Assembly (NCBI RefSeq): GCF_024055725.1
Contig: NZ_JAMXMX010000012.1
Location: forward strand, 124,001-188,000
Source of the DNA: Actinoallomurus spadix
GTDB taxonomy: Bacteria > Actinomycetota > Actinomycetes > Streptosporangiales > Streptosporangiaceae
Direction of reading: 5' to 3'
Length of the DNA stretch: 64,000 nucleotides
Under the pieces are notes generated by a model. That model worked only from the letters and a program-made list of their open reading frames with translations, had not been told where the DNA came from and did no database searches. Positions 1 to 64,000 of this stretch are shown here, piece after piece (position 1 is the first letter of the stretch; each line of letters begins with the position of its first letter). A program made the position numbers and the translations under genes.

Positions 1-450
1 CTCCCGCAGCGTGTCCGGCAGGGCGGCCAGGACCTCCGGGTCGAGGACGGTCGCGTCCGACCGGATGTCATGGCGTGCCCGCTGCCGGAGCGCGTCGATG
101 CTCGTCTTCCCGCACACGCCGCAGGCGCTCGTCGTGTAGAAGGAACGCTCCACCGAGACCTCCGGCGGGTCCACGCCCGCGGCGAGGGCGACGTCGACGA
201 CGTTGAACGTGTCGGTGTCGGCGCAGTAGCGCATCGCGGCGACGTCCTCCGGTGCCCGGATGACGCCCTCGGCGTACAGGAATCCGGTCACCAGATCGAA
301 GTCGTTCCCGGGCGTCCGCATGGTGACCGACAGCGGGCGCCCGTCCAGGCGGATCTCGAGGGGCTCCTCGACGACGAGCGTGTCCGGCCTCACCCGGCGT
401 CCCCGTTCGTCGATGTGCGCGATCCGCCGTCGTACGGTCACTCGGCCCAT
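1..450 (-). CDS. fdhD: Formate dehydrogenase accessory sulfurtransferase FdhD (3' end outside window)
   Basis: FdhD carries sulfur from a cysteine desulfurase to the molybdenum cofactor of formate dehydrogenase and is needed for FDH activity. The reverse strand reads from ATG at 450 without a stop to base 1, giving 150 residues starting MGRVTVRRRIAH. Family hallmarks are GNDFDLVTGFLYAEGVI and the catalytic loop TSACGVCGK with its CxxC pair; the C-terminal half lies beyond the window. It is divergent from fdhA, with about 150 bp between the start codons, so the two may share control. The family call is firm; only the C-terminus is unseen. Confidence 0.95.
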   Translation of the reverse strand, partial: MGRVTVRRRIAHIDERGRRVRPDTLVVEEPLEIRLDGRPLSVTMRTPGNDFDLVTGFLYAEGVIRAPEDVAAMRYCADTDTFNVVDVALAAGVDPPEVSVERSFYTTSACGVCGKTSIDALRQRARHDIRSDATVLDPEVLAALPDTLRE

Positions 451-480
451 GATCCGACCGTACCCGGGACCCCGGTAAAA

Positions 481-491
481 CGTTCCGAACG
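481..491. promoter_or_regulatory. Short palindrome between divergent fdhD and fdhA
   Basis: CGTTC-C-GAACG is a perfect 5+1+5 inverted repeat in the 153-bp divergent gap. A TATAAA-like box lies at 540-545, with no convincing -35 partner. The palindrome could be an operator, but it is short enough to be chance. Confidence 0.25.
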
Positions 492-603
492 ATCGGGCGG
501 GCCCGACGCGTCGCCTGAGAAAACCGTGGGCCATGGTGTTATAAAGAGCGCGGAAAGGGAAGTGGAGGACGAGGCCGGAACCGAGAGGGGGCGGAGCGCA
601 GCC

Positions 604-3600
604 GTGGGCATCGATTCCTGGCCGGTGATCCGGCAGCTCACGGGCACCGACCCGCTCGGGCGCGGCCGGGCCGCCCGGACCTCGCGCACGGACGCCCTGC
701 GGGCGCGGACCGAGAGCGCCGACCGGGTGGTCGATTCCGTCTGCCCCTACTGCGCGGTCGGCTGCGGGCAGAAGGTCTACGTCTCAGGCGAGAAGGTCGT
801 CCAGATCGAGGGCGACCCGAACTCCCCGATCTCCCGGGGCAGGCTCTGCCCCAAGGGCTCCGCCAGCAAGCAGCTCGTCACCTCGCCGACCCGGCAGACG
901 AGGGTCCTGTACCGCCGGCCGTACGCCACCGAGTGGGAGCCGCTCGACCTCGACGAGGCGATGGACATGATCGCCGACCGGGTTCTCGCGGCCCGCCGCG
1001 AGGGCTGGCAGGACACCTTCGAGGACAAGCCGGTGCGCCGCACGATGGGCTTCGCGAGCCTCGGCGGCGCCACCCTCGACAACGAGGAGAACTACCTCAT
1101 CAAGAAGCTCTGGACCGCCCTCGGCGCGATCCAGATCGAGAACCAGGCCCGTATTTGACACTCCGCCACCGTCCCCGGTCTGGGGACCAGTTTCGGGCGC
1201 GGCGGCGCGACGACGTTCCAGCAGGACCTCGCGAACTCCGACTGCATCGTCATCCAGGGCTCGAACATGGCCGAGTGCCATCCGGTCGGGTTCCAGTGGG
1301 TGATGGAGGCGAAGGCGCGCGGGGCGCGGATCTTCCACATCGACCCGCGCTTCACCCGTACGAGCGCGATGGCACACCGGCACCTGCCGATCCGTGCGGG
1401 CAGTGACATCGTCCTGCTCGGCGCGCTGATCAACCATGTGCTGAGCGGCGGGCACGACTTCCGTGAGTACGTCCTGCGCTACACCAACGCCTCGGTCATC
1501 CTGAGCGAGGACTTCCAGGACACCGAGGACCTCGACGGGCTGTTCTCCGGCTACGACGCCGAGAGCTCGTCGTACGACCCGGAGACCTGGGCGTACGCCG
1601 GAGGAGAGCAGGAGGCGCCGGCCGCCGGGGCGCGCGACGAGCAGCAGAAGGGCGACGACCCGGACAAGGGCACCGGCCGGCCGCCGGGCCCGATCCGGCA
1701 GGAGCACGGGCCGGGCGCGACGTACGAGGCCACCTCGTCGCAGACCGGCCACGCCGACGAGCGCGACGAGACGCTGCGGCACCCGCGCTGCGTCTACCAG
1801 GTGCTGAAGCGGCACTTCGCGCGCTACACCCCGGAGCTGGTCGAGCAGGTCTGCGGCATCGCGCCGGAGGACTTCGCCGAGCTCGCCGACGCGGTCGTGG
1901 CGAACTCCGGGCGCGACCGCACCACCGCGTGGGTCTACAGCGTGGGCTGGACGCAGCACACCGTCGGCGCGCAGTACATCCGCACCGCGTCGATCCTGCA
2001 GCTCCTGCTCGGCAACATCGGGCGGCCCGGCGGTGGCATCCTCGCGCTGCGCGGGCACGCGAGCATCCAGGGCTCCACCGACATCCCGACGCTGTTCAAC
2101 CTGCTGCCCGGCTACCTGCCGATGCCGTACGCCCACCACCACGAGGACCTCGACACCTACCTCGAACGCGCCGCCGGCGACACCGGCTTCTGGGGACGCA
2201 AGCGGTCCTTCATGGTCAGCCTCCTCAAGGCGTGGTGGGGTGACGCGGCGACCGAGGAGAACGACTTCTGCTTCGACTACCTGCCGCGCCTCACCGGGGA
2301 CCACGGCACGTACACCACCGTCCTCGACCAGATCGACGGCAAGGTCAAGGGCTACTTCCTGCTGGGCGAGAACCCCGCGGTGGGCTCGGCGTCCGGCCGG
2401 CTGCAGCGCCTCGGCCTGGCCGCGCTCGACTGGCTCGTCGTACGGGACCTGCAGCTCATCGAGAGCGCGACGTTCTGGAAGAACTCCCCGGAGATCGAGA
2501 CCGGTGAGCTGACCCCCGAGGGGATCGGCACCGAGGTGTTCTTCCTGCCCGCGGCCTCCCACGTGGAGAAGGACGGGACGTTCACCAACACCCAGCGGCT
2601 GCTGCAGTGGCACCACAAGGCCATCGAGCCGCCGGACGACGCCCGCAGCGACCTCTGGTTCATCTACCACCTGGGCCTGCGGATCCGGGAACGGCTGGCC
2701 GGCTCGGCCGATCCCGTCGACCGGCCCGTCCTGGACCTGACGTGGGACTACCCCGAGGAGGGGCCGTACCACGACCCGTCCGCGGAGGCGGTGCTGCGCG
2801 AGATCAACGGCTACGACGCCGACGGGACCGTCCTGTCCGGCTTCACCGCCCTCAAGGACGACGGCTCGACGTCCTGCGGCTGCTGGATCTACTCCGGCTG
2901 CTACACCGACGGCGTCAACCAGACCGCCCGCCGCAAGCCCGGTTCGGAGCAGTCCTGGGTCGCGCCCGAGTGGGGCTGGGCCTGGCCGTCGAACCGCCGC
3001 ATCCTCTACAACCGCGCCTCCGCCGACCCGCAGGGCCGCCCGTGGAGCGAGCGCAAGGCGTACGTCTGGTGGGACGGCGAGCAGTGGACCGGCCACGACG
3101 TCCCCGATTTCGAGAAGACCAAGCCGCCGTCGTACGAACCGCCGCCGGACGCGACGGCCGAGGCCGCCCTCGCCGGGACCGACCCGTTCATCATGCAGAC
3201 CGACGGGAAGGCCTGGCTGTTCGTGCCGCGCGGCCTGGTCGACGGGCCGCTGCCCGCCCACTACGAACCGCACGAGTCCCCCGTGCCGAACCTGCTGTAC
3301 AAGCAGCAGGGCAACCCGGTCCGGCAGACCTTCCAGCGACCCGGCAACCGCTACGGCCCCGTCGGGAGCGACGTCTACCCGTACGTCTTCACGACGTACC
3401 GGCTGACCGAACACCACACGGCGGGCGGCATGAGCCGGTTCCTGCCCTACCTGTCGGAGCTGCAACCCGAGATGTTCTGCGAGGTGTCGCCGGAGCTGGC
3501 CGCCGAGCGGGGCCTCGTCCACGGCGACTGGGCGACCGTCATCTCCGCGCGCACCGCCATCGAGGCCCGCGTCCTCGTCACCGACCGGGTCCGGCCGCTG

Positions 3601-3837
3601 CGGATCCAGGGCCGGGTCATCCACCAGATCGGGCTGCCGTACCACTGGGGTTCGGCCGGCGCCGTCCGCGGCGACTCCGTCAACGACCTGCTGCCGATCG
3701 TGCTGGACGCCAACACCCACATCCAGGAGAGCAAGGCGGCGACCTGCGACATCCGCCCCGGACGCCGCCCGCAGGGGCCGGCCCTGCGCGCCCTCGTGCG
3801 GCGCTACCGCCGCATGGCCGGGATCCCGGAGGACTGA
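604..3837 (+). CDS. fdhA: Selenocysteine-containing formate dehydrogenase, catalytic alpha subunit (in-frame TGA = Sec185)
   Basis: Molybdenum/tungsten bis-MGD formate dehydrogenase that oxidises formate to CO2. From GTG 604 (GGAG about 7 bases upstream) one frame runs to TGA 3835-3837, 1077 residues if TGA 1156-1158 is read as selenocysteine. Around that codon the translation is NQARI-U-HSATVPGLGTSFGRG, aligning with the active-site U-H pair of E. coli FdnG/FdhF. The N-terminal [4Fe-4S] ligands are Cys47, Cys50, Cys54 and Cys82 (CPYCAVGC and LCPKG). The central region (GWTQHTVGAQ, LLLGNIGRPGGG, LRGHASIQGSTD) is FdnG-like, and the C-terminus is a molydopterin dinucleotide-binding domain. Residues near 320-390 form a hydrophilic, low-complexity insertion. 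No twin-arginine signal is visible, unlike E. coli FdnG, so a cytoplasmic location is inferred. fdhB starts five bases after the stop. A standard gene finder would split this into two ORFs. Confidence 0.95.
1156..1205 (+). promoter_or_regulatory. Sec UGA codon and bacterial SECIS element inside fdhA
   Basis: TGA (1156-1158) is followed by a hairpin with stem GTCCCC (1171-1176) / GGGGAC (1182-1187) and apical loop GGTCT (1177-1181). Eighteen bases separate the UGA from the loop. As I recall it, E. coli fdhF SECIS has the same GGUCU loop at the same spacing, and SelB binds that loop. A lower stem CCGCC (1163-1167) / GGCGG (1201-1205) is possible. The matching selB gene is at 26316-28046. Confidence 0.88.
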
Positions 3838-3842
3838 ACCGA

Positions 3843-4679
3843 ATGAGCAACAGCCTGTACGGCCCCCTCCCGGACGTCGCGGAGGACGCCGGCTACACCG
3901 ACGCGCCCGAGCGCCGCGGGTTCTTCACCGACACGTCGGTCTGCATCGGCTGCAAGGCCTGCGAGGTCGCCTGCAAGGAGTGGAACGCCGTCCCCGACGA
4001 CGGGTTCGCGCTGACCGGCATGTCCTACGACAACACCGGCGCGCTCGGCGCGAGCACGTGGCGGCACGTGGCGTTCGTCGAGCAGACCCGGCCGCGTCAG
4101 GTCGGTGACGGCTCTGACACCCGCTGGCTCATGGCGTCCGACGTGTGCAAGCACTGCACGCACGCCGCCTGCCTCGACGTATGCCCCACCGGCGCGCTCA
4201 TCCGCACCGAGTTCGCCACCGTCGTCGTCCAGTCCGACGTCTGCAACGGCTGCGCGTACTGCGTGTCCGCCTGCCCGTACGGCGTCATCGACCGCCGCGA
4301 GGACGACGGGCGGGCGTGGAAGTGCACGCTCTGCTACGACCGGATCGGCGACGGCCTCGAACCCGCCTGTGCCAAGGCCTGCCCGACCGACTCCATCCAG
4401 TACGGCCCGCTCGACGAACTACGGGAGCGGGCCAGGACCCGCCTGGACGCGCTGCACGAGGAGGGCGTGACGGAGGCCCGCCTGTACGGCGAGGACGACG
4501 GAGACGGCGTCGGCGGCGCCGGCGCGTTCTTCCTGCTGCTCGACGAGCCCGAGGTGTACGGCCTGCCGCCGGACCCGGTCGTCACCACCCGCGACCTGCC
4601 GGCCATGTGGAAGTGGGCCGGCGGCGCGGCCCTGGCCCTGGCCGGGGGAGTGGCCCTGTCGTTCCTGGGGAGGCGCTGA
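3843..4679 (+). CDS. fdhB: Formate dehydrogenase iron-sulfur (beta) subunit
   Basis: Ferredoxin-like electron-transfer subunit carrying electrons from the molybdenum subunit to the membrane. ATG 3843 gives 278 residues. Four cysteine clusters for [4Fe-4S] centres are visible: CIGCKACEVAC (residues 34-44), CKHCTHAACLDVCP, CNGCAYCVSACP and CTLC...CAKACP. The C-terminus (MWKWAGGAALALAGGVALSF) is a single membrane helix, as in FdnH/FdoH. It begins 5 bp after fdhA and its stop overlaps the start of the next gene (TGATG), so the three genes should be one transcript. Confidence 0.95.
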   Translation: MSNSLYGPLPDVAEDAGYTDAPERRGFFTDTSVCIGCKACEVACKEWNAVPDDGFALTGMSYDNTGALGASTWRHVAFVEQTRPRQVGDGSDTRWLMASDVCKHCTHAACLDVCPTGALIRTEFATVVVQSDVCNGCAYCVSACPYGVIDRREDDGRAWKCTLCYDRIGDGLEPACAKACPTDSIQYGPLDELRERARTRLDALHEEGVTEARLYGEDDGDGVGGAGAFFLLLDEPEVYGLPPDPVVTTRDLPAMWKWAGGAALALAGGVALSFLGRR

Positions 4680-5671
4680 TGCGGCCGGATCGAGGCGATC
4701 GCAGCGCCGGGCGACGAGAAGAACGACGCGGGGGAGGCGGAGGCGGGGGCCGCGAGGAGCGCATGGTCCCGCGCGCGGAGTTCCGCTCCTACTACGGCCG
4801 CCCCATCCTGAAGAAGCCGCGCTGGAAGGCCCCGCACATGCCCGGCTACCTCTACCTGGGCGGATTGTCGGGCGCCTCCTCCACGATGGCGGCGCTGGCC
4901 GACGCCACCGGACGGCCGCGGCTGGCGCTGACCGGCAGGATCACGGCGGCGGCGGCCGGCACGGCGGGCGCCGGCCTGCTCGTCGCCGAACTCGGGCGTC
5001 CCGAGCGGTTCCTCAACATGCTGCGCGTGTTCAAGCCGACCTCGCCGATGAGCGTCGGCTCGTGGATCCTCGCCGGGCAGGGCGGGTTCACGATGGCGGC
5101 CGCGGCCTCCGCCGTCACCGGGATCGCGCCCGGCCTGGGCCGGGCGGCCGGCGCGGCCGCCGCGGTGACCGGTCCCCTCGTCGCGACCTACACGGGCGTC
5201 CTGCTGGCCGACACGGCCGTGCCCGCCTGGCATGAGGCGTACCGGCACCTGCCGTTGCTGTTCGCGGGCAGCTCCCTGGCGAGCGGCGGAGCGGCCGGCA
5301 TGATCGCCACGCCCCGTGGCGAGGCCGGGCCCGCCCGCCGGATGGCGCTGCTCGGTGCGGGCCTGGAACTGGCCGCCGCCGGAGCCCTCGAACGCGGCGT
5401 CGGCCTGCACGAACACCCGGAGCTCATCGCCGAGCCCTACCGGACCGGACGCGCGGGAGCCCTCCTGCGCGCCGGGCGGGCGCTGACCGTCGCGGGGGCG
5501 ATCGGCGCCGTCGCGGCGAGCCGGAGCCGGGCGGCCGGCGTCGTCGCCGGCCTCGCGCTCACCGGAGGCGCGCTGTGCACCCGCTTCGCGGTCCTCTACG
5601 CCGGGCACGCCTCGGCGGAGGGCCCGAAGTACACGGTCGTGCCACAGCGCGAACGCCGCACCGTGGCCTGA
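4679..5671 (+). CDS. NrfD/PsrC-type integral membrane subunit of the formate dehydrogenase
   Basis: Predicted quinone-facing membrane anchor. ATG 4679 overlaps the fdhB stop by one base; 330 residues. After a basic, glycine-rich N-terminus (about 28 residues; an internal ATG at 4763 could be an alternative start), the protein has roughly eight hydrophobic segments and the motif LVAELGRPERFLNMLRVFKPTSPMSVGSWIL, typical of NrfD/PsrC proteins in actinobacterial FDH operons. It replaces the cytochrome b subunit FdnI of enterobacteria, implying electron transfer to menaquinone without haem. The gene lacks its own clear SD and is probably translationally coupled to fdhB. Confidence 0.88.
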   Translation: MRPDRGDRSAGRREERRGGGGGGGREERMVPRAEFRSYYGRPILKKPRWKAPHMPGYLYLGGLSGASSTMAALADATGRPRLALTGRITAAAAGTAGAGLLVAELGRPERFLNMLRVFKPTSPMSVGSWILAGQGGFTMAAAASAVTGIAPGLGRAAGAAAAVTGPLVATYTGVLLADTAVPAWHEAYRHLPLLFAGSSLASGGAAGMIATPRGEAGPARRMALLGAGLELAAAGALERGVGLHEHPELIAEPYRTGRAGALLRAGRALTVAGAIGAVAASRSRAAGVVAGLALTGGALCTRFAVLYAGHASAEGPKYTVVPQRERRTVA

Positions 5672-5727
5672 TCCGCCCGCCGCGGAGTCTCCTCGTCTCT
5701 CCGCCGCGGGCCTCCTCGTCCGTCCGC

Positions 5728-6498
5728 TCAGACCCTCTTCATGCAGAGCACGAAGCTCAGGAGGGTGATGTCGTTCTTCCGGCGGTATCGCGCCGTGGCG
5801 CCGGGCACGTCCTTGCACTTGTTCCAGTCGGAGGTGCCGGAGTACTTCTTCAGCACCTTGTACACCCCCGAGTGGCACGTCGTCTTCTCCAGGTGCGGAG
5901 CCGAGTTCGTGCCGGCGTTGCGCACGCAGTCGCCCGGCTCGGCCGCCGCCGCCGCGTCCAGAGGCGACGAGGACGAGGGAGTGTCGGTCGGGCTCGGCTC
6001 GACCGTGGGATAGCCGCTGGTCGTCGGGGCCGGCACGCTGGTGGAGTAGGACGGCGTGGGCAGCGAGATCGGCTTCTTCGAGCTGTCGTCACTGCTCAGC
6101 GCCCACGCGATCGCGCCACCGCCCCCGAGCACGACCAGCGCCGCGACGATCGCCACCACGATCAGCGGGCCGTTGTTCTTGCGCGGCGGCCCCGGCGGCG
6201 GACCCCACCCGCCCGGACCGGACGGCTCCGACGGGCCGAACCCCCCGCCGCCACCCCACGGGCCACTCGGCGGGGGCTGCTGACCGCCGCCGTACGGGTC
6301 GTTGGGCGGAGGCTGCTGACCGCCGCCCCCGTACGGGTCGTTCGGGTAGTAGGGCTGCTGCCCTCCCTGACCGGGGTAGGGCTGCTGCTGCCCCGGATAA
6401 CCCTGGCCGGGGTACGGCTGCTGCGGAGGGTAGCCGCCCTGCCCCTGCGGTGGGTTGGAGTACGGCCCCTGGCCGTAGCCCTCAGGTGATTCGTGCAC
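5728..6498 (-). CDS. LppU/SCO3897-like membrane-anchored protein with Pro/Gly/Gln-rich N-terminus
   Basis: 256 residues. The first ~108 are a cytoplasmic low-complexity region of repeated QPYPGQG and NDPYGGGQQPPP units. Next comes one membrane helix (GPLIVVAIVAALVVLGGGGAIAWAL), a Ser/Thr/Pro linker, and an extracytoplasmic domain with three cysteines (GDCVRNAG, EKTTCHSG, FVLCMKRV) resembling the mycobacterial LppU family. Function unknown. It is convergent with the FDH operon, 56 bp from its end, and the upstream DNA has three small palindromes. Confidence 0.75.
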   Translation of the reverse strand: MHESPEGYGQGPYSNPPQGQGGYPPQQPYPGQGYPGQQQPYPGQGGQQPYYPNDPYGGGGQQPPPNDPYGGGQQPPPSGPWGGGGGFGPSEPSGPGGWGPPPGPPRKNNGPLIVVAIVAALVVLGGGGAIAWALSSDDSSKKPISLPTPSYSTSVPAPTTSGYPTVEPSPTDTPSSSSPLDAAAAAEPGDCVRNAGTNSAPHLEKTTCHSGVYKVLKKYSGTSDWNKCKDVPGATARYRRKNDITLLSFVLCMKRV

Positions 6499-6536
6499 GG
6501 ACGACCGCCCCTCGTTGCATTACCCCACGAAGCTGT

Positions 6537-6593
6537 ACTAGCCAACTAGTCTGCGCGCCGGTATGCAAACCGGCCTTTACCTAAGACGTTAGG
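6537..6593. promoter_or_regulatory. Three consecutive short palindromes upstream of the LppU-like gene
   Basis: ACTAG-CCAA-CTAGT (6537-6550), CCGGT-ATGCAA-ACCGG (6558-6573) and CCTAA-GACG-TTAGG (6580-6593) lie within 57 bp, 39-95 bp upstream of the start codon at 6498. Each has perfect 5-bp arms. They could be operator half-sites or chance; no regulator is adjacent. Confidence 0.3.
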
Positions 6594-6648
6594 TTCCGGG
6601 TCCCGGATCCCGCTGATCCGTTCCTGACCGCAGGCGGACAGTACCGGA

Positions 6649-7290
6649 TCACGCGTGGTCCTCGAACCCCCGGGCGCGTGGCATCCGCCACCGCAGCCGG
6701 AGCGCCAGCAGGCGGACCCCGAACGCCAGCGCGGCGGTGACCAGGGTGACGGCGTATCCGCGCGCCCCGAGCAGGGACGCGGCCGTGGCGGTCCCCGCGC
6801 CCAGCAGGGCGGGAATGATGTACAGCTGCCGGTCGTGGAGGACGCTCGGCACCTCCCGCGCCAGCACGTCCCGCAGGATGCCGCCGCCGATCGCCGTCGT
6901 CACGCCCAGCGCCGCGGCGGCCGGCGCCCCCAGTCCGAACGTCAGCGCCTTCATCGCGCCGGCCACGCTGAACAGCCCCAGCCCGGCGGCGTCGAGCACG
7001 AGCACCGTGCGGCGGATGCGCTCCAGGTGCGGATGCCAGACGGCGGTCAGCGCCGTCGCCACGATCGGCACCGCCGTATAACCCACGTCCCGGAACGCCG
7101 CCGGGGGGACGGCCCCGATGACGAGGTCGCGCAGCACCCCTCCGCCCAGCGCGGTGATCTCCGCGAGCACCGCCATCCCGACCACGTCGAAGCGCTTGCG
7201 CACGGCGACGAGCGCGCCGGTGACCGCGAACACGAAGATCCCGGCCAGGTCGATGACGTACTCGACTTCGGTCGCGTGGACGGAGCTCAC
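6649..7290 (-). CDS. TRIC/UPF0126 family cation channel (YicG/YadS-like)
   Basis: 213-residue polytopic membrane protein made of two tandem copies of the UPF0126 module, about six to seven hydrophobic segments. The glycine-rich kink characteristic of prokaryotic trimeric intracellular cation channels occurs once per repeat: GGGVLRDLVIG in the first and GGGILRDVLARE in the second. Homologues conduct monovalent cations; some have been proposed as glycine transporters. Starts at ATG 7290. It ends about 150 bp from the LppU-like gene and is on the same strand as selD but separated from it by 70 bp. Confidence 0.9.
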   Translation of the reverse strand: MSSVHATEVEYVIDLAGIFVFAVTGALVAVRKRFDVVGMAVLAEITALGGGVLRDLVIGAVPPAAFRDVGYTAVPIVATALTAVWHPHLERIRRTVLVLDAAGLGLFSVAGAMKALTFGLGAPAAAALGVTTAIGGGILRDVLAREVPSVLHDRQLYIIPALLGAGTATAASLLGARGYAVTLVTAALAFGVRLLALRLRWRMPRARGFEDHA

Positions 7291-7359
7291 AGTCGGATCA
7301 TGCCGTGTCCGAGGTCGCGCCGGTCACGGGGGGTGGCGCGGCCGTGACCCACGGGCGTG

Positions 7360-8370
7360 TCACCGGACGATCAGGGCGGTGGCCTCGCGGGGGACGAGCT
7401 CGCCCACCACGGGCGCGCCCGGCACCTCACCGGCGACGAGCAGCCCCCCGGACGTCTGGGCGTCCGCGAGCAGCAGCCGGTCCTCCTCCGACACCCGGCC
7501 GAAGTCCGCGTGCGGCGTCACCCACGCGAGGTTGCGGCGGGTGCCCCCCGACACGTACCCCTCGCGTACCGCGTCGCGCGCGCCGTCGAGATAGGGGACG
7601 GCCGCGGCGTCCACCACCGCGGTGACGCCGCTCGCCCGCGCCATCTTGTACAGATGCCCCAGGAGCCCGAACCCGGTGACGTCGGTCGCGCAGCGGTGTC
7701 CGCGCTCCAGCGCCGCGCGGGACGCCTCGGCGTTCAGCGTCGTCATCGCCGCGACGGCCTGCGCGAAGACCTCTCCCGTCGCCTTGTGCCGCGTGTTCAG
7801 CACTCCGACGCCGAGCGGCTTGGTGAGGGACAATGGGACGCCGGGCCGCCCGGCGTCCAGGCGCAGCAGCCGTCCGGGATCGGCCAGCCCCGTGACCGCC
7901 ATGCCGTACTTCGGCTCTGGATCGTCCACGCTGTGCCCGCCCGCGACGTGGCAGCCGGCCGCGCGCGCGACGTCGAGACCGCCGCGCAGCACGTCGCGGG
8001 CCGGTTCCATCGGCAGCGTGTCCCGTGGCCACCCGAGAAGGTTGACCGCGACGACCGGGGTGCCGCCGACGGCGTACACGTCCGACAGCGCGTTCGTCGC
8101 CGCGATCCTGCCCCAGTCGTACGGGTCGTCGACCACCGGGGTGAAGAAGTCGGCGGTGGCCACCACGGCCCGGTCGCCCTCGATCCGCACCACCGCGGCG
8201 TCGTCACCGTCGTCCAGGCCGATCAGCAGGTCGTCCGGGCGGTCGGTGTCGATCAGCCCGGCGACGATCTCCTCCAACTCCCCGGGCGGGATCTTGCAGG
8301 CGCATCCGCCGCCGTGCGCGAACTGCGTCAGGCGGTAGGCCGACCCGAGTGCTCCGCTGCTGCTCCCCAT
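7360..8370 (-). CDS. selD: Selenide, water dikinase (selenophosphate synthetase)
   Basis: Makes selenophosphate from selenide and ATP, the selenium donor for SelA. ATG 8370 gives 336 residues beginning MGSSSGALGSAYRLTQ. The catalytic loop is HGGGCACK (Cys23 and Lys26), matching GAGCGCK of E. coli. The first cysteine is a real TGC, so this SelD is not itself a selenoprotein. Other family signatures are TADFFTPVVDDPYDWGRIAA, SDVYAVGGTP, GGHSVDDPEPKYG and TDVTGFGLLGH. A longer open frame continues upstream to 9024 but has no homology. With selC, selA and selB in the same window it completes the selenocysteine pathway for fdhA. Confidence 0.97.
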   Translation of the reverse strand: MGSSSGALGSAYRLTQFAHGGGCACKIPPGELEEIVAGLIDTDRPDDLLIGLDDGDDAAVVRIEGDRAVVATADFFTPVVDDPYDWGRIAATNALSDVYAVGGTPVVAVNLLGWPRDTLPMEPARDVLRGGLDVARAAGCHVAGGHSVDDPEPKYGMAVTGLADPGRLLRLDAGRPGVPLSLTKPLGVGVLNTRHKATGEVFAQAVAAMTTLNAEASRAALERGHRCATDVTGFGLLGHLYKMARASGVTAVVDAAAVPYLDGARDAVREGYVSGGTRRNLAWVTPHADFGRVSEEDRLLLADAQTSGGLLVAGEVPGAPVVGELVPREATALIVR

Positions 8371-8478
8371 ACCGGCGAACCTATCGCGGGCGGGAGCCGG
8401 CCCGCCGTTCCCGGCGCTTCGCCGGTATTCGCCGTCCGCCATGGGAACCGGACCGGCGGCGGGCGCGTCTGGTAGGAC

Positions 8479-8745
8479 ATGGCCCGGCTGCTCGCCGCCT
8501 TCGTCGCGGCGCTGATCGCATGGTGGGATCTCACTGACGCGCCGGCCTCGTCCGTCCTCTTCGTCGCGGCGGCGGCCCTGGCCGTCACGGGACTCATCGT
8601 CCTGGTCGCCCTCCGCCTCCCGGTCGCCCTCACCGCGGGCCCGCCCGTCCGCGCCGCCGCCCTGCGTGACCGCGCGGGCCGTTCGGCGCTCATCCGCCTC
8701 CGCGACCCCGGCGCGCCCGGCCGCCCTCGCGTGCGGGCCCCGTAG
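8479..8745 (+). CDS. Small membrane protein of the DUF6412 type
   Basis: 88 residues from ATG 8479: two hydrophobic segments (LLAAFVAALIAWW and SSVLFVAAAALAVTGLIVLVAL) then a basic tail. Proteins like this commonly sit just before a short YidC-like insertase in actinobacteria, as here, which makes a functional link likely but unproven. It is divergent from selD. Confidence 0.6.
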   Translation: MARLLAAFVAALIAWWDLTDAPASSVLFVAAAALAVTGLIVLVALRLPVALTAGPPVRAAALRDRAGRSALIRLRDPGAPGRPRVRAP

Positions 8746-8872
8746 GGACGCCTGTTCGCCGCACCGCCTTCCGATCACCGCCCCGCGTCTCCCGGCGCGG
8801 CCGACGCGGGATCGGCCGGGTGCGGCCGTTCGCCGTCCCTGCCGACCGACCACCGAAGGGTCGTCCTTCCTC

Positions 8873-9577
8873 ATGCTCGCCGTTCTCGACGGTCCCGTAC
8901 GCGTGGCGTACGACCTCGTCACCGGACTCGCGTCCGCCCTGCATCCGCTCACCGGGGACCTCAGCGCGGCCCTGGCCATCGTCGTCTTCACCGCCGGGGT
9001 CCGCCTCGCCCCCCACCCGCTCACCCGCCGCCAGGCCGCCGCCGACCGTGCCCGCCGCCGGCTCGCCCCGCAGGTCGGCGCGCTGCGCGAGCGTCATCGC
9101 GACGACCCGCTCCGCGCTCAGCAGGAGGTGACCGCGCTGTACCGTGCCGAGGGCACGTCGGCGTTCGCCGGCATCGGCCCCGCCCTGGTGCAGATGCCGG
9201 TCTTCGCCGTCGTCTACCGGCTGTTCCTGTCCCCGGCCGTCGGCGGCCACGCCAACCTGCTGCTCGCCGACACCCTCTTCGGCGTGCCGCTGGGGAGCCG
9301 GTGGCTCACGTCCGCCGGCGCCTTCGGCCCGCACGGCCTCGTCTTCCTCGCCCTGTTCGTCCTGCTGGCGGCGGTGGCCTGGTGGGCGTCACGCCGGATG
9401 CACACCGGTCAGGCGATCCCGGCCGGGCCGGCCGGCCGGGTGATGCGCCTGCTGCCGTTCGGCACCGTCGCGATCGCCGCGTACGTCCCCCTGGCGGCCG
9501 GCCTGTACCTGCTGACATCGACCGCGTGGAGCACCGCCGAACGCGCCCTCCTGTGGCGCGGGGGCGCCTCGGGCTGA
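8873..9577 (+). CDS. Short YidC/Oxa1-family membrane protein insertase
   Basis: Membrane insertase-like protein, 234 residues from ATG 8873. It has the YidC core: a first helix, a cytosolic basic hairpin (RQAAADRARRRLAPQVGALRE), then GIGPALVQMPVFAVVYRLFLSP and further helices, ending WRGGASG. It lacks the long periplasmic domain of Gram-negative YidC and the C-terminal extension of the main actinobacterial copy, so it is probably a second, specialised paralogue paired with the DUF6412 gene. The Arg expected in the hydrophilic groove is not obvious in the first helix. selC follows within 15 bp. Confidence 0.85.
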   Translation: MLAVLDGPVRVAYDLVTGLASALHPLTGDLSAALAIVVFTAGVRLAPHPLTRRQAAADRARRRLAPQVGALRERHRDDPLRAQQEVTALYRAEGTSAFAGIGPALVQMPVFAVVYRLFLSPAVGGHANLLLADTLFGVPLGSRWLTSAGAFGPHGLVFLALFVLLAAVAWWASRRMHTGQAIPAGPAGRVMRLLPFGTVAIAAYVPLAAGLYLLTSTAWSTAERALLWRGGASG

Positions 9578-9591
9578 GTAGGCTCTGCGGC

Positions 9592-9687
9592 GGAGGCGGG
9601 AGGGTGCCTGGTGGCCCTCATGGTCTTCAAAACCATTGGACGGCGCTCGGCGTCGTCGGCGGGTTCGATTCCCGTGCGCCTCCGCCA
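9592..9687 (+). tRNA. selC: Selenocysteine tRNA (anticodon UCA)
   Basis: A 96-nt tRNA-Sec with encoded CCA. Acceptor GGAGGCG (9592-9598) pairs with CGCCTCC (9677-9683) and the discriminator is G9684. The D region has a GGTGCC-like arm with a TGGT loop. The anticodon stem ATGGT/ACCAT closes loop CTTCAAA, placing TCA at positions 34-36. The long variable arm ACGGCG/CGTCGT has a five-base loop, and the T arm is GCGGG-TTCGATT-CCCGT. Length and architecture match E. coli selC (95 nt). The eighth acceptor pair, usual in bacterial tRNA-Sec, appears to be a G-G mismatch (9599/9676). Confidence 0.93.
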
Positions 9688-9934
9688 CCGGTTCCCTGTC
9701 GCGCTGACACGGGAGGCCCTCGACCGGGACGTGCGGCACGTCTACGTGCTCCACGACCCGAACCAGGACGGCGGGAGTGAGCCGCACGTCCTCGAGGATG
9801 GCGTCCTCCGGCAGGCCGGTCCGCTCCAGGCAGTGGACGAGGTGCCGTTCGAAGACCGGTGATTTCCCCGATTCCCGGCCGTGGCGGGCGGCGGACACTG
9901 TGCTTCCCGACCCCTGTTCCCCAGGAGGCATCCC

Positions 9935-11446
9935 GTGCGCCCACTCGTTCGGTTCCCGCGGCGGCGGTCGGTCGCCGCGGTGCTGGCAGCGATGCTCTGC
10001 GCCGTCTTCCTCGCCGCCCCGCCCGCCCGGGCCACGGGCCGCCCGGCCATCACGGTGCCGCCCGGCGGCGGCCACGGCTTCCCGTTCCTCGCCGCGGCGG
10101 AGGACCTCGGCTCGTTCGGTTACACCGAGAGCGAGTACTTCATCACGGGCACCGCCACGGCCTACGCGCCGTCCGGGATCTGGACCTCGGACGGCCGATG
10201 GGGCGTTCGTCCGTCCCTCCGCGCGCCGTACCGGACGCGGATCCTCGTCCGCCGGCCGACCGACCCGGCGAAGTTCAACGGCACCGTCGTGGTCGAGTGG
10301 CTCAACGTCAGCGGCCAGCTCGACCTCTCCCCGGACTACTGGTTCGCACGCGACGAACTGCTGCGCCATGGCTACGCCTGGGTCGGCGTCTCGGCACAGG
10401 CGGTCGGCGTGAACGGCGGCCTCGGGCAGATCCACGGTCTCAAGGGCTGGGACCCGGCGAGGTACGGCACCCTCTTCCATCCCGGCGACGCCTTCGCGTA
10501 CGACATCTTCTCCCAGGCCGGGCAGGCGCTGCGCGCCCCGGACGGGCCCGACCCGCTCGGCGGCCTGCGCGTCAGGACGCTGCTCGCCGACGGCGAGTCG
10601 CAGTCGGCCGGGTTCATGACGACGTACGTCGACGCCGTGCAGCCGGTGGCGGGGGTCTACGACGGCTTCATGATCCACAGTAACGGCGCCGTCGCCGCGC
10701 CCATCACCGGAAACGCCGCCGACATGCTGCTGGTGCCGAACCCGTCCCGGATCCGGACCGACCTGTCGGTGCCGACCTTCGTGGTGCTCACCGAGACCGA
10801 CGTCCCGCTCGCGTCCGCAGCCCGGCAGCCGGACACGAACCGCGTCGTGCACTGGGAGCTGGCCGGTACCTCGCACGGCGACCAGTGGGCGTACGACCTC
10901 GGCGATCCGACGGTGCAGAAGTCGGCGGGCTCCGCCGCGCCCCAGCCCGGCTGCGCGGCGGGGTCGGCCCCGTACAACGACGGGCCTGGCCACTACGCGA
11001 TGAACGCCGCGTTGCGCCACCTGACCGGCTGGGCGCAGGGCGGGCCCCGGCCGCCGGGCGGGCCGGTGCTGAACACCGACGCGCGTGACCCGAGCACCGG
11101 CCTGGCCACCGGCGGGATCCGGCTGCCCGACGTCGCGGTGCCGACCCGCACGCTCACCGGGCTGCGGGACACCAGCGGCAGCGGCGTCTTCTGCGGCCTG
11201 TACGGCGCCCGCGATCCGTGGAACGGCGACGCCGACCCCTGGGACCGGCATGATGCCGGTGACCCGTCCGACCCGGCTGCTCCGCTGACCACCGAGCCGG
11301 TGCTCAGCCGGCTCTATCCGACGCACGAGGACTACGTGGGCAAGGTGCGGGCGGCCGCGCAGGCCTCCGTGACCGCCGGGTACCTCCTGCCGGAGGACGC
11401 CACCACGATCGTCACCGCCGCGCAGAATTCCGCCATCGGCGGCTGA
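9935..11446 (+). CDS. Secreted alpha/beta-hydrolase-domain protein (PF20091-like)
   Basis: 503 residues from GTG 9935, chosen because AGGAGG (9923-9928) lies six bases upstream. The N-terminus is a Sec signal (MRPLVRFPRRRSVAAVLAAMLCAVFLAAPPARA). The mature protein matches the actinobacterial alpha/beta hydrolase domain group: NGTVVVEWLNVSGQLDLSPDY, then a nucleophile elbow DGESQSAGFMT with the candidate serine, and TSHGDQWAYD, which may supply the histidine. Substrate unknown; an extracellular esterase or lactonase role is inference. Confidence 0.8.
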   Translation: MRPLVRFPRRRSVAAVLAAMLCAVFLAAPPARATGRPAITVPPGGGHGFPFLAAAEDLGSFGYTESEYFITGTATAYAPSGIWTSDGRWGVRPSLRAPYRTRILVRRPTDPAKFNGTVVVEWLNVSGQLDLSPDYWFARDELLRHGYAWVGVSAQAVGVNGGLGQIHGLKGWDPARYGTLFHPGDAFAYDIFSQAGQALRAPDGPDPLGGLRVRTLLADGESQSAGFMTTYVDAVQPVAGVYDGFMIHSNGAVAAPITGNAADMLLVPNPSRIRTDLSVPTFVVLTETDVPLASAARQPDTNRVVHWELAGTSHGDQWAYDLGDPTVQKSAGSAAPQPGCAAGSAPYNDGPGHYAMNAALRHLTGWAQGGPRPPGGPVLNTDARDPSTGLATGGIRLPDVAVPTRTLTGLRDTSGSGVFCGLYGARDPWNGDADPWDRHDAGDPSDPAAPLTTEPVLSRLYPTHEDYVGKVRAAAQASVTAGYLLPEDATTIVTAAQNSAIGG

Positions 11447-11596
11447 ACCGGCGCCGTGCGGCCCGTCCGGTTCCGCCCCCGGCACCGTCCGGGGCGGGAC
11501 CGCACGGGCAGCCGCGGTCCGGGTCCGCGTTCGCGAGTCCGCGTCCGTAGGTCCGCGTCGTCGGCCGGGCCGGCGCTTCATCCGGAGCGGCCGTCG

Positions 11597-12838
11597 TCAC
11601 CCGGGAGGGACGATCTTGGCGAGCACCGACGGGACCGGGTCGCCGCCGAGAAGCTCCCGCAGCTCCCGGACGCCCTCGGCTCGCGCGGCCGGGCCGAGGG
11701 AGAGGTGGTGCTCGATCCGCTCGTTGACGGACCTCCGGAACCGCCGGTACAACTCGTCGTCTTCGCGGATCCGGCCGGCGATCCGGACGAGGGCCGCGGT
11801 TCCGGCGAGGTCGTCCTCGGGCACCGGGTGATCCGGCAGAACGTCGGCGAACCGGGCGGCGGAACGGCCGAAGAGGGTGTCGGCCAGCCGCCGCACGGTG
11901 TAGACGTGCGCGTAGTGCTGTTCGGGTAGCGCCAGGGGCAGCCGCCCGAGGGCCACCGCCTCGTGCAGAGCCGTCAGGCCCGGAGCGAGCAGGTAGTCGG
12001 GGACGGCCGCCGCGCGGCGAAGCAGCTCGCGCTGCGGCAGGAGACGGCAGTCGGCGCGACGGCCCGCGACCGAGAACGTCCGCTCTCGTCCGGGACCGTA
12101 CGGCCCACCGCAGACCAGCACCCGCGTGAACCGCGGCCAGTCGCGCAGCAGGTCCGGGAGCCACCGGTGCAGCAGCCGCAGATAGTCGTCGTTCACGTCG
12201 AGGCCCAGCAGGAAGTTCGTGAAGCCGCCGGCGTTAATGAGGAGGTCGCATCCGGGATCGGCGTCCCGCGGCACCGTCCGTACGCCCTCCAGGTCGATGA
12301 TCGAGCCGGTCACGTGGATCTCGGGGCCGGGGCCGAGGGCGGCCATCTCGGCGGCGCGTCCGGGAACGCCGGGGAAGTTCTGCACGACGCTGTGCTCGGC
12401 GAGCAGATGGGCCGCGACGACGCGTTCGTGCGGGGACAGGCCGGCCAGCCGCCGGGTGGCCGCCGCGAAGGACGAGCGTGGCAGACCGGCGCACAGGCGG
12501 TGGACGGCGGCCAGGGGGCGCCGCAGCGACCAGAAGCCGAACAGGCTGTCCACCATGACGGCGGGGCAACCTGCGGTGACGGCCCGCAGGACCAGGTCGG
12601 CCTCCATGACCGAGATGGCCAGGTCGGCGGATCCGACCAGGTCGTCGATGGACGCGGACGCGGTTCCCGGCGGCCGCTCGTGCACCTCGTCGAAGGCGTC
12701 GGCGTTCCGTTGCGCGAACGCGGCCGCCACGCCGTCGCCGACGAACACCCGTTCGTGCCCGGTCAGCAGCCGGGAGACGGCGACGAGCTCGGCCGCCGGG
12801 CCGAAACCGCAGCCCTGTGCCCCCATGATGATCCGCAT
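11597..12838 (-). CDS. MurG-like GT-B fold glycosyltransferase-like protein
   Basis: 413 residues from ATG 12838 (MRIIMGAQGCGFGPAAELVAV). Two Rossmann-like halves are apparent: an N-terminal half with a GxGxxxE-type loop, and a C-terminal half with GGPYGPGRERTF, DYLLAPGLTALHEAVALGRLPLALPEQHYAH and a terminal helix, the pattern of the MurG/UGT nucleotide-sugar domain. Acceptor and donor are unknown. It lies two bases after the alpha/beta hydrolase stop and is surely co-transcribed with it, suggesting a two-gene tailoring unit. The N-terminal open extension to 13354 overlaps that hydrolase and is not used. Confidence 0.6.
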   Translation of the reverse strand: MRIIMGAQGCGFGPAAELVAVSRLLTGHERVFVGDGVAAAFAQRNADAFDEVHERPPGTASASIDDLVGSADLAISVMEADLVLRAVTAGCPAVMVDSLFGFWSLRRPLAAVHRLCAGLPRSSFAAATRRLAGLSPHERVVAAHLLAEHSVVQNFPGVPGRAAEMAALGPGPEIHVTGSIIDLEGVRTVPRDADPGCDLLINAGGFTNFLLGLDVNDDYLRLLHRWLPDLLRDWPRFTRVLVCGGPYGPGRERTFSVAGRRADCRLLPQRELLRRAAAVPDYLLAPGLTALHEAVALGRLPLALPEQHYAHVYTVRRLADTLFGRSAARFADVLPDHPVPEDDLAGTAALVRIAGRIREDDELYRRFRRSVNERIEHHLSLGPAARAEGVRELRELLGGDPVPSVLAKIVPPG

Positions 12839-12840
12839 CG

Positions 12841-13656
12841 TCACCGTTCCCGTGGCGGGGCCGTGGCCGCGAGCACCTCGGCGAGCCGCCCGGCGAAGGC
12901 GACCGGGTGCTTGGCGTATCCCATGTGACCGCCCGGGAAGAGGACCGGCCGGTGGCCGAGCCGCCGGGCGAGGGCGACCGCCGGGCGGTGGACGGCGTAC
13001 GTGCGCGAGTCCTCTCCGCCCGCCATCACGACCCGCTCCGGAATCGCCTCGAGAGCCGTCAGGTCGGGTACGTGGCGGGTGAACGGCCGCATGGCGTGGG
13101 CGAGGAAGAACGCGTCGTTGTCGTAGGCCCGGGGCAGCGCCGGGGCGGGACTGCCGCCGAAGACGGCGCCGAACCTCTTCAGCGCGGCTGCCACCCCCGC
13201 GCGGCCGAAGAGCGCGTGGACGTCGTCGAAGAAGGCCCGGTGCTCGTCGGCGTCCGGCAGCAGCGCCATCGCGGGAGGCTCGTGCACGACGACCCTCTGG
13301 ACCCGGTCCGGCTGGCCGATCACGAGGTCGAGGGCGACGAGCCCGCCTGAGCAACTGCCGAACACGCGGACCGGCTCTCCGCCGGTGGCGACATGATCGA
13401 TCAGACGGGCCGCGTCGTCGGCGTGGACCTCGATCCGCTGGTCGACCGGCGGTCCGTGCAGAGCGCTGCGGGAGTTGCCGCGCGGGTCATAGGAGACCAC
13501 CCGGTGGCGGGCGGCCAGAGCCGCGGCCAGCCCCTCGAACGCCGTGGCGTCGGAGGATCCCGCGGCGATCAGTAACAGCAGCGGGCCCGTCCCGCGCACC
13601 TCGTAGTGCAGGCTCGCACCGGGCACCGTGAGCCTGCCGGTCTCGAAGGCGGCCAT
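12841..13656 (-). CDS. Alpha/beta hydrolase
   Basis: 271 residues from ATG 13656, preferred over ATG 13710 because GGAG stands 5-6 bases upstream and MAAFETGRLTVPGASLHYEVRG is the normal start of this family. Motifs: GSSDATAFEGL oxyanion region, nucleophile elbow GSCSGGLVA, and late GGHMGYAKHP with the catalytic histidine. Cytoplasmic, no signal peptide. The next gene starts two bases downstream. Substrate unknown. Confidence 0.85.
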   Translation of the reverse strand: MAAFETGRLTVPGASLHYEVRGTGPLLLLIAAGSSDATAFEGLAAALAARHRVVSYDPRGNSRSALHGPPVDQRIEVHADDAARLIDHVATGGEPVRVFGSCSGGLVALDLVIGQPDRVQRVVVHEPPAMALLPDADEHRAFFDDVHALFGRAGVAAALKRFGAVFGGSPAPALPRAYDNDAFFLAHAMRPFTRHVPDLTALEAIPERVVMAGGEDSRTYAVHRPAVALARRLGHRPVLFPGGHMGYAKHPVAFAGRLAEVLAATAPPRER

Positions 13657-13818
13657 GACGCTCCAGGGCAGGAGATCCGGGGATGGACCGTCATCATCGC
13701 ACACAGTCACCGAACTTTGCCGGGAAGTGCATGCATGCGGTGAACGGTGTGCTCTGATGGGGCGGCCGGATCACTTACGGACGGTGAGTGACCTGTCACG
13801 GATGACGAAGGAGCCTCC

Positions 13819-14358
13819 ATGGCCGAGCACGGATCATCGGCGCGTGTCCTTGCCACGATGAGCGCCGCGGCGCTCGCGGCGCTCGGGGCGACCGCGCCGA
13901 TCGCGCGCCCCGCCGCCGCGGAGTCACCGGCGCTCCTGCAGTGCCAGGGCACCGAGACCGTCGCCTACCGGCCGGGCGTGCTCCTCCGCCCCCGGAACAT
14001 CCGGATCACGACGAGCGGGCGTTTCGGCTCCTGTGCCGACGGTCAGGGCGCGGTGACCGGCGGGTCGTACGAGGAGCGGTTCACCATCTTCGCCGGCTGT
14101 GATGATCTCCTCGACGGCTTCCACGCCCGGCGAACGTTCCGGTGGAGCACCGGGGACGCGAGCGTGGTCGACGCGACCGGGAGCAGCACCGCCCTGGCCG
14201 GGCAGATCATCACCACGATCAGCGGGCGCGTCGTCCAGGGCCGCTTCCTGGGCAGGACGGCGATCCAGACGATCACCGTCCCGCAGCCGAGTGCGGTGCG
14301 GTGTCTCACGATGGGCCTGACGAGCGCGACGGGGGCGACGACGCTCAGCGTCACCTGA
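13819..14358 (+). CDS. Secreted protein of unknown function
   Basis: 179 residues from ATG 13819 with AAGGAG upstream. Residues 1-34 form a signal peptide (…SAAALAALGATAPIARPAAAES). The mature part has four cysteines (LQCQG, FGSCADG, FAGCDDL, VRCLTMG), probably two disulfides, and beta-rich sequence, like small secreted proteins common in actinomycetes. No family function is recognised. Monocistronic. Confidence 0.7.
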   Translation: MAEHGSSARVLATMSAAALAALGATAPIARPAAAESPALLQCQGTETVAYRPGVLLRPRNIRITTSGRFGSCADGQGAVTGGSYEERFTIFAGCDDLLDGFHARRTFRWSTGDASVVDATGSSTALAGQIITTISGRVVQGRFLGRTAIQTITVPQPSAVRCLTMGLTSATGATTLSVT

Positions 14359-14482
14359 GCCCGGGCGTACGGGAGTCACCGCCGCCCGGCGTTCCGCGCC
14401 CGGCCCGGAGGATCCACTCCGCCGTTCCGCCGTTCCGCCGGTACGGGGAACGGCGCTCAACGCGCGAGCGGGGGAGCGCCGC

Positions 14483-14683
14483 TCAGACGGTGGTGTGGCC
14501 GGTGCACACGTGCTCGAGCGGGGGATCGGCCTGGAGGAGCACCGTGTCGCACCCAGGGCATGCCCACACCCCGTCGGGTATCACGACCTTCCAGGTCGCC
14601 GCGTCGTCGCGGGCGCAGACGAGGTGGTACGCGCGGAGGGGACGGCGGATCAGGGCGCTACAGAAGCTGGCCACACGAGACAT
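14483..14683 (-). CDS. Small putative zinc-ribbon protein
   Basis: 66 residues from ATG 14683 with GGGAG upstream. It has HLVCARDD, WACPGCDTVLL and HVCTGH, so Cys-x-x-Cys plus flanking Cys/His that could bind zinc. No known family. Short and isolated, so coding status is probable but not certain. Confidence 0.5.
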   Translation of the reverse strand: MSRVASFCSALIRRPLRAYHLVCARDDAATWKVVIPDGVWACPGCDTVLLQADPPLEHVCTGHTTV

Positions 14684-14897
14684 TGGGGGGACTCCCGCTG
14701 GACAAACCGTGCCAAATCAAACTCTTCGTCGAGCGTAGCCGACGAGGAGATGGCTCGTGACCAGGGGTTTCATGGGAGCGCGGCGGACGCCGACCGAGGG
14801 CGGCCCCGGGCGGGTCGCCGTGCGCCCCCCGTGAGGGCGGCTCCGGCGTCGCCGTGCCGCCCTCAGGCGGGCGTCCGCGGTCGCGGAAGTCGTCCGG

Positions 14898-15716
14898 TCA
14901 CTGTCCGATCTTGACTCCCGGCTGGCCTTGCTTGTACTCCAGCGGCCGGGTGATCCTCCGGCCCGGGATGTTGGCCGCCGCGCTGTACTTGCCCAGCGGC
15001 AGGATGGTCCGCCCGAAGCTGCCCTCCATCATCATGGCGGCGGCGACGTAGAGCGCGGTGGCGGCGGCCGCCACGAAGAGCCAGCCCGCCACGATGATCG
15101 GCCACGACGCCCCGGCGAAGAAGCCGGCGGCGGTGAGCCCGGACGCGACGGACAGCAGGATGAGCATGAGAGTCAGGCCCATGCTCTGGGCCGTCGCGGC
15201 CAGCGCGCACAGGGCTGTGATCACGCACAGCGCGATGAACCAGAAGGCGAACGGTGGGTTGGCGACCCCGATCCTCGGGGCCAGCACGACGGGGAACGCC
15301 CCCGCGGCGACCATCAGGAACATGAGGCCGAACGCGAGCCAGAACGCCCCCCAGATCCCGTGCACCGCGGTGGCCAGGCCGTCCCGGGCGCGGTAGGACC
15401 ACATGCCCGCCAGTAGTTGCGCGAGCCCGCCGGCGGTCAGGATGAAGGGGAACAGGATCACCGGGCTGAACGCGCCCCCGTACCAACGCGCCATCCACGC
15501 GCCGACCATCATGGTCGCCGTCGCCAACCCGAAGAGACCCAGAATCGACGGTGCCGCGATCGGCTGCAGGAAGATCCGGCTCCGGTCCTGCCAGAACGAG
15601 AACTCGCGCTGCTCGGGCTCCATCTCCCCGCCCGTGGGCGTCCCGGCGGTCTCGTGTCCTCGTGCTCCGGTTCCCGTGGGTCTGTTATAGGCGCCTTGGC
15701 CCCTTGATTCGGTCAT
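14898..15716 (-). CDS. GPR1/FUN34/YaaH (SatP-like) acetate uptake transporter
   Basis: 272 residues, ATG 15716. A 45-residue hydrophilic head (MTESRGQGAYNR…) precedes six membrane helices of the SatP fold. The family motif region appears as IAAPSILGLFGLATATMM, a variant of NPAPLGL. SatP proteins move acetate and succinate with protons; here the substrate is inferred. Divergent from the PP2C-like gene, with 265 bp of comparatively AT-rich DNA between. Confidence 0.82.
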   Translation of the reverse strand: MTESRGQGAYNRPTGTGARGHETAGTPTGGEMEPEQREFSFWQDRSRIFLQPIAAPSILGLFGLATATMMVGAWMARWYGGAFSPVILFPFILTAGGLAQLLAGMWSYRARDGLATAVHGIWGAFWLAFGLMFLMVAAGAFPVVLAPRIGVANPPFAFWFIALCVITALCALAATAQSMGLTLMLILLSVASGLTAAGFFAGASWPIIVAGWLFVAAAATALYVAAAMMMEGSFGRTILPLGKYSAAANIPGRRITRPLEYKQGQPGVKIGQ

Positions 15717-15981
15717 GGCATCCTCCCCCCTAGCTCACGGATGCCCGAATTGTCCATACCGCGAATCCACCCGCCAAAAACCCCTTATGGGCAGATATTG
15801 GCGTATAGACACTTCATTCCCAGTGGTTTCTTCTGTAACGCGAGCCTGTTCCCCGCAGAAGCGGAACCGGAGGGCCGGTAGGCGTGGATCCCGGGGCCGG
15901 GGACTACGGTCGGGTGTCGGCGAACGCCGACGCGGACGAGGCCGCGCCGGCCGGGATCCCGGACCGGAGGACGAGCAGTCG

Positions 15982-16740
15982 GTGCAGATCACTTATGCGA
16001 CCCAGGCGGCCCCCGGCACCGTCAACGAGGACTGTGTGGTGGCCGGCCCGGACTGGGCGGTCGTGCTGGACGGGGCCACCGCGCCCGCCGGCGTGGACAG
16101 CGGATGCGTCCACGACGTCGCGTGGCTGGTGCGGCGGCTCGCGGGCGCACTGGGCGCCCGGCTGGCCGAGGCGGCCGGCGGCTCGCTCCCCGACCTCGTC
16201 GCCGACGCGATCGGCCAGGTCTGCGCGTCCCACGCCGGCACCTGCGACCTGGCCAATCCGGACAGCCCGTCCTCGACCCTCGCGGTGACGCGCCGGCACG
16301 GTGGCCGGGTCGAGTGCCTCGTCCTGGCAGACTCGCCGATCGCGGTACGCGGTCGCGACGGCTCGCTCCAGGTGGTGGAGGACGATCGTCTCGCGCACCT
16401 GCCGGGTGGGCGCCCGTACTCGCTCGAGCAGGTGCGGGCGCACCGGAACCGGCAGAACGGGTTCTGGGTGGCGAGCAGCGCCCCGGAGGCCGCCCACCAG
16501 GCGGTGACGGCGGCCTTCCCGGAGTCGGAGGTCGGCCAGGTGGCGATGTTCACCGACGGAGTGACCCGGTTGATCGACCACTATGGGTACGACTGGCCGG
16601 GGCTGTTCGAGACCGTGCGAACCGGCGGTCCGGCCCACGTCATCGGCCTCGTGCGGCAGGCGGAGCGGGCGCGGCCGATACCGGGGGCGAAGCCGCACGA
16701 CGACGCCACCGCGTTGCTGGCGACCGCGCCGGCCGCCTGA
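15982..16740 (+). CDS. PP2C-like Ser/Thr phosphatase domain protein
   Basis: 252 residues from GTG 15982 (GGAGG about ten bases upstream); the open frame upstream lacks homology. It has the PP2C signposts TVNEDCVVAGPDWAVVLDGATAP at the N-terminus, SSTLAVTRR and LVLADSPIAV in the middle, and MFTDGVTRL and PHDDATALLA at the end. Metal-binding aspartates are seen in VVLDGA, FTDG and HDDAT, though the first motif is ED rather than the classical RxxNED, so activity is likely but unproven. Cytoplasmic. Confidence 0.75.
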   Translation: MQITYATQAAPGTVNEDCVVAGPDWAVVLDGATAPAGVDSGCVHDVAWLVRRLAGALGARLAEAAGGSLPDLVADAIGQVCASHAGTCDLANPDSPSSTLAVTRRHGGRVECLVLADSPIAVRGRDGSLQVVEDDRLAHLPGGRPYSLEQVRAHRNRQNGFWVASSAPEAAHQAVTAAFPESEVGQVAMFTDGVTRLIDHYGYDWPGLFETVRTGGPAHVIGLVRQAERARPIPGAKPHDDATALLATAPAA

Positions 16741-16744
16741 CGGC

Positions 16745-18205
16745 TCAGCTCGCCGCGCCCCGCCGTGCCGTCCGCCGGCGCAGCAGCGGCACGAGCGAGA
16801 CGAGCAGCCCGCCGAGGGCCACGGCCGTGACGAAGACCAGGCCGGGTCGGTACTGCGCGAGCATGGCGGCGGGGGAGTGCGACGCCGGTGTCGTGTCATC
16901 GCCCGTGATGATCGCGGTCGTGACCGCCAGGACCAGCGCGGAGCCGACCTGACCGGCCGTCTGCACGAGCCCGGCGGCCAGACCCTGCTCGTCGTCCCCG
17001 ACCCCCGCCGTCGCCTGCACGTTGATGGACGGGAACCCGAGGGCGAAGCCGGAGCCGAGCAGCAGCACCGTCGGCAGAACGGCCAGGGCGTAGACGGGGT
17101 GCGTGTCGACGCGCAGGAACAGCAGGTAGCCGGCCGACATCGCGGCCAGCCCGCCGACGATGAACCGGCCCGTGCCGAACCGGTCGATCAGCGTGCCCGT
17201 GAACGGTGCGCTGAGTACCACGAGGAGCCCGGCGGGCAGCAGCGCCAGGGCCATCGTCAGCGGCGCCCAGCCGAGAACGGACTGCAGGTAGAGCGTGACG
17301 ACGAACTGGAACGAGGTGTACGAGCCGAGTAGCGCGACGATCCCGAGGTTGGCGCGCACGAGCGTGCCCTTGCGCAGGATGCCCAGCCGGACCAGCGGGT
17401 GCGGGACCCGGCGCTCGACCAGCACGAACGCGCCGAGCAGGACGACGGCGGCGCCGAACAGCGCGAGCGTCACCGGGGCGGTCCAGCCGCGGTCGGGGGC
17501 GGACACCAGGTCGTACACCAGCAGCAGCATCGCCGCCGTCGACGTGAGCGCCCCGAGCACGTCGTGGCCTCCGCCGGAGGCCGGGCGGTCGCGGGGGATC
17601 AGCGACAGGCCGGCGGCGAGCGCGATGAGCGCGATCGGCACGGGCATCAGGAAGGTCCAGCGCCAGCCGATCCCGGTCATGAGCCCGCCGAAGATCAGGC
17701 CGAAGGAGTAGCCGCTGGCCCCGAAGACGGTGTAGATCGAGAGTGCCTTGTTGCGGGCCCGGCCCTCCGCGAACGTCGTGGTGATGATCGACAGGCCGGT
17801 GGGCGCGGTGAAGGCGGCGCTGACCCCCTTGATGAACCGGGTGGCGATCAGGAGCGGACCCGAGTCGACCAGGCCGCCGAGCAGTGAGGCGACGGCGAAC
17901 ACCGCCAGGGCGATCAGGAACACCCGGCGCCGGCCGAGCAGGTCGGCGGTGCGGCCGCCGAGCAGGAGCAGCCCGCCGTAGCCCAGGACGTATCCGCTGA
18001 CGATCCACTGGAGGCTGGAGGTGGTCAGGCCCAGCGCCGTGCCGATGGATGGGAGTGCCACGCCGACCATCGACACGTCGAGGCCGTCGAGGAAGAGGAC
18101 CAGGGAGAGGACGGCCAGGATGCCCCACAGTCGGGCAGGCCACCGCTGAGGTGCGGCCGCGGCGCCGGGAAGCGTGCGTGAGTCTGGGATTGCTGTGGTG
18201 GTCAC
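16745..18205 (-). CDS. MFS multidrug-type exporter (DHA2, 14-helix)
   Basis: 486 residues if started at GTG 18205 (VTTTAIPDSRTL); ATGs at 18226 and 18232 are in frame but lie inside the operator. Motif A GGRTADLLGRRRVF and an antiporter-type motif C region, together with about fourteen hydrophobic segments, place it among DHA2 drug:H+ antiporters. Its divergent neighbour is a MarR regulator, with twin palindromes between them, the usual arrangement for substrate-induced efflux. The drug is unknown. Confidence 0.88.
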   Translation of the reverse strand: MTTTAIPDSRTLPGAAAAPQRWPARLWGILAVLSLVLFLDGLDVSMVGVALPSIGTALGLTTSSLQWIVSGYVLGYGGLLLLGGRTADLLGRRRVFLIALAVFAVASLLGGLVDSGPLLIATRFIKGVSAAFTAPTGLSIITTTFAEGRARNKALSIYTVFGASGYSFGLIFGGLMTGIGWRWTFLMPVPIALIALAAGLSLIPRDRPASGGGHDVLGALTSTAAMLLLVYDLVSAPDRGWTAPVTLALFGAAVVLLGAFVLVERRVPHPLVRLGILRKGTLVRANLGIVALLGSYTSFQFVVTLYLQSVLGWAPLTMALALLPAGLLVVLSAPFTGTLIDRFGTGRFIVGGLAAMSAGYLLFLRVDTHPVYALAVLPTVLLLGSGFALGFPSINVQATAGVGDDEQGLAAGLVQTAGQVGSALVLAVTTAIITGDDTTPASHSPAAMLAQYRPGLVFVTAVALGGLLVSLVPLLRRRTARRGAAS

Positions 18206-18220
18206 GGCAGAGGAAGTTAC

Positions 18221-18262
18221 ATGCATGTGCATCAGATGTCCACGCATTAAATGCAGTTGCAT
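18221..18262. promoter_or_regulatory. Twin MarR-type operators between marR and the MFS gene
   Basis: Two copies of ATGCA-N2-TGCAT: ATGCATGTGCAT at 18221-18232 and ATGCAGTTGCAT at 18251-18262. Their centres are 30 bp apart, about three helical turns, so both would face the same side of DNA. They fill the divergent gap and are the obvious binding sites for the adjacent MarR protein. Confidence 0.7.
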
Positions 18263-18292
18263 GATTCCAGGTCGCGTGCTATGGTCCGGGCC

Positions 18293-18688
18293 ATGACGGA
18301 GACGGGCGAGACCGAGCTCGTACGGCGCTGGCGTGACGTCCTGGCCTGTTACAGCACGGTCTCCTGCGCGCTCGACCGCGCTCTGCAGGAGACCCACGGG
18401 ATCGGGATGAGCGAGTTCGAGGTGCTCGACCGGCTGGTCGACGCCTCCTGCGATGACCTCCGCATGCACGATCTGGCGGGCGCGATGTACCTCAGCCAGA
18501 GCGCGCTCTCACGGACGGTCGCCCGTCTGGAGCGCGACGGACTCGTCGAGCGGTGCCTGTGCGCCGAAGACCGGCGCGCGATCTTCGTGAAGCTCACCGC
18601 CGCCGGGCGGGAGCGCCACACGCGGGCGCGCTCGACCCAGCGCGCCGTCCTCGCCGAGCATCTGATGGCCGAGCCGGCCCGGGCCTGA
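18293..18688 (+). CDS. MarR-family transcriptional regulator
   Basis: 131 residues from ATG 18293. Winged-helix signature: EFEVLDRLVDAS, LAGAMYLSQSALSRTVARLERDGLVER recognition helix, and wing CLCAEDRRAIFVKLTAAGRE. Presumed repressor of the divergent exporter and of itself through the ATGCA-N2-TGCAT sites upstream; ligand unknown. Confidence 0.9.
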   Translation: MTETGETELVRRWRDVLACYSTVSCALDRALQETHGIGMSEFEVLDRLVDASCDDLRMHDLAGAMYLSQSALSRTVARLERDGLVERCLCAEDRRAIFVKLTAAGRERHTRARSTQRAVLAEHLMAEPARA

Positions 18689-18780
18689 CCTCGCCGGTGC
18701 CCCGCGCGTAGCATCGGGGGAACCGACCCCCGACCATCCGCGCCGCGCTCTGGGCCGCCGGAGCCGGCGGCAGGAGAGCC

Positions 18781-19848
18781 GTGCAGCACGGACCAGGCCA
18801 CCCCTCCGACTCCCCGTACTCGCCCGTCACCGCCCCCGGACGCGAACTCGCTGCGCTCGGCCATACCGAAGATCCCGTCGCCCGGCCGCTCACCTATCCC
18901 GGGCGCCGCCCGCCCCGCTCCGGGCTCCTCGTCGACGGATGCCTCCTCGATCTGCGCCCGGTGGCCCCGCGGCCCGTCGTCCCGCCGCCGGACCGGCCGT
19001 ACGCCCGGCCGGCGCCCGCCGCGGCCGAGATCCCGCCGGACGCCGCACCCGGCGCCATGACCGAGGCCGCACCCGGTGCCGTGCCCGAGGCCGCGGCCGG
19101 CATGGCGGCCCGGGCCGTGGATCCGGCGGCTTCGCCCGCCGCGCCGCCGCCCGGGAGCTGGCTCGTCGACGCGTCGGCGGTGCCGCCGCACGTGTTCGGC
19201 GGCGGACCGGAGGTCCCCCTGGACGAGGCGCTGAGGGCCTGCGGCGGCCCCGTCATGGCCGACCGCAGGCCGGTGCTCGCCATCGGGTCCAACGCCTCGC
19301 CCGCGCAGCTCGTGCGCAAGCTCGCGGCACGGACGCGCGTGGTCGTCCCCATGACGTACGCCCGTGTGTCCGGGCTGACCGCCGGGGCGTCCGCGCACGT
19401 GAGCCGGCCGGGATACGTGCCCGCCGTTCCGGTCCTGACCCCCGGCGCGAGCACCGACCTGGTCGTCCTCTGGCTCGACGACGAGCAGCTGACGGCCGTC
19501 GACCGTACGGAGCCGAACTACCACCGGGTTCGGCTGCCGGCACCGGTCACCGCGGAGTTGCCCGGCCTGGGGCCGGTCCACTGTCACCTGTACGCCGGGC
19601 GGCACGGCTGCCTGACCGGCGAGGACGGCGTCCCGATCCGCCTGGCCCGGCAGCCCGATCTGCTGGCCGGGCTGCTCGCGGCGTCTCCGCGACTGGCCCG
19701 CCTCACCGGCGCCCGTTCCCCGGCGGAGTTCGTCGCCCGTACCCGAGCCGACGCCCGCCTGCGAGACGAGGTACGGCGGCTGTGGCGCCACGAGGGGATC
19801 GTGCTCGACCAGCCGGAACTCGTCGCGGGACCACTCACGGCGCCCTGA
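18781..19848 (+). CDS. Hypothetical protein with AIGSN motif
   Basis: 355 residues from GTG 18781 (AGGAG five bases upstream). The first ~130 residues are rich in Ala/Pro. The C-terminal 200 residues carry LAIGSNASPAQLVRKL, then VPMTYARVSGL, LWLDDEQLTAVDRTEPNYHRV and CHLYAGRHG. The YGSN-like start and LDDEQL…E segment recall gamma-glutamylcyclotransferase folds, but I cannot establish the family. No transmembrane segment. Conserved-looking hypothetical. Confidence 0.65.
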   Translation: MQHGPGHPSDSPYSPVTAPGRELAALGHTEDPVARPLTYPGRRPPRSGLLVDGCLLDLRPVAPRPVVPPPDRPYARPAPAAAEIPPDAAPGAMTEAAPGAVPEAAAGMAARAVDPAASPAAPPPGSWLVDASAVPPHVFGGGPEVPLDEALRACGGPVMADRRPVLAIGSNASPAQLVRKLAARTRVVVPMTYARVSGLTAGASAHVSRPGYVPAVPVLTPGASTDLVVLWLDDEQLTAVDRTEPNYHRVRLPAPVTAELPGLGPVHCHLYAGRHGCLTGEDGVPIRLARQPDLLAGLLAASPRLARLTGARSPAEFVARTRADARLRDEVRRLWRHEGIVLDQPELVAGPLTAP

Positions 19849-20021
19849 CCACTCACGAAGTCCTGACCGCCCGCGGTCCGCCCGGTCCGCCCGGCTCCAA
19901 TGCCGTCACGCCGAAGGGCTCCCCAAGCCGTCACGCGGAGCGGCTCCCTTCACGCCGCCGGGCCGCCCGGCTCCCGCGCTTCGACGGGAGCGGTGCCCGC
20001 GTCACCGTGCCCAGCGGCCCG

Positions 20022-20504
20022 TCACTCGCCGACCGCTCCGTCGATCAGCTCGCGTACGACGTCGAGCTGCCCGACGTGCCGGGCGTACTCCTGCAACAGG
20101 TGGAACAGGATCCGGCCCAGCGTCGGCCGGACCGCCGGCGGCGCGAACCGGCCGCCGCCGGACGCCACGTCGGCCGGACGGGCTCCCGCGACGATCTCCC
20201 GGGACCGCCGGCACTGTGTGGTGAAGAACGCCACGACCTCCTCGACGCTCTCGCCTTCGGCGACGTGCCACCGGCCGTCCGGTCCGGCGTCGCCCCAGGG
20301 CTCCCGGACCGGCTCCCCGGCGAAACCCCATTCCAGCCAACGCCGTTCGACGTGTGCCAGGTGCTTGAGCAACTCGAGGGGCGTCCACCCGCTGGGCAGC
20401 ACGCTCGTGCGCAGCCGCTCCTCGGACAGGCCGTCCAGCTTGCGCAGGACCGCGTCCCGGTAGAAGTCGAGGTACGCGGCGAGCAGCTCCGCCGGATCGC
20501 TCAT
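20022..20504 (-). CDS. DinB/DUF664 family protein (mycothiol-dependent enzyme superfamily)
   Basis: 160 residues from ATG 20504. Four-helix bundle of the DinB/MST type: LDFYRDAVLRKLDGLSEE, LKHLAHVERRWLEW, and LFHLLQEYARHVGQLDVVREL. The three metal-ligand histidines expected are in LLKHLAHVE and EYARHVGQLD. Such proteins in actinobacteria often use mycothiol, whose ligase MshC is encoded at 58843. An in-frame ATG further upstream would add about 14 residues without extra homology. Confidence 0.85.
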   Translation of the reverse strand: MSDPAELLAAYLDFYRDAVLRKLDGLSEERLRTSVLPSGWTPLELLKHLAHVERRWLEWGFAGEPVREPWGDAGPDGRWHVAEGESVEEVVAFFTTQCRRSREIVAGARPADVASGGGRFAPPAVRPTLGRILFHLLQEYARHVGQLDVVRELIDGAVGE

Positions 20505-20643
20505 CGTCTGCGGGGGCTCGGGCGCGGGGTTCCGGGGGCCGATCATCGTCCGACGGTCGGAGCCGGCCACGCGCGGGGCGGTGGCGTGATCCGTGGGGTA
20601 CGCGTCGTTGACGCCATCGCGCCCGTGAGGCCAGCCTGGGCAC

Positions 20644-21600
20644 GTGGACGCCCCCCAGATCTGCTTCGTCGTCTTCGACGGCTTCCAGCCGCTCGACCTC
20701 ACCGGGCCGTACGAGGTGTTCGACCACGCGGGATACCGGTCGCGGGTCGTCGCGCCGCGGGCCGGGCTCGTACGCTCGCGGAGCGGCCTGCCCGTGCACG
20801 CGGAGTTCGGAGTGGACGACGTCGACCCCGCCGGGGTCGACACGCTCGTCGTGGTGGGCGGCGCCGGGGTCGACGAGGCCCGGCTGGACGCCGCACTGGT
20901 CGGCTGGATCGCGGCGGTGGGCGTGACGGCCCGGCGTGTCGCGTCGGTCTGCAGCGGGGTGTTCCTGCCGGCGGCGGCGGGACTGTTGCGCGGCCGGCGG
21001 GTCACGACCCACTGGAAGCGCCGTGACCAGCTCGCCGCCGAACACCCGGAGCTGATCGTCGACTGCGATCCGATCTTCATCCGGGACGGCAGGTTCTGGA
21101 CGTCCGCGGGGGTGACCGCGGGCATGGACCTGGCCCTCGCCCTGGTGGAGGAGGATCTCGGCCGAGACGTCGCCCACGAGGTGGCTCGCGAGCTGGTCAT
21201 GTTCCTGCGCAGACCGGGGAGCCAGTCGCAGTTCAGCGTCCCGCTGTGGTCGGCGCAGCCGTCGAGCGACCCGATCCGCGCCGTCGTCGACGCGGTGCAC
21301 GCGGAGCCGGGGGCGCGGCACGGGATCGGGGACCTGGCCGCGCGGGCCGGGTTGAGCCCTCGTCACCTGCAGCGCCGGTTCACCTCCGAACTCGGCGTGC
21401 CACCGGCGGCGTACGTCGAACGGGTCCGAGTGGAGGCGGCGCGCCGCGCGCTGGCCGAGGGGGACGACCCGGTCGAGGCCATCGCCCGGCGGTGCGGCTT
21501 CGGCACCGCCGAGACACTGCGCCGGGCGTTCCACCGGAATGTCGGCGTTCCCCCGTCCGACTACCGGGACCGTTTCCGATCGACCAGGGAGTACGCGTGA
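20644..21600 (+). CDS. GlxA-family AraC-type regulator (DJ-1/PfpI domain + HTH)
   Basis: 318 residues from GTG 20644. Residues 1-185 form a DJ-1/PfpI-like sensor domain (FVVFDGFQPLDLTGPYEVF, elbow SVCSGVFLPAAAGLL). Residues ~210-318 are an AraC helix-turn-helix pair (DLAARAGLSPRHLQRRFTSE; AIARRCGFGTAETLRRAF). It overlaps the next gene by GTGA, so regulator and DJ-1 protein are translated together; that neighbour is the likeliest target. Confidence 0.9.
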   Translation: MDAPQICFVVFDGFQPLDLTGPYEVFDHAGYRSRVVAPRAGLVRSRSGLPVHAEFGVDDVDPAGVDTLVVVGGAGVDEARLDAALVGWIAAVGVTARRVASVCSGVFLPAAAGLLRGRRVTTHWKRRDQLAAEHPELIVDCDPIFIRDGRFWTSAGVTAGMDLALALVEEDLGRDVAHEVARELVMFLRRPGSQSQFSVPLWSAQPSSDPIRAVVDAVHAEPGARHGIGDLAARAGLSPRHLQRRFTSELGVPPAAYVERVRVEAARRALAEGDDPVEAIARRCGFGTAETLRRAFHRNVGVPPSDYRDRFRSTREYA

Positions 21601-22196
21601 CCACTTATGGACTGCTGCTGTTCGACGGCGTGGAGGAGCTGGACGTCGTGGGACCCTGGGAGGTCTTCACGGCCTCCGCGATGCTCCGCGAGGGAGCCGA
21701 CACCGCGGTGACGATCGCCGAGAGGTCCGGCCCGGTGCACTGCGGCAAGGGCCTGAGGATCCTGGCCGACCATTCCTTCGACGACCACCCGTCCCTGGAC
21801 GTCCTGCTGGTGCCCGGGGGCCAGGGCACCCGGCGGGAGGTGTCCAATCCGGTGCTGATCGACTGGATCGGGCGGACCGGCGCCTCCTGGGTCACCGGCG
21901 TCTGTACGGGCGCGCTCCTGCTGCACGAGGCCGGGCACGCGCGGGGACGCCGGGTGGCGACGCACCACGCCTTCGAGGACACGCTGCAGGCGCGCGGGGA
22001 CGTCACCGTCGTGCGCGACGCGCGTTACGTGGTCGACGGGAACCTCGTGACCAGCCAGGGGGTCTCGGCCGGCATCGACATGGCGCTGTGGCTGATCGGC
22101 CGGCTGCACGGCAGGCAGCACGCCCGGGCCGTGCGCCGATACATCCAGTACGAGCCGGCCCCGCCGTACCTCGCCGACGAGCCACAGGACGCCTGA
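21597..22196 (+). CDS. DJ-1/PfpI family protein
   Basis: 199 residues from GTG 21597. FDGVEELDVVGPWEVF, LVPGGQGTRRE and the nucleophile elbow TGVCTGALLLHEAG place it in the DJ-1/PfpI superfamily; the Cys of GVCTG is the presumed reactive residue. Stand-alone members include isonitrile hydratases and glyoxalases; the specific reaction here is unknown. Co-transcribed with the GlxA-like regulator. A strong hairpin follows at 22278. Confidence 0.85.
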   Translation: MTTYGLLLFDGVEELDVVGPWEVFTASAMLREGADTAVTIAERSGPVHCGKGLRILADHSFDDHPSLDVLLVPGGQGTRREVSNPVLIDWIGRTGASWVTGVCTGALLLHEAGHARGRRVATHHAFEDTLQARGDVTVVRDARYVVDGNLVTSQGVSAGIDMALWLIGRLHGRQHARAVRRYIQYEPAPPYLADEPQDA

Positions 22197-22277
22197 ACGA
22201 GAGGGTGTGTGCAGCGTCACAAGATGGGAGGTCGTGGGGCCGAGCGGGCAGATGGGCTGCTATGCATGCTGGGTAGG

Positions 22278-22308
22278 AATCGGATCGTCCCCTCGGGGCG
22301 ATCCGATT
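22278..22308 (+). terminator. Intrinsic terminator-like hairpin after the DJ-1 gene
   Basis: Ten-base arms AATCGGATCG (22278-22287) and CGATCCGATT (22299-22308), with an inner CCCC/GGGG extension after one bulged T. No U-tract follows, which is common for actinobacterial terminators. It separates this operon from the XRE promoter. Confidence 0.65.
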
Positions 22309-22374
22309 CGCCGCGCCGCGTCCGCTAAGGTATATTGCGTCGCAAGTTTCACTAAATGGTGTGACGGCGATTTC

Positions 22375-22403
22375 TTGACACTATTACGGCCGACCTCTAT
22401 AAC
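22375..22403 (+). promoter_or_regulatory. Consensus housekeeping promoter for the XRE/DUF397 locus
   Basis: TTGACA (22375-22380) and TATAAC (22398-22403) are separated by exactly 17 bp, about 60 bp upstream of GTG 22467. This is the best sigma-70/HrdB match in the window and sits in locally AT-rich DNA. Confidence 0.75.
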
Positions 22404-22466
22404 GGTTATGCTGAGGTAGTAACGCTCGACCGGTGAGGTCTCGCCGGTCGGCTGGGGAGGAACAAG

Positions 22467-23360
22467 GTGCCCGGGCCCGGAAGTGGCACGGTTCGTAACC
22501 GCAGACTGGCCACCGAGTTGCGCCGCCTCCGCGAAAGAGCCGAACTGACCGGCGATGACGTCGCCGACCGACTCGGATGGTCGGCATCGAAGGTCAGCCG
22601 TATCGAGAACGCCCGCCAAGCCCCCCGTCTGGGAGACGTGAGGAGCTTGCTGGATCTCTACGGTGTTGAGGGCTCATACCGGGACCAACTACTCCAACTG
22701 GCCCGGGATGCCGGCCGAAAGGGCTGGTGGGAGGCCTATTCGGACGCCCTTCCCGAGCAATATGCCTCCTATATCGGGCTTGAGATGGAGGCGGAGGAGA
22801 TCCTCCAATGGGAGACCCAGGTCGTGCCCGGCCTGCTCCAGACGGAGGCGTACGCCTCGGCCGTCGAGCAGGGGCTGCACTCGATCGAGGTCATCCCGCC
22901 GAGCCGCCTCGACGCGCGTGTGGAGACCCGGCTGGCGCGGCAGTCCGTGCTCACCACCCGTGAGCCGCCCCTGCGGCTGTCCCTGGTCCTGGACGAGGCC
23001 ACCCTGGTGCGCCGGTACGGAGACGCCGGTGTCATGCGTGAGCAGCTCGAACGCCTCGTGGAGTTGGCCGGGTCGCCCAACGTCACGCTTCAAGTGCTTC
23101 CACTTGACGGACCCCATCCGATCACCACGGGGTCCTTCACGCTTCTGCAGTTCCCGCAGGTCGGGGGCATCAAATTCCATGATGTGATCTATATCGAGCA
23201 TCAGAACGGCTGCTCGTATCTCGAAGAGGAGACCGAGACCTACCGGCATCGGCTCAGCTTCGACCGGCTTAGTGCAGAAGCGCTCCCGCCCGCTGAATCC
23301 GTGGAATTGATCTCCAGGATCGCCCGGGATGCGTGGGGATCCCAGAATGGAGGGGGGTGA
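22467..23360 (+). CDS. XRE-family regulator with DUF5753 domain
   Basis: 297 residues from GTG 22467, with GGGAGG six bases upstream. N-terminal HTH (ELRRLRERAELTGDDVADRLGWSASKVSRIE) at residues ~14-45, then the DUF5753 sensor domain (GLEMEAEEILQWETQVVPGLLQTEAYA; LVLDEATLVRR; VTLQVLPLDGPHP). These regulators are typically paired with a DUF397 protein, here immediately downstream, and sometimes an HATPase kinase, as in Streptomyces developmental and antibiotic regulation (the BldB/AbaA-like group). The last ~40 codons are duplicated at 23631. Confidence 0.92.
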   Translation: MPGPGSGTVRNRRLATELRRLRERAELTGDDVADRLGWSASKVSRIENARQAPRLGDVRSLLDLYGVEGSYRDQLLQLARDAGRKGWWEAYSDALPEQYASYIGLEMEAEEILQWETQVVPGLLQTEAYASAVEQGLHSIEVIPPSRLDARVETRLARQSVLTTREPPLRLSLVLDEATLVRRYGDAGVMREQLERLVELAGSPNVTLQVLPLDGPHPITTGSFTLLQFPQVGGIKFHDVIYIEHQNGCSYLEEETETYRHRLSFDRLSAEALPPAESVELISRIARDAWGSQNGGG

Positions 23361-23365
23361 TTATA

Positions 23366-23500
23366 ATGGACCAAGCAGTCAGGCATCCCGGCGTCATCTG
23401 GCGCAAAGGATCTCGGAGCATGGCCAACGGCGCATGTGTCGAGGTCGCGTCGGTGCCGCAGGCCACGTCGGAGGAGGACGTGGCACGCGCGGCGGAGTAG
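23366..23500 (+). CDS. DUF397-domain small protein
   Basis: 44 residues from ATG 23366, five bases after the XRE stop, with a G-rich SD about nine bases upstream. VIWRKGSRSMANGACVEVA is the DUF397 signature (usual form WRKSSRSxxNGxCVEVA). The C-terminal half of the domain (usually RDSKxPxGP…W) is missing; the protein ends EDVARAAE. DUF397 proteins act with, or against, their XRE partner. Confidence 0.85.
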   Translation: MDQAVRHPGVIWRKGSRSMANGACVEVASVPQATSEEDVARAAE

Positions 23501-23530
23501 TGCCACAACCGAATAATGACGAATAACTTG

Positions 23531-23562
23531 AATCGCTCGCAATAGCAATATTGTGAGCGATT
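23531..23562. repeat. AT-rich inverted repeat after DUF397
   Basis: Arms AATCGCTCGCAAT (23531-23543) and ATTGTGAGCGATT (23550-23562) pair over 13 bases with one G-U. AATAGCAATA occurs in the loop and again at 23571-23580. It is much more AT-rich than the surroundings. Could be a transcript-end structure or a remnant of an inserted element. Confidence 0.5.
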
Positions 23563-23585
23563 GTGCGTGAAATAGCAATACTGGC

Positions 23586-23621
23586 GGTCCACTTCCCTCG
23601 CCGCAGCGAGGGAAGTGGACC
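23586..23621 (+). terminator. Strong terminator hairpin closing the XRE/DUF397 unit
   Basis: A 16-bp perfect stem (GGTCCACTTCCCTCGC and its complement) with loop CGCA. Located 86 bp after the DUF397 stop and immediately before the duplicated XRE tail. Confidence 0.75.
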
Positions 23622-23630
23622 GTTCGGCGT

Positions 23631-23752
23631 TTCGAGGAGACCGAGACCTATCGGCATCGGCCCGGCTTCGACCGGCTCAGTGCGGAAGCGCTCCCGCCCG
23701 CCGCATTCGTGACCTTGATCTCTAGGACCGCCCGGGGTGTTTGGGGGTTCCG
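23631..23752 (+). pseudogene. Duplicated 3' end of an XRE/DUF5753 gene
   Basis: About 120 bp closely match the 3' end of the XRE gene at 23224-23345. In frame it reads EETETYRHRPGFDRLSAEALPPAAFVTLISRTARGVWG against EETETYRHRLSFDRLSAEALPPAESVELISRIARDAWG in the parent. No start, HTH or sensor part is present. It is directly followed by a small ORF at the position DUF397 holds in the parent copy. Confidence 0.8.
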
Positions 23753-23773
23753 AACGAGAGGAGGTGGCGCCCG

Positions 23774-23863
23774 ATGGATGACGAGCTCCTTGAACGCATC
23801 GTCCTTTTGACCCTGAAGATCGCCGAGATCCTGAGCAGGTGGCTGAGGCAACGGCGGCATTGA
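23774..23863 (+). CDS. Putative 29-residue amphipathic small protein
   Basis: ATG 23774, preceded by GAGGAGG, encodes 29 residues (MDDELLERIVLLTLKIAEIL then a basic tail). The acidic head, leucine-rich helix and Arg-rich end would form an amphipathic helix. It starts where DUF397 starts relative to the intact XRE tail, which is the main argument for translation. No homologue recognised; coding status uncertain. Confidence 0.35.
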   Translation: MDDELLERIVLLTLKIAEILSRWLRQRRH

Positions 23864-23890
23864 TCCGGGAGTGACGCCGTCAGTCCGGAC

Positions 23891-23936
23891 AAGGGCCTGG
23901 CGCCGCCGCATAAGCGGGTGCGGGCGCCAGGCCCTT
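23891..23936 (+). terminator. Terminator hairpin after the small ORF
   Basis: Fourteen-base perfect arms AAGGGCCTGGCGCC (23891-23904) and GGCGCCAGGCCCTT (23923-23936) around an 18-base loop. It also lies at the 3' end of the convergent ornithine-cyclodeaminase-like gene and may serve both. Confidence 0.7.
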
Positions 23937-23982
23937 CGTCATCTCAGTCCGAGCCGGCCCGCCTTCGGGGGAGGCAGGCGTC

Positions 23983-24942
23983 TCAGCCGAGGAGGTCGAA
24001 CCGGGGGGCCGATTCCGCCGCCCGGTAGGCCGCCCAGCTCAGCGCGAGGTCCTGCCACGGCAGGCCGACGGGCGCGTAAACGGTGACCTCGGAGGGTTCC
24101 GTACGGCCCGGGGCCGCCCCGCGCAGGACGTCCGAGATCACACCGGCGGCGTCCGCGTGCCCGAGACCGGCGTTGCCGAGCGCTCCCATCGCGACCGCGA
24201 GGTCCAGGTCGTCGACGAACGTACGGCCGGCCCGCAGCAGGTCGGACGACAGTTCCGCCTTGCCGGGCTCGTCGGCGCCGAGGGAGGTGACGTGCGCGCC
24301 CGGGCGGACGTCGGCGGCGCGAAGCAACGGCGTTCTCGCCCAGGTCGCCGTCACGATGATGTCCGCCGCCGTGACGTCGGGCGGGACGCCCTGCCCGGCC
24401 CGCGCCGGAACCGCCCGGCCACCGTGCCGGGCGGCGAAGGCGGCGGCCCGCTCCGGGTCGAGGTCGGTGACCACCAGATCGCGGATCGGCCGGAGCGCGC
24501 GCAGTCCGGTGACCACCAGGTGCGCCTGCGCACCCGCGCCGATGACCGCGACCGTGCCCGCGTCCGGCCGGGCGAGCGCGTCGGTGCCCAGCGCCGCGGA
24601 AAGGCCGGTGCGCCAGGCGGTCACGGTGGCCGAGTCGAGCAGCGCGAGCAACTCACCGGTCCGGAGGTCGTGCAGGCAGACGACGCCCCGCAACGCGGGT
24701 GCCGCGTCCGGGAACTTGGCGTTGACCTTCACGGTGTAGGCCGGTATGCCCTCGATGAGGCCGGGGATGAGCGCCGTCGCGGTGCCGGGTCCCGGCAGGT
24801 CCGTGCGTACGCGCTGGGGCCGGATGGGGCCGGGAGACGCCAGGAAGCCGGCGCGGAGCGCGTCGAGGCACGCCCGAGGCTCGAGGATCGTCTGCAGGTC
24901 GCTGCGGCTCAACAGGACGGTCACCGGATGATCTTCGCTCAT
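23983..24942 (-). CDS. Ornithine cyclodeaminase / mu-crystallin family protein
   Basis: 319 residues from ATG 24942. NAD(P)-binding GAGAQAHLVVTGL, LRPIRDLVVTDLD and ADIIVTATWARTPLL are family features, as is TAWRTGLSAALGTDALARP. Members include ornithine cyclodeaminases, ketimine reductases and siderophore or antibiotic precursor enzymes. Key residues for true OCD activity cannot be confirmed by eye, so a generic oxidoreductase/deaminase call is safest. Divergent from selA. Confidence 0.85.
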   Translation of the reverse strand: MSEDHPVTVLLSRSDLQTILEPRACLDALRAGFLASPGPIRPQRVRTDLPGPGTATALIPGLIEGIPAYTVKVNAKFPDAAPALRGVVCLHDLRTGELLALLDSATVTAWRTGLSAALGTDALARPDAGTVAVIGAGAQAHLVVTGLRALRPIRDLVVTDLDPERAAAFAARHGGRAVPARAGQGVPPDVTAADIIVTATWARTPLLRAADVRPGAHVTSLGADEPGKAELSSDLLRAGRTFVDDLDLAVAMGALGNAGLGHADAAGVISDVLRGAAPGRTEPSEVTVYAPVGLPWQDLALSWAAYRAAESAPRFDLLG

Positions 24943-25020
24943 CGGCGCGTCCGGAGTGCGCTGGGGTGCGGGGCCGGGGCGTCTTGGCGTCCGGGGCCGG
25001 GCTGGTCGTAGGTTTCTGCC

Positions 25021-26325
25021 ATGGACTCTCGACGCCGGGTTCCGCGTACGGACGCCGTGCTCGCCGATCCACGGCTCGCGGAGGCGGCCCGCAGGCTGGG
25101 GCGCGGCATCGTGAAGTCGGCCGTCGTGGCGGCGCAGGAGCGGGCGCGGCGAGGTGAGATCGCTCCCGAGAGTGTCGCCGACACGGCCGCGGCGGCCCTG
25201 CCGTCCCACGCCGCGACCCTGCGACCGGTGATCAACGCGACGGGTGTCCTCCTGCACACCAACCTGGGCCGTGCGCCGCTGTCCGCCGCCGCGCGGGAGG
25301 CGGTGCTCGCCGCGGCCGGCTGCACGGACGTCGAGTACGACCTGGAGACGGGCCGCCGGGCCCGGCGGGGTGAGGGCGCCCTGGCCGCCGTCCGGGAGGC
25401 GTGCCCGGCGGCCGAGGCGGTCCACGTCGTCAACAACAACGCCGCCGCCCTGGTGCTGGCCGCCACCGCGCTCGCCCGTGACCGGGAGATGGTCATCAGC
25501 CGCGGCGAGATGGTGGAGATCGGGGACGGCTTCCGCCTCCCCGACCTGCTCGTCTCCACCGGCGCGCGGCTCCGCGAGGTCGGCACGACCAACCGCACCA
25601 CCGCGGCCGACTACGCGGCCGCCGTCGGCCCCGAGACCGGGTTCGTCCTCAAGGTCCACCCGTCCAACTTCCGGATCGAGGGCTTCACCGCGCAGGCGCC
25701 GGTGCGTGAGCTGGCCCGGCTCGGCGTCCCGGTCGTCGTCGACATCGGCTCCGGGCTGCTCGCCCCGGACCCGGCCCTGCCCGAGGAACCCGACGCCGCC
25801 ACCGTTCTGCGGGAGGGCGCCGACCTCGTCACCGCCAGCGGCGACAAGCTGCTGGGCGGCCCGCAGGCCGGTGTCATCCTCGGCCGCGCCGACCTCGTCG
25901 AACGCCTGCGGCGCCACCCCCTCGCCCGCGCGCTCCGCGTCGACAAGCTGACGCTCGCGGCGCTGGAGGCGACCGTCCGGGGTCCTCGTACGCCCACCGA
26001 CGAGGCCCTGCACGCCGACGCCGGCGTGCTGCGGCGGCGGGCCGAGCGGCTCGCCGAGCGGCTTCCCGGGCACGACGCCGCGGCCGTCGAGTCGACGGCC
26101 CGGGTCGGCGGCGGAGGAGCGCCGGGGGTCGAACTGCCCAGCGCGGCCGTCAGCCTGCCGGCGTCGTACGCCGTCCCGCTCCGCCGGGCGGGCGTCGTCG
26201 GACGGCTGGAGTCCGGCCGCCTGCTCCTCGATCTGCGCACCGTCCCCGCCGAACTCGACGACGGCGAACTGGCGCGGCGGATCGAGCGGGCGGTCGCAGC
26301 GGGGGAGGAGCGCCCGTGCACGTGA
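25021..26325 (+). CDS. selA: L-seryl-tRNA(Sec) selenium transferase
   Basis: PLP enzyme converting seryl-tRNA(Sec) to selenocysteyl-tRNA(Sec) with selenophosphate. 434 residues from ATG 25021. Features: RPVINATGVLLHTNLGRAPLS, VNNNAAALVLA, ISRGEMVEIGDGFRLPD, FVLKVHPSNFRIEGF and the PLP lysine in SGDKLLGGPQAG (Lys276). Its length is slightly below E. coli SelA (463), mostly at the N-terminal helical domain. The 3' end overlaps selB by 10 bp. Confidence 0.97.
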   Translation: MDSRRRVPRTDAVLADPRLAEAARRLGRGIVKSAVVAAQERARRGEIAPESVADTAAAALPSHAATLRPVINATGVLLHTNLGRAPLSAAAREAVLAAAGCTDVEYDLETGRRARRGEGALAAVREACPAAEAVHVVNNNAAALVLAATALARDREMVISRGEMVEIGDGFRLPDLLVSTGARLREVGTTNRTTAADYAAAVGPETGFVLKVHPSNFRIEGFTAQAPVRELARLGVPVVVDIGSGLLAPDPALPEEPDAATVLREGADLVTASGDKLLGGPQAGVILGRADLVERLRRHPLARALRVDKLTLAALEATVRGPRTPTDEALHADAGVLRRRAERLAERLPGHDAAAVESTARVGGGGAPGVELPSAAVSLPASYAVPLRRAGVVGRLESGRLLLDLRTVPAELDDGELARRIERAVAAGEERPCT

Positions 26326-28046
26326 TCGCCACCGCCGGCCACGTCGACCACGGCAAGTCCACGCTCGTACGGGCGCTGACCGGCATGGAACCGGACCGCT
26401 GGGCCGAGGAGCGCCGGCGCGGCATGACGATCGGCCTCGGGTACGCCTGGACGACACTGCCGTCGGGGGAGCGGATCGCGCTCGTCGACGTGCCGGGCCA
26501 CGAGCGGTTCGTCACGACCATGCTGGCCGGCGTCGGGCCGGTGCCCGCCGTGATGTTCGTGGTCGCCGCGGACGAGGGCTGGATGCCGCAGTCCGCCGAG
26601 CATCTCGCGGCGATCGACGCTCTCGGCGTCCGGCACGGCCTGCTCGTCGTGACCCGCGCCGACCTCGCCGACCCCGCCGCCGCCCGCGACGAGGCCGCGG
26701 CCGAGATCGCCCGTACCGGCCTCGGACGGGTCGAGGCGGTCACGGTCAGCGGTGCCACGGGCGCGGGCCTGCCCGCCCTGCGGGACGCCCTGGACCGGCT
26801 CGTCGCCCGGCTCCCCGCCCCCGACGCCACCGCGCCCGTACGGGTCTGGGTGGACCGCGCGTTCACCATCAAGGGCAGCGGCACGGTGGTCACCGGCACC
26901 CTGCCCGGGGGAACCCTCAGTGTCGGCGCCGAACTGCGGCTCGACGGCCGCCCCGTACGCGTCCGGGCCCTGCAGACGCTGAAGGAGACCGCCGAGATCG
27001 TCTCCGCCGTCGCCCGCGTCGCCATCAACCTGCGCGGCGTCGACCGCGACCAGGTCGCCCGCGGCATGGCGCTGACGGGCGACGAGTGGACCGTCACCGA
27101 CCTCGTCGACGTCCGCGTCCACGGAGCCGACACGGCGGCGCTGCCCCGCGAGCCGGTCCTGCATATCGGTTCCGCCGCCGTCCCCGTACGCCTCCGCCCC
27201 CTGGGGGACGACACGGCGCGGCTGGCGCTGACCCGGCCGCTGCCGCTGCACATCGGTGACCGCGCGCTCCTGCGCGACCCCGGCGCCCGGCGGGTCGCCG
27301 GGCTGACCGTCCTGGACGTACGGCCCCCGGCGCTGCGACGGCGCGGCGCGGCCGCCGACCGCGCCCGCGAACTGGCGGCCGGGGTCCCGGACGCCGGGGC
27401 GCTGCTGCGCCGGTACGGCCTGCTCCGGATCGCCGACCTGCGCGCCATGGGCGTCGCCGCCGAGGCCGAGCCGGTCGCCGCGGACTGGCTCGCCGACCCG
27501 GAGCACTGGGCGTGCCTGCGCCGCCGGCTGGCGGAGGAGGTGGAGCGCCACGACGCCGCCGACCCGCTCGACCCGGGCCTTCCGGTGGAGGCGGCGCGGG
27601 CCCTGCTGGGCCTGCCCGACCGGCGGCTGGTCGACGCGCTGGCCCGCCCACCGCTCCGCCTGGACGGCGGTCGCGTGCGCGGGTCCGCGGAGGCGAGCCT
27701 GCCGGCGCCGGTGGCGGGTGCGGTCCGGCGGCTCCGCGACGAGCTGCGGAACGACCCGTTCCACGCCCCGGAGGCCGGCCGGCTCGCGGACCTGGGCCTC
27801 ACCGGCCGCGCCCTGGCCGCCGCCGTACGCGCGGGCGCGCTCCTGAAGATCGCCGACGGCATCGTCCTGCTGCCCGGCGCGGACACCGACGCCGCGCGGC
27901 GGCTGACCGGTCTGCCTCAGCCGTTCACGGTCAGCGAGGCGCGCCGCGCGCTCGGCACCACCCGGCGCGTCGCCGTTCCCCTGCTCGAACACCTCGACCG
28001 GCGCGGCCTCACCGAACGCACCGGAGACCGGCGCCGCGTCCGCTGA
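26316..28046 (+). CDS. selB: Selenocysteine-specific elongation factor SelB
   Basis: GTPase that brings Sec-tRNA(Sec) to a ribosome paused at a UGA next to a SECIS. 576 residues from GTG 26316. G1 is GHVDHGKST (residues 8-16), G3 DVPGHERF and G4 TRAD; EF-Tu-like domains II and III follow (VWVDRAFTIKGSGTVVTGTLPGG). From about residue 340 the winged-helix repeats that bind SECIS follow, ending LLEHLDRRGLTERTGDRRRVR. Overlaps selA, so the two are translationally coupled. E. coli SelB is 614 residues. Confidence 0.97.
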   Translation: MHVIATAGHVDHGKSTLVRALTGMEPDRWAEERRRGMTIGLGYAWTTLPSGERIALVDVPGHERFVTTMLAGVGPVPAVMFVVAADEGWMPQSAEHLAAIDALGVRHGLLVVTRADLADPAAARDEAAAEIARTGLGRVEAVTVSGATGAGLPALRDALDRLVARLPAPDATAPVRVWVDRAFTIKGSGTVVTGTLPGGTLSVGAELRLDGRPVRVRALQTLKETAEIVSAVARVAINLRGVDRDQVARGMALTGDEWTVTDLVDVRVHGADTAALPREPVLHIGSAAVPVRLRPLGDDTARLALTRPLPLHIGDRALLRDPGARRVAGLTVLDVRPPALRRRGAAADRARELAAGVPDAGALLRRYGLLRIADLRAMGVAAEAEPVAADWLADPEHWACLRRRLAEEVERHDAADPLDPGLPVEAARALLGLPDRRLVDALARPPLRLDGGRVRGSAEASLPAPVAGAVRRLRDELRNDPFHAPEAGRLADLGLTGRALAAAVRAGALLKIADGIVLLPGADTDAARRLTGLPQPFTVSEARRALGTTRRVAVPLLEHLDRRGLTERTGDRRRVR

Positions 28047-28137
28047 GACCTCCCACCGGGCATTAATTCGGTTGAAACGGGGACCGCCTGTCTGGCGTCA
28101 TAGACCCGGCTCACCGACATGCGGAGAGGAGATGGTG

Positions 28138-29331
28138 ATGCCGTACCGCACGATGAAGGGCGGCCACGTTCCGATCCGGATGTGGACCGACCCTGCGGAC
28201 GTCGAGACGGTCGCGCTCGACCAGCTGCGCAACGTGGCCGGGCTGCCGTGGGTGCACGGCGTCGCGGTCATGCCCGACGTGCACTACGGGAAGGGCGCGA
28301 CGGTCGGCTCGGTGATCGCGATGCGCGACGCCGTCGCGCCGGCCGCCGTGGGCGTGGACATCGGCTGCGGGATGACCGCGGTCAAGTCCAGCCTCACGGT
28401 CGAGGATCTCCCCGACGACCTGAGCCGCCTGCGCGCGAAGATCGAGAAGGCCGTTCCGGTGGGGCGCGGGGCGCACAAGACGCCCATCGACCCGTCCGCG
28501 ATCCCCGGTCTCAAGGAGCGCGGCTGGTACGACTTCTGGCAGCGGTACGACGAGCTGGCGCCGGTCGCGCGGTCCCGCCGGGGCAAGGCGACCTCGCAGC
28601 TCGGCACGCTCGGCTCGGGCAACCACTTCCTGGAGGTGTGCGCCGACGACGAGGGCTCGGTCTGGATCGTGCTGCACTCCGGCTCCCGCAACATCGGCAA
28701 GGAGCTGGCGGAGCACCACATCGAGGCCGCGATGCGCCTGCCGCACAACCAGGACCTGCCCGACCGCGACCTGGCGGTCTTCATCAACGGCACGCGCAAG
28801 ATGGAGGAGTACCGCCGGGACCTGTTCTGGGCGCAGGACTACGCGCGGCGCAACCGCGCCGTGATGATGGCCCTCACGCAGAACGTCGTCACGCGGTTCT
28901 TCGCCGGCAAGCGGGTCCGCTGGGACGACGTCATCTCCTGCCACCACAACTACGTGGCCGAGGAGGTCTACGACGGCGTCGAGCTGCTCGTCACCCGCAA
29001 AGGCGCGATCCGCGCGGGCGACGGCGACCTCGGGATCATCCCGGGATCGATGGCCACCGGCACGTACATCGTGCGGGGGCTCGGCAACGAGCAGGCGTTC
29101 AACTCCGCGTCGCACGGCGCGGGCCGGCGGATGAGCCGTAACCAGGCGAAGCGCTCCTTCACCGTGGACGACCTGATCGAGCAGACCAGGGGCGTCGAGT
29201 GCCGGAAGGACTCCGGGGTGATCGACGAGATCCCGGGGGCGTACAAGGACATCGAGTCGGTCATCGAGGCACAGTCCGACCTCGTCGAGGTCGTCGCCCA
29301 CCTGCGCCAGCTGATCTGCGTCAAGGGCTGA
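28138..29331 (+). CDS. rtcB: RtcB RNA ligase (3'-phosphate / 5'-OH)
   Basis: GTP- and Mn-dependent RNA ligase joining 2',3'-cyclic phosphate or 3'-phosphate ends to 5'-OH ends in RNA repair. ATG 28138 is preferred because GAGGAG lies six bases upstream (an ATG at 28132 abuts the SD). 397 residues with metal-binding Cys77 in GVDIGCGM, LGSGNHFLEV, HSGSRNIG, CHHNYV and nucleotidyl-histidine region SASHGAGRRMSRNQA. No archease is visible nearby. It follows selAB by 91 bp; a functional link is not established. Confidence 0.95.
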   Translation: MPYRTMKGGHVPIRMWTDPADVETVALDQLRNVAGLPWVHGVAVMPDVHYGKGATVGSVIAMRDAVAPAAVGVDIGCGMTAVKSSLTVEDLPDDLSRLRAKIEKAVPVGRGAHKTPIDPSAIPGLKERGWYDFWQRYDELAPVARSRRGKATSQLGTLGSGNHFLEVCADDEGSVWIVLHSGSRNIGKELAEHHIEAAMRLPHNQDLPDRDLAVFINGTRKMEEYRRDLFWAQDYARRNRAVMMALTQNVVTRFFAGKRVRWDDVISCHHNYVAEEVYDGVELLVTRKGAIRAGDGDLGIIPGSMATGTYIVRGLGNEQAFNSASHGAGRRMSRNQAKRSFTVDDLIEQTRGVECRKDSGVIDEIPGAYKDIESVIEAQSDLVEVVAHLRQLICVKG

Positions 29332-29390
29332 CCGGCGCCCGCCGGGTCGCGGCCCTGCGGGCGCGCCGAAGGCTCACCGGGAGCCGTTGA

Positions 29391-29419
29391 GCCGTCCCCG
29401 CCGGGACGGCGGGGACGGC
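29391..29419 (+). terminator. rtcB terminator
   Basis: Twelve-base perfect stem GCCGTCCCCGCC / GGCGGGGACGGC with a five-base loop, 60 bp after the rtcB stop. Confidence 0.75.
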
Positions 29420-29507
29420 TCCGGCGTCGCCATCGCCGTCGTCACGGTGCCGCCGCCGTGGGCTCCACGCCGCCCGTGGTCACAACGGACGGCCGGTTCG
29501 CGCCGGG

Positions 29508-29535
29508 GCCGTCCCCGCACGGGGGCGGGGACGGC
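29508..29535 (-). terminator. Terminator of the secreted DUF4232-like gene
   Basis: Stem GCCGTCCCCGC (29508-29518) / GCGGGGACGGC (29525-29535) with loop ACGGGG, 28 bp beyond the stop of the minus-strand gene. Its stem is nearly identical to the rtcB terminator 90 bp away. Confidence 0.65.
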
Positions 29536-29562
29536 TTCAGCACGCGTGCGCCGGCTCGGGGA

Positions 29563-30075
29563 TCAGTCCAGCCAGGGCTTGAGGGCGCCGACCTTGATGC
29601 TCTTCTTGGAGATCGAGCGGTACGTCGAGCTCCAGCGGATCGGCTTGAAGGCCGCGCCCTTGGGGGACACCGTGACCTGGACCCACGCCGGGTGGACGGG
29701 GTGCTTGCCGCCCTTCGTGAAGGTCAGGTGGAACACCGCCTGGTCGGCGGGGCCGACCAGGGCCTGGCCCTTGGCGCCCTTGTACACGCCGATGACCTTG
29801 TGCTTCTTGTCCAGCAGCCGGACGACCGGCCGGCCGCTGAGCAGGCAGGTCTTCTTGCCCTTCGTGCTGATCGACAGCGGCTGGTCGACTTTCTTGCCCG
29901 TGACGTAGTCGTGGGCGAACTGGAGGACCAGCTTGTTCTTGGCGACCGAGCAGGCCGGTGCCTTCGCCGTCGTGGTCGCGGCCTGCGCCGGTGACGCGAG
30001 ACCGGCCACGGCGATGGCGCCGGCGACGCCGGTCATCGCGAGCGTGGTGCTGAGCTTCACCTGGGTGACTCTCAC
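29563..30075 (-). CDS. Secreted DUF4232-like protein
   Basis: 170 residues from ATG 30075. A Sec signal peptide (MRVTQVKLSTTLAMTGVAGAIAVAGLASPAQAA) is followed by a single lysine-rich beta-sandwich-like domain with CSVAKNKLVLQ and KKTCLLSGRPVVRLLD. Composition and motifs fit small DUF4232 secreted proteins of actinobacteria; role unknown. A 7-bp inverted repeat (CTCCCGC…GCGGGAG, 30092-30110) lies just upstream in its 5' region. Confidence 0.7.
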   Translation of the reverse strand: MRVTQVKLSTTLAMTGVAGAIAVAGLASPAQAATTTAKAPACSVAKNKLVLQFAHDYVTGKKVDQPLSISTKGKKTCLLSGRPVVRLLDKKHKVIGVYKGAKGQALVGPADQAVFHLTFTKGGKHPVHPAWVQVTVSPKGAAFKPIRWSSTYRSISKKSIKVGALKPWLD

Positions 30076-30273
30076 TCTCCATCGGAGACGGCTCCCGCTA
30101 CACGCGGGAGGGACGGATCTCCCGTCCAGAGACCATGATCATCTAGGGCGGCGGTACGAGGAGCGGTTTCGCCATAAGTCAGGGAACGGACGGGTGCGAC
30201 GGCGCCGGCCGCCGCGTGTTGTCGGCGCGACGGCATAGGCTGGGGTGTCCGTAACGACAGAGGGGGTTCGTCC

Positions 30274-31263
30274 TTGCTCGTGGACGGGTTCGGCCGGGTG
30301 GCCACCGACCTTCGCGTGTCCCTCACCGACCGATGCAACCTGCGCTGCACCTACTGCATGCCCCCCGAAGGCCTCGAGTGGCTTCCCAAGCCGGAGCTGC
30401 TCACCGACGACGAGGTCGTCCGGCTCGTGCGGGTGGGCGTCGAGCGCCTCGGCATCACCGAGGTCCGCTACACCGGAGGCGAGCCGCTGCTCCGCAGGGG
30501 ACTCGCCGACATCGTGGCGCGCACCACCGCGCTGCGCCCGCGCCCGCAGGTGTCGCTGACCACGAACGCCATCGGCCTCGCCCGGCTGGCCGGGCCGCTG
30601 CGCGAGGCCGGCCTCGACCGGGTGAACGTCTCCCTCGACACCCTCGACCGGGAGACCTTCGCGCGCCTCTCCCACCGGGACCGGCTGCCGGACGTCCTCG
30701 CCGGGCTCGCCGCCGCGCACCGGGCCGGGCTGCGGCCGGTGAAGGTGAACACCGTGCTGATGCGCGGCGTCAACGACCACGAGGCAGCGGCCCTGCTGCG
30801 CTTCTGTCTGGAGCAGGGGTACGAACTGCGGTTCATCGAGCAGATGCCGCTCGACGCCCAGCACGGCTGGCGCCGGGAGGACATGGTCACCGCGGACGAG
30901 ATCCTCGACCGGCTCGCCGCGGAGTTCACGCTCGTCCCCGACGACACGGCCGTACGCGGCAGCGCGCCGGCGGAGACGTTCCTCGTCGACGGAGGACCGG
31001 CGCGGGTCGGCGTCATCGGCTCGGTCACCCGGCCGTTCTGCGGAGCGTGCGACCGCGTCCGGCTCACCGCGGACGGCCAGATCCGCAACTGCCTGTTCGC
31101 CCGGGAGGAGTCCGACCTGCGCGCGGCGCTGCGCTCGGGCGCCTCGGACGACGACGTCGCCGAGCGCTGGACCGCCGCGGTGGCGGCCAAGCGCGCGGGG
31201 CACGGCATCGACGATGTCGGATTCCTGCAGCCCGCCCGCCCGATGTCCGCGATCGGCGGGTAG
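30274..31263 (+). CDS. moaA: GTP 3',8-cyclase MoaA (molybdenum cofactor synthesis)
   Basis: Radical SAM enzyme for the first step of molybdopterin synthesis. TTG 30274 is chosen because AGGGGG lies seven bases upstream; 329 residues. Radical-SAM cysteines are in CNLRCTYC (Cys21, 25, 28), the C-terminal [4Fe-4S] ligands are in FCGACDRVRLTADGQIRNC, and the protein ends in the conserved Gly-Gly. SAM-binding RYTGGEPLLR is present. It provides cofactor for the formate dehydrogenase and other molybdoenzymes. Heads a tight cluster with DUF3467, mobA and DUF6457 genes. Confidence 0.96.
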   Translation: MLVDGFGRVATDLRVSLTDRCNLRCTYCMPPEGLEWLPKPELLTDDEVVRLVRVGVERLGITEVRYTGGEPLLRRGLADIVARTTALRPRPQVSLTTNAIGLARLAGPLREAGLDRVNVSLDTLDRETFARLSHRDRLPDVLAGLAAAHRAGLRPVKVNTVLMRGVNDHEAAALLRFCLEQGYELRFIEQMPLDAQHGWRREDMVTADEILDRLAAEFTLVPDDTAVRGSAPAETFLVDGGPARVGVIGSVTRPFCGACDRVRLTADGQIRNCLFAREESDLRAALRSGASDDDVAERWTAAVAAKRAGHGIDDVGFLQPARPMSAIGG

Positions 31264-31273
31264 AAAGGGACGC

Positions 31274-31585
31274 GTGACCGAACAGCCGCAGGAACACCGG
31301 GTCGAGATCACCGTGCCGCCCGACCACGAGGTCGGCGTGTACGCCGGGTTCGCGTCGGTGTGGCGCACTCAGGACTCGTTCGTCATCGACTTCTCCACGG
31401 CGGTGCGCCCGCCGGAGGTGGTGCAGGACGATGAGAGCGGCGAATCGTACGTCCACGTCCCCGCGCAGGTGGTGTCCCGAGTGCGGATCCCGCCGAGCCA
31501 GGTCTGGGAGCTGATGAAGGCCCTCGAGCAGAACCTCAGCGCGTACGAGCGGGAGAGCGGCAAGAGCGCCCATGACGGCGGATGA
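31274..31585 (+). CDS. DUF3467 family protein
   Basis: 103 residues from GTG 31274 with AAAGGGA upstream. Contains the DUF3467 core (YAGFASVWRTQDSFVIDFSTAVRPP; VVSRVRIPPSQVWELMKALEQNLSAYER). Unknown function. Overlaps mobA by 14 bp; co-transcribed with moaA. Confidence 0.85.
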   Translation: MTEQPQEHRVEITVPPDHEVGVYAGFASVWRTQDSFVIDFSTAVRPPEVVQDDESGESYVHVPAQVVSRVRIPPSQVWELMKALEQNLSAYERESGKSAHDGG

Positions 31586-32156
31586 CGCGTACGACGCCGT
31601 GATCCTGGCCGGCGGGGCGGCGTCGCGGCTGCGCGGCGCCGACAAGCCCGGTCTGCTCGTCGGCGGGCGGCCGCTGGTGGCGCGCGTCGGTGCGGCCGTG
31701 GCGGGCGCGCGGCGCGTCGTGCTCGTCGGGCCGGAGCGTCCCGAGCTGCCCACCGCGATCACCGTCCGTGAGGACCCGCCGGGCGCCGGGCCGGTGCCCG
31801 CTCTGCGCGCCGGGCTGACGCGGGTCGAGTCGCCGTGGGTGGCCGTGCTCGCCGCCGACCTGCCGTTCCTCACCTCCGGCGATGTGACCGCTCTGCGCGG
31901 CCGCGCCCGTGGCCGTACCGGGGCGGTGTACGTCGACGACGAGGACCGGTGCCAGTGGCTGACCGGGGTGTGGCGGACCGCCGCGCTGCGCGCCGCTCTG
32001 GCCGGCTATCCCGGGGCGTCGCTGCGGGGGCTGATGGACCCGCTCGACCCGGTGCGCGTACGGGCCGCCGGACGCCCCCGGCCCGCGTGGTACGACTGTG
32101 ACACGGAGGACGACGTCGCCCAGGCGTCCCGGCTGATCGAGGAGAACGATGCTTGA
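31572..32156 (+). CDS. mobA: Molybdenum cofactor guanylyltransferase MobA
   Basis: Attaches GMP to Mo-molybdopterin to make MGD, the cofactor form used by bis-MGD formate dehydrogenase. 194 residues from ATG 31572. The nucleotide-binding motif is LAGGAASRLRGADK (residues 12-25), followed by DPPGAGPVPALRAGL and VLAADLPFLT. Overlaps its neighbours on both sides. Confidence 0.92.
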   Translation: MTADDAYDAVILAGGAASRLRGADKPGLLVGGRPLVARVGAAVAGARRVVLVGPERPELPTAITVREDPPGAGPVPALRAGLTRVESPWVAVLAADLPFLTSGDVTALRGRARGRTGAVYVDDEDRCQWLTGVWRTAALRAALAGYPGASLRGLMDPLDPVRVRAAGRPRPAWYDCDTEDDVAQASRLIEENDA

Positions 32157-32394
32157 GGAGTGGCTCGACACGGCGTGCGCGGAGCTCGGCATCGACCGCG
32201 CGGAGGTCGACCGTGACCTGGTCCTCGACCTGGCCCGTGACGTCGCGCACGGCGTGGCACGGCCCGCCGCTCCTCTCACGGCGTACCTGCTCGGCCTGGC
32301 CGTGGGACGGGGCGAACCCGCGCGGGACGCGGCGGCCCGTGTCACCGCACTCGCCACCGAGTGGGCCGCGCGCCGTGAGGGCCGGCCGTCGTAG
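32149..32394 (+). CDS. DUF6457 small protein
   Basis: 81 residues from ATG 32149, overlapping mobA by 8 bp. All-helical sequence starting MLEEWLDTACAELGID with LARDVAHGVARPAAPLTAYLLGLA, typical of DUF6457 proteins found next to mobA in actinobacteria. Conserved position suggests a Moco-related role; mechanism unknown. Confidence 0.8.
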   Translation: MLEEWLDTACAELGIDRAEVDRDLVLDLARDVAHGVARPAAPLTAYLLGLAVGRGEPARDAAARVTALATEWAARREGRPS

Positions 32395-32433
32395 TCTCAT
32401 GACCGCCGGGGCCCGGGAACGGGCCCTGGTCCT

Positions 32434-32640
32434 TTACGGCAGGTCGTCGACCGGGATCGTGTCGCGGAGAAAGCCGCGACGGCCCAGGAAGGTGCTCAGG
32501 TGCTCCTTGTGGTCGTCGCAGGCCAGCCAGATCTTGCGCCGGTCGGCATCGTGGATCTTCGGGTTGTTCCAGCGCAGCGCCCACCGGGCGTCGGCGTGGC
32601 AGCCCTTGGCGGAGCACTGGAGCGGTTCGGGAGCGGTCAC
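32434..32640 (-). CDS. Small protein annotated as acetone-carboxylase-like in actinobacteria
   Basis: 68 residues from GTG 32640 (VTAPEPLQCSAKGCHADA); ATG 32694 would add 18 residues. Has CSAKGC, ALRWNNPKIHDADRRKIWLACDDHKEHLSTFLGRRGFL with Cys and His spaced like a zinc site. Related proteins are widespread in actinobacteria under the name acetone carboxylase, which probably does not describe the function. Confidence 0.7.
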   Translation of the reverse strand: MTAPEPLQCSAKGCHADARWALRWNNPKIHDADRRKIWLACDDHKEHLSTFLGRRGFLRDTIPVDDLP

Positions 32641-32749
32641 CTCCCTAGTCTGGCCGATCGGCGAACCGGTCGTGTCCGGCCGGCCCACCGGCATGGCGGG
32701 CCTCGCAGTTCACCTGGATAACCCTGACTGTGCGTATTCGTTGCGATTT

Positions 32750-32774
32750 GTTTGGGTTGTAGGCGTCCGGGTAC
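32750..32774 (+). promoter_or_regulatory. Sigma-B/F-type stress promoter for the hemerythrin gene
   Basis: GTTT (32750-32753), 15-bp spacer, GGGTAC (32769-32774), 84 bp upstream of GTG 32858. This matches the actinobacterial sigma-B/sigma-F consensus GTTT-N14-16-GGGTAT/C. Confidence 0.6.
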
Positions 32775-32857
32775 GCGGGGCGCAACGGTTGAGCAGACAG
32801 CCGATCCCGCGCGGGCGGGGCTGTCGCTCGCCCGGGGTCGGCGGACGAGGAGGCACC

Positions 32858-33442
32858 GTGCCGTCCGATCGTGGGTCCCGGGACGTCATCGACGTGCTCA
32901 CCGGGGATCACCGTCGTGTGAAGGAGATGTTCGTTCGCGTCATCGCGCTCCCGCGCGGAGACAGACGGCGCCGCTACGTCGTGGCGAGCGTGATCACCGA
33001 GCTCATGCGCCACGCCGCGGCCGAGGAGCAGTACCTGTATCCGGCGGTCCGGGCGCACATCCCGGACGGCGACCGGCTCGCCGCGGAGAAGATCGCGGAC
33101 CATGCCCTGACGCGGCAGACGATCAACGAACTGGACGGACTCGACCCGTCGGACGCCCGGTTCGACGAGGTGTTCCGCCGCCTCATCGGGACCACTCAGG
33201 AGCACCTCGCGGACGAGGAGACGAACCTCTTCCCGCGGCTGGCCGGCGCCTGCGACACCGACACGCTCCACGAGCTCGGCACCAAGGTCGAGCGCGCCAA
33301 GCGGGCGACGCCCGTATGGCCGGCCGCCGCGCCGGCCGATGTTCCGTCGCTCGACGGCTGGTGCGGTCCCGGCCTGGTCGATCACACGGGCCCGGGGCTG
33401 GACGGCCGCCCGGGGACCGGCTCGGGACCCCTCGCGCGGTGA
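32858..33442 (+). CDS. Hemerythrin HHE-domain protein
   Basis: 194 residues from GTG 32858 with GAGGAGG upstream. Di-iron HHE signature: LTGDHRRVKEMF, ITELMRHAAAEEQYLYPAV, DHALTRQTINEL and TQEHLADEETNLFPRLA. Residues ~155-194 are a Gly/Pro-rich tail. Actinobacterial single-domain hemerythrins are often under the general stress response, which agrees with the upstream promoter. Confidence 0.88.
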   Translation: MPSDRGSRDVIDVLTGDHRRVKEMFVRVIALPRGDRRRRYVVASVITELMRHAAAEEQYLYPAVRAHIPDGDRLAAEKIADHALTRQTINELDGLDPSDARFDEVFRRLIGTTQEHLADEETNLFPRLAGACDTDTLHELGTKVERAKRATPVWPAAAPADVPSLDGWCGPGLVDHTGPGLDGRPGTGSGPLAR

Positions 33443-33461
33443 CCGGGCCGCGACAGGACCG

Positions 33462-35213
33462 TCAGGCGGTGAACAGGAGCAGTCCGAACAGCGCCACCCC
33501 CGCGGTGAGCCACGCGGCGTACTCTCCGACATGCCCGGAGTGCGCGGCGCGCAGGCGGTCGACCGCGGGCCGCAGGAGCCGCGGAGCCGGGCGGCGCAGG
33601 CCGAGCACGGCGACCGGCACCGCCAGGACCACCCCGGCCGCTCCGCCGATGACGCCGGCGGCGGTCCAGGGGTGCAGCGGCTCGGAGGCCGCGTGCCAGG
33701 CGCCGCCGGACAGCACCGCCGCCACGTAGCCGCGCTGGTCGACGAAGAGCCCCGCCGCGTGCGAGACGCCGTGGATCAGTCCGGTGATGAGGCCCAGCAC
33801 CACGGCGCCGCCGGCGAGGACGATGGCCGGCGCGAGCATGGTCCAGGGCAGGCGTGACATCCTCGGCCCGGTCTCGGTGTCCTCGTGCTCGTCCGTCCCC
33901 TCGCCGGACGGGCCCACGCCGCGGAACACGCGTAGCCACACCCGCAGCACCGCACCCGCGGTGAGCGCGGACGCCACCACGCCGACCGGCGCGGCCCACC
34001 ACCAGCCGGCCCGCTCGGCCGCCTCGTCCATGAGGCTCTTGCCGGCCCACAGCCCCGAGGGCGGCATCCCGGCCAGCCCCAGGCCGCCGATCAGGAAGAC
34101 GGCGCCGGGCACCCGCATCCGGCGGCCGCGGCCGTGCAGCTCCCGTTCGTCGAGGGTCTCGAACCGGTTCAGCAGCGTCCCGGCGGCGATGAACAGCGCG
34201 GACTTCACACCCGCGTGGCCGAGCAGGTAGTACGCCGCGCCGGCGAGGGAGGCGTGGTCGAGAGCGGCGACGCCGAGCAGGATGACGCCGACGTGGCTGA
34301 CGGTCGAGTACGCCAGCAGGCGCTTGACGTGCCGCTGGAGGACGCACATGACGCCGCCCAGCAGGGCGGTGACGACGCCGAGGGAGGCGAGGGCGGGCCC
34401 GGCTCCGGGGACGGCCCCGGCGAACGTCGCCCAGTACGTTCGCGCGACCGCGTAGACGCCCAGCTCCACCATGACGCCCGAGAACAGCACGCACACCGGC
34501 GTGGGGGCGACCGCGTGCGCGTCCGCCAGCCAGAAGTGGAAGGGCACCGCCGCCGCCTTGACCAGGAAGCCGGTGCAGACCAGCGCGAACGCGACGGTGA
34601 CCAGGCGATGGTCCTGACCGGGGAGCCGCGCCCCCATGGCGGCGAAGCCCAGCTGCCCCGTCCGGGCGTACAGCAGGCCGATCCCCATCAGCGTGACGTA
34701 CGCGCCCAGCGAGTTGATCACACCGAAGTTGAGGGCCCCGTGCACCGTCCGCGGCTCCTCGGCCTTGTAGCCGGTCAGGACGTAGGCGATCACGCTCATC
34801 AGCTCGAAGAACACGAAGGCGTCGAACAGGTCACCGGTGAGCACGAACGCGCACATCGCGGCGGTGAACAGCAGCATGAGCGCGTGGTAGATCGCCTGAA
34901 CCTCGACGAGGTAGCGCCAGGAGAACACCAGGGCCGCGAGCGTCAGGACGGCGACCAGCAAGGCCAGCCCGGCGGCCATCGGGTCCGCGACGAGCGGGAT
35001 CCCGGCGCTCACGCCGCCGCGTGGCCGCCACCCCCCGAGCCACGCCACGACCGGGTGCCGCAGCGCGGCCGCGAGCACGGCACCGAGCAGCACGGTCACG
35101 GCGAGGACGGTCCCGGTCGCGACCGCGTCGACCAGGGGGCGCGGCAGCCACCGGCCTCCCGCGGCGAGGAGGACCGCGACGAGGGCGGGTGCCGCGATCG
35201 CGGCCTGGACCAT
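33462..35213 (-). CDS. mnhD: Mrp/MBH antiporter subunit D (NuoM/NuoN-like proton channel)
   Basis: Large polytopic subunit, 583 residues from ATG 35213. NuoL/M/N signatures: FVFFELMSVIAYVLTGY (conserved Glu on TM5), VKAAAVPFHFWLADAHAVAPTPVCVLFSGVMVELGVYA (TM7 Lys region and TM8), STVSHVG and GMPPSGLWAGK. Extra C-terminal helices give it more than the usual fourteen. It is the only large channel subunit in this operon; a separate full-length MnhA is absent. Last gene of the transcript, overlapping mnhC. Confidence 0.93.
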   Translation of the reverse strand: MVQAAIAAPALVAVLLAAGGRWLPRPLVDAVATGTVLAVTVLLGAVLAAALRHPVVAWLGGWRPRGGVSAGIPLVADPMAAGLALLVAVLTLAALVFSWRYLVEVQAIYHALMLLFTAAMCAFVLTGDLFDAFVFFELMSVIAYVLTGYKAEEPRTVHGALNFGVINSLGAYVTLMGIGLLYARTGQLGFAAMGARLPGQDHRLVTVAFALVCTGFLVKAAAVPFHFWLADAHAVAPTPVCVLFSGVMVELGVYAVARTYWATFAGAVPGAGPALASLGVVTALLGGVMCVLQRHVKRLLAYSTVSHVGVILLGVAALDHASLAGAAYYLLGHAGVKSALFIAAGTLLNRFETLDERELHGRGRRMRVPGAVFLIGGLGLAGMPPSGLWAGKSLMDEAAERAGWWWAAPVGVVASALTAGAVLRVWLRVFRGVGPSGEGTDEHEDTETGPRMSRLPWTMLAPAIVLAGGAVVLGLITGLIHGVSHAAGLFVDQRGYVAAVLSGGAWHAASEPLHPWTAAGVIGGAAGVVLAVPVAVLGLRRPAPRLLRPAVDRLRAAHSGHVGEYAAWLTAGVALFGLLLFTA

Positions 35214-35554
35214 CACTCCAGCGGCCGGAGTTGGTCCGGGTCGATGGTGCCCCGCCGTTTCGCGACCTGGACGGCGAGCGCGAGCAGCAGGGCCGTCACC
35301 GTCGCGTTCACGACGATGTCGGTGAGCGCCATCGCCTGTACGACCGGGTCGACGACCTTCCCGGTCGGCTTGATGTCGGAGAAGACCGGGGCGGTCCCGC
35401 CCTTGCGGTAGCCGATGGTCAGCAGCAGGACGTACGTCGCCGACTGCGTCACCGACAGGCACACCACGACGTGGACGAGGTTCCGGCTGGTGACCATGCC
35501 GAAGATCCCGGCCAGCAGGATCCATCCGGCGGCGAGGTACGGCAGATGACTCAC
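35213..35554 (-). CDS. mnhC: Mrp antiporter subunit C (NuoK-like)
   Basis: 113 residues, ATG 35554. Three helices with MTSRNLVHVVVCLSVTQSATYVLLL style sequence and QAMALTDIVVNATVTALLLALAVQ containing the conserved LTDIV of MnhC/NuoK. Stop overlaps the mnhD start, start overlaps the mnhB stop. Confidence 0.92.
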   Translation of the reverse strand: MSHLPYLAAGWILLAGIFGMVTSRNLVHVVVCLSVTQSATYVLLLTIGYRKGGTAPVFSDIKPTGKVVDPVVQAMALTDIVVNATVTALLLALAVQVAKRRGTIDPDQLRPLE

Positions 35555-36252
35555 GTGCCTTCTCCCTTCCCCGCCTCGTCGGTGCGTACGAGGAGGGCCT
35601 GCTCGAAGAACTTGGTGAGCACCAGCACGATCGCGCAGCCGACCTCCAGCCCGACCATCGCGTTCATCGGTATCACCAGCCCGGCGCCGGCCAGGCCGAG
35701 TATCACGAAGACGCCCGCGGCGAGCGCCTCGCCCGCCTCGAAGGCCGGTACGGGACGCAGCCGGTCGAGGGCCGGGTAGTCGCCGGTGAGGTAGAGGAGG
35801 TGCAGTGCGGTGCCGAGCACGACACCGCCCTGGAAGCCGCCGCCGGGGGACAGGTGACCGTGCGCGACGATGTACACGCCGATCAGGAGCGTCACCGGGA
35901 GCAGGGCGTACCCCGTCAGGCGGAGTGCGTCGAACACGTCGGCGGGCCCGTACCCGTGCTCGCCGGCCTCCTCCTCGCGCTCCCGCCGTACCGTGCGCAG
36001 CAGGACGACGGCGCCGAGCGCGGACGCGAACAGGATCAGCTCCTCGCCCACCGTGTCGAAGGCGCGCTGGTCGAAGTTGACCGACGAGACGACGTTCTTC
36101 GTCCGCTCGGCGATCGCCGAGGTCACCGCGCGCTCGCCGTACGGATGGAACCGCCCGCCGAAGTCCGGCAGGCGGAACGCCGCCAGGACGTACAGGACCG
36201 CGAGGCCGGCCACGCCGATGACGAAGACGGCGAACCGCGCCCGGTGGCTCAT
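35551..36252 (-). CDS. mnhB: Fused MbhE-like / MnhB antiporter subunit
   Basis: 233 residues, ATG 36252. Residues 1-~90 resemble the C-terminal piece of MnhA or archaeal MbhE (SSVNFDQRAFDTVGEELILFASALGAVVLL). The rest is MnhB (TLLIGVYIVAHGHLSPGGGFQGGVVLGTAL). So two subunits that are separate in archaeal MBH are joined here. Confidence 0.88.
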   Translation of the reverse strand: MSHRARFAVFVIGVAGLAVLYVLAAFRLPDFGGRFHPYGERAVTSAIAERTKNVVSSVNFDQRAFDTVGEELILFASALGAVVLLRTVRREREEEAGEHGYGPADVFDALRLTGYALLPVTLLIGVYIVAHGHLSPGGGFQGGVVLGTALHLLYLTGDYPALDRLRPVPAFEAGEALAAGVFVILGLAGAGLVIPMNAMVGLEVGCAIVLVLTKFFEQALLVRTDEAGKGEGT

Positions 36253-36500
36253 CGCCGTTCTCCGTGCTGCCTGCGGATCGCGTGGATCGCGAGGATCACC
36301 ACCAGGGGGACCACGACCGTGCCCACGGCGATCTGGGACAGCGCGACGTCGGGGGCCTGCAGCACCAGGAACAGGATGCCGAGCGTCACCCCGTAGGCGG
36401 ACAGCACGATCGCCTGACGGGCCGGGTCGCGGGTCAGCACGACCGCCGTCGCCATGACGACGGCGAGCGCCAGGGCCACGATGAGGACGGCGTCAGCCAT
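36249..36500 (-). CDS. DUF4040 / MbhD-like antiporter subunit
   Basis: 83 residues from ATG 36500. Three helices with VLSAYGVTLGILFLVLQAPDVALSQIAVGTVVVPLVVI, the DUF4040 segment found at the end of MnhA or as free MbhD. Overlaps both neighbours. Confidence 0.88.
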   Translation of the reverse strand: MADAVLIVALALAVVMATAVVLTRDPARQAIVLSAYGVTLGILFLVLQAPDVALSQIAVGTVVVPLVVILAIHAIRRQHGERR

Positions 36501-36762
36501 CGGGACCTCGCCGCGCGCGAGCGGTGGCGACGACGGTCGCCGGCCCGGTGCCGACGAGCAGCACACCGATGAGCACGAGTTTGGCCACGTCGTGCCAGGA
36601 CGACCACGGGCGCAGGGCGAGCCCCGCGACGACCAGGGGCGCGGCCAGCACCGCGGCCGGCCCGATGAAGTGCAGCCGGGCGAACAGGTCCCGGGTGAGC
36701 AGCAGCCGGACCGCGCTGAGCACGGCGACCGCGACTCCGGCCCAGATCAGCGCGGCGCTCAC
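36493..36762 (-). CDS. mnhG: Mrp antiporter subunit G
   Basis: 89 residues from GTG 36762, overlapping mnhF by 4 bp. Three helices and the typical LTRDLFARLHFIGPAAVLAAPLVV segment. The long open frame upstream is the antisense/adjacent frame of mnhF and not part of the protein. Confidence 0.88.
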   Translation of the reverse strand: MSAALIWAGVAVAVLSAVRLLLTRDLFARLHFIGPAAVLAAPLVVAGLALRPWSSWHDVAKLVLIGVLLVGTGPATVVATARARRGPDG

Positions 36763-37004
36763 AGGGTCCGCCCGATGAACCGCGCGTACACCAGTGAGCC
36801 CGCGAACGACAGCAGGCCGAGCACCAGCGCCACGTCGAGATAGGCGGGCCGGTCGTACCCCGCGGCCAGGAGCAGGAGGACCATCGTCGCCGTGGGTCCC
36901 GCGAGGATGAGCCCGGTCAGCCGGTCCGCCGGCTCCCCCCACAGGGTCGCGAGCACGGCGGGTCCGACGGCGGCGATCAGCAGGACGAGCGCGGCGGTCA
37001 GCAT
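36759..37004 (-). CDS. mnhF: Mrp antiporter subunit F
   Basis: 81 residues from ATG 37004. Three helices; GEPADRLTGLILAGPTATMVLLLLA and YLDVALVLGLLSFAGSLVYARF match MnhF/MrpF (usual form DRxxaldxlg…DvalvlallsFvgtva). Overlaps mnhE by 7 bp and mnhG by 4 bp. Confidence 0.88.
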   Translation of the reverse strand: MLTAALVLLIAAVGPAVLATLWGEPADRLTGLILAGPTATMVLLLLAAGYDRPAYLDVALVLGLLSFAGSLVYARFIGRTL

Positions 37005-37405
37005 GAGGTCAGTTCCCGTTCGAGGAGGGAGGAGCGGTCCTCCGCGCGGTGGACCTGAACGGTGTCCCGGTCCGGGGAGACCCGGACGACGTACGCGCCC
37101 GGTGACAGCGACAGGAGGAGGGTCAGCACGCCGTCGCGGCGGGACGGCATCGCGACCTCGGCGAACCGGCCCCGCCGGGCCGGTCGCAGGAGCAGCAGGC
37201 AGTCGCGGACGATCTGCGGGGGCAGGAGGAGCAGGACGCGCGGCCGGGGACGGGCGATCGCGAGGTCGGTCAGGAGGGCCCGCCGCGTGGCGACGGCCGC
37301 CGCGGCGCCGAACACCGCCGCGGCGGCCCCGACGACGAGTTCGGTCACCGAGATCGTCGAGATGATCCCCAGGTAGATCCCGTACAGGGCCGCCCACCAC
37401 GTCAA
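36998..37405 (-). CDS. mnhE: Mrp antiporter subunit E
   Basis: About 135 residues; start uncertain, TTG 37405 is the first usable codon before TWWAALYGIYLGIIS. MnhE features: two N-terminal helices, IVRDCLLLLRPARRG, LLLSLSPGAYVVRVSPDRDTVQVH. First gene of the operon E-F-G-(DUF4040)-(E/B fusion)-C-D; starts 20 bp after the CDF gene stop, so the CDF gene may be co-transcribed. Confidence 0.8.
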   Translation of the reverse strand: MTWWAALYGIYLGIISTISVTELVVGAAAAVFGAAAAVATRRALLTDLAIARPRPRVLLLLPPQIVRDCLLLLRPARRGRFAEVAMPSRRDGVLTLLLSLSPGAYVVRVSPDRDTVQVHRAEDRSSLLERELTSC

Positions 37406-37425
37406 CGGCTCGACGGCGGAGCGGG

Positions 37426-38457
37426 TCAGGCCCGCCGTCCGAGGGTCGTGCCCGGGCCGTCCCCGTGCGTCGCCCGGCCGTCTTCGTCCGAACACGAATG
37501 GCCGTATACCCGTTCGTCCGACCCGAAACCCGGGCGCTGCGCGGGGGGCCGCCGCCGTGTGGGGTCGATGAAGACGTGCGGTTTCACGGACAGCCGTTCC
37601 CCGACCCGCCGGTCGATGTCCTCGGCCATCTCCTCGACCCGGTCGGCGGTGATGTCGTCGGCGAAGCTCGCCCGTGCCGCGATGAGGAGGTGGTCGGGGC
37701 CGAGCCGCATCGTCAGCAGTTCGGCCACGTCGTCGACGCCCTCCGTCCTGTTGATCTCCTCGGCGATCAACCGCTGCTCGTCGGGGTCGGCCGCGTGGCC
37801 GATGAGCATGTCCCGGCTGTCGCGGCCGAGGCGGTACGCGACGACGATGAGCAGCACGCCGACGGCGACGGACGCGGCGCCGTCCCACATCGAGGAGCCG
37901 GTGAGCTGGGTGAGGACCAGGCCGCCGGCGGCGAGGACGAGACCGATGACGGCGGCGGTGTCCTCGAACAGCGCCGCCTTCACCGTCGTGTCCGGGCTGC
38001 GGCGTACGTGGTCCATGACCTCACGGCCCTGGTCCGCGGCCTCCCCGCGCATCTGGTGGACGGCACGGGCGAACGAGATGCCCTCGGCCACGAGCGAGAC
38101 GGCCAGGACGATGTACGCGACCAGCGGGGACTCGTGCCCGTGCGGTTTCAGCATCGCGAGGATGCCCTCGAACACGGAGAACCCGGCGCCCGCCACGAAG
38201 ATCCCGAACGCCGCCAGCAGCGACCAGAAGTACCGCTCCTGCCCGTAGCCGAAGGGGTGGTCGCGGTCCGGCGGCCGGTTGCTCTGGCGCAGCGACGTGA
38301 GCAGGAACACCTGGTTGAGGGTGTCGGCGAGGGAGTGGGCGGCCTCGGCGAGCATCGCACTCGATCCGGAGATCAGGCCGGCGACCAGCTTGGTCGCCGC
38401 GACCACCAGGTTGGCGGCGCCGGCGACGAGGACCGTACGACGGGTTGACCGATTCAT
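37426..38457 (-). CDS. Cation diffusion facilitator family exporter
   Basis: 343 residues from ATG 38457. CDF fold: six helices with metal-site motifs AEAAHSLADTLNQ (TM2, HxxxD) and FEDTAAVIGLVLA (TM5, ExxxD-type), DHPFGYGQERYFWSL, then a cytosolic domain (LTMRLGPDHLLIAARASF). The C-terminal 35 residues are polar with SCSDEDGRATHGDG, possibly metal binding. Likely exports Zn, Fe, Mn or Co. Upstream of the Mrp operon on the same strand. Confidence 0.9.
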   Translation of the reverse strand: MNRSTRRTVLVAGAANLVVAATKLVAGLISGSSAMLAEAAHSLADTLNQVFLLTSLRQSNRPPDRDHPFGYGQERYFWSLLAAFGIFVAGAGFSVFEGILAMLKPHGHESPLVAYIVLAVSLVAEGISFARAVHQMRGEAADQGREVMDHVRRSPDTTVKAALFEDTAAVIGLVLAAGGLVLTQLTGSSMWDGAASVAVGVLLIVVAYRLGRDSRDMLIGHAADPDEQRLIAEEINRTEGVDDVAELLTMRLGPDHLLIAARASFADDITADRVEEMAEDIDRRVGERLSVKPHVFIDPTRRRPPAQRPGFGSDERVYGHSCSDEDGRATHGDGPGTTLGRRA

Positions 38458-38762
38458 GGGGATTCCGTTACCCGCGCACAACGCGTCGATACGCGCTGGC
38501 GGGTGCCCTGCCGGGGGGTTTCCCACCGGCGGAGACGTGCCGGCGGATACGCGCCGGCCGAAACGTCTCCGTCCGACGCACGACGGCGCCACGGGGCCCG
38601 GCTCGTGCGGTCCCCCGTGATGGATAAGACCTGCTCGGCCGATGGACGGCCGGAAATGGCCGGAGGACGATCAGATCAATACCAAGGGTGGATCCGGTCT
38701 CATAAGGCAGCATCTAATGTGATTGAGCTCACGTCCCCTGTCCCCGAACTCAGGATCTGCTG
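38458..38762. other. 305-bp divergent gap with a long imperfect hairpin
   Basis: No gene is seen. Between the CDF gene and the ABC operon, 38531-38570 forms GGAGACGT / ACGTCTCC (outer) with GCCGGCG / CGCCGGC (inner) and a four-base bulge CGAA on one side. It lies 74 bp upstream of the CDF start, so it would be in its leader or promoter. No known metal riboswitch pattern is recognised. The 60 bp before the ABC start (AT-richer) probably hold its promoter. Confidence 0.4.
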
Positions 38763-39695
38763 ATGATCGAGGCGAAGAACCTCACCAAACGCTACGGCGA
38801 CAAGGTCGCCGTGCAGGACCTCTCCTTCACCGTCCAACCCGGAAGGGTGACCGGATTCCTCGGGCCGAACGGCGCCGGGAAGTCGACGACGATGCGCCTG
38901 CTCCTCGGGCTCGACCGGCCGGACGGCGGTGACGCGACGATCGCCGGCCGGCATTACCCGGACCTGCCGCGGCCCCTCTCGGTGGTCGGCGCGCTGCTCG
39001 AGGCGCGCGCGGTCCACACCGGGCGCAGCGCCTACAACCACCTGCTCTGCCTGGCCCAGACCCAGGGCATCGGCCCCGCGCGGGTCCAGGAGGTCATCGA
39101 CCTGGTCGGGCTGCGGGAGGTCGCCCGCAAGCGCGCCGGCGGCTTCTCCCTGGGCATGGGCCAGCGGCTCGGCATCGCGGCGGCCCTGCTCGGCGACCCG
39201 TCCGTGCTGATCCTCGACGAGCCGGTCAACGGCCTCGACCCCGAGGGGATCCTGTGGATCCGCAACCTGATGAAGTACCTCGCCGCCGAGGGGCGGACGG
39301 TCTTCGTGTCGAGCCACCTGATGAACGAGATGGCGGTCACCGCCGAGCATCTCATCGTCATCGGCCGGGGCCGGCTCATCGCGGACTGCTCGACGGAGGA
39401 GTTCATCGAGCGCAGCGCCGAGCAGCAGGTGGTCGTCCGCAGTCCGGACGCCGAGCGGCTCGCCGCCGTCCTCGACGAGGAAGGCGGCAAGACCACCGTC
39501 GACGGTGACGGCGCGCTGCTCGTGTCCAACCTGGAGGCTCCGCGCATCGGCGAGCTCGCCGCCGCCGGCGGCTTCGTCCTGCACGAGCTGACCCCCCGGC
39601 GCGGCTCGCTGGAAGAGGCGTTCATGGAGCTGACCCGGGACAGCGTCGAGTACGGCACGGCATCGGCCCCGCACGCCGAAGGAGACCCGCGATGA
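38763..39695 (+). CDS. ABC transporter ATP-binding protein
   Basis: 310 residues from ATG 38763. Walker A GPNGAGKST (residues ~35-43), signature region GGFSLGMGQRLGIAAALLG and Walker B VLILDEPVNGLDP; switch histidine in VFVSSHLMNEM. Family of bacitracin/lantibiotic-type or SCO-type ABC-2 exporters (DrrA-like). Overlaps the permease by ATGA. Confidence 0.93.
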   Translation: MIEAKNLTKRYGDKVAVQDLSFTVQPGRVTGFLGPNGAGKSTTMRLLLGLDRPDGGDATIAGRHYPDLPRPLSVVGALLEARAVHTGRSAYNHLLCLAQTQGIGPARVQEVIDLVGLREVARKRAGGFSLGMGQRLGIAAALLGDPSVLILDEPVNGLDPEGILWIRNLMKYLAAEGRTVFVSSHLMNEMAVTAEHLIVIGRGRLIADCSTEEFIERSAEQQVVVRSPDAERLAAVLDEEGGKTTVDGDGALLVSNLEAPRIGELAAAGGFVLHELTPRRGSLEEAFMELTRDSVEYGTASAPHAEGDPR

Positions 39696-40528
39696 CCACC
39701 GTTTCCAGCGTGACGGAACGCCCGGCCGTTCCCGCAGACCACCGGCCGGGCTTCCACCACCTGCTGCGCAGCGAGTGGACCAAGATCCGCTCGGTGCGCT
39801 CGACCGTGTGGTCGCTGATCCTGCTGGTCGTCCTCGACCTGGGCTTCACCGCCCTGTTCGTGGGCATCATGGTCGGGCAGTGGGACAAGGCGTCCCCCCA
39901 GGATCACGCGAACGCGATCGCCGATCCGACGAGCGCGATCCTCGGCAGCGGCTTCTTCCTCAGCCAGCTGACCGTCTGCGTCCTCGGCGTCATGGTGATC
40001 GCGTCGGAGTACTCCACCGGGATGATCCGGGCCAGCCTCCTGGCGGTGCCCCGGCGGGTGCCCATGCTCGCCGCCAAGGCGGCGGTGTTCGGGCTCCTCA
40101 TCCTCGTTCTCGGAACGGCGGTGTCGTTCGTCTCCTTCTTCATCGGCGCGCCGATGCTCCATTCCAAGGCGCCCGTGTCGCTGGGCGACCCGGGAGTCCT
40201 GCGCGCCGTCATCGGCGGCGGTCTCTACCTCGCCGTGCTGGGCCTGTTCGCGATGGCCATCGGCGGGATCGTCCGGCACACCGCGGCGGGCATCACGGGC
40301 GTGATCGGATTCGTCCTCGTCCTGCAGCCGCTCGTCCAGTTGCTCCCGGGCAGCATCGGCAAGCACGTGCACGCGTACCTGCCGTCCGAGGCGGGTCATC
40401 TGATCGCCCAGGCGCACCAGGGCAAGGACGACCTCCTGACGCCGTGGCAGGGCTTCGGGGTCTTCTGCGTCTGGACCGCGGTGCTGCTGGTGATCGCGGC
40501 GGTCGTGCTCAAGCGGCGCGACGCCTGA
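39692..40528 (+). CDS. ABC-2 type permease
   Basis: 278 residues from ATG 39692, six membrane helices. LLRSEWTKIRSVRSTVWSLILL is the characteristic start of actinobacterial ABC-2 permeases. Partner of the preceding ATPase; substrate unknown. A strong terminator follows at 40571. Confidence 0.92.
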   Translation: MTTVSSVTERPAVPADHRPGFHHLLRSEWTKIRSVRSTVWSLILLVVLDLGFTALFVGIMVGQWDKASPQDHANAIADPTSAILGSGFFLSQLTVCVLGVMVIASEYSTGMIRASLLAVPRRVPMLAAKAAVFGLLILVLGTAVSFVSFFIGAPMLHSKAPVSLGDPGVLRAVIGGGLYLAVLGLFAMAIGGIVRHTAAGITGVIGFVLVLQPLVQLLPGSIGKHVHAYLPSEAGHLIAQAHQGKDDLLTPWQGFGVFCVWTAVLLVIAAVVLKRRDA

Positions 40529-40570
40529 CGGCCGGCGCGCGCCTGACGGACGGCGCGACGCATGACGGAC

Positions 40571-40602
40571 GGAGCCGGGCCGCGATCGGGCGGCCCGGCT
40601 CC
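40571..40602 (+). terminator. Terminator of the ABC operon
   Basis: Thirteen-base perfect stem GGAGCCGGGCCGC (40571-40583) / GCGGCCCGGCTCC (40590-40602) with loop GATCGG, followed by GTCTTC, 43 bp after the permease stop. Confidence 0.8.
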
Positions 40603-40637
40603 GTCTTCGGCGTGGAATCGTCCCTGAGGCGGCACAA

Positions 40638-40769
40638 CCACATAAGGGGGAGAAATGTGGCGACGCCGGGAGGATACGGGGGCAATCCTCCCGGCGTCGC
40701 AATCATCGGTGTTCCGACGGGGGCCCGGAACACCGGCACGGGCGCTCCGACGGGGGACCAGAGCGCCGG
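40638..40769 (-). ncRNA. Candidate structured small RNA: four stem-loops, each with a CCCCC loop
   Basis: On the minus strand four consecutive hairpins occur. Hairpin 1: GGCGCTC/GAGCGCC, loop TGGTCCCCCGTCG (40761-40767 with 40741-40747). Hairpin 2: CGGTGTTCC/GGAACACCG, loop GGGCCCCCGTC (40707-40735). Hairpin 3: a 16-bp stem GCGACGCCGGGAGGAT with loop TGCCCCCGT (40660-40700). Hairpin 4: CCACAT/ATGTGG, loop TTCTCCCCCTT (40638-40660). Linkers are 5-6 bases between the first three, and hairpins 3 and 4 share a base. Three loops share CCCCCGT. A promoter-like sequence lies just upstream. The actinobacterial 6C RNA family also presents C-runs in hairpin loops, but with two hairpins as I recall. No credible protein is encoded on either strand. 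Hairpin 3 followed by ATTTCTCC could terminate, which would leave hairpin 4 outside. Confidence 0.6.
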
Positions 40770-40774
40770 TACAA

Positions 40775-40806
40775 ATCGTACACCGAACCCCCCCTCTGTT
40801 AGTCAA
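40775..40806 (-). promoter_or_regulatory. Candidate promoter of the C-loop small RNA
   Basis: On the minus strand TTGACT (40806-40801) and TACGAT (40780-40775) with a 20-bp spacer that contains a run of seven G (40794-40788). The inferred start (~40768) coincides with the first base of hairpin 1. The spacer is longer than ideal. Confidence 0.4.
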
Positions 40807-40813
40807 GAGATTG

Positions 40814-41161
40814 TCACGAGCCGATTTCGTCGCGCGGGCCGGAAATCTCTTTTCGGTCACCGGTCTTTGGCTCGTACGGGGTGAATCGCGCGGCCGAGTC
40901 CGGCTCGCGGCCGCCATTGGCGAAGATGACGGCGACATAGGGCAGCACCACCGCGCCGAGCAGCGCGACGATCGCCGTCAGCCGCCAGGCGCCGGGCAGC
41001 GCCACGGCGCAGATGATGCTCAGCAGGAAGCACAGCGCCCGCACGGCCATCGTGATCAGGTAACGGCGCTCGCGGTAGCCGATGTCCTCGGACAGTGGCC
41101 GGCGAGCGTCCGTCACCGTGTACACCACGGGCCGCTCACGTCGCCGGATCGGCGGTCTCAC
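40814..41161 (-). CDS. DUF3099 membrane protein
   Basis: 115 residues from GTG 41161 (GGGGAG about eight bases upstream; GTG 41167 possible). YTVTDARRPLSEDIGYRERRYLITMAVRALCFLLSII and ALPGAWRLTAIVALLGAVVLPYVAVIFAN match DUF3099: a soluble head and two helices, then a polar tail. Function unknown, conserved in actinobacteria. Confidence 0.85.
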   Translation of the reverse strand: MRPPIRRRERPVVYTVTDARRPLSEDIGYRERRYLITMAVRALCFLLSIICAVALPGAWRLTAIVALLGAVVLPYVAVIFANGGREPDSAARFTPYEPKTGDRKEISGPRDEIGS

Positions 41162-41370
41162 CCTCACTCTCCCCACCGTAGTCCTCGGGAGGAACCGGGC
41201 AAGCGCCCGGGTGATCCCTGATGCGCCACAGGCGTCCGTGCCCGCGACGGCGCCCCTCATCAGGCCGCGGGACCCGGCGGGGCGGGACCGCTCCCACCGC
41301 ACCGCATGGCGGGTGCGCCTCGCGGGAAGGAGCATCGAAGCATCTCAATCGCGGCGCGGGAGGAACTGTC

Positions 41371-41583
41371 ATGACGGACCGGACGTACCGGGTAACGGAG
41401 ATCGTGGGCACCTCACCGGAGAGCGTCGACGCCGCGATCCGCAACGCGATCAGGCGGGCCGGGCAGACGCTGCGGCACCTCGACTGGTTCGAGGTCACCC
41501 AGGTGCGCGGCCAGATCGTCGACGGCGAGGTCGCGCACTACCAGGTGGGCCTCAAGGTGGGCTTCCGCCTCGAGGATGCCTGA
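41371..41583 (+). CDS. Dodecin (flavin-binding dodecamer)
   Basis: 70 residues from ATG 41371, GGGAGGA upstream. Entire dodecin fold: YRVTEIVGTSPESVDAAIRNAIRRAGQTLRHLDWFEVTQVRGQIVDG then HYQVGLKVGFRLED. The flavin-stacking Trp is in LDWFEV and the Gln in VTQVRG. Stores or buffers FMN/riboflavin. The last 30 bp plus stop are tandemly duplicated. Confidence 0.95.
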   Translation: MTDRTYRVTEIVGTSPESVDAAIRNAIRRAGQTLRHLDWFEVTQVRGQIVDGEVAHYQVGLKVGFRLEDA

Positions 41584-41616
41584 GCGAAGGTGGGCTTCCC
41601 TCTCGAGGACGCCTGA
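41551..41616 (+). repeat. Tandem duplication of the dodecin 3' end
   Basis: Two adjacent 33-bp units: 41551-41583 ends the gene (…KVGFRLEDA stop) and 41584-41616 repeats it in frame (AKVGFPLEDA stop), with about 27 of 30 core bases identical. Readthrough of the first TGA would add a second copy of the terminal beta strand. Confidence 0.8.
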
Positions 41617-41662
41617 ACGGACGTTCCGGCCGACTTTACGGACATCGCCGGTGAGAAGGTGG

Positions 41663-43054
41663 TCAGCTCGCCTTGCTGACCGTCGACATGTTGAAGTCGG
41701 CGATCCGTAGCGGCGGCATCGCCGTCCGCGTGAAGTAGTCGGACCACTCGCGGGCGAGCGTCCGCCGCGTCGCCCCGGCTTCGGCGATCCGCGACAGCAC
41801 GCCGACCGGGCTCTCGTTGAACCGGAAGTTGTTGACCTCGCCGACGACCTCGCCGTCCTCGACGAGGTACACGCCGTCGCGCGTCAGGCCGGTGAGCAGA
41901 AGCGACTGCGGGTCGACCTCCCGGATGTACCACAGGCAGGTGAGCAGCAGCCCGCGGCGGGTCCCGGCGATCATCTCGTCGAGCGTCGCGGTGCTGCCCG
42001 GGACCTCCATCAGGAGGTTGTCGACGCCGGGGGTGAACGGCAGGCCCGTCAGCCGGGAGGAGTGCCGGGTCTGCAGAAGCGCGGACAGCCGGCCCTCGGA
42101 GATCCAGTCGACCGGGCGGAGCGCGACCCCGTTGTCGAACACCGACGAGTCACGGCTGGACGCGTGCGCGACCCCGAAGGGCGTGCACTCCAGGCCGGGT
42201 GCCGCGGGATCGCTGTACAGCCGGACCGGCGTGCCGGTCAGGCTCTCGCCGACCTTCGTGCCACCGCCCGGTCGGCTGAAGACCGTACGGCCGTCGTGGG
42301 CGTCGCGGGCTCCCGCGGACCAGTAGAGGTAGACCATCAGGTCGGCGACCGCGCTGGGTGGCAGCAGCGTCTCGTAGCGGCCGGCGGGCAGGTCGATCCG
42401 CCGCCGTCCCCACTCCAGCCGCCGGGCGAGGTCCCCGGCGAGCGCCGTGACGTCCACGTCGCGGAAGTCGCGGGTGCCGACGCCGGTCCAGGCGGACCGG
42501 GACCGGTCGCCGGACTTGGCGTTGAGCTCGACCTTCCCCGTCGGCTGGTCGGACCGGAGCCGCAGCCCGGCCGAGGTGCCGAGGAAGGTGGTGTTCATCG
42601 TGTGCTCGGCGAAGCCGTACAGGAGGCGGGCGTTCGCGTCCGCCGCGGCGAACGCCTCGCCGAGCGACGGCGCGAAGCCCTCGAAGACGCCGATGGACGT
42701 CTCGGCCGGCGGCTCCTCCCATCGGCCGCTCGGACCGGCCTCGGCCGCCTCGATCAGCGACGTGGCGTCCTCGGCGGGGGCGTTGTCGGCCGCCGCCCGC
42801 TCGGCCGCGCGCACCAGGTCCTCGACCTGGTCCTCGGTCACGCCCGTACGGGACGTGACGCCGGTCGAGACGCCCTCGGCCTTGTTCTTGATCGCGATGA
42901 CGGTGAGCCGCCGGGAGCGGGTGACGCCGTTGGTCGTCAGCGTGTTGCCCGCCCAGCGCAGGTTCGTGCCGCTGGACTCCTCGGCGATGACGACGCAGCC
43001 GTCCGCGCGCGACAGCGCCAGCGCCCGCTCGACAGTCTCCTGCGGGGTGGTCAC
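41663..43054 (-). CDS. pmbA: TldE/PmbA-type metalloprotease subunit
   Basis: 463 residues, ATG 43054. PmbA/TldE fold without the zinc HExxxH: NTLTTNGVTRSRRLTVIAI, VGTRDFRDVDV, GRYETLLPPSAVADLMVYL and LTGLTRDGVYLVEDGEVVGEVNNFRFNESPVGVL. Forms a heterodimer with TldD that cleaves unfolded peptides and matures some RiPPs. Overlaps tldD by 4 bp. Confidence 0.93.
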   Translation of the reverse strand: MTTPQETVERALALSRADGCVVIAEESSGTNLRWAGNTLTTNGVTRSRRLTVIAIKNKAEGVSTGVTSRTGVTEDQVEDLVRAAERAAADNAPAEDATSLIEAAEAGPSGRWEEPPAETSIGVFEGFAPSLGEAFAAADANARLLYGFAEHTMNTTFLGTSAGLRLRSDQPTGKVELNAKSGDRSRSAWTGVGTRDFRDVDVTALAGDLARRLEWGRRRIDLPAGRYETLLPPSAVADLMVYLYWSAGARDAHDGRTVFSRPGGGTKVGESLTGTPVRLYSDPAAPGLECTPFGVAHASSRDSSVFDNGVALRPVDWISEGRLSALLQTRHSSRLTGLPFTPGVDNLLMEVPGSTATLDEMIAGTRRGLLLTCLWYIREVDPQSLLLTGLTRDGVYLVEDGEVVGEVNNFRFNESPVGVLSRIAEAGATRRTLAREWSDYFTRTAMPPLRIADFNMSTVSKAS

Positions 43055-44550
43055 TTGCCCGCCTCCTTCACCGCGTTGAGGATGTTGACGCCGCGGAACA
43101 GCGCGGAGGGCGTGCCGTGGCTGACCGGCGCGACCTGGCCCGGCTGGCCTTTACCGCAGTTGAACGCGCCGCCGAGGACGTACGTCTGCGGCCCGCCGAC
43201 GGCCTCCATCGAGTTCCAGAAGTCGGTGGTCGTCGCCTGGTAGGCGGCGTCGCGGACCTGACCGGCGAGCCGGCCGTTCTCGATCTTGTAGAACCGCTGG
43301 CCGGTGAACTGGAAGTTGTACCGCTGCATGTCGATCGACCAGCTCTTGTCGCCGACGACGTACAGGCCGCGGTCGACGCCGGAGATGAGCTCCTCGGTGG
43401 ACGGGCCCTGCGGCGCCGGCCGCAGCGAGACGTTCGCCATGCGCTGCAGCGGCATGCTCGACGGCGAGTCGGCGAACGCGCAGCCGTTGGACCGCTCCGC
43501 CCCGGTCAGCCGCGCGATCCGCCGGTCCAGCTGGTAGCCGACGAACAGGCCGTCGCGGACGATGTCCCACGCCTGCGTCTCGACGCCCTCGTCGTCATAG
43601 CCGATCGTGGCCAGGCCGTGCTCGGCGGTACGGTCGCCGGTGATGTTCATGACCTTCGAGCCGTACTGGAGGCTGCCGAGCTTGTCGGGCGTCGCGAAGG
43701 ACGTGCCGGCGTACGCCGCCTCGTACCCCAGTGCCCGGTCGAGCTCGGTCGCGTGCCCGATCGACTCGTGGATGGTCAGCCAGAGGTTCGACGGGTCGAC
43801 GACGAGGTCGTACGTCCCGGCCTCGACCGACGGCGCCGTGAGCTTCTCGGCCAGCAACTCGGGGATGCGGGCCAGCTCGTCGTCCCAGTCCCAGGCGGCG
43901 CCGGTGAGGTACTCGTAGCCGCGGCCGGCCGGCGGGGCGAGCGTGCGCATCGTGTCGAAGGCCCCGTCGCGGATGCCCACGGCGGTCAGCACCGGGTGCA
44001 GCCGGACCCGCTGCTGTGTCGTGACGGTCCCCGCCGTGTCGGCGTAGAACTTGTTCTCCTTGACCTGCAGGAGCGACGCGTCGACGTGCGCGACGCGGTC
44101 GTCGCCCAGCAGCCGGGCGCTCCAGTCGCCCAGCAGCGCGGTCTTGTCCCGTACGGCCACGTCGAACGGGTCGACCTCGTACGAGGAGATCCAGACCCGG
44201 TCACCGTGCGCGGGCTCGGCGGCCAGCTCGATGCGCTCGCGGTTGATCGCCGCGGCGACCTTGGCCACCTCGACCGCCTGCTCGGCGACCCGCGCCGCGG
44301 CGTCCGTCGTCAGGTCGATGCCGGAGGCGAACCCCCACGTGCCGGCCAGGATCACCCGGACGGCGAAACCGGTGCTGTCGGCGTCGATGGCGGTCTCGAG
44401 GTTGCCGTCGGACAGGCGCAGCGTCTGGTGACGGATGCGCTCGAGGCGGAAGTCGACGTGCTCCGCGCCGAGCTCACGGGCCCTGGACAGCGCCGCGTCG
44501 GCCAGCGCCCGCAGCGGCAGCGCGGTGAAATCCGAATCGATCTCTCTCAC
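43051..44550 (-). CDS. tldD: TldD-type zinc metalloprotease subunit
   Basis: 499 residues, ATG 44550. Zinc site HESIGHATELD (HExxxH) with a later Cys in NGCAFADSPS-type region; VDFRLERIRHQTLRLSDGNLETAID is the usual TldD start. Acts with PmbA in the cytoplasm. No RiPP precursor is visible beside the pair. Confidence 0.95.
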   Translation of the reverse strand: MREIDSDFTALPLRALADAALSRARELGAEHVDFRLERIRHQTLRLSDGNLETAIDADSTGFAVRVILAGTWGFASGIDLTTDAAARVAEQAVEVAKVAAAINRERIELAAEPAHGDRVWISSYEVDPFDVAVRDKTALLGDWSARLLGDDRVAHVDASLLQVKENKFYADTAGTVTTQQRVRLHPVLTAVGIRDGAFDTMRTLAPPAGRGYEYLTGAAWDWDDELARIPELLAEKLTAPSVEAGTYDLVVDPSNLWLTIHESIGHATELDRALGYEAAYAGTSFATPDKLGSLQYGSKVMNITGDRTAEHGLATIGYDDEGVETQAWDIVRDGLFVGYQLDRRIARLTGAERSNGCAFADSPSSMPLQRMANVSLRPAPQGPSTEELISGVDRGLYVVGDKSWSIDMQRYNFQFTGQRFYKIENGRLAGQVRDAAYQATTTDFWNSMEAVGGPQTYVLGGAFNCGKGQPGQVAPVSHGTPSALFRGVNILNAVKEAGK

Positions 44551-44626
44551 GCGAGCAACCTACCGCGCCCTACAAAGACCGGACGGTCCTCCTTGGCGGT
44601 GCCGTGCTCGTGTTACCTATCGGTAG

Positions 44627-45370
<744 letters not shown>

Positions 45371-45437
45371 CCCGCCCCCTGGAAACGAGCACCGGGCCGC
45401 GGTGAACGGCGGCCGACATCTGGAAATGGGACACTGA

Positions 45438-46202
45438 ATGGGCATTCTCGACGGTAAGCGCATCCTCGTCACCGGCGTCCTGACCGACGCCTCCATCGGC
45501 TTCCACGTGGCGAAGCTCGCCCAGCAGGAGGGCGCCACGCTCGTCCTCACCGGCTTCGGCCGCATGTCGCTCGTCGAGCGCATCGCCAAGCGGCTCCCGG
45601 AGGCCGCCCCGGTCATCGAGCTCGACGTCACCAACGCCGAGCAGCTCGACGGCCTCGCCGGAAAGGTCGCCGAGCACGTCGACGGGCTCGACGGGGTCGT
45701 GCACTCCATCGGGTTCGCGCCGCAGACCGCCATGGGCGGCAACTTCATGAACACCGGCTGGGACGACGTCGCCACCGCGGTGCAGATCTCGGCCTACTCC
45801 CTCAAGTCCCTGACCGCCGCCTGCCTCCCGCTGATGAAGAACGGCGGGTCGGTCGTCGGCCTGGACTTCGACGCCACCCAGGCCTGGCCGGTGTACGACT
45901 GGATGGGCGTCGCGAAGGCCGGCCTGGAGTCCACGGCCCGTTACCTCGCGAAGTACCTCGGTCCGGACGGCGTGCGCGTCAACCTCGTCGCAGCCGGACC
46001 GCTCAAGACGATGGCGGCCAAGAGCATCCCGGGCTTCGAGGAGTTCACGAACGTCTGGCCGGACAAGGCCCCGCTCGGCTGGGACGTCGCCGACCCGGAG
46101 CCGACCGCCAAGGCGTGCGTCGCGCTGCTGTCCGACTGGTTCCCCGCGACGACGGGCGAGATCGTCCACGTCGACGGCGGCGTCCACGCCGTCGGCGGCT
46201 GA
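45438..46202 (+). CDS. fabI: NADH-dependent enoyl-ACP reductase (InhA/FabI)
   Basis: 254 residues from ATG 45438. ITGV-type start GKRILVTGVLTDASIGFHVA, VVHSIGFAPQ (the serine equals InhA Ser94), and catalytic YDWMGVAKAGLES with Tyr and Lys. C-terminus LLSDWFPATTGEIVHVDGGVHAVGG is very close to mycobacterial InhA. Last reductive step of fatty-acid elongation. Terminator at 46219. Confidence 0.96.
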   Translation: MGILDGKRILVTGVLTDASIGFHVAKLAQQEGATLVLTGFGRMSLVERIAKRLPEAAPVIELDVTNAEQLDGLAGKVAEHVDGLDGVVHSIGFAPQTAMGGNFMNTGWDDVATAVQISAYSLKSLTAACLPLMKNGGSVVGLDFDATQAWPVYDWMGVAKAGLESTARYLAKYLGPDGVRVNLVAAGPLKTMAAKSIPGFEEFTNVWPDKAPLGWDVADPEPTAKACVALLSDWFPATTGEIVHVDGGVHAVGG

Positions 46203-46218
46203 CCTGAGGAAACGACCC

Positions 46219-46245
46219 GGCGCCCCGCCACTCCGGCGGGGCGCC
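46219..46245 (+). terminator. Terminator of fabG-fabI
   Basis: Eleven-base perfect stem GGCGCCCCGCC / GGCGGGGCGCC with loop ACTCC, 16 bp after the fabI stop. Confidence 0.8.
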
Positions 46246-46291
46246 GAGGCGATTCGATCGTGAGGGGAACGCCGGCTTCACGCGGGTCCGC

Positions 46292-47566
46292 TCATCGGCT
46301 CCGGGGGACCTTGGGGCTCCGCGCGGCGCCCGCGGCGGCGACGCGCCGTGCCGCGGTCATCAGGGCCGGTTCCAGGAGCCGTACGGCGACGATGGCGAGG
46401 CAGTCGATCGCGCCGAGGGCGACCCACGGCAGGGCACGGTGAACGCCGAAGAGCCGGGTGAAGAACGCCGGCGCGATCATCCCGGCCACGGTGAACGAGT
46501 ACTGGAACGCGGCCATGTACCGGCCCCTCAGCTCGGTCGGGGAGATCGCGGTCGCCAGCGCCATCGAGACGGGCGCGTGCATCACTTCGGCCAGGGTGAA
46601 CAGCAGCGTCGCGCCGATCAACACGGGGATCACCAGGGCGGGCCGGCCGGGGACGAGACCGGACAAGAGGAATGACCACGTGGCCCACAGGGCGGCCGCG
46701 GCCGCCATCACCCGGGTGCGCCGGTGCCCGGCGAGCCGTTCGACCACGGGCGCGGCCAAGGCCGACACCAGGACGAAGTTGCCCACGAGGAGCGCGGACG
46801 CGAGCCACGACGGCCCGTCCAGGCCGGTGATCACGAAAGTGGGCGTGGCGAGGGAGAGTATCATGCTCGTCATCGCCATGACGGTGTTGACGCCGGTCAG
46901 GGCGAGAAACGGGCGATCTCGAAGAATCGTCGCGTACCCGGTTCCGGCCCGTCCGGCGCCGTGGTAGAGCCGTGGTGCGCGGACGAACCCGGCGATCGCG
47001 GCGGCGGCCACGGCGAAACAGCCGGCCGCGCCGTAGGCGATCCCGCGATACGCGGCGGCGTGACCGTCGGCCATGACGGCACCCGTGATCAGCCCGCCCA
47101 CGCCGAGCCCCGCGGTGCGGGCCATGTTGGCCCACGCGAACCAGGAGTCCGGCCTCCGGCCGGAAGAAGCGGCGTCGGCGTAGTCCGCGACCGCGGTGAA
47201 GATGCTCGACCAGAAGAACCGGACGCCGACCGCCACCAGTGCCGCCGCGAGGAAGATGCCGACGGGCTCGTCGACCCTGGTGTAGGCGAGGTAGCCCAGC
47301 GCCTGCATGAGCTGGGCCGCGACGACCAGGGGCAGGGCGCCCAGTCTGTCGGCCAGCGCGCCGGCCCAGACCGGAACCGGGAGGGTGATGGCGTTGGCGA
47401 CGCTGATCAGGACGCCGAGGAGACCGAGCGGAACGTCGGTGAGCCGGGTGAAGAAGACGAGGGACAGCGGCAGGAAGAGCCCGTTGCCCACCGAGTCGAC
47501 GACCAGGGCGCCGATCAGGACGCCACCTCCGCGGGCGCCGACCGGATCGGTCATCTCCCGCGCCAC
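46292..47566 (-). CDS. MFS transporter (12-helix)
   Basis: 424 residues from GTG 47566 (ATG 47554 is the alternative). MFS motif A region WAGALADRLGALPLV, twelve hydrophobic segments and a central loop. SPTELRGRYMAAFQYSFTVAGMIAP resembles MdtH/YcaD-type drug or metabolite exporters. Substrate unknown. Convergent with fabG-fabI. Confidence 0.88.
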   Translation of the reverse strand: MAREMTDPVGARGGGVLIGALVVDSVGNGLFLPLSLVFFTRLTDVPLGLLGVLISVANAITLPVPVWAGALADRLGALPLVVAAQLMQALGYLAYTRVDEPVGIFLAAALVAVGVRFFWSSIFTAVADYADAASSGRRPDSWFAWANMARTAGLGVGGLITGAVMADGHAAAYRGIAYGAAGCFAVAAAAIAGFVRAPRLYHGAGRAGTGYATILRDRPFLALTGVNTVMAMTSMILSLATPTFVITGLDGPSWLASALLVGNFVLVSALAAPVVERLAGHRRTRVMAAAAALWATWSFLLSGLVPGRPALVIPVLIGATLLFTLAEVMHAPVSMALATAISPTELRGRYMAAFQYSFTVAGMIAPAFFTRLFGVHRALPWVALGAIDCLAIVAVRLLEPALMTAARRVAAAGAARSPKVPRSR

Positions 47567-47722
47567 CCTGGCGAACGGTCACGCCGTCCGCCGCGGACGG
47601 CGGCCGGCGGCAGGCCGCCGAGACGCCAGGTCACCTCGCCGGGGTCGCGGCGCCGGACCACCTGGACGGCCCGGCCTCGCCGGGAGCCGAGCGGCGGCGG
47701 AGGGGTCTTCGTACGTCCGGCG

Positions 47723-47833
47723 TCAGGCGGACCCGGTGTCCTCCAGGACGGTGACCTCGACGCACTCGCCGCCCGAGTTGCCGCTGCGGCTGCTCTTCCG
47801 CCAGGGCTGCTGCACGAGACGCGGCTGGTTCAC
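47723..47833 (-). CDS. Very short DUF397 protein
   Basis: 36 residues from GTG 47833, overlapping the XRE stop by four bases. QPWRKSSRSGNSGGECVEVTVLEDTGSA carries the DUF397 first half (WRKSSRS…CVEV) and then stops; the RDSK…W half is absent. Either a minimal form or a truncated gene. Confidence 0.75.
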   Translation of the reverse strand: MNQPRLVQQPWRKSSRSGNSGGECVEVTVLEDTGSA

Positions 47834-48639
47834 AGGTACTCCTTGATCTTGAGGAGGCTGTCGTCGCCCGGCAGTGCCGACGTCCGGACGAGATCCCACG
47901 TTAGCGTGATCTCCCGGACACGCGCCTGCTGATCGACGAGATAGCCGCCGCGCACGGCGTCCACGTACGCGATGTCCGCGCCGTCCTGGAAGCCGAGGAT
48001 GGTGAACGCCCCTTCGAGCCCGGCGTACGTCTGCGCGGACTCGGGAACGACCTGAAGCGTGACGTTGTAGCGGTCGCTGACCTCGAGAAGGTGCCCGAGC
48101 TGGGCGGCCATGACGTCGGGGCCGCCGACCTGGCGGCGCAGTGCCGTCTCGTCGATCAGCGCCCATAGCCGGGCGGGCGCCGGGTCGTCCCGGAAGAGGA
48201 TCCGCTGCCGCTCCAGGCGGGCCGCCACGGAGCGCTCGAGCTCGCCGGGACTGCGCCCGGCTCGGAGGACGGCCGTCGCGTACCCCTCGGTCTGGAGGAG
48301 GCCGGGGATGAGCAGAGGCGCGTGCGCCCGTACCTGATCGGCGGTTCGCTCCCTCTCCACGTATCCCCGGAAGAAGCTGGGGACGGCCTCTTTCTTGATC
48401 AGCTCGTAGAGGTGGCCGAAGCGGTCGGTGCGGAAGCGGGCGTCGAGCGCCTCCGCGTGGTGCTGCCTGGGGATGCGCTCGGCCAGCTCCAGCATGCTGA
48501 CGATGGGTCTGGTCCAGCGCAGTTCGGCGGCCAGTTGGTCCTGGGTGAGCTGCTCGCTTTCGCGATGTTTTCGTAGCTCATATCCGAAATAGGTAACGGG
48601 GGAGTCGCCCGGTCTGAGCTGCTTTGCCGGTCTACCCAT
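47830..48639 (-). CDS. XRE-family regulator with DUF5753 domain
   Basis: 269 residues, ATG 48639. N-terminal HTH (TYFGYELRKHRESEQLTQDQLAAELRWTRPIVSMLE), then DUF5753 (HAPLLIPGLLQTEGYATAVLRAG; LWALIDETALRRQVGG; YNVTLQVVPESAQTYAGLEGAFTIL). It forms with DUF397 (downstream) and the divergent HATPase gene the usual regulatory trio. Distinct in sequence from the XRE at 22467. Confidence 0.92.
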   Translation of the reverse strand: MGRPAKQLRPGDSPVTYFGYELRKHRESEQLTQDQLAAELRWTRPIVSMLELAERIPRQHHAEALDARFRTDRFGHLYELIKKEAVPSFFRGYVERERTADQVRAHAPLLIPGLLQTEGYATAVLRAGRSPGELERSVAARLERQRILFRDDPAPARLWALIDETALRRQVGGPDVMAAQLGHLLEVSDRYNVTLQVVPESAQTYAGLEGAFTILGFQDGADIAYVDAVRGGYLVDQQARVREITLTWDLVRTSALPGDDSLLKIKEYL

Positions 48640-48787
48640 TGGTGGCCCTTACGTTGGTGTGGGGTTTGACGCAAGACGCGGTCGGTCGCCTTGTGACATA
48701 AAGCGGGCCGCCAGCATAACTCCGTACTGTCATGGTGGGAAAGTGCCGACCAGGAACGGAACGACCACGACACAGAGGTGAGCCGGC

Positions 48788-49193
48788 GTGCCGATGCTAC
48801 GGGGCGACTCCGATCGGCGATATGTCATTCATCCGATGGCGGATCGTCGATCGGTGAAGGGCATTCGACGCTTCGTCCGGGATGTACTCACAGAATGGGA
48901 ATGTGACGAGCCGCTTGATCGATAACGCGATCAGCGTCGTCGCCGAGCTGTCCAACAACGTCATTCTTCACGTGCAGAACGCCACGCGAATCCAGGTCGT
49001 GGTATTCCGCGAAGCCGGGAGGATCTGTCTCGAGGTCTGGGACCCGTCCGATGAGATCCCCGAGGCGCGCCGGGCGGGCGACGAGGACACCGCCGGCCGG
49101 GGCCTTGCCATGGTCGAGGCGCTGTGCGAGTCGTTCGAATGGCGGCGCGACGGCCACGGCAAGATCGCGAGAGCGGTGCCATGCGCCGAGTGA
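48788..49193 (+). pseudogene. HATPase (RsbW-like) regulatory kinase gene interrupted by a frameshift
   Basis: Frame A from GTG 48788 (or ATG 48794) reads MLRGDSDRRYVIHPMADRRS…FVRDVLTEWECDEPL and stops at 48925. Frame B carries on IDNAISVVAELSNNVILHVQN … DEDTAGRGLAMVEALCESFEW to 49193. Together they give the normal N- and C-terminal halves of an actinobacterial HATPase_c regulator (N box AELSNNVILH; GRGLAMVEAL). One extra base near 48917 separates them. The downstream part alone could start at ATG 48882. Could be a pseudogene, a sequencing error or real recoding. Confidence 0.7.
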
Positions 49194-49522
49194 CGGGAAT
49201 CGACAAGGCGGATGCCGACCGGATGACCGCGCGGATCGAGGCGCGTCACCCCCGTTGGATCGTCGGCTACGGGGTCTGTCACGGATACGGCTACGACGGC
49301 CGGGAACTGAAGCCCTGGTGGGCGCTCACCGACCACCTGGCGAGCAGGACGTTCTTCGTACGCGTCGAAGCCGATTCAGCGGCCGAACTGGAGAAGCGGA
49401 TGGCCTACTACGAGGAACGGCTCGCCAGACGCCGAGACTTCGGAATGTTCGCACATTTCCCAGCGTCGGGCTACGTCCTGAAGTCGGCCGGAAGTCCGGC
49501 GGAGACGACACTGGTCGCATGA
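49181..49522 (+). CDS. Hypothetical protein downstream of the HATPase gene
   Basis: 113 residues from ATG 49181, overlapping the HATPase end by 13 bp. Sequence ARIEARHPRWIVGYGVCHGYGYDGRELKPWWALTDHLASRTFFVRVEADSAAELEKRMAYYEERLA suggests a small alpha/beta domain. Similar hypotheticals sit beside HATPase/XRE/DUF397 loci in actinomycetes. Function unknown. Confidence 0.65.
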   Translation: MRRVTGIDKADADRMTARIEARHPRWIVGYGVCHGYGYDGRELKPWWALTDHLASRTFFVRVEADSAAELEKRMAYYEERLARRRDFGMFAHFPASGYVLKSAGSPAETTLVA

Positions 49523-50098
49523 GTTCCACGGCGCCGACGTCAAATGAGCGGCCGACCTCGGTGCCGCCGTCTCCACGCGGGCGGCGTGGAGCCTTGTCGT
49601 CGGCGTTGACGGGACGAAACGGGTGATCGGGACGAGGCCCGGCTCCAGCGGCGGCGAAGTGACCATAGTGGCGGCGAAGAATGTGGCGTAGGTGCGGCAC
49701 CCGCCGACCGTGGCGGTACCGGCCGGGGCGCATGGGCGCGGAGGGCGGGCACCCGTGTCGTGGCAGATGCGGCTGCGAGATCCGTCTCCGCCGAGGGTTC
49801 TGGTCGTGTGAGCGACCAGAACCCTCGGCGGAGACGAAGGCGGGCATGGCAACGACCGGACGATTCCGGAGAATCGGTCCAAACTCAAGGTCCAAACTCC
49901 ACCCGGCTCGTCCGGTTCCGCGGTGATGTCCGCGGTGACGTCGTGGCGCGCGGACGAACGCGGTGACCGTGGCGGCGGGGGAGGCTCCGCCCAGGCGATG
50001 CGGCGGTTGCCGCCGTCGTGGCCGTACGCCCGCGGGCTGCCGAGCCGCCTCATCGGCCGGCTCAGGGCGCCGCCCGGGACCCGGGGCGTACCCGGCCG
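49523..50098. other. 576-bp gap with no recognisable gene
   Basis: No ORF with coding character or homology is visible on either strand. The gap contains a 23-bp perfect inverted repeat at 49784-49835 (listed separately) and a doubled GGTCCAAACTC near 49876-49898. It follows an operon with a frameshifted member. Confidence 0.6.
49784..49835. repeat. 23-bp perfect inverted repeat (large hairpin)
   Basis: Left arm 49784-49806 starts GTCTCCGCCGAGGG and the right arm 49813-49835 is its exact complement, with loop TGTGAG. It is the longest perfect hairpin I found in the window. Could be a bidirectional terminator, attenuator or the relic of a mobile element end; no transposase is near. Confidence 0.75.
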
Positions 50099-50740
50099 TC
50101 AGCGCGGGCGGCGCAGCCGGCGGCCCAGGACGCTGAGGTTGAGCGCGGTGACGGCACCGACCAGGCCCGAGGCGGTCGCCACCAGCAGCGGCGGAACCGA
50201 GTCGCTCTCGGGATCGCTGGCGGCCATCAGGCGCGCGGACGTGGCCTGGTTCGGCCCGGCGGGCGACTCCTGCGGGTACACGAGGGGATCCCGCCCCACG
50301 ATGTCGGGCAGCGCCGGGCCCTGCTGCTGCGGCGCGGCGACCTCGGGGACGTTCCCGGCCGCACCCGCCGGCGGGGCGACCGGACCGTTCACCGCGCCGG
50401 AACCACCGGCCGAGCCACCGGAACCGGACCCCGAGTGGGAGGAGTGCCCGGAGGCGGGCCTGGACCTCGGCTTCGACCGGGGCTTGGGCTTCGACGTCGG
50501 CTCGCTGGTGGGCTTGGACGACGAACCCCCGCTCGACTTCGGAGGAGATGAGGGGCTGCCCTTCCCGCCGTTCAGGATGCTGCACAGCAGAGGACCGAGC
50601 TTGCACTCGCCCGTCCTGCCGGCCGTGGAGCTCGCCTCCGCCGACGCCGGACCGGCGCCGGCCGCGAAGAACACCACCGCGCCGGCGGACACCGTCGCCG
50701 AGGCCGCTCCGACGCGCCGCCAGTCTCGCCTTGAGCCCAT
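50099..50740 (-). CDS. Secreted, C-terminally membrane-anchored Ser/Pro/Lys-rich protein
   Basis: 213 residues, ATG 50740. Signal peptide (…VGAASATVSAGAVVFFAAGAGPASAE), short CKLGPLLCSIL segment with two cysteines, a repetitive Ser/Lys/Pro linker (KPTSEPTSKPKPRSKPRSRP), then Pro/Ala/Gly-rich sequence and a terminal helix LVATASGLVGAVTALNLSVLGRRLRRPR. A cell-surface stalk-like protein is inferred. Confidence 0.65.
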   Translation of the reverse strand: MGSRRDWRRVGAASATVSAGAVVFFAAGAGPASAEASSTAGRTGECKLGPLLCSILNGGKGSPSSPPKSSGGSSSKPTSEPTSKPKPRSKPRSRPASGHSSHSGSGSGGSAGGSGAVNGPVAPPAGAAGNVPEVAAPQQQGPALPDIVGRDPLVYPQESPAGPNQATSARLMAASDPESDSVPPLLVATASGLVGAVTALNLSVLGRRLRRPR

Positions 50741-50823
50741 GTCACTCCCTGCGTCGCTCCCGTTGTTACTGACAACAGGTCCAACGAGACGAGCGTTACA
50801 TGGAAACGCCGGGAAGGACAGGG

Positions 50824-52428
50824 TTACAGGTCCGCCATGTTCTCGCGCAGCAGCGCGGCGAGGCGTGTCCGGCGGGGTGGCTCGGCGCGGTCACGGACCG
50901 CCCGGGCCAGCTCCGGGCCGGCGGCGTGCACGACCGACAGGTGCCGCCGCGCCCGGCTGAAGGCGCCCACCGCGAGCGGCCGGGACAGCGCCCCGCCCGC
51001 CTCTCCCGGCAGGACCGCGACGACGGCCGGCCAGCGCGTGCCCTGGGCCCGGCCGACGGTCACCGCCCAGCCGTGCCGCACCGCGGAGACCGGCACCGTC
51101 GCCTCGCCGGACGGGAACGCCACCACCACGGTGCCCTGGTCCGGATGGACGGCGGTGACGGAGCCGAACTCGCCGGCGGCGGCCGCCGGCAGATCCGCGA
51201 CGGCGACGACCCGGTCCCCGGCGTCGTACGGGCCCGTGCCGGGGTTCAGCCGCTCCTTCAGCGCGCGGTTGAGCGCGATCGCGCCGGCCTCGCCGCGTCG
51301 TACGGGCGTCACGACGAGGATCTCCTCGACGGGGATGCCGAGGGCACGCGGGATCGAGTCCGTGACGAGCTGCACCGCGCGATGGGCCGCCTCACGGGCC
51401 TCGGCGGCCGGCACGATGACGACCTCGCGGTCGGGAGACTCGACCGGGGCGAGCGTGCCCTCCCGGGCCGCCGCGGTCAGCCGTCCGATGACGGTGCCGG
51501 GCTCCGCGGGCAGCTCGACGACCGGGACCGTGCCGGACGCGATGACGTCGGCGAGGACGCGCCCCGCGCCGGACGGGGACGGCGCCGCCGGGTCGCCCGC
51601 CAGCACCAGGTGCGTCCCGTCCATGCACGCCTCGACGAGCGCGGCCGCCCGCTCGACGTCGAGGGTGTCCGCGTCGGCCACCACGACGAGGTCGGCCTCC
51701 AGGGGACGATCCTCACCGCGGGTGTAACCGTCCGGGGCCGGCTCGAGCAGCAGGTGCAGGGAACGGTCGCCGCCCACCGCCCGCGCGGCCCGGTCGGTCG
51801 GCGCGGTGACGATCACGCCGGGAGCGCCGCGCAGCCGGCCGAGGACCTCCTCGACGGCCTCCGGCGCGCCCGCGAGCACGCTGACGCCGCTCTCGCACAC
51901 GGCCGACGGCACGCCCTCGATCCCGGGCAGGGGATCGGCGGTGGCGGTGAGCCGGGCCAGGCCCTCGGCCACCGTCTCCTCCGCGACGGTGAGGCGGGTC
52001 AGGCCGAGCAGCTCGTCCTCGGACGCCTCGTCCATCACCGCGGCGATCTCCCCGGCGGCGATGGACGCGCGCAGGGCCTCGACCGCGTCCCCCGGGTTCA
52101 GGGCCTGGAACGCGGACAGGATCGCCTTCGCGGAGGTCACCGTATGCCCGTCACCCGCCGCCCGCCGCAGCAGGTGCGCGGCCAGCGCCGCCGCGCGGCG
52201 CGGGTCGTGCGGCCCGGCCTCCGCGCCGAGCAGTCTGCGGGCGAAGAAGTCGGCCTGCTCGGGCCGTACGCCGGGGAGCTCAAGCAGGCGCCACGGGTCG
52301 CCGCGCAGGATCTCGGCGGCGGCCGCGCCGAGGCGGACCACGGCCTCGGGCGCCAGCCGGGCGGGAACGTCACTGGCCGCGAACAGCTCGGCCACGCCGG
52401 AGAGGGGGCCGGAGAAGGTCTCAGTCAT
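50824..52428 (-). CDS. RecD2-like helicase-fold protein with degenerate nucleotide-binding motifs
   Basis: 534 residues, ATG 52428. An N-terminal helical region with helix-hairpin-helix-like LLELPGVRPEQADFFARRLLG precedes a RecD2/SF1-like core. The Walker A position reads SVLAGAPEAVEEVLGRL, without GxxGxGKT. Walker B reads VVVADADTLD instead of DEAS. Late motifs remain (VTPVRRGEAGAIALNRALKERLNPG; VTVGRAQGTRWPAVVAVLP). ATP-driven unwinding is therefore unlikely; a structural or binding role is inferred. Confidence 0.7.
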   Translation of the reverse strand: MTETFSGPLSGVAELFAASDVPARLAPEAVVRLGAAAAEILRGDPWRLLELPGVRPEQADFFARRLLGAEAGPHDPRRAAALAAHLLRRAAGDGHTVTSAKAILSAFQALNPGDAVEALRASIAAGEIAAVMDEASEDELLGLTRLTVAEETVAEGLARLTATADPLPGIEGVPSAVCESGVSVLAGAPEAVEEVLGRLRGAPGVIVTAPTDRAARAVGGDRSLHLLLEPAPDGYTRGEDRPLEADLVVVADADTLDVERAAALVEACMDGTHLVLAGDPAAPSPSGAGRVLADVIASGTVPVVELPAEPGTVIGRLTAAAREGTLAPVESPDREVVIVPAAEAREAAHRAVQLVTDSIPRALGIPVEEILVVTPVRRGEAGAIALNRALKERLNPGTGPYDAGDRVVAVADLPAAAAGEFGSVTAVHPDQGTVVVAFPSGEATVPVSAVRHGWAVTVGRAQGTRWPAVVAVLPGEAGGALSRPLAVGAFSRARRHLSVVHAAGPELARAVRDRAEPPRRTRLAALLRENMADL

Positions 52429-52515
52429 CGCTCGTCACTTTAGTGGCGTCGCCGCCGAAGCCGGTCGCGTTGGCGGAGACGGCGCCGCCGTCCGTACGCC
52501 CGTGCGCCGGTCACC

Positions 52516-53454
52516 CTATTCGGAGGAGACGTCGTCGAGCGCGTCGCGGATCTCGGCCGGCAACGTCACGTCCTCCGCCTTGAGGATCGCGGTGAGCTGA
52601 CCCGCCGTACGCGCCCCGACGATGGGGGCCGCGACGCCGGGCCGGTCGCGCACCCAGCTCAGCGCGACGGCCAGCGGCGAGACGCCGAGCCCCTCGGCGG
52701 CGGTCGACACCGACTCGACGATCTGGGCGCCGCGCTCGCTCAGGTAGGGCTGCACGAACTCCGCGTAGTGCGGGCTCGCCGCGCGGGAGTCGGCGGGGAT
52801 GCCGGTGCGATACTTGCCGGTCAGCACCCCGCGGCCGAGCGGGGAGCAGGGGAGCACGCCGACACCCAGCTCGCCGGCGGCGGGCAGCACGTCGTCCTCG
52901 ATGTCCCGCCGAAGCAGGGAGTACTCCACCTGCGTCGAGACGATCGGGGTGCGGCCCGGCCACGCGCGCTGCCACGTCGCCGCGCGGGCGAGCTCCCACG
53001 CGGCGAAGTGCGACACGCCGGCGTACCGCGCCCGGCCGGAGGCGACCGCGTCGTCGAGGGCGGACAGCGTCTCCTCGAGAGGGGTCCGGGCGTCGTAGGC
53101 GTGCAGCTGCCAGAGGTCCACGTGGTCCGTGCCCAGCCGCTCCAGCGAGGCGTCGAGGGCGCGCAGCAGGTGCCGCCGGGAGGCGTCGCGCGTGCCGTCG
53201 GCGGTCAGCACGGCCTTCGTGGCGATGACCAGGTCGTCGCGGGCGACGACCTGGCCGAGGAGGGTGCCCAGGACCCGCTCGCTGTCCCCGCCGCAGTAGA
53301 CGTCCGCGGTGTCGACCAGGGTGCCACCCGCCTCGACGAAGGCGGTGAGCTGGGCGGCGGCGTCCTCGACCTCGGTGTCCCCGCCCCACGTCATCGTTCC
53401 GAGGCCGAGGCGGGAAACGGCCAGGCCGCTCCGGCCGAGGTGACGCTGTTCCAT
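52516..53454 (-). CDS. Aldo/keto reductase
   Basis: 312 residues, ATG 53454. AKR barrel: LGLGTMTWGG, TLVDTADVYCGGDSE (catalytic Asp and Tyr), ATK (Lys), DLWQLHAYDARTPLEE (His) and NADPH-binding PIVGARTAGQL. Redox partner and substrate unknown. Confidence 0.9.
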   Translation of the reverse strand: MEQRHLGRSGLAVSRLGLGTMTWGGDTEVEDAAAQLTAFVEAGGTLVDTADVYCGGDSERVLGTLLGQVVARDDLVIATKAVLTADGTRDASRRHLLRALDASLERLGTDHVDLWQLHAYDARTPLEETLSALDDAVASGRARYAGVSHFAAWELARAATWQRAWPGRTPIVSTQVEYSLLRRDIEDDVLPAAGELGVGVLPCSPLGRGVLTGKYRTGIPADSRAASPHYAEFVQPYLSERGAQIVESVSTAAEGLGVSPLAVALSWVRDRPGVAAPIVGARTAGQLTAILKAEDVTLPAEIRDALDDVSSE

Positions 53455-53650
53455 GTCTGCGGAGCGTATCGGCAGTCAGGGGACCCGGCATACGCCGCCC
53501 GGCCGGGCGGCGGGGCATACGGGCCGGCGGCGGGACACGCTCACCAACGCTCACCCTGTGGGGCGGGGCTCGGCCCGCGCGGCACTAGGCTGCCATCGTC
53601 ATTCAACGTCTTCCCGCATGCCGGCGGGTGCACAAGGAGACACCGGACCC

Positions 53651-54469
53651 GTGAACTTCGTGCAAGCGACCGTGCTGGGCATCGTGCAGGGACTCACCGA
53701 GTTCCTGCCGATCTCCAGCTCCGCGCACCTGCTCATCGTGCCGCGGCTGCTGGGCTGGAAGGACCCGGGCGCGGCGTTCACGGCGGTCATCCAGCTCGGC
53801 ACGATGCTCGCGGTCCTGCTGTTCTTCTGGCGGGACATCGTCCGCATCATCGGCACGTGGTTCCGCAGCCTCACGAACAAGGAGCTGCGCGGTCACCTCG
53901 ACGCGCGGATGGGGTGGTACGTCGGGCTCGGGACGATCCCCGTCTCCGTCGTCGGGCTGGTGTTCAACAAGATGATCGAGGGGCCCGCCCGTAACCTCTG
54001 GATCAACGCGGCCTCGCTCATCGTCATGGGCCTGGTGATGATGGTCGCCGAGTGGGCGGGCCGGCAGAAGCTCGAGGTCGGCGACCTCAACATGCGGGAC
54101 GGCCTCATCATCGGCGGGTTCCAGTGCCTGGCGCTGATCCCCGGGTCCTCGCGGTCGGGCTCCACCATCACCGGTGGCCTCTTCCTCGGGTACACCCGTG
54201 AGGCCGCGGCGCGCTACTCCTTCCTGCTGTCCATCCCGGCGGTGGTCCTGTCCGGCCTGTTCGAGCTGCGGAAGGTCAGCGAGGGCGGCCTGCCGGTCGC
54301 CGGGACCGCCATCGCGACCCTGGTGTCCTTCGTCGTCGGGTACGCCTCGATCGCGTGGCTGCTGAAGTTCCTCGTCCGCCACTCGACGCTGCTGTTCACC
54401 TACTACCGGGTGGCGCTCGGCGGCGTCCTGATCGGCCTGCTGGCCGCAGGGGCCATCACCGCCACCTGA
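53651..54469 (+). CDS. uppP: Undecaprenyl-diphosphate phosphatase
   Basis: Recycles the lipid carrier of peptidoglycan synthesis. 272 residues from GTG 53651. Signature motifs LTEFLPISSSAHLLI and LIPGSSRSGSTITGGL are intact, with eight helices. Bacitracin resistance (bacA) synonym. Confidence 0.96.
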   Translation: MNFVQATVLGIVQGLTEFLPISSSAHLLIVPRLLGWKDPGAAFTAVIQLGTMLAVLLFFWRDIVRIIGTWFRSLTNKELRGHLDARMGWYVGLGTIPVSVVGLVFNKMIEGPARNLWINAASLIVMGLVMMVAEWAGRQKLEVGDLNMRDGLIIGGFQCLALIPGSSRSGSTITGGLFLGYTREAAARYSFLLSIPAVVLSGLFELRKVSEGGLPVAGTAIATLVSFVVGYASIAWLLKFLVRHSTLLFTYYRVALGGVLIGLLAAGAITAT

Positions 54470-54512
54470 GCCGCCGGCCGGACCGCGGGTGAGCCGCGGC
54501 CGGACCGCGGAG

Positions 54513-55484
54513 TCAGAGCCAGCCGCTCTTGCGGAACAAGCGGTACAGGCTCAGGCAGATCCCGAGGATGAGCAGGATCGCCGCGGGGTAGCCCCACCAC
54601 TGCGTCAGCCCCGGCATGTGGGTGAAGTTCATCCCGTACACGCCCGTCACCAGGGTGGGCACGGCCAGGATCGCCGCCCAGGCGGAGATCTTGCGCATGT
54701 CCTCGTTCTGCTGCATGCCGACCTGGGCGAGGTGCGCGTTCAGCACGTTCGTCAGCAGCTCGCTGTGGGAGTCGACGCGCTCGTCCACGCGCAGCAGGTG
54801 GTCGAGGACGTCGCGGAAGTACTCCCGCGTGCCGGGCGCGACCTCGACCCGGCCCTTCACGATGTCCTGCATGACCGGGATCAGCGGATCCTCGGCGCCG
54901 CGGAACTCCAGCACCTCCCGCTTGAGGTCGTAGATCTCCTCGGTGATCATGCTGCGCCCCGGCGAGAAGACCGCGCGTTCCAGCTCGATGATGTCGGTCT
55001 CGACCTCGTGCGCGATCGCCTCGTACCGGTCGACGACCTCGTCGAGGACCGTGTAGAGGACGGCGCTCGGCCCGTGGGCCATCAGGGCGTGGTCGCCCTC
55101 CAGCCGCCGGCGCACCTCCTTGAGCGGGCTGCCCTGGCCGTGCCGGACGGTGATGACGAAGTCCGCGCCGACGAACAGCATGATCTCGCCGACCTCGATG
55201 TCGGAGGTCTCGTCGAGGTAGCGGAGCGTCTTGACGACGACGAACAGCGTGTCGCCGTAGCGTTCGAGCTTCGGGCGCTGGTGGGCGTTGACGGCGTCCT
55301 CGATCGCCAGCGGGTGCAGCCCCAGCTCGTCGGCGACCAGGTCGAACTCCTCCCGGGTCGGCTCGTGCAGGCCGATCCACATGAAGGCGTCGCCGTTCTC
55401 CCGGGCGACGTCGAGGGCGTCGCTGAGGTCGCCGTCGACGCTCTCCCGCTCACCTTTGCGGTAGATCGCGCAATCCATGATCAT
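54513..55484 (-). CDS. corA: CorA-family magnesium/cobalt transporter
   Basis: 323 residues from ATG 55484 (a TTG at 55526 is in frame). Long soluble domain, then two C-terminal helices with the selectivity motif YGMNFTHMPG and a basic tail (LFRKSGWL). Pentameric Mg2+ channel. Confidence 0.93.
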   Translation of the reverse strand: MIMDCAIYRKGERESVDGDLSDALDVARENGDAFMWIGLHEPTREEFDLVADELGLHPLAIEDAVNAHQRPKLERYGDTLFVVVKTLRYLDETSDIEVGEIMLFVGADFVITVRHGQGSPLKEVRRRLEGDHALMAHGPSAVLYTVLDEVVDRYEAIAHEVETDIIELERAVFSPGRSMITEEIYDLKREVLEFRGAEDPLIPVMQDIVKGRVEVAPGTREYFRDVLDHLLRVDERVDSHSELLTNVLNAHLAQVGMQQNEDMRKISAWAAILAVPTLVTGVYGMNFTHMPGLTQWWGYPAAILLILGICLSLYRLFRKSGWL

Positions 55485-55588
55485 GGCCGGACATTGTTCC
55501 GTATCGCCGGTTAACGAATCGTCCAACAGCTCTTACCCGGAGACACGGGAGGCAAGCGCTGCCCCCGGGTGCCACTAGAGTTCACCGG

Positions 55589-56251
55589 GTGGCCACACTT
55601 CTGCTGGTACGCCATGGGCTGACCGAGATGACCGGACCGGTGCTCGCGGGCTGGACCCCCGGCGTGCACCTGGACGAACGCGGCCGGAAGCAGGCCGCCG
55701 ACCTCGCCGCGCGGCTCGCGCCCGTGCCCCTCGACGCGATCGTCGCCAGCCCCCTGGACCGCTGTCAGGAGACCGCCGGGGCGATCCTGGCCGGCCGTGA
55801 CGGCCTCGGCCTCCAGACCGACGAGCGGCTCGGCGAGGTCAGGTACGGCGAGTGGACCGGCCGCCCGCTCGAGGAGCTGACCAAGGAGGACCTCTGGAAG
55901 GTCGTCCAGGCGCATCCGAGTGCCGCGCGGTTCCCGGGCGGGGAGTCCCTCGCGGAGGCGCAGCACCGGGCCGTGTCCGCGATCCGCGAGTGGAACGACC
56001 GGCTCGGATCCGAGGCGACCTACCTCGTCTGCAGCCACGGCGACATCATCAAGGCGATCGTGGCCGACGCCGTCGGGCTGCACCTGGACCAGTTCCAGCG
56101 CCTCCAGGCCGATCCGGCCGCGCTCACCGTGATCCGCTACACCGAGCTGCGGCCCTTCCTCGTCCGCCTCAACGACGTCGGCGGCCGGGTCGACGATCTT
56201 CTTGCGAAGTCGGGGCGGGACAGTGACGCACCGGTCGGCGGCGGAGCGTAG
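55589..56251 (+). CDS. MSMEG_4193-type histidine phosphatase
   Basis: 220 residues from GTG 55589. Phosphatase core LLVRHGLTE (His), SPLDRCQETA, GEVRYGEWTGRPLEEL and CSHGDIIKAIV. First of a conserved actinobacterial trio with DUF3090 and SCO1664 genes that leads toward mshC; role unresolved, substrate unknown. Confidence 0.9.
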   Translation: MATLLLVRHGLTEMTGPVLAGWTPGVHLDERGRKQAADLAARLAPVPLDAIVASPLDRCQETAGAILAGRDGLGLQTDERLGEVRYGEWTGRPLEELTKEDLWKVVQAHPSAARFPGGESLAEAQHRAVSAIREWNDRLGSEATYLVCSHGDIIKAIVADAVGLHLDQFQRLQADPAALTVIRYTELRPFLVRLNDVGGRVDDLLAKSGRDSDAPVGGGA

Positions 56252-56260
56252 GGTCTTCTC

Positions 56261-56812
56261 ATGCCGGTCATCGCATACGACATGCCCGACAGGTTCGTTG
56301 CGGGCACCGTCGGCCAGCCGGGCGAACGCGCCTTCTTCCTCCAGGCGCGGGCCGGCCGCCGCGTCACCAGTGTCGGTCTGGAGAAGTTCCAGGTGACCCT
56401 CCTGGCCGAGCGCCTCGAGGAACTGCTGGACGAGGTGCTGCGCCAGGGCGGCGGCGCCGCGGTGGTCCCCGCCGTCGCGCCCGTCGAGCTGCAGGACGAC
56501 GCGCCCCTCGAGCAGCCCGTCGAAGAGGAGTTCCGGGTCGGCACCATGGCCCTCGCCTGGGACCCCGAGGACGAGCGGATCGTCATCGAGGCCCAGGAGA
56601 TGACCGAGAGCGAGGAGGACGAGGCCGACATCGGCAGCGAGGACCCCGCCGTCGCCGTGCTCCGCGTGCGGATCACCGCGGCCCAGGCGCGGGCGTTCGC
56701 GCAGCGGGCCCTGAAGATCGTCGCCGCGGGCCGCCCGCCGTGCCCGCTGTGCGGTCTTCCGCTCGACGCCCAGGGTCACGTGTGCCCCCGCCAGAACGGC
56801 CATCTTGGCTGA
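56261..56812 (+). CDS. DUF3090 protein
   Basis: 183 residues, ATG 56261. MALAWDPEDERIVIEAQEM and terminal zinc ribbon CPLCGLPLDAQGHVCPRQNGH are DUF3090 hallmarks. Function unknown. Nine bp after the phosphatase gene, 27 bp before SCO1664. Confidence 0.9.
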   Translation: MPVIAYDMPDRFVAGTVGQPGERAFFLQARAGRRVTSVGLEKFQVTLLAERLEELLDEVLRQGGGAAVVPAVAPVELQDDAPLEQPVEEEFRVGTMALAWDPEDERIVIEAQEMTESEEDEADIGSEDPAVAVLRVRITAAQARAFAQRALKIVAAGRPPCPLCGLPLDAQGHVCPRQNGHLG

Positions 56813-56839
56813 GACGTCGATCCCACGGACACTGAGCAC

Positions 56840-57604
56840 ATGAGTCAGCCCTCCAGGTACGGCATCGGCGGGGACGGCGCGCTGAGCCCCACCGACACCG
56901 AGGCCGCCCTCCGCCTCCTCCAGCACGGCGCCATCACCGTCGAAGGGCGACTCGTCGCTGCCAGCAACGCGACGCTGTACTGCTCGATCACCCACGACGA
57001 CCTGCGCGCCAACTGCGTCTACAAGCCCGTGTCCGGTGAGCGGCCGCTCTGGGACTTCCCGGACGGCACCCTGGCGGGGCGCGAGGTCGCCGCGTACGTC
57101 GTCTCGGAGGAGATGGGCTGGCGCGTCGTGCCCCCGACGGTGCATCGCGACGGCCCGTTCGGTCCCGGCATGGTGCAGCTGTGGATCGACCACGACGCCG
57201 AGGTCGACCTGGTGGAGCTGTCCCGCGGCGAGGACCCCGGGGTGCGCCGCATGGCCGTCTTCGACGCCGTGGTCAACAACGCCGACCGGAAGATCGGCCA
57301 CCTGCTGCCCACCCGGAGCGGTCACGTGTACGGCTGCGACCACGGGGTCTGCTTCTCATCCGAGTACAAGCTCCGTACGGTGCTCTGGCAGTGGCGGGGC
57401 AAGCCGCTCACCTCAGAGGCCGTCGACGCGCTGCAGCGACTGCGCCGCGCCTTCACCCGCGACGGCTTCGCCCGGCGGCTGTCGGACCTGCTGACCGCGG
57501 AGGAGGTCGAGGCGGTGCACGGCCGGATCGAGCTCATGCTCAAGCACCGGATCCACCCCTACCCGCCGGAGGACTGGCCCGCCATCCCCTGGCCGCCGCT
57601 GTAA
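56840..57604 (+). CDS. SCO1664 family protein (kinase-like fold)
   Basis: 254 residues, ATG 56840. SNATLYCSITHDDLRANCVYKPVSGERPLWDFPDGTLAGREVAAYVVSEEMG, DAVVNNADRKIGHLL and YGCDHGVCFS match the SCO1664/HipA-PI3K-like kinase group: possible Lys, the DxxxxNxD loop and a DHG metal loop. Kinase activity is inferred. Confidence 0.85.
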   Translation: MSQPSRYGIGGDGALSPTDTEAALRLLQHGAITVEGRLVAASNATLYCSITHDDLRANCVYKPVSGERPLWDFPDGTLAGREVAAYVVSEEMGWRVVPPTVHRDGPFGPGMVQLWIDHDAEVDLVELSRGEDPGVRRMAVFDAVVNNADRKIGHLLPTRSGHVYGCDHGVCFSSEYKLRTVLWQWRGKPLTSEAVDALQRLRRAFTRDGFARRLSDLLTAEEVEAVHGRIELMLKHRIHPYPPEDWPAIPWPPL

Positions 57605-57668
57605 CGCCCGGGGCCGCTCGTACGCGCCTCCACGCACGCCCGTACGGGGTGACGTGGGGCGCGGAGCC

Positions 57669-58643
57669 CTACTGCGGCGAGCCGCTGGGGCCGGGTGCCG
57701 TGGGCATGGGCCCGGGCGCTCCGGCCTTCACCCAGCCCTGCGCGAGGAAACCGAACGCGTCGGGGAGGACGCTGCGCACGTAGTCCCAGTCGTGGCCGCC
57801 GGCGCGTTCCTCCAGGACGGCCGGCACGCCGGCGTCGTCGAGCAGCCTCTTGAACCGCTGCGGCTCGCCCTTGATGACGTCGTTGTCCTCGCTCTTCGCG
57901 GCCGACAGGAAGATGCGCACGCGGCGCGCGGCCGCGATCTCGCGGTCCGGCCGGTTGGCGTCGATGACGGCGTCCCGGTCGCCGAACATGTGCGACGGGT
58001 CGTCGACGTGGAAGTACCCGGAGATGGACGTCACCGCGCCGAAGACGTCGGGGTGGCGCAGCGCGAGGTTCATCGAGCCGTAACCGCCCATGGAGAAGCC
58101 GCCGATCGCCCGGTGTGCGGCGTCACGCCGGTGCCGGCCCTCGACGGCGGGGATCACCTCGTCGAGCAGCCGGTCCTCGACGAGGTCGGACCCGTCGGCG
58201 GCGTTCGCCCACTCGGTGTCGTCGTGGTGGCTGCCGTTCCCGTCCGGCACCGCCAGGACGAACGGCGTGCCCCCCTTGGCGACGTACGCCGCGACCTGCC
58301 TGGCGAGCCCCTCGTCGTCGATGAGGGTCTTCGGGTCGCTCGGCACGCCGTGCAGGAAGTACAGCACCGGCAGTCTCCGCGTCTCCGGCACGTCGGGACG
58401 CCAGACGTACACCCCGTACGCCTTGTGGTCGACCGGGTCGGTCACCTGAAGCCGGGCGAGCCCCGGGCGCGCGGGCGACGGGGTGTCGGCGTCCTGCGGT
58501 CTGCGGGCGGCCGCCGAGCCGTGGTGCAGCCCGAAGTTGACCGTCACGTACGCGATCCCGAGCGCCCCGACGAGGGTCCCAGCCCACACGGAAAGGCCCA
58601 CCAGCGGTGAGCGGCGTTTCTTCTTCCTGCGGTGTTTCGACAC
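57669..58643 (-). CDS. Membrane-anchored esterase (antigen 85/esterase D-like fold)
   Basis: 324 residues from GTG 58643. N-terminal basic stretch and a single helix (LVGLSVWAGTLVGALGIAYVTV), then an extracellular alpha/beta hydrolase: LYFLHGVPSD, GGFSMGGYGSMNLALRHPD (nucleophile Ser), and GGHDWDYVRSVLP (His). Tail of Pro/Gly. Likely acts at the cell surface. Confidence 0.85.
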   Translation of the reverse strand: MSKHRRKKKRRSPLVGLSVWAGTLVGALGIAYVTVNFGLHHGSAAARRPQDADTPSPARPGLARLQVTDPVDHKAYGVYVWRPDVPETRRLPVLYFLHGVPSDPKTLIDDEGLARQVAAYVAKGGTPFVLAVPDGNGSHHDDTEWANAADGSDLVEDRLLDEVIPAVEGRHRRDAAHRAIGGFSMGGYGSMNLALRHPDVFGAVTSISGYFHVDDPSHMFGDRDAVIDANRPDREIAAARRVRIFLSAAKSEDNDVIKGEPQRFKRLLDDAGVPAVLEERAGGHDWDYVRSVLPDAFGFLAQGWVKAGAPGPMPTAPGPSGSPQ

Positions 58644-58842
58644 GGTGCGGGCTCAGGTTCGGGGGAGGGGACAAGCGTGACCAGACTTCCACATCGCTGG
58701 CGGACCAGCAGTTATTCCACGCCACATGGGCGACTCTTTACCCTCCGCCCGGCATATGGAACCCGAGCGGTATTCGGATGATGTCCGGTCGAACCGAACC
58801 TGCCTGATCGCGGTCCCAGGGACGCCGGTTAGGCTGCTGGGT

Positions 58843-60099
58843 ATGCGATCGTGGCCCGCCCCCAAGGTCCCCAGCCTGGCCGAACACGGCCTTCCCGCCC
58901 CCGACGACGTCCGGCTCGGCGTCTACGACTCGTCCACCGGCGCCGTACGCCCCACCGATCCCGGGCCGACCGCGCGGATCTACGTCTGCGGCATCACCCC
59001 CTACGACGCGACCCACCTGGGGCACGCCGCGACCTACCTGGCGTTCGACCTGGCGAACCGCGTCTGGCGCGACACCGGGCACGACGTGCACTACGTGCAG
59101 AACGCCACCGACGTCGACGACCCGCTGCTCGAGCGAGCCGACCAGACCGGCGAGGACTGGCGGGAGCTGGCCGAGCGGGAGATCTCGCTGTTCCGCGACG
59201 ACATGACCGCCCTGCGCGTGCTCCCTCCCCGCGACTACGCCGGCGCGGTCGAGTCCATCCCGCTGATCATCGAGTTCATCGAGCTGCTCCGGGCCAAGGG
59301 TGCCACCTACGAGCTGGACGGCGACCTGTACTTCCCCATCTCCGCCGACCCGGCGTTCGGCGCGGTGAGCCGCCTGTCGGCCGAGGAGATGCTCCCGCTG
59401 TTCGCCGAGCGCGGCGGAGACCCCGGGCGCAAGGGCAAGAAGGACCCCCTCGACGCGCTGCTGTGGCAGGCCGAGCGCCCCGGCGAGCCGTCCTGGGACT
59501 CCCCGTTCGGCAGGGGACGGCCCGGCTGGCACGTCGAGTGCGCGGCGATCTCCGTGCGCACCCTCGGCATGTCCTTCGACATCGAGGGCGGCGGCTCGGA
59601 CCTGGTCTTCCCCCACCACGAGATGGGCGCCTCGCACGCCCAGATCGCCACCGGCGAGCGCCCGCACGCCCGGGCGTACGTCCACGCCGGCATGGTCGGC
59701 CTCGACGGCGAGAAGATGTCCAAGTCGCGCGGCAACCTCGTCTTCGTGTCCCGGCTGCGGAAGGCGGGCACGGACCCGATGGCGATCCGGCTGGCGCTGC
59801 TGGACCACCACTACCGCTCCGACTGGGAGTGGACCGACGACGACCTGACCCGGGCCGAGGCCCGCCTGGCCCGCTGGCGTGAGGCGGTCCTGCTGCCGGC
59901 GGCGCCCCCGGCGGCCGACCTCGTCGGCCGCGTCCGGCGGCACCTGGCCGAGGACCTCGACGCCCCGGCGGCGCTCGCGGCCGTCGACCGGTGGGCCGAC
60001 CAGGCCCTGAGCGTCACGGACGAGGACCGTGAGGCCGACGGCGCCGCACCCGGCCTGGTCCGCGCCGCCGTCGACGCGCTGCTCGGCGTCGAACTGTAG
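58843..60099 (+). CDS. mshC: Mycothiol cysteine ligase MshC
   Basis: ATP-dependent ligase joining cysteine to GlcN-Ins in mycothiol synthesis. 418 residues from ATG 58843. CysRS-like features: [21 protein letters not shown] (HIGH-like HLGH), [29 protein letters not shown] and EKMSKSRGN. Its presence supports an actinobacterial origin. Terminator at 60110. Confidence 0.95.
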
Positions 60100-60109
60100 G
60101 AGACACGCA

Positions 60110-60136
60110 TGAGGGGAGGCCCGCGGCCTCCCCTCA
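60110..60136. terminator. Bidirectional terminator between mshC and PAC2 gene
   Basis: Stem TGAGGGGAGGC (60110-60120) / GCCTCCCCTCA (60126-60136) with loop CCGCG, lying between convergent genes. Confidence 0.8.
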
Positions 60137-60179
60137 CACGGTGTGCCTGTCGAACGTCAGGCGTTTCCTCGCCCGCGGG

Positions 60180-61028
60180 TCATTCGGCGTCGCCGCGACG
60201 GCGGAGGTAGCGCTCGAACTCCCGGGCGATCGCGTCGCCGCTCGCCTCCGGAAGCTCCGTCGCGTCCTTCTGCTCCTCCAGCGCGCGGACGTACTCCGCG
60301 ACCTCGGAGTCCTGCTCGGCCAGTTCGTTGACGCCGTGCTCCCAGGCGCGCGCCTGCTCCGGCAGCTCACCGAGGGACACCGAGATGTCGAGGACGTCCT
60401 CGACCCAGCGCAGCAGCGCCAGCGTCGCCTTCGGCGACGGCGGCTGCGACACGTAGTGCGGCACCGCGGCCCACAGGGAGACCGTCTCCAGGTCCGCCTT
60501 CGCGCAGGCGTCCTGCAGCACGCCGAGGATGCCGGTGGGGCCCTCGTAACGCGCCGGCTCCAGCTGCAGCCGCGTGGTCAGGGCGGCGTCGGAGGAGGCC
60601 GCGGTGACCGGCACGGGCCGGGTGTGCGGGGCGTCGGCCAGCAGCGCCCCGAGCAGCACGACGGTACGGGCGTTCAGCTCGAGCATGATGCCGACCAGGT
60701 CACGGCAGAACGCCCGCCAGCGCATGTTCGGCTCGATGCCGTGGATCAGGACGACGTCACGCTCGGAGCCCGGCATCTTGGCCACCGACAGGCGCGTCGT
60801 CGGCCAGCTGATGCGCCGCGTCTCCCCGTCGACCATCTCCACGGTCGGACGTGTGACCTGGAAGTCGTAGTAGTCGTCCGGGTCGAGTGCGGCCAGCGGA
60901 GTGGCGCCCCAGATCTCCTCCAGGTGCCGTACGACACCGCTCGCCGCTTCACCGGCGTCGTTCCACCCCTCGAAGGCGGCGATCACCACCGGGTCGACGA
61001 GCTCGGGCACGTCGTCGAGCTCGACCAC
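60180..61028 (-). CDS. PAC2 family protein
   Basis: 282 residues from GTG 61028. FEGWNDAGEAASGVVRHLEEIW start, IHGIEPNMRWRAFCRDLVG and PHYVSQPPSPKATLALLRWVEDVL are PAC2 (proteasome assembly chaperone-like) features; actinobacterial members sit near Pup-proteasome-bearing genomes. Role unconfirmed. Confidence 0.9.
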   Translation of the reverse strand: MVELDDVPELVDPVVIAAFEGWNDAGEAASGVVRHLEEIWGATPLAALDPDDYYDFQVTRPTVEMVDGETRRISWPTTRLSVAKMPGSERDVVLIHGIEPNMRWRAFCRDLVGIMLELNARTVVLLGALLADAPHTRPVPVTAASSDAALTTRLQLEPARYEGPTGILGVLQDACAKADLETVSLWAAVPHYVSQPPSPKATLALLRWVEDVLDISVSLGELPEQARAWEHGVNELAEQDSEVAEYVRALEEQKDATELPEASGDAIAREFERYLRRRGDAE

Positions 61029-61119
61029 GCGCTGCCTCCCAACCGACGTCCGATAAACGACATCTCCAGCCTATGTCCTGTACGCCCCGCCGCGTTCCCC
61101 GGAGATCATCTTGTGGTCG

Positions 61120-61189
61120 CGCCCGCCGGTCATCGCCCGCCGGTCATCGCCCGCCGGTCATCGCCCGCCGGTCATCGCCCGCCGGTCAC
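61120..61189. repeat. 14-bp tandem repeat, five copies
   Basis: CGCCCGCCGGTCAT repeats head to tail five times (the last ends CAC), between the PAC2 gene and the universal stress protein gene; the last copy covers the usp stop codon (61186-61188). In frame, added copies would lie outside the protein. Confidence 0.9.
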
Positions 61190-61644
61190 CGGCCGTCGGT
61201 CGTGCGGACGATCAGTACGTCGCAGGGGGCGCGGTGCGACAGGTTCGCCGGCACCGAGCCGAGCAGACGGCCCGCGAGGCTGTTCAGCCCCCGGTTGCCG
61301 ACGACGACGAGGTCGGCGCGCCGGTTCTCGGCGAGTTCGACCAGGGAGTCGACGGCGTCGCCCTCGACGGCGACCTCGTCGATGTCGCGGGCCCCGGCGG
61401 CGACGGCCCGCTCCCGCGCGGCGCGCAGCGCGTCGTCGGCGGGGGTCGAGCCCTCGACCTTGTAGGCGAGGTCGCCGAGCCGGTCGGCGGCGTGCTGGCG
61501 CTCGCGCGCCGACATCGGGTGGAAGGCGCAGGCGAGGACGAGCGTGCCGCCGGCGTCGGCCGCGATCCGCGCCGCGGCCTCGACCGCCCGGAACGAGGAC
61601 GGGGAGCCGTCGGTGCCGACGAGGACGGTGTTATAGGAGCCCAC
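61186..61644 (-). CDS. Universal stress protein (UspA-like)
   Basis: 152 residues from GTG 61644, chosen for AAGGAGG five bases upstream; the longer open frame to 61773 has no family match. NTVLVGTDGSPSSFRAVEAA and VVVGNRGLNSLAGRLLGSVPANLSHRAPCDVLIV include the ATP loop GNRGLNSLAGRLLGSV-S. Single domain. Confidence 0.9.
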   Translation of the reverse strand: MGSYNTVLVGTDGSPSSFRAVEAAARIAADAGGTLVLACAFHPMSARERQHAADRLGDLAYKVEGSTPADDALRAARERAVAAGARDIDEVAVEGDAVDSLVELAENRRADLVVVGNRGLNSLAGRLLGSVPANLSHRAPCDVLIVRTTDGR

Positions 61645-61730
61645 GGGTCCTCCTTGGGGAGACCGGGCCGGAGCGGGGCCCGGCAACGGACGATCAGGCA
61701 TACGGTGCCGTTCAGGACAACGCGCATCGA

Positions 61731-61745
61731 CCGTAACGGTTACGG
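61731..61745. promoter_or_regulatory. Palindrome CCGTAAC-G-GTTACGG between usp and metH
   Basis: Perfect 7+1+7 inverted repeat, 87 bp upstream of the usp start and 193 bp upstream of metH. Likely operator of the divergent pair; regulator unknown. Confidence 0.45.
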
Positions 61746-61937
61746 AACGCATGCGGACCGAGATGTCGATCACTTTCCGGGCCCCCGTCGTCCGCCGTTC
61801 GCGGTCCGCCCGTCGCCGGCCGTCGCCAGGCGCCCTGGCCTTCCGCCGCGGCCGGGTCCTTCCCCCGGCGGCCGGGTCCTTCCGCCGCGCGCCGCGCGCG
61901 AGCGGGATTCCGGCGGCCGCCGATAGGCTTGGGGCTC

Positions 61938-64000
61938 ATGGACGCGACGCCAGAGACCCTTCGCCAGGCACTCCGTGACCGTGTCGTCGTGGCCGATGGA
62001 GGCATGGGAACGATGCTCCAGGCGGCCGGCCCCACCCTCGAGGACTTCGAGGGCCACGAGGGCTGCAATGAGGTCCTCAACGTCACCCGCCCCGACATCG
62101 TGCGCCGGGTGCACGCGGAGTACTTCGCCGCCGGCGTCGACTGCGTCGAGACCAACACCTTCGGCGCGAACCTCGGCAACCTCGGCGAGTACGGCATCAC
62201 CGAGCGCATCGAGGAGCTGTCGGAGGCGGGCGCGCGGATCGCGTGTGAGGTCGCGGCGGAGCTGTCGACGCCCGACCGGCCGCGCTGGGTCCTGGGCTCG
62301 ATGGGGCCGGGCACCAAGCTGCCGACGCTGGGCCACGTGTCGTTCGCCGAGCTGCGCGACGCGTACGAGCGCAACGCCGCCGGCCTGATCGCGGGCGGCG
62401 CGCACGCGCTCATCATCGAGACCTGCCAGGACCTGCTGCAGGCCAAGGCCGCCATCGTCGGCGCGAAACGTGCGATCGCCAAGGCCGGCACCGGCACGGT
62501 CCTCATCGGGCAGGTCACGATCGAGCAGAACGGCGCGATGCTGCTCGGCTCGGAGATCGGCGCCGCCCTGACGGCCCTGGAGCCGCTCGGCCTCGACGTC
62601 ATCGGCCTCAACTGCGCGACCGGCCCGGCCGAGATGAGCGAGCACCTGCGCTACCTCGCCCGGCACGCGACGACCGCGCTGTCCTGCATGCCGAACGCCG
62701 GACTGCCGGAGCTGACCGCCGACGGCGCCCGCTACCCGCTCACGCCGGACGAGCTCGCCGACGCGCACGACACGTTCACCCGGGAGTTCGGGCTGTCCCT
62801 GGTCGGCGGCTGCTGCGGTACGACGCCGGAGCACCTGCGCCGGGTCGTCGAGCGCGTCCGCGGCAGGGAGGTCGCCGCGCGCCGGCCGCGGCCGGAGGCG
62901 GGCGCCGCCTCGCTCTACCAGCACGTGCCGTTCCGGCAGGACACGTCCTACCTCGCGATCGGCGAGCGCACCAACGCGAACGGCTCCAAAGCGTTCCGCG
63001 AGGCGATGCTGGAGGGCCGCTGGGACGACTGCGTCAAGATCGCCCGGGACCAGGCCCGGGACGGCGCCCACATGCTCGACCTGTGCGTCGACTACGTCGG
63101 CCGCGACGGCGTCGCCGACATGAAGGAGCTGGCCTTCCGGTTCGCCACCGCCTCCACCCTGCCGATCGTGCTGGACTCCACCGAGCCGCCGGTCATCCAG
63201 GCGGGGCTGGAGATGTTCGGCGGCCGCGCCGTGATCAACTCGGTGAACTACGAGGACGGCGACGGCCCGCAGTCCCGTACGGCGCGGCTCATGCCGGTCG
63301 TCAAGGAGCACGGCGCGGCGGTCATCGCGCTGACCATCGACGAGGAGGGTCAGGCCCGCACGGCCGAGTGGAAGGTCCGGGTCGCCACGCGGCTCATCGA
63401 GGACCTCACCACGAAGTGGGGGATGCGCGTCGAGGACATCATCATCGACTGCCTCACCTTCACGATCGGCACCGGGCAGGAGGAGTCCCCGCGCGACGCC
63501 GTCGAGACGATCGACGCGATCCGCGAGATCAAGCGGCGCTTCCCCCAGGTGCAGACCACCCTCGGCCTGTCCAACGTCTCGTTCGGGCTGAACCCCGCCG
63601 CCCGGATCGTGCTCAACTCCGTCTTCCTCAACGAGTGCGTCAACGCGGGCCTGGACTCGGCCATCGTCCACGCCTCCAAGATCCTGCCGATGGCGCGGAT
63701 CCCCGACGAGCAGCGCCAGGTCGCGCTCGACCTCGTGTACGACCGGCGCCGGGACGGCTACGATCCGCTGCAGCGATTCCTGGAGCTGTTCGAGGGCGTC
63801 GACGCCGCCGCGATGCGCGCCGACCGTGCCGCCGAACTGGCCGCCCTGCCGCTGTGGGAGCGCCTGAAGCGCCGCATCATCGACGGGGAGCCCGACGGGC
63901 TGACCGCCGACCTGGACGAGGCACTGACGCGGCGCCCGGCCCTGGAGATCGTCAACGAGGTGCTGCTCGACGGCATGAAGACGGTCGGCGAGCTGTTCGG
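61938..64000 (+). CDS. metH: Cobalamin-dependent methionine synthase MetH (3' end outside window)
   Basis: Transfers a methyl group from methyltetrahydrofolate to homocysteine through cobalamin. ATG 61938; 687 codons are visible and still open. The first module binds homocysteine with zinc: VADGGMGTMLQ, GLNCATGP and VGGCCGTTPEH. The second (from ~residue 330) is the pterin-binding barrel (YLAIGERTNANGSKAFREAM … DGAHMLDLCVDYVGRDG). The cobalamin cap begins near the end (ALEIVNEVLLDGMKTVGELF). No cobalamin riboswitch was recognised in the 164 bp upstream. Confidence 0.95.
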   Translation, partial: MDATPETLRQALRDRVVVADGGMGTMLQAAGPTLEDFEGHEGCNEVLNVTRPDIVRRVHAEYFAAGVDCVETNTFGANLGNLGEYGITERIEELSEAGARIACEVAAELSTPDRPRWVLGSMGPGTKLPTLGHVSFAELRDAYERNAAGLIAGGAHALIIETCQDLLQAKAAIVGAKRAIAKAGTGTVLIGQVTIEQNGAMLLGSEIGAALTALEPLGLDVIGLNCATGPAEMSEHLRYLARHATTALSCMPNAGLPELTADGARYPLTPDELADAHDTFTREFGLSLVGGCCGTTPEHLRRVVERVRGREVAARRPRPEAGAASLYQHVPFRQDTSYLAIGERTNANGSKAFREAMLEGRWDDCVKIARDQARDGAHMLDLCVDYVGRDGVADMKELAFRFATASTLPIVLDSTEPPVIQAGLEMFGGRAVINSVNYEDGDGPQSRTARLMPVVKEHGAAVIALTIDEEGQARTAEWKVRVATRLIEDLTTKWGMRVEDIIIDCLTFTIGTGQEESPRDAVETIDAIREIKRRFPQVQTTLGLSNVSFGLNPAARIVLNSVFLNECVNAGLDSAIVHASKILPMARIPDEQRQVALDLVYDRRRDGYDPLQRFLELFEGVDAAAMRADRAAELAALPLWERLKRRIIDGEPDGLTADLDEALTRRPALEIVNEVLLDGMKTVGELF

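Follow-up and report, generated by a model that had tools for sequence, protein, structure and literature searches.

A covarying three-hairpin RNA with CCCCCGU loops in Actinoallomurus spadix: a probable second family of C-loop small RNAs, widely distributed alongside 6C

The window analysed here is a stretch of 64,000 nucleotides of Actinoallomurus spadix in which a DUF3099 gene on the minus strand and an ABC-2 permease gene on the plus strand face each other across a short intergenic region (Table 1). What lies between them looks like a single-copy minus-strand RNA gene of about 116 nt, a gene that stands behind DUF3099 in most relatives. The DUF3099 gene ends at 40814, just ahead of a group of promoter-like motifs, and on the other side no same-strand open reading frame that we judged to be a real gene follows the RNA, the next gene being the convergent permease gene, so that in the window the RNA is not a leader. 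The initial annotation had placed the element between two terminated genes, and this description was poorly borne out, since a strict terminator scan of window positions 40400-41000 found none; what stands of the terminated flanks is a long inverted repeat at about 40563-40613, behind the permease gene, which the scan missed.

Table 1. Features of the RNA locus and its flanks, in window positions
Feature	Position	Strand	Remarks
ABC-2 permease gene	39692..40528	(+)	Pfam; convergent to the small RNA
Hairpin 4 of the initial annotation	40638-40660	(-)	Not conserved; outside the RNA family
Small RNA gene body (hairpins 1-3 and ends)	40654..40770	(-)	About 116 nt; covariance model R1, 57-sequence alignment A1
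Hairpin 3	40660-40700	(-)	16 bp; loop UGCCCCCGU; terminator-like; kept in shorter forms
Hairpin 2	40707-40735	(-)	10 pairs; loop GGCCCCCGU; absent from shorter forms (alignment A4)
Hairpin 1	40741-40767	(-)	7 Watson-Crick pairs, 9 with a G.U; loop GUCCCCCGU
GTG, then -10-like TACGAT (TANNNT)	40775..40783 (hexamer 40775-40780)	(-)	Per-column conservation
-35-like TTGACT	40801..40806	(-)	TTGAC in 58/58 homologous sequences, which had been cut out by this motif itself
Upstream boxes GAAAT-N6-GTGAC	40813..40828	(-)	GARAT and GTRAC in relatives; 11-bp phased with TTGAC
DUF3099 gene	40814..41335	(-)	Pfam PF11298, 77.9 bits; usual upstream neighbour

Four adjacent stem-loops had been read at this place, and three of them, hairpins 1 to 3, hold. 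All three have stems that pair fully or nearly so, and carry CCCCCGT in the loop on the minus strand. The fourth stem-loop fell away: it has 5 free pairs, a sixth would take base 40660, which is part of hairpin 3, and by eye the hairpin is absent from all 7 other genomes of the genus (L004-L010). We rejected a four-hairpin RNA on this absence. The region folds far better than shuffled sequence, with a z score of -8.7 over 236 nt and of -6.25 over 141 nt, and at neither length did any of 200 shuffles do as well. Counted over both strands, the window holds 6 hairpins whose loop contains CCCCC and whose stem reaches 7 or more, 3 of these being hairpins 1 to 3, while 60 first-order Markov copies of the window gave a mean of 2.3 and a maximum of 6. 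Adjacent C-loop hairpins (less than 40 nt apart) occurred as a single pair across all 60 copies. The total of 6 is thus at the top of the chance range, and it is the clustering that is unusual. Another 10-bp hairpin with CCCCCGT in or at its loop lies at 29508-29535 (minus strand), away from the RNA locus.

A DNA search found the stretch in 60 of 100 relatives, the genome of the window counted in; 57 of these 60 belong to the same family, Streptosporangiaceae in GTDB, from which 61 genomes were searched. In the 7 other genomes of the genus the stretch is 93-95% identical. From the matches in the 60 genomes we built an alignment (A1) of 57 sequences, of which 56 belong to the family and one to a different family of the order, leaving out one family genome in which the stretch is split over two contigs (L051, L061) and the class-level matches L062 and L063. 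The last of these, in G080, was not confirmed at E<=0.01 by R2, a covariance model made from 17 sequences of a shorter form, and may be a chance match. The three-hairpin covariance model, R1, matched the gene body in the genome of the window at 130 bits (G000:C3:164654-164770). The other two R1 matches in this genome scored 33.1 and 20.7 bits, and the stronger one (L094) lies at the same place on the plus strand, where we read it as a mirror image of the hairpins that it overlaps.

The compensatory stem changes with fixed loops that the initial annotation had proposed as a check were found across the 57 homologues. Over the 35 pairs of the three-hairpin structure, 99.5% of 1994 alignment cells are paired, and in 17 of the pairs both sides have changed, against 7.9 in shuffled alignments, of which none out of 500 reached 17. 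The covariation score was 0.240, compared with 0.136 after shuffling and at most 0.092 when partner columns were slid. The two-hairpin set of 17 sequences behaved in the same way, with both sides changed in 11 of 21 pairs (shuffles 2.3) and a covariation score of 0.289 against 0.166. The loops are fixed. That of hairpin 1 is exactly GUCCCCCGU in 50 of the 57 homologues and GUCCCCCGC in 6, and has one C fewer in the remaining one; that of hairpin 2 reads G/A-GCCCCCGU in 55; and that of hairpin 3 is UGCCCCCGU without exception. The mean majority fraction is highest in the loops (0.985), followed by the stems (0.911), the linkers (0.725) and the tail (0.579). Selection on the loop, which had been proposed from the window, is borne out by stems that covary around loops that do not change, and the conserved RNA is one of three hairpins with CCCCCGU loops under selection. 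A natural variant of the putative seed was seen in L104, L152 and L155, where the loop of hairpin 1 is CCCCCGG instead of CCCCCGU.

Upstream of hairpin 1, the bases that follow TTGAC drift until, 18 bases on, GTGTA appears, each of its columns being kept in 57 to 58 of the 58 homologous sequences; the last T of TANNNT is kept in 57. The TTGACT and TACGAT motifs of the initial annotation are thus present and promoter-like, but 20 nt separate TTGACN from TANNNT, which is long for sigma-70, and a sigma-70 scan with 16-18 nt spacers gave no promoter at the window locus. Because of this spacing and the negative scan, any start site is either a guess or needs an activator, and the promoter is either activated or not read by standard spacing. 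The spacer of the window also contains G7, in which a pairing partner for the loops had been seen. At least 7 G occur in the spacer of 15 of 57 homologues and at least 5 G in 33, so that G7 was rejected as a conserved partner, and it would also be untranscribed if the start follows the -10-like motif.

Further upstream, the boxes of Table 1 overlap the 3' end of the DUF3099 reading frame in the window, and in many loci they coincide with its C-terminal codons (Glu-Ile-x-Ser-stop). In 14 loci of the family set (L046-L050, L052-L060), RNA and promoter boxes persist with no DUF3099 match in 1.6-1.8 kb upstream; the gene neighbour can therefore be lost or moved. The promoter-like motifs are conserved in these loci too, and by eye GTAAC is present in 11 of them and GAGAT in 10. 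Since the boxes persist there, we keep the possibility that GARAT-N6-GTRAC-N6-TTGAC may be a direct-repeat activator site; the boxes may resemble sites of MtrA or GlnR.

Of 394 class genomes, 94 were matched by R1. The same family accounts for 41 of these, and among the genomes listed none of that family lacked a match. R2 matched 152 of the 394 sampled genomes of the class (Actinomycetia), leaving 242 without a match, and in 149 genomes of the phylum, some of them of the class, it gave 5 matches, all within the class. The weak R1 matches outside the family, as far as they were fetched, are the shorter form at the same locus. Gene order is kept as well. We read 41 loci outside the family set individually: DUF3099 is the upstream, same-strand neighbour in 37 of them, and on the downstream side 38 have moaA or a small cysteine-rich gene. 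Within the family set DUF3099 was found in 44 of 58 loci. The cysteine-rich protein, with a CSAKGCRADAVWVLAWNNPK motif, is encoded at L108:1666-1923 (minus strand) and by homologues elsewhere, and its gene adjoins the RNA and moaA. Pfam and NCBIfam gave nothing for the protein at E<=0.1, and it is perhaps an unnamed conserved family.

The number of C loops differs between lineages. Of the 80 loci listed from named genomes 55 were read, and the counts that follow are among the matches listed. Three C loops are found in Nonomuraea, Actinomadura, Streptosporangium, Nocardiopsis, Microbispora, Planobispora, Thermomonospora, Actinoallomurus and others, and one metagenome locus of the family (L178) has two. 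Two C loops are also present in one Streptomyces (L232) and three Nocardioides, and in eight further genomes that we take as Streptomyces, the moaA genes of L108 and L232 sharing 81.6% identity. Nine of 10 Micromonosporaceae have a single C-loop hairpin, which closely follows a -10-like motif, and Dactylosporangium has two C loops by a simple motif count. A pattern match in Streptomyces pyxinae (L218) looks like a chance match and was dropped. In the 41 loci outside the family set, a script counted two C hairpins in 22, one in 16, three in 1 and none in 2, a rough count in which some loci are mis-scored; the two without a counted hairpin (L106, L159) do, on inspection by eye, have CCCCCGT in their last loop. 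CCCC followed by GT is present in the stretch of all 41. Relatives thus have one to three C hairpins with runs of C4 to C7, and because 16 of the 41 loci keep a single C loop by this rough count, several loops are not essential. One- or two-loop RNAs of this kind occur in many Actinomycetia, and the three-loop form would be their multivalent counterpart.

The initial annotation had suggested a new or expanded RNA of the 6C type, and searches with the 6C model (RF01066) speak against such membership. No match was found in window positions 40530-40950 at E<=10, and the true 6C RNA of this genome lies on another contig (G000:C66:26959-27034, 56.4 bits). The Streptomyces-type two-hairpin homologue L108 has 6C as its best Rfam match, at 33.0 bits (E 0.0055 in a search of 211 bases), under the curated cut-off of 47 bits, and in the reverse direction the new model gives the true 6C of the genome 16.2 bits, which is within background. 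We rejected 6C membership on these scores. 6C is defined as two stem-loops with six or more C each (PMC8388888), whereas the window has three hairpins with C5. The two RNAs also coexist. A 6C match at E<=0.01 was found in 115 of 197 sampled genomes, 86 of them over the cut-off, and 69 of the 115 also carry the new RNA, at a different place in 68; the one genome left out of the comparison of places is G158. The new RNA differs from 6C further in its locus, behind DUF3099 in most cases, in its loops of C5-6 followed by GU, and in having one to three C hairpins with scores under the 6C cut-off. It resembles 6C and the mycobacterial B11 in being actinobacterial and short, with C runs in its loops and a terminator-like last hairpin. 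A remote common origin with 6C is conceivable.

No Rfam family (Rfam 15) reached its threshold in the window region or in ten homologous loci. The highest bit score in the window region was that of Scr3202 (RF02833), a Streptomyces small RNA that is similar in having two hairpins with C-rich loops. It scored 26.1 bits (E 0.1) there and 20.7 bits in L108, against a cut-off of 52 bits, and had no match at E<=10 in a search of the whole genome of the window, and it was rejected as a family for the element. CcsR1 (RF02791) was likewise rejected, with 15.8 bits in L108 against a cut-off of 65.3 and no place among the window-region matches at E<=10. RNAs of the CcsR1 type, with their CCUCCUCCC motif, carry a C-rich motif in a small RNA and are known from alphaproteobacteria; the likeness is an analogy only. 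The highly expressed, conserved small RNAs scr5583 and scr1434 of Streptomyces coelicolor also have C-rich loops (PMC3765725). They are set apart from the new RNA by name alone, their names pointing to flanking genes other than moaA (SCO1821). The literature matches listed contained no description of the new RNA, and those for SCO1821, SCO1820 and matching small-RNA names gave only a mention of moaA. Supplementary tables may nevertheless list an unnamed transcript, for instance those of PMC3765725, where naming after the right flank would lead to a number close to SCO1821. The element probably represents a new family of C-loop small RNAs, widely distributed and separate from 6C.

From the conserved element, its structure, loops, motifs, synteny and distribution we infer how the RNA may be transcribed, pair with G tracts and repress. 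It is probably a stand-alone, trans-acting small RNA gene with its own promoter and CCCCCGU seed loops. Transcription of the minus strand would begin at this promoter, just behind the DUF3099 gene, and end at the last hairpin. Against such an end stand the poor U tail after hairpin 3 in the window (ACATTTCT), where the terminator scan gave nothing, and the T runs of at least 3 near the end, which are frequent in the family set (44 of 57 homologues) but occur in only 18 of 41 loci outside it. Each hairpin would serve as a rigid stem that presents a single-stranded CCCCCGU loop, and by analogy the loops would be expected to pair with ACGGGGG or similar sequences and so to switch off genes through runs of G near translation start sites.

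The analogy is with mycobacterial RNAs for which such pairing has been described. The C-rich loop of the terminator hairpin of B11 in Mycobacterium marinum is reported to pair with G tracts by ribosome-binding sites, and compensatory changes restored regulation, apparently in part (PMC12395582). The same paper gives 5423 predicted sites, covering almost all annotated genes, and states that only the terminator loop mattered in M. marinum while the other C loop did not (PMC12395582). For this reason not every loop of the new RNA is to be assumed a seed. In M. abscessus either C-rich loop was enough to repress a 5' UTR with six G (PMC10470900). The best explanation of the element, by comparison with these RNAs, is that it represents a second family of C-loop small RNAs that would work like 6C and B11, with loops that bind G tracts close to ribosome-binding sites; for the new RNA this pairing is putative, and function by pairing is likely. 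The term anti-SD, used in the initial annotation, is plausible only in the looser sense established for B11 and 6C, with CCCCC facing G tracts and not GGAGG as such. As a general target of the RNA the adjacent cysteine-rich gene was rejected: a run of at least 5 G, 4-20 nt before an in-frame start, is present in only 7 of 41 loci with the gene (L046, L050, L053, L054, L056, L057 and L158), which makes it a lineage-specific target at most.

The 3' end of the element bears on a rather different explanation, which we consider unlikely, that the hairpins are the terminator region (3' UTR) of DUF3099, have no pairing role and yield a small RNA only as a by-product. In 37 of the 41 loci outside the family set DUF3099 precedes the RNA on the same strand, and the last hairpin of the RNA is long and GC-rich and is followed, in 44 of 57 family-set homologues, by at least 3 T within 12 nt. 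A terminator could do with any loop, but all 57 homologues share UGCCCCCGU, and one hairpin would suffice. Promoter-like motifs, conserved in the gap that leads from the stop codon to hairpin 1, also argue against this explanation, as does the persistence of the RNA in the 14 of 58 family-set loci that have no DUF3099 match in 1.6-1.8 kb upstream. The fixed loops would also be accounted for if the RNA served as decoy or scaffold to a protein with affinity for C-rich RNA (cold-shock, KH-type or Rho), in the manner of CsrA sponges, and this too seems improbable. RNAs with GGA loops act as CsrA sponges, and some proteins bind C-rich single-stranded RNA. Identical loops on unrelated stems, one to three in number, fit a repeated protein site as well as they fit a pairing seed, and the context of the loop is fixed past the C run (CCCCCGU). 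However, no result of the analysis points to a protein, and for mycobacterial C-loop RNAs base pairing has been demonstrated as the mode of action (PMC12395582, PMC10470900).

There is very little to be said for a cis-regulatory leader, or a part of the 5' UTR, of the small cysteine-rich gene, although 26 of 41 loci outside the family set have this gene downstream in the same orientation, in most cases no more than about 125 nt from the last hairpin. The window has no same-strand gene downstream, and still the stretch is 93-95% identical in the 7 other genomes of the genus; moreover, 43 of 58 family-set loci have no match for the cysteine-rich gene in the stretch examined. It is also highly improbable that the element is itself 6C, as an additional or divergent copy. 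The design is the same, and 6C is the best match of L108, but its 33 bits remain under the cut-off of 47, and a search at E<=10 gave no 6C match in the window region. The true 6C scores within background with the new model (16.2 bits), and 69 of 115 genomes hold both RNAs, at different places in 68. The preferred reading is that of a trans-acting small RNA with C-loop seeds.

A wider form of this reading is conceivable but more doubtful. It would make the RNA a second C-loop regulator of the Actinomycetia beside 6C, with a loop number set by lineage, multivalent action, sharing of or competition for the G tracts of 6C, and possibly control by a response regulator through the 11-bp phased boxes. 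If this were true, a multivalent RNA would pair with several G tracts or several mRNAs at once.

The window also holds a selenocysteine tRNA gene, at 9592-9687 on the plus strand, found with Rfam (76 bits) and with ARAGORN. Near it, a minus-strand open reading frame at about 7360-9024 resembles, by eye and through a motif, a selenophosphate synthase. Together the two suggest selenoprotein synthesis in the host actinomycete.

Post-transcriptional control is poorly known in antibiotic-producing actinomycetes, and to our knowledge no Hfq has been found in them. An RNA whose putative seed loops hardly vary, and which is conserved in Nonomuraea, Actinomadura and Nocardiopsis and in a shorter form in Streptomyces, offers a handle on this control that is open to testing in laboratory strains of Streptomyces. 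The natural series of one, two and three like loops lends itself to a direct test of the effect of multiple seed loops in one RNA. Since many of these genomes also have 6C, one may ask how targets are shared out between two C-loop RNAs.
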